Origin: a virus
Reading direction: 5' to 3' (one strand)
Length of the DNA stretch: 23,049 nucleotides
Virus record (IMG/VR): IMGVR_UViG_3300005527_000308
Coordinates: 1-23,049 of that record
The notes beneath the pieces were generated by a model. It was not told the origin of the DNA and did no database searches. It saw only the letters and a list, made by a program, of their open reading frames with translations. Of the stretch, positions 1-23,049 are shown piece by piece. The position numbers were made by a program, and so were the translations under genes. Every line of letters begins with the position of its first letter. The first letter of the stretch is position 1.

Positions 1-1
1 T

Positions 2-1009
2 CTCGCGGCCAATGGTGGCGTGGGTAAGTCCAACCTCGCTCTGCAGCTTGCTGTCGCTCTGGCGTCTGGCTCTACGTTCATGGGCTTGGAAGTCATGCCG
101 TCGCGTGTGCTGGTCATTAGCGCGGAGGATGAAGCCAGGACCGTGCATTTCCGCGTGGCGAACATCTGCGCGGACGTCGGCCTGTCTTTGTCCGCTCTGT
201 CTGACCGCGTGGTGGTCTATGACATGGCCCAGGCTGATTGCGTGCTGTGGGCAGAGCATGGCATGACGGAGCGCATGCAATGGCTGTCTGACGCTGTAGA
301 GCGCCATCGCGCCCAAGTGGTCATCATCGATAACAGCAGTGATGTGTACGCGGCCAACGAGAACGACAGGTCTTCTGTGCGTGGCTTCATGCGGGCGCTC
401 AACATGATTGCTGCGCATCATTCATGTGCATGTCTTCTGCTGGCACATGTGGACAAAGCATCTGTGCGTATGGGCGCGGGGCTAGACACTGACTCGACGT
501 TCTCGGGCTCGACTGCGTGGAACAACTCTGCACGCTCGCGCTGGGCAATGGTGCGTGATGGCGAGGTGATCTCGCTTCGCCATGAGAAGTGCAACCTTGG
601 TCCGCGTCAGGAGGAGCTTCGCCTTGAGTTTGATGCTGCCGCTAAGGTCTTCCGTCGCTTTGGCACTGGGCCCGCTTCTGCTGCGGCTGCAGTGTTGAGA
701 AATGGGCATCGTCTTGCGGTTTTGCGCCTTATTGGTACTGCCTGCGATAAGGGCCAGAACTTATCTATTAGCGCCCAGGCTAATAACAATGCATTCGTTG
801 TGCTGCGCAATGCGGATGGGTTTCCGAGGGTTGATAGGCGGGATTTCTTCTCGCTCCTGTTTGATATGCAGCGCGATGGGTTAATCGAGGAACAGGAGTA
901 TGTTCGGGAGAATCGAGCCAAGGCTCGGCGCTTGGTATTGACTGAGGTTGGACGCCTGCGCATTGCTCAAGGCTCGGGCGCTCCTGCCATGTGGCGGGGC
1001 GGTGAGTGA
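2..1009 (+). CDS. RepA-like hexameric replication ATPase/helicase (5' partial)
   Basis: A RecA-fold ATPase of the RepA/AAA_25 type, expected to act as a phage replicative helicase or helicase-like initiator at the origin. The frame is already open at the left edge, so the N-terminus lies outside the window. A GTG at 20 is inside the Walker A loop (AANGGVGKS, nt 5-31) and cannot be the true start. Visible motifs are Walker A, then SAEDEARTVHFRV, which matches the SxEDxxxxLxxR stretch typical of RepA, then Walker B VVIIDN (Asp at nt 329-331), then LLLAHVDK, a sensor-like strand. The last ~80 residues look like a winged-helix tail (SLLFDMQRDGLIEE). It is the only replication gene in the window and is followed by a phased TGCA array and a terminator. 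A DNA-repair RecA-fold ATPase is a less likely alternative. Confidence 0.85.
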   Translation, partial: LAANGGVGKSNLALQLAVALASGSTFMGLEVMPSRVLVISAEDEARTVHFRVANICADVGLSLSALSDRVVVYDMAQADCVLWAEHGMTERMQWLSDAVERHRAQVVIIDNSSDVYAANENDRSSVRGFMRALNMIAAHHSCACLLLAHVDKASVRMGAGLDTDSTFSGSTAWNNSARSRWAMVRDGEVISLRHEKCNLGPRQEELRLEFDAAAKVFRRFGTGPASAAAAVLRNGHRLAVLRLIGTACDKGQNLSISAQANNNAFVVLRNADGFPRVDRRDFFSLLFDMQRDGLIEEQEYVRENRAKARRLVLTEVGRLRIAQGSGAPAMWRGGE

Positions 1010-1035
1010 TGTTCTGGTGCGGGCTCTTGCGGGTC

Positions 1036-1087
1036 TGCACGCGCATGCACTAGCTATGCACGTGCACTGCTCGTGCATGGACGTGCA
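1036..1087. repeat. Helically phased TGCA/CGTGCA site cluster
   Basis: TGCA cores begin at 1036, 1046, 1057, 1063, 1074 and 1084, giving spacings of 10, 11, 6, 11 and 10 bp. Several extend to CGTGCA or its complement, and 1057-1066 is a perfect 10-bp palindrome (TGCACGTGCA). Three looser TGCA sites follow at 1137, 1148 and 1189. The spacing near one helical turn, directly downstream of a RepA-like gene, suggests protein-binding sites such as iterons or operators. This is inference; no known consensus was matched. Confidence 0.4.
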
Positions 1088-1100
1088 GGTAGGGAAAAGC

Positions 1101-1132
1101 AAAGCCCCCGCCGCCCTTGGCGGGGGGCTTTT
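1101..1132 (+). terminator. GC-rich terminator after the RepA-like gene, possibly bidirectional
   Basis: Stem GCCCCCGCC (1104-1112) pairs with GGCGGGGGGC (1119-1128, one bulged G) around a GCCCTT loop, followed by TTTT. On the opposite strand the same stem is followed by TTTGCTTTT, so it may also stop leftward transcription. An outer 9-bp pairing, GGGAAAAGC (1092-1100) with GCTTTTCCC (1127-1135), can enclose or compete with it by sequestering the T run. Confidence 0.7.
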
Positions 1133-1191
1133 CCCCTGCACAAAGGGTGCACGCGCACTCGCTCTGTAAGGGGTGTGGGGGGAGCGCGTGC

Positions 1192-1216
1192 AAAAGAAAA
1201 GCCCCCGCTTGGGGGC
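1192..1216 (-). terminator. Rho-independent terminator of the leftward small genes
   Basis: Read leftward, GCCCCC-AAGC-GGGGGC (1216 to 1201) is a perfect 6-bp GC stem with a 4-nt loop, followed at once by TTTTCTTTT (1200-1192). It sits 24 bp beyond the stop codon of the 84-aa gene and is a textbook intrinsic terminator for that strand. Confidence 0.85.
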
Positions 1217-1218
1217 CT

Positions 1219-1240
1219 GGTGGTTGGGGGGTGGTTGGGG
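1219..1240. repeat. Tandem 11-bp G-rich repeat (two copies)
   Basis: GGTGGTTGGGG occurs twice head to tail (1219-1229, 1230-1240) between the stop of the 84-aa gene and its terminator. A third exact copy lies at 1511-1521 and a variant (GGCGGTTGGG) at 1541-1550. With the GG at 1244-1245 the block could fold into a two-tier G-quadruplex on the + strand. Confidence 0.75.
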
Positions 1241-1495
1241 TTAGGCTGAGATGGCCTGAGCAACGTCTAGACCGTAGTAGGCGCGGATCAGGTCGGACTC
1301 TGAACCGAAGGCCTTGCATCCTGCAGCCACTGCAGCCAGCGTGGCGTAGTGCTTGCCGCCGCCAGTGTTCCAACGGCCCAAAGCAAGGCGGCGTGTGCTG
1401 ATATACCAGCCTTCGCCCAAACGCGATAAGCAATACTCGGTACCGCGATATACGGCGGTTACATACTTGGTGGAGTTAATAACTGTGGTTGTCAT
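1241..1495 (-). CDS. Small leftward protein of unknown function (84 aa)
   Basis: Not recognised. It has 84 residues, is compact and aromatic-rich (EYCLSRLGEGWYISTRRL), and has two cysteines (in EYCLSR and AAGCKAF), a Gly-rich turn (GRWNTGGGKHY) and a helical C-terminus (IRAYYGLDVAQAISA). No signal peptide, membrane segment or known domain is apparent. The start is supported by AACGAGG six bases upstream of ATG. It is transcribed against the structural operon, downstream of the 61-aa gene and probably on the same message, and ends 24 bp before a strong terminator. Its leader shares CCCAACGAGG with the 61-aa gene and both are followed by the same repeat and hairpin. This setting is typical of a moron or early regulatory peptide, but no function can be assigned. 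Confidence 0.75.
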   Translation of the reverse strand: MTTTVINSTKYVTAVYRGTEYCLSRLGEGWYISTRRLALGRWNTGGGKHYATLAAVAAGCKAFGSESDLIRAYYGLDVAQAISA

Positions 1496-1510
1496 GGTTG
1501 GCCTCGTTGG

Positions 1511-1551
1511 GGTGGTTGGGGGGTTGTGCCCCCTTGCGGGGGCGGTTGGGT
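1511..1551 (-). other. Inter-gene repeat and GC hairpin between the two leftward genes
   Basis: In the leftward direction the 61-aa gene is followed by CCCAACCGCC (1550-1541) and a perfect hairpin GCCCCC-GCAA-GGGGGC (1543-1528), then another copy of the 11-bp repeat (1521-1511). Neither side of the hairpin has a T run, so it is better read as an mRNA-processing or pausing element than as a full terminator. Its layout mirrors the tail of the 84-aa gene. Confidence 0.6.
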
Positions 1552-1737
1552 TTAGATGATGAATTCGGGGTGGTTGCGAACACCGAAGATGTCGGCGTAT
1601 TCAAGCAATGCAGCGCGGCTGCGCTTGGTCATGCTGGCGCGGATGAGAGCGGAGAGGCCGCGAGCCACGTAGTCGGGCATGCCGAACTTGTGTGCTTGCG
1701 CCAGCTTGATCACTTCGCGTTGTTCTGACTTGTTCAT
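1552..1737 (-). CDS. Small basic leftward protein of unknown function (61 aa)
   Basis: Not recognised. A 61-residue, helix-forming protein with mixed charge (MNKSEQREVIKLAQAHKFG at the start, then SALIRASMTKRSRAALLEYA, ending HPEFII). The open frame continues upstream to 2031, but that extension runs into the divergent control region and the small-terminase gene. The ATG at 1737 is preceded by AACGAGG at a normal 6-7 base spacing, so I chose it. It is the first gene of the leftward pair. Its size, basic helical character and position opposite the late operon would fit a small DNA- or RNA-binding regulator or host-takeover peptide, but that is inference only. Confidence 0.75.
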   Translation of the reverse strand: MNKSEQREVIKLAQAHKFGMPDYVARGLSALIRASMTKRSRAALLEYADIFGVRNHPEFII

Positions 1738-1866
1738 CGTTGTACCTCGTTGGGTTGGTGTGTTGCGATGGATGTATTGTGAGCTTTCCGCACCATGATG
1801 CAATAGGGTGAACCCTAAGTGATGAACTTTTTTTGTTCTGTGTTGCGTTGAGGTAACATCTCCAGC
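1738..1866. promoter_or_regulatory. Divergent control region with a TAGGGT..ACCCTA dyad
   Basis: This 129-bp gap separates the leftward small genes from the rightward packaging operon, so it should hold promoters for both. Visible elements are a perfect inverted repeat TAGGGT-GA-ACCCTA (1804-1817), a second dyad GAAC-T7-GTTC (1824-1838), and weak sigma70-like boxes. Rightward these are TTGTGA (1777-1782) and TGCAAT (1799-1804), spacer 16. Leftward they are TTGCAT (1803-1798) and CACAAT (1781-1776), also spacer 16. The dyad would cover the rightward start point, as an operator would. The promoter boxes are poor matches and are uncertain. Confidence 0.4.
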
Positions 1867-2436
1867 ATGAGTGAAACGCAACTTGCTGCGCCTCCAACAA
1901 ATGCGACAAAGCCTCGCGGCAAGCCCTTCCAGAAGGGCCACGCAGGCGGGCCAGGGCGCAAGCCGGGGGAAGCCATCGGCCTGACGCGCACGCTGCGCGA
2001 GGCCGTCGAGGTCGCTGCGCGTGACTGTCACCCGCAGGGCCTAGCTGGCTGGCTGGTGGACAGGGCGCAGGGCGGCGTACAGGACCGCCAGATATTCGCC
2101 AACATGGTTGGCAAGGTCATCCCGATACAGGTCAATCAAGCCGTCAGCGGCGGCGTCAGCATCTCGCTCAACTGGCTTGGCAGTCGCAACATCGGCACGA
2201 TTGCGGCACAACCCAAAGTCATCGATGCGCAAACCATTGATTTGATTGAGGAATCCCAGCCGAGGCGCTGGATTGCTGATGAGAACAATGCGCAGGGCCT
2301 ACAGGACGCGCAAGGCGCTTGGGTAGGCCAGGGTATCCAAGGGCCTGCGAACGCGGCTCCTAGGCCCGTTAAAACGCTTTCGCGGGGTGCTGGCACCGAC
2401 CCCCCACCCCCCGGCGATCCCGACATGGGGGGGTAG
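1867..2436 (+). CDS. Putative terminase small subunit (DUF5681-like)
   Basis: Probably the DNA-recognition subunit that starts packaging with the large terminase. The N-terminal GKPFQKGHAGGPGRKPG (residues 18-34) resembles the basic Gly-rich opening of DUF5681-type proteins, which often sit just upstream of large terminase genes. A helical segment follows (LTRTLREAVEVAARDCH). The C-terminus is low-complexity and ends in a Pro/Gly-rich tail encoded by C and G homopolymers. Length is 189 aa, normal for small terminases. GAGG lies 13 bases before ATG 1867, rather far, but no better in-frame start is visible. It is the first gene of the rightward operon and 63 bp upstream of the large terminase. 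The assignment rests on position and the N-terminal pattern; no helix-turn-helix is obvious. Confidence 0.65.
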   Translation: MSETQLAAPPTNATKPRGKPFQKGHAGGPGRKPGEAIGLTRTLREAVEVAARDCHPQGLAGWLVDRAQGGVQDRQIFANMVGKVIPIQVNQAVSGGVSISLNWLGSRNIGTIAAQPKVIDAQTIDLIEESQPRRWIADENNAQGLQDAQGAWVGQGIQGPANAAPRPVKTLSRGAGTDPPPPGDPDMGG

Positions 2437-2481
2437 GCAGCAGCAGGGGCCCCCTCCCCACGTTCAGCGTTGTAAAAAAAA
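2401..2481. other. GC dyads and A8 tract at the small/large terminase junction
   Basis: The end of the small-terminase gene and the following gap carry a C6 run (2407-2412) that can pair with a G7 run (2427-2433). They also carry the palindrome AGGGG-C-CCCCT (2445-2455) and an A8 tract (2474-2481). No T run follows in the + direction, so this is not an ordinary terminator. A packaging-recognition site or a translational control structure is possible but unproven. Confidence 0.35.
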
Positions 2482-2499
2482 GACATTGCGGAAAGCGCA

Positions 2500-3837
2500 T
2501 TGAAACTCCAAGACTACCAACCCCGCAGCGTGTTCTTGCCGCTGCACAACAGAAGCAAGCGGTGGGCGTGCGTAGTCGCACACAGACGCGCAGGCAAGAC
2601 GGTAGCCATGTGCGCCGATCTAGTCATAGGCGCACTAGAGACGGCACTGCCGCGTCCACAGTTCGCCTACCTTGCCCCATTCCGAGATCAGGCTAAGCGC
2701 GTAGCTTGGAACTACCTCAAAGAGCTAACGAAAGACGTCTGGCTCAAAGACCCCAACGAGAGCGAACTGCGGATCGACATCCGCAACGGTCATGGTGGTG
2801 AGAGCCGCATCTATGTGGCGGGCGCTGACAACCCGGACGCGCTACGCGGCATGTACTTTGATGGCGTGGTGCTGGACGAGACGGGCCAGATGCGCCCGAG
2901 CGCGTGGTACAGCGTACTGCGGCCAGCATTGTCAGACCGCAAAGGCTGGGCGATCTTCGCGGGCACGCCAGCGGGAAAGAACTTCTTCTGGCAACTGAAG
3001 GAAGAAGCGCGTCTGAACCCTGACACGCACCTGCTGTTGGAACTCCCGGCGTCAAAAACAGGCATCTTGGACGCCGAGGAACTGCGCGATGCCAAGGCGC
3101 AGATGACGGAGGAGACGTACGCGACGGAGTACGAGGTCAGTTTTGAGGCGGCGATTCCTGGCGCGTACTACGCCAAGCAGATTGGTGAGTTGTATGGGCT
3201 AAACAGAATTGGCGATCACAAGCTGGACCCGAACTTCCCGGTGGACTTCGCGGCTGACTTGGGGTTCACGGACTCCTGCAGCTGGTGGGGCTGGCAGACA
3301 ACGCCAGACGGTTACCGCATTGTTGAGTTCTACGAAGCGGACGGCCAGCCGATTCAGCACTACATTGATTGGGTGAAGTCCAGGCCCTACAAGGTGGGCA
3401 ATGTCTACTTGCCGCATGACGCCAGGGCCAAGAGCCTGCAGACAGGAAAAAGCATCGTCGAGCAGTTCCTCTCCAACGGCATACGCCCGCAGATCGCGCC
3501 AGAACTGAGCTTGCAGGACGGCATCGAGGCGGCAAGGCTGATCTTGAACAAGTGCTGGTTCCATGAGGAGCCGACATACGAGGGCCTAAACCATCTGCGG
3601 GCGTACATGCGCGACTGGGATGAGCGCACGCAGACGTTCAAGTCAAAGCCCAAGCACGACCAGCACAGCCATGCTGCGGACGCGTTTCGTTACTTTGCAC
3701 TGAGTGCGAAACCAGTTTCGTCAAAAGTTCAACCCGGTACTAGAATCTCATCACGCAAAGACAAGGGCGTGAACTACGCCTTTGCCTTGGATGACATCTG
3801 GGACTGCGGGCCCAAGGCCACGACAAGGATCGGGTGA
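2500..3837 (+). CDS. terL: Terminase large subunit (packaging ATPase and nuclease)
   Basis: The motor that pumps DNA through the portal into the prohead and cuts concatemers. The N-terminal ATPase shows Walker A HRRAGKT (residues 28-34), the conserved RGMYFDGVVLDE block with Walker B VVLDE (123-127), and the coupling motif FAGTPAGKNFFW. The C-terminal RNase H-like nuclease shows three acidic positions: Asp253 in FAADLGF, Asp307 in PHDARAK and Asp394 in HSHAADAFRY. Length is 445 aa, typical for compact podovirus-type large terminases. The start is TTG at 2500 with GGAAAG just upstream. The frame is open back to 2476, and no ATG or GTG is available there. The stop overlaps the portal start (TGATG), so the two are translationally coupled. 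Confidence 0.95.
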   Translation: MKLQDYQPRSVFLPLHNRSKRWACVVAHRRAGKTVAMCADLVIGALETALPRPQFAYLAPFRDQAKRVAWNYLKELTKDVWLKDPNESELRIDIRNGHGGESRIYVAGADNPDALRGMYFDGVVLDETGQMRPSAWYSVLRPALSDRKGWAIFAGTPAGKNFFWQLKEEARLNPDTHLLLELPASKTGILDAEELRDAKAQMTEETYATEYEVSFEAAIPGAYYAKQIGELYGLNRIGDHKLDPNFPVDFAADLGFTDSCSWWGWQTTPDGYRIVEFYEADGQPIQHYIDWVKSRPYKVGNVYLPHDARAKSLQTGKSIVEQFLSNGIRPQIAPELSLQDGIEAARLILNKCWFHEEPTYEGLNHLRAYMRDWDERTQTFKSKPKHDQHSHAADAFRYFALSAKPVSSKVQPGTRISSRKDKGVNYAFALDDIWDCGPKATTRIG

Positions 3838-6041
3838 TGGAACAAGTCGAGAAGATTGAGAGTGCCAGCGATTTTGAGAACACCCCGCAGGGGATGGCGC
3901 AGCGTTGGGGCACGGAGATCACTGCTTCCAAGCAGGAGCTGAACAAGTTTCACGATGAGGCCAAGAAGATTCTGGCCCGGTACTTGGACAAGCGTGACAC
4001 CTGGGGCGAGAGCGAGAGCCGCGTAAACCTGTTCTGGAGCACGATGAAGGTGCTTCTGAGCATGCTGTATGCGCGGCCCCCGAAGGCTGACGTCAGCAGG
4101 GCGTTTCAAGACTTCGATGATGATCAGGCGCGTGTAGCGTCTACGATCCTGCAGCGGCTGCTGAACCGTGGCTTTGAGGAAGACGTCAGCGCCTGGGATT
4201 CTGCAGTGCGTCAGGCCATTGAGGACTGGCTCATTGTGGGCATGGGTCAGATTTGGCTGCGCTACGAGGTTGAGACTGAAGAAGTCCCTGAGTCCATTGA
4301 TGCGATGACGGGAATGTTGATTCCTGCCACTGAGCGCATCGTGGAGGAGGACGCTCCGGTTGATTACGTCCATTTTGAGGACTTTTTCTGGTCGCCTGCA
4401 CGCACATGGTCTGAGGTTCGTTGGGTAGCGCGGCGCGTCTACATGACGAAGGACCAGCTTGAGGCTCGGTTTGGCGAGGAGATTGCGCGTGTGGTGCCGA
4501 TGACGTCGGCGCCAAAGACGCAGAACGACCAGAACCCGAAGTATGACCCGTGGTCGCGGGCTGAAGTCTTTGAAATCTGGTGCAAAGAGAACAAGAAGGT
4601 CTATTGGTACGCCAAGGGTAGCGAGGTCATTCTTGATGTGAAGGATGATCCGCTGGACTTGGACGGGTTCTTCCCGTGTCCCAAGCCTTTGGCGGCGAAC
4701 ATTACGTCGGCCAACTTCATGCCGCGTGCGGATTACGTCTTTGCGCAGGATCAGTTCAACGAACTGGATGAAATTAACACGCGCATCACTTGGCTGACCC
4801 GTGCGGCCAAGGTGATTGGCGTGTATGACAAGTCTGCTGATGGCATTCAGCGCATGTTCCAGCAGGCCTCTGAGAACCAGTTGATCCCTGTGGACAACTG
4901 GGCGATGTTTGCTGAAGCCGGTGGCGTCAAAGGCAAGGTTGATTGGGTGCCGATTGATCAGGTGGTCAACGCCATCAATCAGTTGCGCGTGTATCGCCAG
5001 GACAAGACGCAGCAGATTTACGAAGTGCTGGGCGTGTCCGACATCATGCGCGGTAGCTCAAAGGCCAACGAGACGGCCACAGCCCAGCAGATCAAGGCGC
5101 AGTTTGGCAGCACGCGGATGCAGCTAAACCAGTTCTACATTGCTGAGTGGATCAGCGAGGCGCTGCGGATCAAGGCTGAGATCATCTGCAAGCACTGGCA
5201 ACCGCAGACGATTGCATTCAGAAGCAACATTGAGCGCACGCCTGATGCTCAATTCGCGCCGCAAGCCATAGCCCTGCTCAAAGATGAGCATGTGGCTCAG
5301 TATCGCATCAACGTCGAGGCTGACTCGATGGCTGCGCTCGACTGGGCGGCAGAGCGTGATGCGGCTGTGCAGTTCATGCAGGGCCTAGGCGCGTTCATCA
5401 GCCAAGTAGCCCCGATGGCCCAGCAGGTGCCCGAGGCGGGTCCGTACCTGATGCGAATGATGCAGTGGGCGGTGAGCAAGTTCCGCGTCAGCACGCAGAT
5501 TGAGTCGATTCTTGATCAGGCCATTAACGGCATGCAGCAGCAGTTGCAGACGCCTAAGCCGCCTCCGCAGCCTGATCCTGACACGGTGATCAAGGCTCAG
5601 GTTGAGCAGGCCAAGATTCAGAGCCAAGAGAAGATTGCGATGATGGAAGCGCAGTCTGACCAGCAGATTGCGTCTCTGAAAGCCACCATCGAGCTGCAGA
5701 AGATCGAGATGAAGGCCAAGTTCGATCAGATGGCCCAGCAGTACGAGCAAGTGCTGCAGATGATGAACGTGCAGGCTCAGGCTCCGCAGTTCGATAATCT
5801 GGCGAATGCAGTTGCTGACATGGCGCAGAGGAATGCGCAGGGCCAAGAGATGACTGCGGCGCAGCTTGCGATGCTGGCGCAGCAGATGAATCGCAAGCGC
5901 AAGCGCGTCCCAATTCGGGACCAAAATGGCGACATCGTTGAAGTCAAGGAAGTCGATGATGACGAAGAAGACGACGACGAAAATGAGTTGCCGTCAGGAA
6001 TGGCTAACTTGCCGCAGCCTCAAGCGGCGATGGGGATGTAA
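3837..6041 (+). CDS. Portal protein
   Basis: Forms the dodecameric ring at the capsid vertex through which DNA is packaged and ejected. ATG 3837 overlaps the terminase stop and has AAGGAT six bases upstream. A GTG at 3834 would add one residue. The 734-aa length is in the range of large P22-type podovirus portals. The N-terminal half has the usual helical core (VNLFWSTMKVLLSMLYARPP, then IEDWLIVGMGQIWLRYEVE). Residues ~583-645 form a Gln/Lys-rich coiled coil like the C-terminal barrel helices of long portals. The C-terminus has an acidic patch (VDDDEEDDDENE) followed by a Met-Gly tail. Position after the large terminase and overall pattern make this firm. The stop overlaps the next small gene by TAATG. 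Confidence 0.9.
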   Translation: MEQVEKIESASDFENTPQGMAQRWGTEITASKQELNKFHDEAKKILARYLDKRDTWGESESRVNLFWSTMKVLLSMLYARPPKADVSRAFQDFDDDQARVASTILQRLLNRGFEEDVSAWDSAVRQAIEDWLIVGMGQIWLRYEVETEEVPESIDAMTGMLIPATERIVEEDAPVDYVHFEDFFWSPARTWSEVRWVARRVYMTKDQLEARFGEEIARVVPMTSAPKTQNDQNPKYDPWSRAEVFEIWCKENKKVYWYAKGSEVILDVKDDPLDLDGFFPCPKPLAANITSANFMPRADYVFAQDQFNELDEINTRITWLTRAAKVIGVYDKSADGIQRMFQQASENQLIPVDNWAMFAEAGGVKGKVDWVPIDQVVNAINQLRVYRQDKTQQIYEVLGVSDIMRGSSKANETATAQQIKAQFGSTRMQLNQFYIAEWISEALRIKAEIICKHWQPQTIAFRSNIERTPDAQFAPQAIALLKDEHVAQYRINVEADSMAALDWAAERDAAVQFMQGLGAFISQVAPMAQQVPEAGPYLMRMMQWAVSKFRVSTQIESILDQAINGMQQQLQTPKPPPQPDPDTVIKAQVEQAKIQSQEKIAMMEAQSDQQIASLKATIELQKIEMKAKFDQMAQQYEQVLQMMNVQAQAPQFDNLANAVADMAQRNAQGQEMTAAQLAMLAQQMNRKRKRVPIRDQNGDIVEVKEVDDDEEDDDENELPSGMANLPQPQAAMGM

Positions 6042-6214
6042 TGGCTAACTTGAGCGGTGAGGTTGGTGAACTGCGTTTTACGGTGCAGATCACGCGCAAG
6101 GCCACGGGTAAGGTTGAGGAGGTCGAGCTTGTTGGCAAGCTGACTGATGTTGAACTGAAGGAGTTGACGAATGGCAGTGACCCACACGACGGCAGCACGG
6201 AACGCTGCAACTGA
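6041..6214 (+). CDS. Small hypothetical protein overlapping portal and next gene (57 aa)
   Basis: Not recognised. ATG 6041 is fused to the portal stop (TAATG) and the frame runs 57 codons to TGA 6212-6214, overlapping the next gene by 44 bases. The product is small and mixed-charge with an alternating beta-like pattern (GELRFTVQITRKATGKVEEV), then a short acidic helix, and ends in a single Cys near the C-terminus. Codon use matches its neighbours. The ribosome site of the following gene (AAGGAG, 6157-6162) lies inside it, which suggests coupled translation. Tight packing favours a real gene, probably a minor structural or assembly peptide. Confidence 0.7.
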   Translation: MANLSGEVGELRFTVQITRKATGKVEEVELVGKLTDVELKELTNGSDPHDGSTERCN

Positions 6215-6560
6215 TGCCGTAACGGCGCTGATTGGCGCCAACGGGCGATTGGCTTTTCGCCTGAGCGGCACAGTCGGATCACCCGGCACGGTAGTAGCAA
6301 CGCTGAACCTGAGCGCCACTGCTTTCCCGGCAGCGGTCAGCGGCACGGCCACGGCCAACGCGATCACCAGCGACACCAACGCAACGGGCAACGCATCTCC
6401 TGTTGCGACGGCCACGCTGCAGACCAACGGCGGCACGGTGGTGATTCACTGTCAGGTTGCTGCCAGCGGTCAAGATATCAACATGACCAACGGTCTGACT
6501 GTGGCAGCGGGTGATACGGTTTCCTGCTCCAGCCTGACCTACACCGCTTTGAGCGCCTAA
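6171..6560 (+). CDS. Putative virion-region protein, beta-rich (129 aa)
   Basis: Function unknown. Residues 1-129 are rich in Ala, Thr, Ser, Val and Gly with regular alternation (GTVVATLNLSATAFPAAVSG). This is typical of beta-sandwich virion decoration or tail-accessory proteins, though no named domain can be recognised. Two Cys occur in the C-terminal half (IHCQVAASG and VSCSSLTY). There is no signal peptide. ATG 6171 has AAGGAG at a spacing of eight, a strong ribosome site. It is part of a tight run of genes between portal and scaffold, which usually encodes minor head components. Confidence 0.75.
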   Translation: MAVTHTTAARNAATDAVTALIGANGRLAFRLSGTVGSPGTVVATLNLSATAFPAAVSGTATANAITSDTNATGNASPVATATLQTNGGTVVIHCQVAASGQDINMTNGLTVAAGDTVSCSSLTYTALSA

Positions 6561-6563
6561 GTC

Positions 6564-7217
6564 ATGGCTCTGCCAAATGACTCAATTACCGTCACCCCTG
6601 GCTCGGGGGCGACGGTAGCCACACAACTGGTGTCCTCTAAGGAGTACCAAGTTGTCATGCTGGCGCTGCCTGATGGGCATATCAGCGGAAGTCTGCCTCA
6701 GTATCGGATGATCTGCCCAAGCCAGGCGGTGGGCGCCAACAAGGTCTTCGTGGACCTGTTCAACGCCACGGGCAGTGGGGTTTCGCTGCGCGTGCTGTCG
6801 GCCTACTGCTACGTCGACAACGACACGGCGGTGACCGGCACGCTGGGCGTGGAGGTGAACCTGACGCGGACCACGGCGGTGGGCACGGGGGGCACTGCGG
6901 CCACCGCTGACGGCACCTCGCTGACGGCGATCACCATCAGCAAGATGGACACCGCCAACGCGGCGCTGTCGGCCAACATAACGGCGCGGTCTTCGCCCAC
7001 GGGCGGCGCCACGGCGGGCGCGCTGGTCGGTCAGCGCTGGGTGTTTACAGAGGAAACCTCTGCTCCGTCCGGTATCGCGGGCACGCTGGGCGCAGAGTTC
7101 GTGCGCAACGAGGGCGCGGACCTGATCGTGCGTGAGAACACGGGCCTGCGGTTTGTGCAAGGCTCTGTGGCGTCTGTAGGTAGCCTGTCCTTCGAGATCA
7201 CGTTCGAGGTCTTCTAA
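6564..7217 (+). CDS. Putative virion-region protein, beta-rich (217 aa)
   Basis: Function unknown. A 217-residue protein dominated by Thr, Ala, Gly and Val with predicted beta strands (SGVSLRVLSAYCYVDNDTAV, then GTLGVEVNLTRTTAVGTGG). It ends with a strand-like SLSFEITFEVF. The N-terminal MALPNDSITVTPGSGATVAT matches the openings often seen on phage structural proteins that present a short strand before a globular domain. It lies three bases after the previous stop and three before the next start, with only a weak ribosome site, so translation is probably coupled. The segment 6700-7200 is clearly more GC-rich than its flanks. A head-decoration or head-fibre role is plausible by position. Confidence 0.75.
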   Translation: MALPNDSITVTPGSGATVATQLVSSKEYQVVMLALPDGHISGSLPQYRMICPSQAVGANKVFVDLFNATGSGVSLRVLSAYCYVDNDTAVTGTLGVEVNLTRTTAVGTGGTAATADGTSLTAITISKMDTANAALSANITARSSPTGGATAGALVGQRWVFTEETSAPSGIAGTLGAEFVRNEGADLIVRENTGLRFVQGSVASVGSLSFEITFEVF

Positions 7218-7220
7218 CCC

Positions 7221-8369
7221 ATGCTGCTGGCCCTGCTCCTCGGCCAGGGCACAGCCGGGCCGGTCACTCACGCCACCTCTGGCGCACTGTCTGGGCAGGG
7301 CGCTTCTGTTGTAGGCGCATCAACTCGGTTCCGCGCTTATGCAACAACGGGATCGCTAACAGGCTCAGGTTCAACATTGACGGGTGCCGCTGCCCGTCAA
7401 GCTGGTGCCGTAACTCACGCCACCACAGGCGCTCTGACGGGGCCAGGGTCTACGGTTGCGGGCTCATCGGCGCGAGTGCGTCAGTTCGCAACCAGTGGCG
7501 TTCTTACAGGCCAAGGCTCGACTGCAACAGGATCAGCGGCACGCTTTAGGGCATTTGCCACCAGCGGCACTCTTACGGGCCAAGGATCAACGCTGGCGGG
7601 CGCGTCGGCGCGGACTAGAGCGCATCCCACTACTGGAACGCTGACGGGCCAAGGATCGACGATTGCGGGCTCTGCTGCTCGCGTTGCCGCACCAGTTACG
7701 CACGCCACCAGCGGCGCACTGACAGGCTCCGGTTCCGCAGTTGCTGGCGCATCAGCCCGCACAAGGGCTCATCCGACAACAGGAACACTGACAGGTCAGG
7801 AATCGACGCTGGCAGGTTCTGCTGCGCGGACGCTGCTGCACGCCACAACGGGCGTTCTGGCGGGTTCTGATGCCATCATTGTTGGCAATGCTGCTCGCGT
7901 TGGTGCGGCAGTCACGCACGACACATCAGGCGCTCTTGTTGGCCCAGGCGCGATCATTGTTGGCGAGGCTGATCCTGCTCTACCGGCTTTGCTTGGCGAA
8001 AGCTGGATGCCGCAGATCAAGCGGCGCCGCAGATGGTCTGAGGAGCGTGATGAGCGCGAGCAACTGCGCAAGGACATCCTCAACGCCATTGAGCCTGTCG
8101 AGGAAAAAGAGGCCAAGGTTGTCAACGTCAAGGGCAAGGTGGCGGTTGTCACCAAGTCCCAGGCGATCCCGATTCCTGTACCGCCTCAGTTCGACTCGCA
8201 GGCTGTGGTTCGCATGGTCATGTCTGTGCTGGAGAAGCAAGGCATCGAGGCCCAGCGCGTGCGAGAGGCAGAGGTAAGACGCCAAGCTCGGATTGCCTTT
8301 GAGCAGGAGCGCCAGCGCAGGTTGATCAAGCGCAGGCGAGAAGAAGAAATCATGTTGTTGATGGGGTAA
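7221..8369 (+). CDS. Tenfold repeat protein with charged C-terminal helix domain (382 aa)
   Basis: Not a named family to me. After a short hydrophobic start (MLLALLLGQGTAGP), residues ~18-252 are ten degenerate repeats of 23 or 26 residues. The core is TTG.LTGQGST.AGSAAR, and a three-residue insertion ending in VTH precedes repeats 3, 7 and 10. The Gly/Ser/Thr-rich periodic pattern suggests short beta turns stacked as a fibre or solenoid. Residues ~262-382 are very different: a basic cluster (KRRRRWSEERDERE), a Val/Lys strand segment, and a long Arg/Glu helix (EAEVRRQARIAFEQERQRRL). Such a layout fits a virion appendage anchored by a helical domain. The start ATG 7221 lacks a close ribosome site, so coupling to the upstream gene is likely. 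Confidence 0.8.
   Translation: MLLALLLGQGTAGPVTHATSGALSGQGASVVGASTRFRAYATTGSLTGSGSTLTGAAARQAGAVTHATTGALTGPGSTVAGSSARVRQFATSGVLTGQGSTATGSAARFRAFATSGTLTGQGSTLAGASARTRAHPTTGTLTGQGSTIAGSAARVAAPVTHATSGALTGSGSAVAGASARTRAHPTTGTLTGQESTLAGSAARTLLHATTGVLAGSDAIIVGNAARVGAAVTHDTSGALVGPGAIIVGEADPALPALLGESWMPQIKRRRRWSEERDEREQLRKDILNAIEPVEEKEAKVVNVKGKVAVVTKSQAIPIPVPPQFDSQAVVRMVMSVLEKQGIEAQRVREAEVRRQARIAFEQERQRRLIKRRREEEIMLLMG
7272..7976 (+). repeat. Ten in-frame 69/78-bp degenerate repeats
   Basis: Coding repeats within the 382-aa gene. Units are 23 residues (69 bp), or 26 residues (78 bp) at repeats 2, 6 and 9. Phrases such as ACGGGCCAAGGATC recur at the same place in the unit. The last two units (ending AIIVG) are the most diverged. 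Confidence 0.9.
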
Positions 8370-8372
8370 CAC

Positions 8373-8549
8373 ATGCCAAGCAAATCACCAGAGCAAGCGC
8401 GGTTGATGGCTGCTGCCGCGCACGATCCCAAGTTCGCCAAGAAGGTTGGCGTGCCGCAGTCTGTGGCGCGTGAGTACAACGACAAGGACAAGGGCGGCAA
8501 GCTGCTCAAGCAGGCCATGACGATCAACGCACTGAGGAAAGGAAAGTGA
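8373..8549 (+). CDS. Small basic conserved phage protein (58 aa)
   Basis: A 58-residue basic protein. The opening MPSKSPEQARLMAAAAHDPK followed by FAKKVGVPQSVAREYNDKDK resembles a widespread family of small phage proteins found near terminase, portal and capsid genes, whose biochemical role is not established. It is entirely soluble and helical, with a Lys-rich C-terminus. ATG 8373 lies three bases beyond the preceding stop. Its own stop overlaps the next start by four bases (GTGA), so the two are probably translated together. Family resemblance is from memory of the sequence pattern. Confidence 0.85.
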   Translation: MPSKSPEQARLMAAAAHDPKFAKKVGVPQSVAREYNDKDKGGKLLKQAMTINALRKGK

Positions 8550-8878
8550 AAAGACGATTCATTCAAGACCCTGTGACGCTTGAGCTGGTCGAGGTCACTG
8601 CAGATTACGTTGCGCCTGTGCGCGAGAGCGCCAAGAACAACGGGGCACTGTGGAATGACCGTCACTATGACGGCGGCAAGGCGACTGATGGCACTGACAT
8701 CAGTACGCGGGCCAAGCATCGTGATTACATGAAGCGCAACAATCTGACCACGATTGATGACTTCAAGGACACATGGGCTCAGGCGCAGAAAAAGCGTGAG
8801 GACTTCTACACGCGAGGCGGCTCATTCAAGCGGCAAGACATTGAGCGAGCCATTCATCAAGTCCAGAACAGAAGATAA
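8546..8878 (+). CDS. Conserved hypothetical protein upstream of scaffold (110 aa)
   Basis: Start is GTG 8546, overlapping the previous stop (GTGA), with AGGAAAGG directly upstream. The opening KRRFIQDPVTLELVEVTADY resembles small phage proteins that commonly precede scaffold or capsid genes. The middle has a polar turn region (WNDRHYDGGKATDG). The last half is a charged helix (STRAKHRDYMKRNNLTTIDD, then a Lys/Glu/Arg stretch). No metal-binding motif or enzyme signature is visible. By position it may help head assembly, but there is no direct evidence. It ends two bases before the scaffold ATG. Confidence 0.8.
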   Translation: MKRRFIQDPVTLELVEVTADYVAPVRESAKNNGALWNDRHYDGGKATDGTDISTRAKHRDYMKRNNLTTIDDFKDTWAQAQKKREDFYTRGGSFKRQDIERAIHQVQNRR

Positions 8879-8880
8879 AC

Positions 8881-9972
8881 ATGAACGAACCCACCACTAT
8901 CCGTGAAAGCCTGGAAGCCGCGATTGAGGCAGCGCCTGCTGTCGAGACTGCGCCAGCACCCGTTTCTGCGCCAGAACCAGATTACGCGCCCACCGAGGTT
9001 GCGACTGATGCCGCTCCTGACGCGCCTAGCGTTGACCTCAACGCAATGGCAGAGCAGCAAGGCCAGCCCCGCGATGAGCAGGGCAAGTTTGCAAAGCCTG
9101 AGTCTGCAGAGATTACTCCTGGGCCAAAGTCAGGCCCCAAGGTAGACAGGGCGCCTGCATCATGGCGCCCAGAAGTGCGCGAGCATTGGGCACAGTTGCC
9201 TGAGACGGTACGCGCAGAAGTTGCACGGCGCGAGACTGAAGTACAGCGCACGCTGCAGGAGACTGCGCAGGCGCGTCAATACGCTGAGTCCATCAGTAGG
9301 GCATTCCAGCCTTATGAGGCCTACATCAAGGCCGAGGGTGCCAATCCTCTGCAGGTCATCGACAACCTGATGGGCACGGCGGTGCGGCTGCGTACATCTA
9401 CCGGGCCTGAGTTGGCTGGCCTGATGGCTGGCATGGTGCAGCAGTTTGGCACTGGGCGCTTTGGTCAGCAGTTCATCGAGATGCTGGACTCTGCGCTGGC
9501 TGGTAATGCGCCTCGCCAAGACCCTGCACAGATGCAGATTCAGCAGACGATCCAGCAGCAACTGGCGCCTGTGCAGCAGTTCATGTCGCAGTTTCAGCAG
9601 GCACAAGCTGCCCAGCAAGCCCAAGTGGCCCAGCAGGCTGCAAGCGAGGTTGAGACATTCATGTCTCAAGTCGAGTTCGGCAACGATGTGCGGGCTGAGA
9701 TGGCAGACCTGATGGAAGTCGCGTCTAGGCGCGGTCAGCAGCTATCTATGCAAGATGCGTATAGGCAGGCCTGCCTGATGAATCCGCAGGTCCGTGCTGC
9801 TTTGCAGGCGCGTCAGAAGACGCAGCAGGCACAAGCCCAGACCGGCGTGGCACAGCGGGCTAGGGCGGCTGCAGTCAGTGTGCCGTCCAGCGGTCCTGGC
9901 ATGGCTCCAAAGCAGGCGCCGACAGACATTCGCAGCGCGATTGAGGCCGCGATTGCAATGACGTCTAGGTGA
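8881..9972 (+). CDS. Capsid scaffolding protein
   Basis: Expected to organise coat subunits into the prohead and then leave or be degraded. The 363-aa protein lies immediately before the major capsid gene and has the usual scaffold composition. Residues 1-~105 are Ala/Pro/Glu-rich and disordered, containing the frequent scaffold phrase RDEQGKFAKP. A helical middle follows (EVREHWAQLPETVRAEVARR), then a Gln-rich coiled-coil stretch at ~213-260 and a basic C-terminus. The same short helix occurs at both ends: IRESLEAAIEAA at 7-18 and IRSAIEAAIAM at 350-360. In P22-type scaffolds a C-terminal helix binds coat, so both copies may be coat-docking helices (inference). No protease domain is visible. 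Confidence 0.85.
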   Translation: MNEPTTIRESLEAAIEAAPAVETAPAPVSAPEPDYAPTEVATDAAPDAPSVDLNAMAEQQGQPRDEQGKFAKPESAEITPGPKSGPKVDRAPASWRPEVREHWAQLPETVRAEVARRETEVQRTLQETAQARQYAESISRAFQPYEAYIKAEGANPLQVIDNLMGTAVRLRTSTGPELAGLMAGMVQQFGTGRFGQQFIEMLDSALAGNAPRQDPAQMQIQQTIQQQLAPVQQFMSQFQQAQAAQQAQVAQQAASEVETFMSQVEFGNDVRAEMADLMEVASRRGQQLSMQDAYRQACLMNPQVRAALQARQKTQQAQAQTGVAQRARAAAVSVPSSGPGMAPKQAPTDIRSAIEAAIAMTSR

Positions 9973-10161
9973 TGTTCTAATCGCACTGCGGTGTGGCGTT
10001 CGCGCCACACTTGAAGTGTGCCTACCAGCACCAGCAGCCACCGCGCTCGCGGGAGTCCTCAAGACCCACCCGCGCCTTAACGGACTGATAACGGTTCGCT
10101 ACAGGCCACACGAATTTGGCGCCGCATTTGCGGTTCGTTCATCTTTCTGTGGAGCCCAATC
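9973..10161 (+). promoter_or_regulatory. Structured leader of the major capsid gene
   Basis: This 189-bp non-coding gap has a perfect 8-bp stem, GTGTGGCG (9991-9998) and CGCCACAC (10003-10010), closed by the extra-stable UUCG tetraloop. The CACAC arm can instead pair with GTGTG at 10016-10020, so two hairpins exclude each other. Smaller stems follow at 10041-10052 (CCGCGCTCGCGG) and 10122-10133 (CCGCATTTGCGG). The ribosome site is GGAG eight bases before ATG 10162. No convincing promoter and no T run was found, so mRNA stabilisation or translational control is more likely than termination. Confidence 0.55.
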
Positions 10162-11145
10162 ATGGCTTTTGCAAATTCGTCGGTAACCGACATCATTGCG
10201 ACGACGATCCAGAATCGTTCGCGCACCATCGCTGATAACGTCACGAAGAACAACGCCCTTTTGGCGCGTCTGCAGCAGCGTGGCAACGTCAAGACCATTT
10301 CTGGCGGTAACGTCATCCTTGAAGAACTGAGCTTTGCCGAAAACGGCAACGCCGGTTTCTACAGCGGATATGACCTGCTGCCCGTGGCTGCTCAGGACGT
10401 CATCAGCGCCGCTGAGTACAACATCAAGCAGTTTGCTGTCCCTGTCGTTATGAGCGGCTTGGAGATGTTGCAGAACAGCGGCAAAGAGGCCTTCATCGAC
10501 CTGATGGAGTCTCGCCTCAATGTGGCTGAAGCCACGATGGCTAACAAGCTGGCCCAGTCTGTGTATTCCAACGGCACCGGCAGCGGTGGCAAGGAAATCA
10601 CGGGTCTGGACGCTATGGTGCCCTCGGCCAACACCAGCGGCACCTATGGCGGCATTGATCGCGGCACTTGGACGTTCTGGCAGTCGAAGAAGTATGACTT
10701 CAGCGACAACAGCATCCCTGGCACGCCTACCGGCGCCCAGATGCAGACCGCCATGAACACCCTGTGGGCGTCTTGCACCCGTGGCAATGACCGTCCTGAC
10801 CTGATCGTGCTGGACACGATCTATTGGGGCATCTACATGGCTTCTCTGCAGGCCCAGCAGCGTTTCACTTCTCCCGACACTGGCAACCTCGGTTTCCCGT
10901 CGCTGAAGTTCATGGACGCTGATGTGGTGCTGGACGGCGGTATTGGCGGCTTCTGCCCTGCCTCTACCGGCTTCTTCTTGAACACCAAGTACATGAAGTG
11001 GCGTCCGCACGCACAGCGCAACATGGTTCCGCTGTCGCCCAACCGTCGCTATGCCATCAATCAGGACGCTGAAGTCCAGATTCTGGCGTGGGCAGGCAAC
11101 TTGACCTGCAACGGCGCTCAGTTCCAGGGCCGTCTGCAGGCTTGA
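10162..11145 (+). CDS. Major capsid protein
   Basis: Forms the icosahedral shell. The 327-aa size, position after the scaffold, strong ribosome site, structured leader and following terminator all fit the most heavily expressed virion gene. The N-terminus (MAFANSSVTDIIATTIQNRS) is a helical arm, followed by a segment like the extended loop of HK97-fold coats (KTISGGNVILEELSF, then FYSGYDLLPVAAQDVISAAE). Then come spine-helix-like residues (FIDLMESRLNVAEATMANKL) and a beta-rich C-terminal half with a conserved-looking DRPDLIVLDTIYWGIYM. No prohead-protease cleavage site or signal is evident, so maturation without N-terminal processing is likely. Class is assigned from pattern and context. Confidence 0.9.
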   Translation: MAFANSSVTDIIATTIQNRSRTIADNVTKNNALLARLQQRGNVKTISGGNVILEELSFAENGNAGFYSGYDLLPVAAQDVISAAEYNIKQFAVPVVMSGLEMLQNSGKEAFIDLMESRLNVAEATMANKLAQSVYSNGTGSGGKEITGLDAMVPSANTSGTYGGIDRGTWTFWQSKKYDFSDNSIPGTPTGAQMQTAMNTLWASCTRGNDRPDLIVLDTIYWGIYMASLQAQQRFTSPDTGNLGFPSLKFMDADVVLDGGIGGFCPASTGFFLNTKYMKWRPHAQRNMVPLSPNRRYAINQDAEVQILAWAGNLTCNGAQFQGRLQA

Positions 11146-11163
11146 TTTCGGTGGGCCTGTGGT

Positions 11164-11210
11164 GGGTCAACCCTTCCCCGAGGCGGTTGACCCTGCCCTC
11201 GGGGTTTTTT
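11164..11210 (+). terminator. Terminator after the capsid gene with a competing upstream stem
   Basis: CCCCGAGG (11176-11183) pairs with CCTCGGGG (11197-11204), followed by T6 (11205-11210), a clear intrinsic terminator. A second perfect 9-bp stem, GGGTCAACC (11164-11172) with GGTTGACCC (11185-11193), overlaps it in pseudoknot order. Its 3' arm lies in the terminator loop and the terminator 5' arm lies in its loop. The connecting loops are too short for both to form comfortably, so they probably alternate. Confidence 0.85.
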
Positions 11211-11236
11211 GTTCGGATTTTTGAAGGAGTTTCAAA

Positions 11237-11743
11237 ATGGCACAAGCCACTATCGGCCTGAGCAAGGATCAGGTCACGGGTGCGACCGCAACTGCGGCGT
11301 TTCGTCTTGGCACCGTTGGCGGGTATGACGACCCGACAAACGGCTATCAGGAGTTTGTCTATGGCCGCGCTGCTGGTGCGGTCACGGGCGCTGGCTATCT
11401 TTGCGTTGAGGCCACCGGCTTTGACTTCGCTATGGTGTCTGTCACGACCACCGCCCCTGGCGCGTCTGGTTTTGGCTCTCGCTGTGGCGCTGCTCAGGCT
11501 GCGCTGGCTGACAACGAGTACGGCTGGTTCCAGATTTACGGCAAGGGCAGCGTTCGCACGCTGGCTTCTGCCGCAAAGGGCACCCGTCTGAACAGCACCG
11601 CTACTAACGGCGCTGTGGATGACGATGGCGGCACCGGCTCTGAGGCCATCAATGGCCTGACTCTGGGCACGGCGACTGGCGGCGCTGAAGCTACCAACGC
11701 GGATGCGATCTTCGCTTATCCGGTTGTTGGCGCAACGCTGTAA
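11237..11743 (+). CDS. Putative capsid decoration / head protein (168 aa)
   Basis: A 168-residue beta-rich protein directly after the capsid gene and isolated between two terminators, the usual place and expression pattern of head-decoration proteins. It is rich in Ala, Gly, Thr and Val with polar turns (FRLGTVGGYDDPTNGYQEF, then GYLCVEATGFDFAMVSVTTT, then NEYGWFQIYGKGSVRTLASA). The C-terminus is an Ala/Gly/Thr-rich region that probably forms loops on the surface. Two Cys are present. There is no transmembrane segment or signal. The ribosome site AAGGAG precedes ATG 11237 at about eight bases. An internal head protein is the alternative. Confidence 0.7.
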   Translation: MAQATIGLSKDQVTGATATAAFRLGTVGGYDDPTNGYQEFVYGRAAGAVTGAGYLCVEATGFDFAMVSVTTTAPGASGFGSRCGAAQAALADNEYGWFQIYGKGSVRTLASAAKGTRLNSTATNGAVDDDGGTGSEAINGLTLGTATGGAEATNADAIFAYPVVGATL

Positions 11744-11745
11744 TG

Positions 11746-11772
11746 GGTGGGGGCTTAGGCCCCCGCCTTTTT
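11746..11772 (+). terminator. Intrinsic terminator after the putative decoration gene
   Basis: GGTGGGGGC (11746-11754) pairs over nine positions (one G-U) with GCCCCCGCC (11759-11767) across a TTAG loop, followed by T5 (11768-11772). It lies just after the stop codon and marks the end of the head-protein transcription unit. Confidence 0.9.
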
Positions 11773-11794
11773 CTTCACATATAAGAGCAAACAC

Positions 11795-12403
11795 ATGCAA
11801 CCCACCACTCCGACCATTTTTGAAGAACCAACACTGATCAATCGCCCCGATGAAAGTCGGTACGCGATGGATGACAAGCTGTACGTCGAATTCTTCCGCG
11901 AGCCCGTCATGCATCAAGGCAAGAGCCGCGAAGAAGGGCGTGCGGTGTACGAGGAGCGCGACTTTGTTCGCATCCATGTCCCTGGCGACAAGACTACTGT
12001 GTGCGTCGAGCCGATGCACGAAATCAACCTGTTTCGCTTCCGCGCTCGCTATGAGAAGTGGAAGGCTGGTCAGTCTGAAGCGGTCACTGGTACGCCTCTG
12101 AGCGCAATGCCTGGGATGACGCCTAGCAAGGTTGAGGAGTACAAGTTCTTCAAGATCGTGACTGTTGAGCAGCTTGCTGAAGCCAATGACCAGTTGGGTC
12201 AGAAGTTCATGTCCTTCAACTCGGACAAGCAGCGTGCAAAGGCGTTCATCGAGGTTGCCAAGGGCAATGCTCCGATTGAGCAGATGAACGCCGAGCTTGC
12301 CAAGCGCGATGAGGAAATCGAAACCTTGAAGGCGCAGATGTCTGCGCTGATGGCGAACACGACCAAGCAACGCAAGGTCGCAGCAGAGCCGCAAGAGGCT
12401 TGA
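11795..12403 (+). CDS. Conserved head-region protein with C-terminal coiled coil (202 aa)
   Basis: Function not established. Residues ~25-85 look beta-rich (DDKLYVEFFREPVMHQGKS, then RDFVRIHVPGDKTTVCVEP). Residues ~120-155 resemble a helix-hairpin-helix-like segment (KIVTVEQLAEANDQLGQKFM). Residues ~160-195 form a charged coiled coil (NAELAKRDEEIETLKAQMSA). It is the first gene after the decoration terminator and leads into the adaptor. Proteins of this kind follow the coat gene in other podovirus-like genomes and may be minor head components. The ATG at 11795 has AAGAGC upstream, a modest ribosome site. Confidence 0.7.
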   Translation: MQPTTPTIFEEPTLINRPDESRYAMDDKLYVEFFREPVMHQGKSREEGRAVYEERDFVRIHVPGDKTTVCVEPMHEINLFRFRARYEKWKAGQSEAVTGTPLSAMPGMTPSKVEEYKFFKIVTVEQLAEANDQLGQKFMSFNSDKQRAKAFIEVAKGNAPIEQMNAELAKRDEEIETLKAQMSALMANTTKQRKVAAEPQEA

Positions 12404-12417
12404 TGTAGGGGAACGGG

Positions 12418-13167
12418 ATGGCCTATCAGTCGATAACCGACAACACCCTGTCGGCCATTGTTCAGAACATGGCCCAGATGGTGGGCTACCCCGTTCCTGT
12501 TGATCCTGCTGGCGATAGTGATCCTGCCGTTGGGCAGATGGTGCAAGCCGTCAACATGGCGGGCACTGATTTGCTGTCAATGGCAGATTGGCAGGAACTT
12601 AACAAGTCGCATAGCATCAGCATCGTTGCTGACTCGCCTGGGCAGCAAGAGAAGTCATTTGCTCTGCCTGATGACTTCTACGAGTTCAACGACCAGACGC
12701 AGTGGAACAGTACCAACCAATGGCCTGCCATTGGGCCTATCTCTCCGCAGATGTGGCAGACGCTGCTGGTGCGTACAACGTTGCCAACGCTGTCGTTCTA
12801 CTGGCAAGTGCGTGGTTCGCGTCTCTACATCTTGGCGCCTCCGACTGATGCGCAGACGCTGACGTTCCTGTATCAGTCTGTTGGCTGGGTTCAAGACCAA
12901 GACAACAGTTCTTTGTACAAGAACCGCGCCGTCAAGAATGGCGACATCATCCTTCTCGATGCGTACATGACCACGCTGCTTGCGCGGGTCAAGTGGCTTG
13001 AGATGAAGGGCTTTGACTCGGCGGCTGCAATGCGTGACTTCCAAGTGGCCTTTGAAAATCGCAAGGGCAACGAGAAGGGCGCGCCTGTCTTGACGATGGC
13101 CCGTGATTACAGGTTCCCGTACATCAATCCGATAGCCAACACGCCTGACACTGGCATAGGAGTCTGA
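12418..13167 (+). CDS. Head-tail adaptor / tail tubular protein A-like
   Basis: Expected to form the ring that joins portal to the tail nozzle. The 249-aa protein has the usual pattern of podovirus adaptors. There is an N-terminal helical bundle (ITDNTLSAIVQNMAQMVGY, then MVQAVNMAGTDLLSMADWQE), then a beta domain with the FALPDDFYEF motif common in this family. RGSRLYILAPPTDAQTLTFL and a helical C-terminus follow (LLDAYMTTLLARVKWLEMKG). It precedes the nozzle gene by two bases, the typical gp11/gp12 order in T7-like tails. GGGGAACGGG is adjacent to ATG 12418. The identity is from motif and order, not from a search. Confidence 0.8.
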   Translation: MAYQSITDNTLSAIVQNMAQMVGYPVPVDPAGDSDPAVGQMVQAVNMAGTDLLSMADWQELNKSHSISIVADSPGQQEKSFALPDDFYEFNDQTQWNSTNQWPAIGPISPQMWQTLLVRTTLPTLSFYWQVRGSRLYILAPPTDAQTLTFLYQSVGWVQDQDNSSLYKNRAVKNGDIILLDAYMTTLLARVKWLEMKGFDSAAAMRDFQVAFENRKGNEKGAPVLTMARDYRFPYINPIANTPDTGIGV

Positions 13168-13169
13168 CC

Positions 13170-14762
13170 ATGCCTCTGCGTGATCTGGCTCCCTTCAAGA
13201 CGCCCAGAAGGGCTGCTGCTGAACAAGTTGCGCAGTTAGCGAACATCCCTGCGCCAGTTGGCGGCTTGAACCTGCGCGATCCGATTTCGGAGATGGCGCC
13301 CACTGATGCGGTGATCTTGGACAACATGATCCCGCGTCAGAACGGTGTGGAGATGCGCAGCGGCTACCAGATGCACGTTAATGACGTCGGGTATCCGGTC
13401 AAAACGCTGATGTCATACACGGCGCCCAACCCAAACAACAACAAGTTGTTTGCGGCGGCGAACGGCAAGATTTATGACGTCACTGCATCGCCATCAACGG
13501 TGGCTGTGGCGACAAGCAACAGCACGGCTGATCTGTGGTCATTCACGCAGTTCACGACTCCTGCTGATACGTTTTTGCTGGCTGTGTCTCCTGGCGCTGG
13601 CTACTGGACTTACAGCACATCAAGCGGCTGGGTAAACCGCACGCCATCTGGCTTGCCGACAACAACGCTGCGCACGGTGTCTGTGTGGAAGCAGCGCGTT
13701 TTCTTCACGGCTGAGGCTGACGCTCACCTTTGGTACTTGCAGGCGGTGAACTCTGTTACGGGTTCTGCTGCAGGTTTCCACATGGGCTCTCTGCTGCGCA
13801 ATGGCGGTTATCTGTCCTCTGCGTTCAACTGGACGTTGGATGCCGGTGTTGGCATTGATGATCACTTGGTTGTGGTTGGCACGCAGGGCGATGTCGGCGT
13901 GTGGCAGGGAACTGACCCATCAACGGCAAACACGTTTGCCTTGAAGGGTGCTTGGTACATCGGTCCTGTTCCTGAGTATGGTCGCTATTTCACGCCCATG
14001 GGCGGTGATGTTCTGATCCTGTCTGAACTTGGACTGATTCAGATGTCCAAATTAGTGGCGGGTCAGTTCGTAGATAGTGACCCAGGCCCAGTGCAGAAGA
14101 TTCAGTCTTCAATCAATCCGCTGGTGACGTTGCTGCGGTCAACTCCAAGCTGGGATGTGTTCGTTGCGCCGTCTGCTGATGTGCTGGTGATTCGCCCGCC
14201 TAAGCAGCCCACGGGCGTTTACCAGCAGTTCGGCATGAACATCAACACCGGGTCATGGTGTACGTTCAGCAATATGTCGATGGACTGCGCTGCTGTGTTG
14301 AGCGGCGTGACGTACTTCGCCAACGAGAGCGGATATGTCTACAAGTGCTTCTATGGCCGCAAAGACAACGTAGCTGCCAACGGCACTGGTGGCGATTTGA
14401 TTGAAGGCGACATCCAGACTGCGTTTCAATCGTTTGGTTCGCCTGGGCAGTTGAAGAAGTTTGGCATGGCGCGGCCTGTGTTCATTGCGCCATCTCCTCC
14501 AGCTGTCAAGGTGCGCGTCAATGTGCAGTATTCGTTTACTGACGTTGCTGGCTCGCCATCGTTCGTCAACCCGGTGACCTCGCTGTGGGATGCGGGCATC
14601 TGGAACACTGCAGTGTGGGCAGGCTCTGCAAACACTTATCAAGCGTTTGTTGGCGTGGCTGGGATGGGCTACTACGGCGCGTTGCGCATGAAGGTGCGTG
14701 GCATTGGCGGGACAATCTTTAGCTCAACGCACATGCTGGTTGAGCCCGGTGGAGTGATGTGA
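13170..14762 (+). CDS. Tail nozzle / tail tubular protein B-like (530 aa)
   Basis: Expected to form the tube below the adaptor through which DNA leaves. The N-terminal APVGGLNLRDPISEMAPTDA followed by ILDNMIPRQNGVEMRSGYQ is a recurrent opening of podovirus nozzle/stabilisation proteins. The rest shows repeated strand-turn units (NKLFAAANGKIYDVTASPS, GDVGVWQGTDPSTANTFAL, SGVTYFANESGYVYKCFYGR) that suggest a beta-propeller. Size is typical for P22 gp10-like and shorter than T7 gp12. ATG 13170 is preceded by GGAG. The stop overlaps the next ATG (TGATG). No enzymatic residues are apparent. Confidence 0.85.
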   Translation: MPLRDLAPFKTPRRAAAEQVAQLANIPAPVGGLNLRDPISEMAPTDAVILDNMIPRQNGVEMRSGYQMHVNDVGYPVKTLMSYTAPNPNNNKLFAAANGKIYDVTASPSTVAVATSNSTADLWSFTQFTTPADTFLLAVSPGAGYWTYSTSSGWVNRTPSGLPTTTLRTVSVWKQRVFFTAEADAHLWYLQAVNSVTGSAAGFHMGSLLRNGGYLSSAFNWTLDAGVGIDDHLVVVGTQGDVGVWQGTDPSTANTFALKGAWYIGPVPEYGRYFTPMGGDVLILSELGLIQMSKLVAGQFVDSDPGPVQKIQSSINPLVTLLRSTPSWDVFVAPSADVLVIRPPKQPTGVYQQFGMNINTGSWCTFSNMSMDCAAVLSGVTYFANESGYVYKCFYGRKDNVAANGTGGDLIEGDIQTAFQSFGSPGQLKKFGMARPVFIAPSPPAVKVRVNVQYSFTDVAGSPSFVNPVTSLWDAGIWNTAVWAGSANTYQAFVGVAGMGYYGALRMKVRGIGGTIFSSTHMLVEPGGVM

Positions 14763-15952
14763 TGGCAACCAATCTGGTAATTCCAAGCGACATTCAATCG
14801 CGTTCACCTGAGCAGAAGGCTGCGTACTACGGCCAGCAGCGCATGGCTGGGTTCTCTGACCCGGCAATTCGCAATGCAGTGTCTGGAGCGTTTGGTCCGC
14901 AGCCTGATTCCGACTGGAACTACCTGCTGCAGTTGTCTGGTTATGACAACGTAGCACCTGATGCGTTGTATAGAAGCAACACATCTGGCAACAGCCTGAT
15001 TGCTGCCTTGCGCGGTAACACGCCACAACAGCCTGCTGGCAGCGTGTCATCGTTCTCTATGTTGCCCAATCGGATGCAGCCAACTCCTGCGCCTGCGCCG
15101 ACACCCAGTCAAAGACCTAACTTTTTGAATCAGGTGACTCCGTTTCAGCCTGTTGACGGCACTGGATCGCAGACAACGCCTTCTGGTGGCAATGTTGCCA
15201 ACCCGCCTGGGGGGAGTCCGATTGTTGGTGGAACAACGCCTGCCAGAGCATTGCCAAGTTTTACGCCTTGGGTAAGTTCTGACTTGTCTGGAGAAGAAAA
15301 GGCTGCGCTGTTTAACAACTACCTGCAGCGTGGCTTCACGGGCAAAGACCTTCGTTTGGCTGTAGAGAAATCCTTTGGCAACCAGAAAGAAGCAGATTGG
15401 ACTGCTTTGCTGAATTTCGCATCACAGCAGCCCAAAGACTTGTTGCCGACAAACAATCCACAAGGGTTGTTCAAGAATGAAATTCAAACAGCAGTCAGAA
15501 ATTGGCAGCAGTCTGGAGCCCCGGCGCCCGCGCCCGCGCCAATCGCAGCCCCTGCGCCTGCACCTATTGCCGCGCCCGTGGCAGCGCCTGCGCCGGTTGT
15601 AGCCCCTGCGCCAATGCAGCCCTTTGACCAGGGAAACGACTTTGACCTAATGGACGCGGCGTTAATTGACACTCCTGCACCTGTACAGCAGGAAACGGCA
15701 GCGCAGCCGCTAACCATCAATGCTGACTTTGCTGCCATGTCTCCGCAGCAAAAGGCCGATCTGTACAACAGCTATCTCGGAAGCTACAGCGATGCGGACA
15801 TTCGCGCAGCGATTGAAGCGCAAGTAGGGCCGCAACCAGATGAGGACTGGGCGTATTTGCGCCGTCTTGCTGCGGGTGGTATCGCAGATGTTGGAGCAGA
15901 TCAAGATACGCTGGAAAATGTCTTTGATTTGTATGAACGGGATATGCGTTGA
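14762..15952 (+). CDS. Triple-domain Pro/Ala-linked virion-region protein (396 aa)
   Basis: Not recognised. ATG 14762 overlaps the nozzle stop and has GGAG seven bases before it. The alternative GTG 14759 would add one residue. The protein contains three copies of a ~45-residue helical domain at ~15-60, ~176-221 and ~327-371. Each starts S.(E/Q)(Q/E)KA.(Y/L)(Y/F), continues with a helix ending in a D.(A/D)(I/L)R motif, and closes with a DW..L(L/R).(F/L)A-like block; the first and third copies also share FGPQPDSDW or VGPQPDEDW. They are joined by long Pro/Ala/Gln linkers, the second being a PAPAPIAAP-type repeat. Beads on a string suggest a scaffold, ejection or tail-accessory protein. No catalytic motif is seen. 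Confidence 0.8.
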   Translation: MATNLVIPSDIQSRSPEQKAAYYGQQRMAGFSDPAIRNAVSGAFGPQPDSDWNYLLQLSGYDNVAPDALYRSNTSGNSLIAALRGNTPQQPAGSVSSFSMLPNRMQPTPAPAPTPSQRPNFLNQVTPFQPVDGTGSQTTPSGGNVANPPGGSPIVGGTTPARALPSFTPWVSSDLSGEEKAALFNNYLQRGFTGKDLRLAVEKSFGNQKEADWTALLNFASQQPKDLLPTNNPQGLFKNEIQTAVRNWQQSGAPAPAPAPIAAPAPAPIAAPVAAPAPVVAPAPMQPFDQGNDFDLMDAALIDTPAPVQQETAAQPLTINADFAAMSPQQKADLYNSYLGSYSDADIRAAIEAQVGPQPDEDWAYLRRLAAGGIADVGADQDTLENVFDLYERDMR

Positions 15953-16365
15953 AGCTGACCACTGACGTACCGGGGCAATCGCCGGTCATTTGGGAATGGA
16001 TGAACAGGCAAACGCGCCTGCCTTGGTCAAGTGATCTGCGGTGCATTGCTTCGATGCGTAATGATGGAACGATTGCTTGTGCGGTGGCTTACAACGCTTG
16101 GACAGAAAAGTCATGCTGGATGCACGTTGCTTTCGACAACGAACACGCGGTCACACGCAGCCTCTGGCGTGCGGCGTTTGAGTACCCGTTTGTGACCTGT
16201 GGCAAAGAAGCGGTTTACGGGCTGACGCCAAAGCACTTGGATGAGGCGTTAGCGATGAACAAGAAGTTGGGGTTTCGGCAGATTGCCGAGACAATCGACG
16301 CAGTGATGTTTGAAATGAAAGCCGACGAATGTCGTTGGCTGAAAGGGGTACAACATGGGCGGTAA
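15949..16365 (+). CDS. GNAT-family N-acetyltransferase (putative)
   Basis: Resembles phage GCN5-related acetyltransferases, which move an acetyl group from acetyl-CoA to an amine. The best match is CIASMRNDGTIACAVAYNAW followed by KSCWMHVAFDNEHAVTRSL, then AAFEYPF and a final helix and strand (EALAMNKKLGFRQIAETIDA). The NKKLGFR element is the usual acetyl-CoA-fold C-terminal helix and following turn. The acceptor is unknown; host or virion proteins are possible. Length is 138 aa, at the short end of the family. The start TTG 15949 overlaps the preceding stop (TTGA), so translation is probably coupled; an internal ATG 17 codons in is an alternative. Enzyme genes inside the virion block are uncommon but this kind of GNAT recurs there. 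Confidence 0.75.
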   Translation: MKLTTDVPGQSPVIWEWMNRQTRLPWSSDLRCIASMRNDGTIACAVAYNAWTEKSCWMHVAFDNEHAVTRSLWRAAFEYPFVTCGKEAVYGLTPKHLDEALAMNKKLGFRQIAETIDAVMFEMKADECRWLKGVQHGR

Positions 16366-18517
16366 GGGTAGTCCTCCTCCAGCACCAAACTACGTCGCCG
16401 CGGCTGAAGCGCAAGCTGATGCTTCGCGTATGTTGACGAACATTCAAAACTTCGCCAACCGCCCGACAATCAACACTCCGTTTGGTTCGCAGACATGGCA
16501 GACGTCAGAACAGGTTGATCCTGCTACGGGTCAGACGGTTACGTCATGGACGCAGAACAACACGCTTGCGCCTGGGCTTGAGGCCGCGCTAAACGCGCAA
16601 GTTGGCACTCAGCTTGGTCGCAGCGAGTTGGCTGGCGACTTCATGGGGCGGGTGCAGAACGAGTATTCGCAGCCGTTCAACTGGGGCAATCTGCCGCAGA
16701 TGGCGCAGATGAATGCGCCTTCGCAGTTGCAGACCGGCATGGCTGACTACACGCCAGGGTTGAACACTGACGTTGCATCGCGCACCGGCAATGTGGTGGG
16801 CGGCTTCAACTTTGGTGGCCCTCAGATGGGCGTCAATGCGATGACTGGCGATCTTGCCAGGACAACGCAAACGAGCAACTTGCAGCAGCAGTTTGACCCG
16901 ATGACTGGGCAGATGCGTACTGGCACTGGAACAACTCCTGTAGCTACAGGATTTGATGCCATGCAGGGCGGCATCCAGCGCGGCGTGCAGAACTTTGGTC
17001 TGAACTCTCAGTTCAACCCAATGACCAACGATCTGGCTCGCACTGCGCAGACGGAGAGCGTCCAGCGGGCTCTGCAGATGGGCGACAACCCTGCGCTGCC
17101 GCAGTTTGATTCATCGTACAGGGACAATGTGGCGCGTTCGCTGATGGAGCGTATGCAGCCCGTGCATGAGCGCCAGCAGCAGCAGCTTGAGACGCAGCTT
17201 GCCAATCAGGGCTTTACCGTGGGCTCTGAAGGCTACACGCGGGCATTGGCTGACCTGCAGCAGCGTCAATCGGCAGAGCGGTACAACGCGCTGGATACGG
17301 CTGGCAACGAAGCGCAGCGCCTGTTCAGCATGGGCATGGGCGCTCGCCAGCAGGCGTTCAATGAGGATGTGACGGGCGGGCAGTTTGCCAATCAGGCAGC
17401 GCAGCAGGCGTTTGGTCAGGGCTTGTCTGCCAATCAGTTCCAGAATCAAGCGGCGCAGCAGGCATTCAATCAGGCGATGTCGGCGCAGCAGGCTGGCAAT
17501 CAAACTTTGGGGCAACAGTTCCAGCAGGGGCTTGCAGCGGGTCAGTTTGGCAATCAGGCCACGCAGCAGGCGTTCAATCAATCGATGGGCGCTAACGAGG
17601 CGTTTAACCGCGCCCAGGCTCAACGGTTCGGCCAAGACTTGTCTGCCAACCAGTTTGCTAATCAGGCGCTGGGCCAGCAGTTCTCTCAGAACATGGCTGC
17701 AGGGCAGGCTGGCAATCAGGCTGCTGGTCAGGCCTTCCAGCAGGGCCTTGCGGCCAATCAGTTCCAGAACCAAGCGGCACAACAGGCGTTTGGTCAGAAC
17801 TTGGGAGCGGCTCAGTTTGGCAATCAAGCGCAGCAGCAGTTGTTCGGCCAGATGATGAATCAGGCTGATCTTGCCAACCGTGCGACGGGTCAGCAGTTCC
17901 AACAGGACTTGGCATCTCAGCAGTTCCGCAATCAGGCCTTGGGGCAGGCTGGGGCGCTTGATCTGCAGCGTTTCAACGCTCAGAACCAAGCACTGTCGCA
18001 GCAGCAGGCGCTCAATCAGCAATACGCAGCGTTCCAGAACCAACTGCGCCAGCAGGCCATTGCGGAGCAGATGCAGCGCCGTGGCATGTCTCTAAACGAG
18101 ATGAACGCGCTGCTGTCTGGTCAGCAGGTCAGCATGCCGCAGATGCCATCGTTTGTGTCAGCACAGCGGTCAGAGACGCCGCAGATTCTGCAAGCCAATC
18201 AGATGGGCTATGACGCCGCGCTGGGAGCGTACAACGCACAGCAGGCTCAGGGCGCCAACACGATGGGCGGTTTGTTCTCGCTTGGGTCTGCTGCGTTGAG
18301 CAACCCAGCGGCAAGCGCATTCATGTTCTCTGACAGGAAACTGAAGCGGAACATCAAGCGCATCGGGACGCACGCCACGGGTGTTGGCATCTACGAATAC
18401 ACGATGCTTGGCTATCCGCAGGTTGGCGTTATGGCTCAGGAACTGCAGGCGGTGCGTCCTGACTTGGTGAAGCGGCATCAGAATGGCTATCTGATGGTGA
18501 ACTACGGGGGTCTGTGA
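16355..18517 (+). CDS. Gln-rich 18-residue-repeat rod with C-terminal S74 chaperone domain
   Basis: A 720-aa virion protein. Residues 1-~330 are Asn/Gln/Thr-rich and open with a short Gly/Pro tail (MGGKGSPPPAPNYVAAAEAQ). Residues 334-531 are eleven exact 18-residue repeats of pattern QFxQxLAAxQFxNQAxQQ, suggesting a straight amphipathic helix since 18 residues make five turns. A helical Gln-rich spacer follows. Residues 659-720 form a peptidase S74 intramolecular chaperone domain. It starts SDRKLKRNIKRIG, has the Ser659 and Lys664 pair spaced as in phage endosialidases, and continues with GVGIYEY and GVMAQELQAVRPD. In known S74 proteins the domain trimerises the stalk and then cuts itself off before the Ser. 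AAGGGG precedes ATG 16355, which overlaps the GNAT gene by 11 bases. Most likely a tail or ejection rod. Confidence 0.85.
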   Translation: MGGKGSPPPAPNYVAAAEAQADASRMLTNIQNFANRPTINTPFGSQTWQTSEQVDPATGQTVTSWTQNNTLAPGLEAALNAQVGTQLGRSELAGDFMGRVQNEYSQPFNWGNLPQMAQMNAPSQLQTGMADYTPGLNTDVASRTGNVVGGFNFGGPQMGVNAMTGDLARTTQTSNLQQQFDPMTGQMRTGTGTTPVATGFDAMQGGIQRGVQNFGLNSQFNPMTNDLARTAQTESVQRALQMGDNPALPQFDSSYRDNVARSLMERMQPVHERQQQQLETQLANQGFTVGSEGYTRALADLQQRQSAERYNALDTAGNEAQRLFSMGMGARQQAFNEDVTGGQFANQAAQQAFGQGLSANQFQNQAAQQAFNQAMSAQQAGNQTLGQQFQQGLAAGQFGNQATQQAFNQSMGANEAFNRAQAQRFGQDLSANQFANQALGQQFSQNMAAGQAGNQAAGQAFQQGLAANQFQNQAAQQAFGQNLGAAQFGNQAQQQLFGQMMNQADLANRATGQQFQQDLASQQFRNQALGQAGALDLQRFNAQNQALSQQQALNQQYAAFQNQLRQQAIAEQMQRRGMSLNEMNALLSGQQVSMPQMPSFVSAQRSETPQILQANQMGYDAALGAYNAQQAQGANTMGGLFSLGSAALSNPAASAFMFSDRKLKRNIKRIGTHATGVGIYEYTMLGYPQVGVMAQELQAVRPDLVKRHQNGYLMVNYGGL
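17354..17947 (+). repeat. Eleven in-frame 54-bp repeats
   Basis: Coding repeats of exactly 54 bp with no indels. Shared phrases such as CAGTTTGGCAATCA and AATCAGGC recur in register. The phase is kept across all eleven units, so the length of the encoded rod is under selection or the array is recent. Confidence 0.95.
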
Positions 18518-18870
18518 TGAATGACGAAATGATGTTTGAGTATCTGCTTCAGATGGGCGCCATGCGTCCTGAAGAAGTGGAGATGATGCGCAAGCAAAAG
18601 CAGATTGACGCGCTGCGCGGTGCGTCAATGGACACTCCGCAGGGCCAAATGATCGGCAAGCACTATGTGCCACCTTCGCTGACTCAGTACGCGGCCCAGT
18701 TGGGCCAAGGCTACATGGCTGGTAAGGCTCAGAAGGGTCAGGACACTGCGATGCGCGGCATGAATGACCGCCAGCGCCAGATGCTTGAAGACCTGCGGCG
18801 CAGACGTCAGGGCGGCATGACTGCGGGCGCGTATGGCCCGCCTGACACTGGCGATGGCATGGCTTACTGA
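18517..18870 (+). CDS. Small Met/Gln/Arg-rich helical virion-region protein (117 aa)
   Basis: Not recognised. ATG 18517 overlaps the stop of the S74 protein (TGATG) and follows a G-run ribosome site; GTG 18514 would add one residue. The product is helical and Met-rich (FEYLLQMGAMRPEEVEMMRK), with a long basic helix (RGMNDRQRQMLEDLRRRRQG) and a Gly/Pro tail. The composition is like its neighbours downstream and unlike an enzyme. It may be an ejection-complex or tail-assembly component. No membrane segment is visible. Confidence 0.75.
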   Translation: MNDEMMFEYLLQMGAMRPEEVEMMRKQKQIDALRGASMDTPQGQMIGKHYVPPSLTQYAAQLGQGYMAGKAQKGQDTAMRGMNDRQRQMLEDLRRRRQGGMTAGAYGPPDTGDGMAY

Positions 18871-18879
18871 GGATTCATC

Positions 18880-20079
18880 ATGGCCGAGGAGTTCTACATT
18901 GATTCCATGAGGCGGCGCATGCTGCCCATGTCGCTTGGCGTGTCATCTCCTGGCGGTGTGCTGACTCAGAACGTGCAGGCTGCGCCAGCGTTGCCGCGCT
19001 CGATGCAGTTGCGCAGGCAGCGTGATGAGTTGATGGCGCAGGAAGATGACATGAGCGCACTCCAAGCCTACGGGCGGCAGCAGGGCGAAGCAGGGCAGAC
19101 GGCCATGCTAAATGCTCTGGCTGCGCAGTTTGCTGGCGAGCGGTTTGAGCCTGTGCAGACGCAGTTTCTGAGGCGTGCAGCCGCAGCCCAGCAGCCCATG
19201 CGCGTTGGCAAGGGCATGGTGACGCCTGACGGTCAGTTCATCATGGACCCAGGCGCACGGCGCGAAGCGCAGGTTGCTCGGATGTCCGGTGAGATCGAGT
19301 TGGCTGATCGGCTTGAGGCGCAGGCGGCGAGTCAGGCTGAGAGGTTGCAGGCGCAGCAAGCGGCACAGGCAGAGCGTCTTGCAGCACAAGAAGCGCAGGC
19401 TAGGCGCGATGCTGATTTGCGACGTGAACTGAAGACGATGGGCGGCGGTGGCTCACAGCCTTACTTCCAGCCTGTTCAGACTGCGCAGGGCGTGTATGCG
19501 TTTAACTCGCGCTTGGGGCGTATGGAGTTGGTTGCTGGTCCTGATGGCAAGCCCATCATTGGCGCGGCGGCTGATCCAACATTGCAGGGCGCAATTGCTG
19601 GTGCAAAGACCACTGGATCAGAACTGGCAAAGCAGGGCACTGAAGCAATCGCCGCAGGCAAGACTGGCGACAAACTGCTGACGGCGTTGACGCAAGCAGA
19701 AGGCATCCTCAAGGCAGGCCCGACTGGTAGCGGAGCAGGCGCTGCACTTGATGCTGCAGGCCGCGCTGTAGGCGTCAGCAGAGACGCCGCAGTCAAGGCT
19801 GGTCAGCTTGAAACGCTGTCAGGCTGGCTGGTTGCCAATGTGCCGCGTATGGAAGGCCCGCAGTCGAACTTTGATGTGCAGGTTTACACCACAATGGCGG
19901 GCAAGGTTGGTGACAGGACTGTGCCTGTGCGCGAGCGACTGGCTGCGTTGGATGAATTGCGCAAACTGCAGACCAAGTACAAGAGTTTGAATCAGGGCGC
20001 AGCGCCAAGTGGCGCAGGCAATCTCAGCGCAGCAGAACAAGCTGAACTTGAGGCACTTCGCAAGAAGTTTGGAAGGTAA
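18880..20079 (+). CDS. Putative internal virion / ejection protein, coiled-coil (399 aa)
   Basis: Function inferred from context. Residues 1-~140 are Met/Gln/Arg-rich helix (MRRRMLPMSLGVSSPGG, then LRRQRDELMAQEDDMSALQA). Residues ~140-185 are an Ala/Gln/Arg coiled coil (AERLQAQQAAQAERLAAQEA). After GGGGSQPYFQ a globular half begins (GVYAFNSRLGRMELVAGPDG), with glycine-rich and helical segments ending in LSAAEQAELEALRKKFGR. This kind of protein is usual in the ejection cluster of podovirus-like genomes, between the nozzle and the tail fibre. Start ATG 18880 has GAGG nearby. No lysozyme, protease or transglycosylase motif was seen, so a structural rather than lytic role is preferred. Confidence 0.7.
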   Translation: MAEEFYIDSMRRRMLPMSLGVSSPGGVLTQNVQAAPALPRSMQLRRQRDELMAQEDDMSALQAYGRQQGEAGQTAMLNALAAQFAGERFEPVQTQFLRRAAAAQQPMRVGKGMVTPDGQFIMDPGARREAQVARMSGEIELADRLEAQAASQAERLQAQQAAQAERLAAQEAQARRDADLRRELKTMGGGGSQPYFQPVQTAQGVYAFNSRLGRMELVAGPDGKPIIGAAADPTLQGAIAGAKTTGSELAKQGTEAIAAGKTGDKLLTALTQAEGILKAGPTGSGAGAALDAAGRAVGVSRDAAVKAGQLETLSGWLVANVPRMEGPQSNFDVQVYTTMAGKVGDRTVPVRERLAALDELRKLQTKYKSLNQGAAPSGAGNLSAAEQAELEALRKKFGR

Positions 20080-20082
20080 GCA

Positions 20083-21660
20083 ATGGACGCTCGCCAAGAA
20101 CTTGAAGAACTGCGCAGGCTTGAGGCGCTTGAGCGCAAGGCCGCAGGCCAAAGCGCGGCTCCAAGTCCTGCCGCTGCACCTACTCCCACACGCGGCGAAC
20201 TGATTGCAAAGGAAGCCAGAGACTTTGTGCGTCCAATTGGCAACCTTGCTGCGGGCGCTTTGCGTGGTGCTGGGTCCATCGGTGCAACGCTGCTGACGCC
20301 TTACGACTTGCTTGCAGGCAACACCAAGTCCATTGGCAACCCTGAGCGCAGGCAGGCAATGGATGAGGGATTGCGCTCGCTGGGCGCTGACCCTGAGTCC
20401 ATGCTGTATCAAGGCGGCAAGATCGCGGGAGAGATTGCAGGCACTGCTGGCGCTGGTGGAGTCCTTGCCAACGTCACCCGCGCAGCAGGCGCTCCGCAAA
20501 TGCTTGTACGCGCTTTGCGTACTGGCGGCATGGCCCCAGGCTCAATGGCTGCGCGTACTGCTGGTGGCGCTGTGACAGGCGGCGCAGCCGGTGCAATGGT
20601 CAACCCAGAAGACACGCTGACAAGCGCGGCTGTAGGCGGCGCGTTGCCTGCTGCTGGCAAGGTGCTAAAGGGCGCGGTTGCCGCTGGCAGAGAGATGGTT
20701 GGCGCTACCACTGGTGCAGGCAGCGAGGCTTTGCGCGGAGCGTATGCAGCAGGCAGGGCAGGCGGGACTGAAGCCAAGGCCTTCCGCGAGAACATGCGTG
20801 GCAATGCCAACATGATGGATGTTCTGGATGACGCCAAGGCTAACCTTGAAACGATCAGGCAGAACAGGTCTGCGCAGTACCGTCAGAACATGGGTTCTGT
20901 GACGTCTGACAAGACGGTGCTTGATCTTAATCCAGTCAACAAGGCTGTGCAGGACTCTGTTGATCGGTTCACGTTTAAGGGTCAGGCCCGCAACCCGCAG
21001 GTTTTGGACGCTCTGCAGAAGGTTGGCGATGAAGTCAACGCATGGCGCCAGCTTGACCCGGCTCAGTTCCATACTCCAGAAGGCTTGGACGCGCTGAAGC
21101 AGCGCATTGGGGCGATTAAGAGTGCGGCCCCGATTGAAGCGCGTGATGTACGCGCTGCAGTTGACAATGTGTACAACAGCGTCAAGCGGCAGATTGAGGC
21201 TCAAGCCCCAACTTATGCCAAGACGATGAAGGAATACACAGAAGCGTCCGATTTGATTGATGAAATCACTCGCACCCTTTCGCTTGGTGACCGCGCTACT
21301 GCTGACACTGCCATGCGTAAACTTCAGTCGATCATGCGCAACAACGTCAACACCAACTATGGCGCTCGCGCTCAGTTGATGGATGAACTGGAGCAGCAGG
21401 GTGGGCGGCAGTTGCGTCCTGCGCTCGCCGGTCAGGCGCTTAACGAATTCATGCCGCGTGGCATTCAGCGTGGCGTCAGCGGGTTGTCTGCGCTTGGCGC
21501 TGGCTCACTTGGTGGCATCCCTGCAGCGGTTGGCACCGCAGCCGTGTCCTCGCCGCGTCTGATGGGTGAAGCGGCATTCATGGCCGGTCAAGCAGACCCC
21601 TACATCGAGGCGCTCCGGCGCAGTTTGTATCGCGCCGCCCCTGTGCTTGGCGCTCAGTAA
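20083..21660 (+). CDS. Putative DNA-ejection protein with Gly/Ala membrane-active segments (525 aa)
   Basis: Function inferred. Residues 1-~25 are charged helix (ARQELEELRRLEALERKAAG). Residues ~50-75 and ~105-195 are Gly/Ala-rich with small-residue spacing (GNLAAGALRGAGSIGATLLT; GGKIAGEIAGTAGAGGVLAN; AARTAGGAVTGGAAGAMV), a glycine-zipper pattern typical of helices that insert in membranes. Residues ~230-420 are soluble helix bundles (NLETIRQNRSAQYRQNMGSV). A final Gly/Ala block (GLSALGAGSLGGIPAAVGTA) precedes a short helical tail. Together with the two genes before it, this looks like the set of proteins ejected with DNA to form a channel across the envelope, as T7 gp14-gp16 and P22 gp7/16/20 do. 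No direct homology is claimed. Confidence 0.7.
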   Translation: MDARQELEELRRLEALERKAAGQSAAPSPAAAPTPTRGELIAKEARDFVRPIGNLAAGALRGAGSIGATLLTPYDLLAGNTKSIGNPERRQAMDEGLRSLGADPESMLYQGGKIAGEIAGTAGAGGVLANVTRAAGAPQMLVRALRTGGMAPGSMAARTAGGAVTGGAAGAMVNPEDTLTSAAVGGALPAAGKVLKGAVAAGREMVGATTGAGSEALRGAYAAGRAGGTEAKAFRENMRGNANMMDVLDDAKANLETIRQNRSAQYRQNMGSVTSDKTVLDLNPVNKAVQDSVDRFTFKGQARNPQVLDALQKVGDEVNAWRQLDPAQFHTPEGLDALKQRIGAIKSAAPIEARDVRAAVDNVYNSVKRQIEAQAPTYAKTMKEYTEASDLIDEITRTLSLGDRATADTAMRKLQSIMRNNVNTNYGARAQLMDELEQQGGRQLRPALAGQALNEFMPRGIQRGVSGLSALGAGSLGGIPAAVGTAAVSSPRLMGEAAFMAGQADPYIEALRRSLYRAAPVLGAQ

Positions 21661-21675
21661 TTCAAGGAGTACACG

Positions 21676-23049
21676 ATGCCCCGCAACGGAACAGGCACCT
21701 TTTCACTTGTCAGCGGCAACCCCGTTGTCACTGGCACCACCATCGAGTCCAACTGGGCGAACACCACGCTCAGTGACATCGCAACCACGCTGACTGATTC
21801 GCTGTCGCGCTCAGGCCAGGGCGGCATGACGGCTGCGCTGCGCGTTGCTGACGGCACGCAGGGGGCGCCTGGGGTTGGCTTTGCCAACGAGACTGGCAGC
21901 GGTTTCTACCGCGCTGGCACGGGCGAAGTGTGGGCGGTTGTGCAGGGCGCTCAGACGCTGAATCTTGATGCCAATGGCGTCTATGTCCCGGCTGACAAGG
22001 CCACGACGGTTGATGGCGCGTTTGTGTTCAATGAAGCTGGCGCGGATAAGGATGCACGCTTTGAAGGCGACACGGATGCCAATCTGCTGTTTACGGATGC
22101 GTCTACTGATCGGGTTGGCATTGGCACGGCAACGCCTGCGACCAAGCTGGATGTTGTTGGTGATGTGACGGTCAGCGGCAACTTGGCCGTTGATACGAAC
22201 ACGCTGTTTGTTGATGCAACGAACAACCGTGTTGGTGTTGGCACTGTGACGCCTGCGGTAAGCCTTGATGTGAATGGTGGCATTTCCATTCAGTCCGCAA
22301 ACAATCTGACCTGGGGGGGCGCTTACGGAGCAACTACCCCGGCGATTTCGGCTTCTGCTGGCTTTCTGGCGTTCTATCCGAATGGGTCAACGTCTGGAGA
22401 GCAGATGCGCTTGACAAGCACCTCGCTTGGACTTGGCACAAGCTCTCCGACTTTCGGCAGCGGCACTGGCGTTGAGATTGAGCGTGCTGGCATTGCTACG
22501 CTGCGACTGGAGAACAGCAGCGCATCCAACTCTTTTGAGTTGTACGCAGACACCGCAGCCAACGGCATCAACCTGCGCGGGCGTGATTCGTCGCCCATGA
22601 ACTTCTGGACTGGCAACACGCTTCGCGCCACCCTCGACTCCTCCGGCAACCTCGGCTTGGGGGTGACGCCGAGTGCTTGGACAATCAAGGCATCACAAGT
22701 TCTGACATCAAGTCTTTCTTCAGACGGCAATGACGCCTACCTGACGGCAAACGGTTTCTTTGACGGCTCTTGGAAGTACGTGGCTAGTGATTTTGCCGCT
22801 CAGTATTACCAAGTCAACGGCGTGCACGTTTGGCGCACCGCCCCCTCCGGCACCGCAGGCAACGCGATCAGCTTCACGCAGGCGATGACGCTGGATGCGA
22901 GTGGGAATTTGTTGGTGGGGACGACGAGCAATACTGAAGGTGCCAAGCTAAATGTACAAAACGGCTACGTATTCGTTAAAGAGTCGGGAGGCGGCGATCT
23001 TTACATTCGTTCTGGTGTAGGCGCAGGGGTAGACCCGGCCATTCAAGTT
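21676..23049 (+). CDS. Tail fibre protein (3' partial at right edge)
   Basis: Host-binding fibre. ATG 21676 has AAGGAG seven bases before it and the frame is open for 458 codons to the end of the window. The N-terminus (PRNGTGTFSLVSGNPVVTGT followed by TIESNWANTTLSDIATTLTD) is a virion-anchoring domain common on podovirus tail fibres. The shaft holds repeated strand modules of the RVGIGT.TP...LDV.G kind, at residues ~145, ~184, ~250, ~324 and ~410, some degenerate (SLGLGTSSP, NLGLGVTPS, NLLVGTTSN). These build beta-prism or triple-strand shafts in known fibres. The receptor tip, and probably an S74 or similar folding domain, lies beyond the edge. The strong ribosome site and gap after the ejection gene suggest independent translation. 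Confidence 0.9.
   Translation, partial: MPRNGTGTFSLVSGNPVVTGTTIESNWANTTLSDIATTLTDSLSRSGQGGMTAALRVADGTQGAPGVGFANETGSGFYRAGTGEVWAVVQGAQTLNLDANGVYVPADKATTVDGAFVFNEAGADKDARFEGDTDANLLFTDASTDRVGIGTATPATKLDVVGDVTVSGNLAVDTNTLFVDATNNRVGVGTVTPAVSLDVNGGISIQSANNLTWGGAYGATTPAISASAGFLAFYPNGSTSGEQMRLTSTSLGLGTSSPTFGSGTGVEIERAGIATLRLENSSASNSFELYADTAANGINLRGRDSSPMNFWTGNTLRATLDSSGNLGLGVTPSAWTIKASQVLTSSLSSDGNDAYLTANGFFDGSWKYVASDFAAQYYQVNGVHVWRTAPSGTAGNAISFTQAMTLDASGNLLVGTTSNTEGAKLNVQNGYVFVKESGGGDLYIRSGVGAGVDPAIQV

Follow-up and report, generated by a model that had tools for sequence, protein, structure and literature searches.

Structural gene module

The window, i.e. the whole stretch of 23,049 nucleotides that was analysed (IMG/VR record IMGVR_UViG_3300005527_000308), carries the structural gene module of an Mx8-like podovirus, as judged from the identities of its major capsid protein (MCP), portal, tubular tail B (tubeB) and IVPA proteins to those of Mx8. 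The following genes were assigned to this module:

3834..6041, + strand: portal protein (40% identity to Mx8; phrog_12082, E=1.1e-165)
10162..11145, + strand: major capsid protein (62% identity to the Mx8 major virion protein; phrog_9953, E=1.8e-110)
13170..14762, + strand: tubular tail B / P22 gp10-like stabilization protein (30% identity over 554 aligned positions to Mx8 p52)
15949..16365, + strand: IVPA-type acetyltransferase-fold protein in the slot of the P22 gp14 homologue (phrog_4470, E=1.4e-22; 35% identity to Mx8 p53; role according to PMC10386132)
16355..18517, + strand: most likely an IVPB-type internal virion (ejection) protein, 720 aa (PHROG 6121, E=1.5e-51; BLASTP to Mx8 p54, E=5e-15)
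18514..18870, + strand: 118-aa protein at the position of Mx8 p55, adjoining IVPB in 62 loci
18880..20079, + strand: putative third ejection protein, by position only (Mx8 virion structural protein AAK94391.1)
20083..21660, + strand: putative fourth ejection protein, by position only (Mx8 virion structural protein AAK94392.1)

The PhiGT1 protein in the slot equivalent to 13170..14762 is annotated as tubular tail B. No pairwise similarity was detected between the products of the last two genes and AAK94391.1 and AAK94392.1, respectively, and BLAST gave no significant match of the 118-aa protein to Mx8 p55. For the latter protein a weak Pfam match to Terminase_6 was obtained (E=0.014, below the cut-off). 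The order MCP-tubeB-IVPA-IVPB-118 aa-IVPC(-IVPD), in which the last one or two are putative ejection proteins, is kept in relatives, and the order of the module matches that of Mx8 and, save for the 118-aa gene, that of PhiGT1. One extra ORF (14759-15952) is located in the window between tubeB and IVPA; its 397-aa product contains three similar modules of ~40 aa with Ala/Pro linkers, and BLAST matches were present in only 3 related loci.

Gene family and gene slot

The gene at 16355..18517 lies directly after IVPA, with tubeB upstream and further virion proteins downstream. In P22 the gene order is 26-14-7-20-16, and the products of genes 7, 20 and 16 are injection proteins. In the study of PhiGT1 the IVPA gene was described as the homologue of P22 gene 14, and IVPB, which was counted in the ejectosome set, matched the syntenic Mx8 gene as part of a podoviral gene set (PMC10386132); PhiGT1_17 is the protein named IVPB according to our reading of the gene order. 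Because the gene order of the window parallels the modules of P22, PhiGT1 and Mx8, the family was assigned to the ejection proteins by its slot.

All 47 family members matched PHROG 6121, which is labelled 'virion structural protein' (head and packaging), and the homologues of PhiGT1 and Mx8 carry a structural annotation as well. The best PHROG 6121 stretch of the window protein (E=1.5e-51) takes in its C-terminal Peptidase_S74 (S74) part. The match to the family is independent of this domain: it was obtained with the S74-less relative L013 (E=1.8e-43) and with S74-trimmed Mx8 p54 (E=1.6e-63), and Mx8 p54 and the PhiGT1, pCB2047 and RHph proteins stay members after trimming. The window protein is about 31% identical to Mx8 p54 overall, and 24 of 46 residues (52%) are identical at the N-terminus. 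Additionally, 27 of the 47 members matched PHROG 4287 'DNA ejection protein', a match that may be based largely on the S74 part. On the basis of sequence and gene order, gene family and gene slot are well supported, and the product is most likely an ejection protein, carried in the head of a short-tailed phage. A reading of 16355-18517 as a fibre gene was rejected: slot and homology both point to an ejection protein, and a fibre-like gene is present elsewhere (21676-end). The composition of the repeat array described below speaks against beta structure upstream of S74.

Distant relatives on long contigs were found in assemblies of Nitrosovibrio, Lacisediminimonas and Herminiimonas, which points to Gram-negative hosts. 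A profile search yielded no PDB relative for the structural part of the protein; the sole significant match, 6f45, falls in the S74 part, and matches to T4 lysozyme were discarded as not significant.

Mx8 p54 and PhiGT1 IVPB resemble the window protein in their membership of PHROG 6121, in the slot after IVPA and in a short C-terminal S74 domain. With about 330 aa they are without the 18-residue array, whereas the window protein has an insertion of ~200 residues in addition to a ~20-residue array. P22 gp7 (PF25688, PHROG 598) shares with the window protein the slot after gp14/IVPA, a composition rich in Gly, Ala, Gln and Asn and a Gly-rich hydrophobic C-terminus, but has no 18-residue array. 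No match to PHROG 598 was found among the S74-trimmed members of PHROG 6121, the profile comparison with gp7 gave an hhalign probability of 0.3-0.5%, and no sequence or profile similarity to gp7 was detected.

Domain organization of the 720-aa protein

The protein was divided into the following parts on the basis of alignments, repeat analysis and profile matches:

16355..16729, + strand: conserved N-terminal domain, aa 1-125, with the Gly/Pro-rich start MGGKGSPPPAPNY (alignments; Mx8 p54 N-terminus)
16736..17098, + strand: second, degenerate array with a unit of ~20 residues (FDPMTG...), aa 128-248 (autocorrelation at 20 and 40)
17099..17371, + strand: conserved core 1, aa 249-339, the last part of which is a degenerate repeat unit (alignment)
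17372..17965, + strand: array of 11 units of 18 residues each, aa 340-537 (consensus [AGS]AxQF(x)NQAx[QG]Q[AQ]FxQx[LM])
17966..18154, + strand: conserved core 2, aa 538-600, with RQQAIAEQMQRRGMSLNEMNALLSGQQV (alignments)
18155..18328, + strand: C-terminal tail of the structural part, aa 601-658, Gly/Ala/Phe-rich with GGLFSLGSAAL (end point of S74-less relatives)
18329..18514, + strand: short Peptidase_S74 domain, aa 659-720 (PF13884; Ser659 at 18329-18331, Lys664 at 18344-18346)

The number of ~20-residue units in aa 128-248 varies among relatives in length steps of 20, and residues of core 1 are kept as far as Mx8 and PhiGT1. The initial annotation had the 18-residue repeats ending in the S74 domain; the two are not directly joined, as ~120 conserved residues (aa 538-658) separate them.

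The 18-residue array

The autocorrelation of the 720-aa protein was 0.446 at lag 18 and 0.506 at lag 72, compared to a mean of 0.22 and a maximum of no more than 0.29 for the best lag in shuffled controls (n=2000). A position model placed 11 units in aa 340-537, all spaced by exactly 18 residues, and a looser, family-trained model added three degenerate units flanking this array. The eleven repeats annotated initially were hence recovered with their spacing, but they are not exact, since the copies are ~45-50% identical in protein and on average ~50% identical in DNA. The DNA identity was measured on locus L002, which encodes a protein identical to that of the window; there the best pair of copies is 76% identical at the DNA level and synonymous sites are near saturation. 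Tandem Repeats Finder reported no repeat array in the 18-residue region, by which exact DNA repeats are ruled out.

Fourier analysis of the hydrophobic residues gave a peak at 4.5 residues (F5, A9, F14, L18) and not at 3.6. On an ideal helix F5 and A9 are located at 140-180 degrees and F14 and L18 at 320-0 degrees, i.e. on opposite faces, which disagrees with the earlier proposal of Phe/Leu on one face. The strongly conserved Q12, N7 and Q16 lie beside the hydrophobic faces, and the most variable positions are found on one flank. The array is almost uncharged, with 3.5% V+I+T, 46% Ala+Gln and ~10% Gly, and its helix propensity is slightly above its beta propensity. Proline is absent from all 574 units (10,332 unit residues) of the family. 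This composition, together with indels of helical-turn length (see below), favours a long alpha-helical segment, as had been supposed at first. An array folded as a beta-solenoid, with one coil of 18 residues (four sides of ~4.5 residues) per unit and the protein as a beta-structured fibre, would account for the dominant 4.5-residue hydrophobic period and for the content of Gly and Asn. It is regarded as very improbable, since the scarcity of V, I and T, the abundance of Ala and Gln and the balance of propensities speak against it, and since the length exceptions of 4 and 7 residues observed in relatives fit helical turns and not solenoid coils.

Copy number and phase in relatives

About 100 related loci were gathered from IMG/VR. 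The copy number ranged from 1 to 17 units by strict count, and from 2 to 19 by loose count in array-bearing proteins; a count among related phages, suggested initially as a check for a fixed length, thus showed that the length is not fixed. By loose count L069 and L013 are 16 units apart (19 vs 3) with cores that are 93% identical, and L037 and L057 are 4 units apart (14 vs 10) at 98% core identity. Another pair has 9 and 3 units at 87% core identity.

The spacing of the units is strict. It amounts to 18 residues in 532 of 534 cases, the exceptions being 25 (18+7) and 36. In 34 of 37 anchorable proteins the distance between the two cores leaves a remainder of 2 when divided by 18, and the other three deviate by 4 residues, roughly one turn of a helix; the neighbouring N-terminal repeat follows no mod-18 rule. 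Indels in the array region correspond to whole or near-whole helical turns. As the array copies are old (~50% DNA identity), the phase has been maintained over a long time. Tandem duplication alone would also favour steps of 18 residues, and the stronger points are therefore that shorter indels are almost missing from old copies, and the array of the distant relative L125 (L125:6428-8179) from a gammaproteobacterial MAG, in which an unrelated 18-residue array, FGQGMSLSQLEQAQQAQQ, occupies the equivalent site. A short 11-residue repeat is also present at the array site of L125.

The array might instead serve as a mostly passive filler that can expand and is either disordered or loosely helical; its copy number would drift by unequal recombination and leave the length of a conduit unaffected. 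The range from 3 to 19 units at 93% core identity agrees with such a filler, as do near relatives that manage almost without an array and the comparison of copy number with the lengths of neighbouring genes, in which no convincing correlation was found (two nominal p values of 0.03-0.05 among six tests). However, conservation of Q12, N7 and A9 stays at 84-95% across hundreds of old copies, and indels within the array are nearly absent, which argues for a constrained structure and makes a passive filler unlikely. A search of the literature on repeat-length variation in ejection proteins yielded nothing relevant.

The Peptidase_S74 domain

PF13884 (Peptidase_S74) matched aa 659-706 over model positions 1-58 of 58 (E=1.2e-6; 29.1 bits vs a gathering cut-off of 22). 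Ser659 and Lys664 show the S+5=K spacing of the known dyads of endoNF (S911/K916) and MyRF (S587/K592) (PMC8326128), and the S74 domain with these two residues, present in the initial annotation, was hereby confirmed. Among 47 relatives (set A3), PF13884 was matched by 36, and the Ser-Lys motif was likewise counted in 36. The dyad and the aromatic-x-aromatic motif occur throughout the S74-bearing members, and the dyad is also carried by the distant S74-bearing relatives examined. The full 58-position match, the SDxxxK dyad and the aromatic-x-aromatic motif are shared with the S74 (ICA) domains of endosialidase and MyRF. Unlike in those proteins, the domain of the window protein is without a C-terminal trimeric coiled coil, does not sit on a beta-helix as judged by composition, and is dispensable in relatives.

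Presence of the domain is independent of the array. In a core tree of 61 proteins 12 were without S74, which corresponds to six state changes by parsimony, and S74 presence was not related to copy number in a rank test on these proteins that ignores relatedness (p=0.84). The S74-less proteins carry 7-17 strict units and include the longest array, whereas Mx8 p54, PhiGT1_17 and EBPR podovirus 2 gp27 have S74 but no array. A six-frame search of the S74-less loci detected no S74 except in L025, in another frame. In this locus (L025:5515-7685) the domain is located at the end of the array protein in another reading frame, likely due to a frameshift or sequencing error, or to recoding. Because of the independent variation and loss, S74 was ruled out as the partner of the array.

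PAE2_13 of a Pseudomonas phage (L029:7290-8201), whose annotation reads chaperone of endosialidase, likewise bears an S74 domain. This protein belongs to the P22 gp7 family (PHROG 598) and resembles the window protein in its S74 domain; a link to PHROG 6121 was rejected, as it vanishes once S74 is trimmed. The occurrence of S74 on array-less proteins and on PAE2_13 and its absence from array proteins suggest a recurrent add-on of ejection proteins, which the array neither needs nor is capped by. From the sequence comparisons S74 is dispensable for the folding or capping of a rod, contrary to the initial idea that it caps a helical rod.

The domain is a short form. Most S74 parts end 62-65 residues past the Ser, the window protein stops at VNYGGL, 62 residues from Ser659, and no alpha4 trimeric coiled coil was found in its S74 part. 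MyRF trimerizes through its C-terminal coiled coil and is not cleaved unless it is trimeric (PMC8326128). An alternative in which S74 folds and then releases a helical rod, or a tail-tip element, made of three chains would agree with the S74 core with intact dyad and with the role of S74 domains as trimer chaperones (PMC8326128, PMC10769870). Such a rod is nevertheless improbable: S74 is lacking in proteins whose arrays reach 17 strict units and occurs on array-less ones, no frame of the S74-less loci save the frameshifted L025 encodes it, the alpha4 coiled coil is absent, and by its slot and homology the gene belongs with the ejection proteins and not with the fibres. The trimer proposed at first also finds no parallel in ejection proteins of solved structure, whose assemblies are hexameric, octameric or tetrameric (PMC8954989, PMC11440229).

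Cleavage before Ser659 is plausible. The S74-less proteins stop 27-32 residues past a shared NAQ motif, and the Ser of the other proteins follows 19-28 residues past NAQ, so that the S74-less ends lie within about ten residues of the predicted cut point of the S74-bearing proteins.

Proposed role in DNA ejection

The reading that we consider fairly probable is that the gene encodes IVPB, the second internal virion protein, in a short-tailed phage similar to Mx8, and that this protein would be ejected as part of a trans-envelope conduit, with the 18-residue array as a helical extension segment and S74 as a separable part. The protein is read here as a candidate ejection protein with a quantized, expandable array, and this identity agrees with the early guess of an envelope-spanning channel element. 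IVPB would be packaged in the head and then extruded into the Gram-negative envelope, where it would build part of the conduit for the DNA. The array is predicted to form a straight, nearly uncharged alpha-helix rich in Gln, Ala and Asn, in which 18 residues correspond to 5.0 turns, so that units could be added without rotating one end against the other, and gain or loss of units would keep the angular phase of the flanking conserved cores. Each unit would extend the conduit by about 27 A, and the array of the window would reach ~300 A if it were one continuous helix. The two opposite sticky faces could let each array helix pack with neighbours on both sides, and two-faced helices of this kind may be better suited to lying next to each other in a ring or tube than to forming a lone trimeric bundle. 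S74 would be a separable C-terminal add-on, probably a tag for assembly or self-removal, and the proteins without S74 end near the predicted cut point.

Some observations speak against this reading of an ejected, helically extended IVPB. The hydrophobic period of 4.5 is not a classical coiled-coil signal, although it is readable as a two-faced helix, the Gly content of the array weakens a lone helix, profile similarity to gp7 is lacking, and copy number could not be convincingly tied to the length of neighbouring genes. The array could alternatively be a core or portal-plug element in the head, where its length would matter for packaging and not for crossing the envelope. Ejection proteins form coaxial rings on the portal prior to ejection (PMC11440229), and the label of PHROG 6121 refers to head and packaging; no sequence feature speaks specifically against such an element, but the almost uncharged array is not an obvious DNA binder, and we rate this alternative as extremely improbable.

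In T7 the ejected gp14 assembles into a hexameric helical channel and the ejected gp15 into a hexameric tunnel (PMC8954989). A further, tentative and rather doubtful step beyond the ejected IVPB would be that podophages adjust how long their DNA-ejection conduit is by gain or loss of five-turn IVPB units, the side-by-side helices forming an extensible alpha-helical tube. If this were true, a lineage could match the envelope depth of its host via one gene, in steps of ~27 A. We know of no expandable repeat array described for T7 gp14/gp15/gp16 or the PhiM1 ejectosome. Among the relatives, one ejection protein occurs in versions that differ mainly in how many units of equal length they contain (3, 10, 14 and 19 by loose count), and this natural series makes it directly testable how podophage ejectosomes match differing envelope depths. 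Proteins bearing S74 are often labelled 'tail fibre' in annotation; the label does not follow from the S74 domain of a phage virion protein alone.
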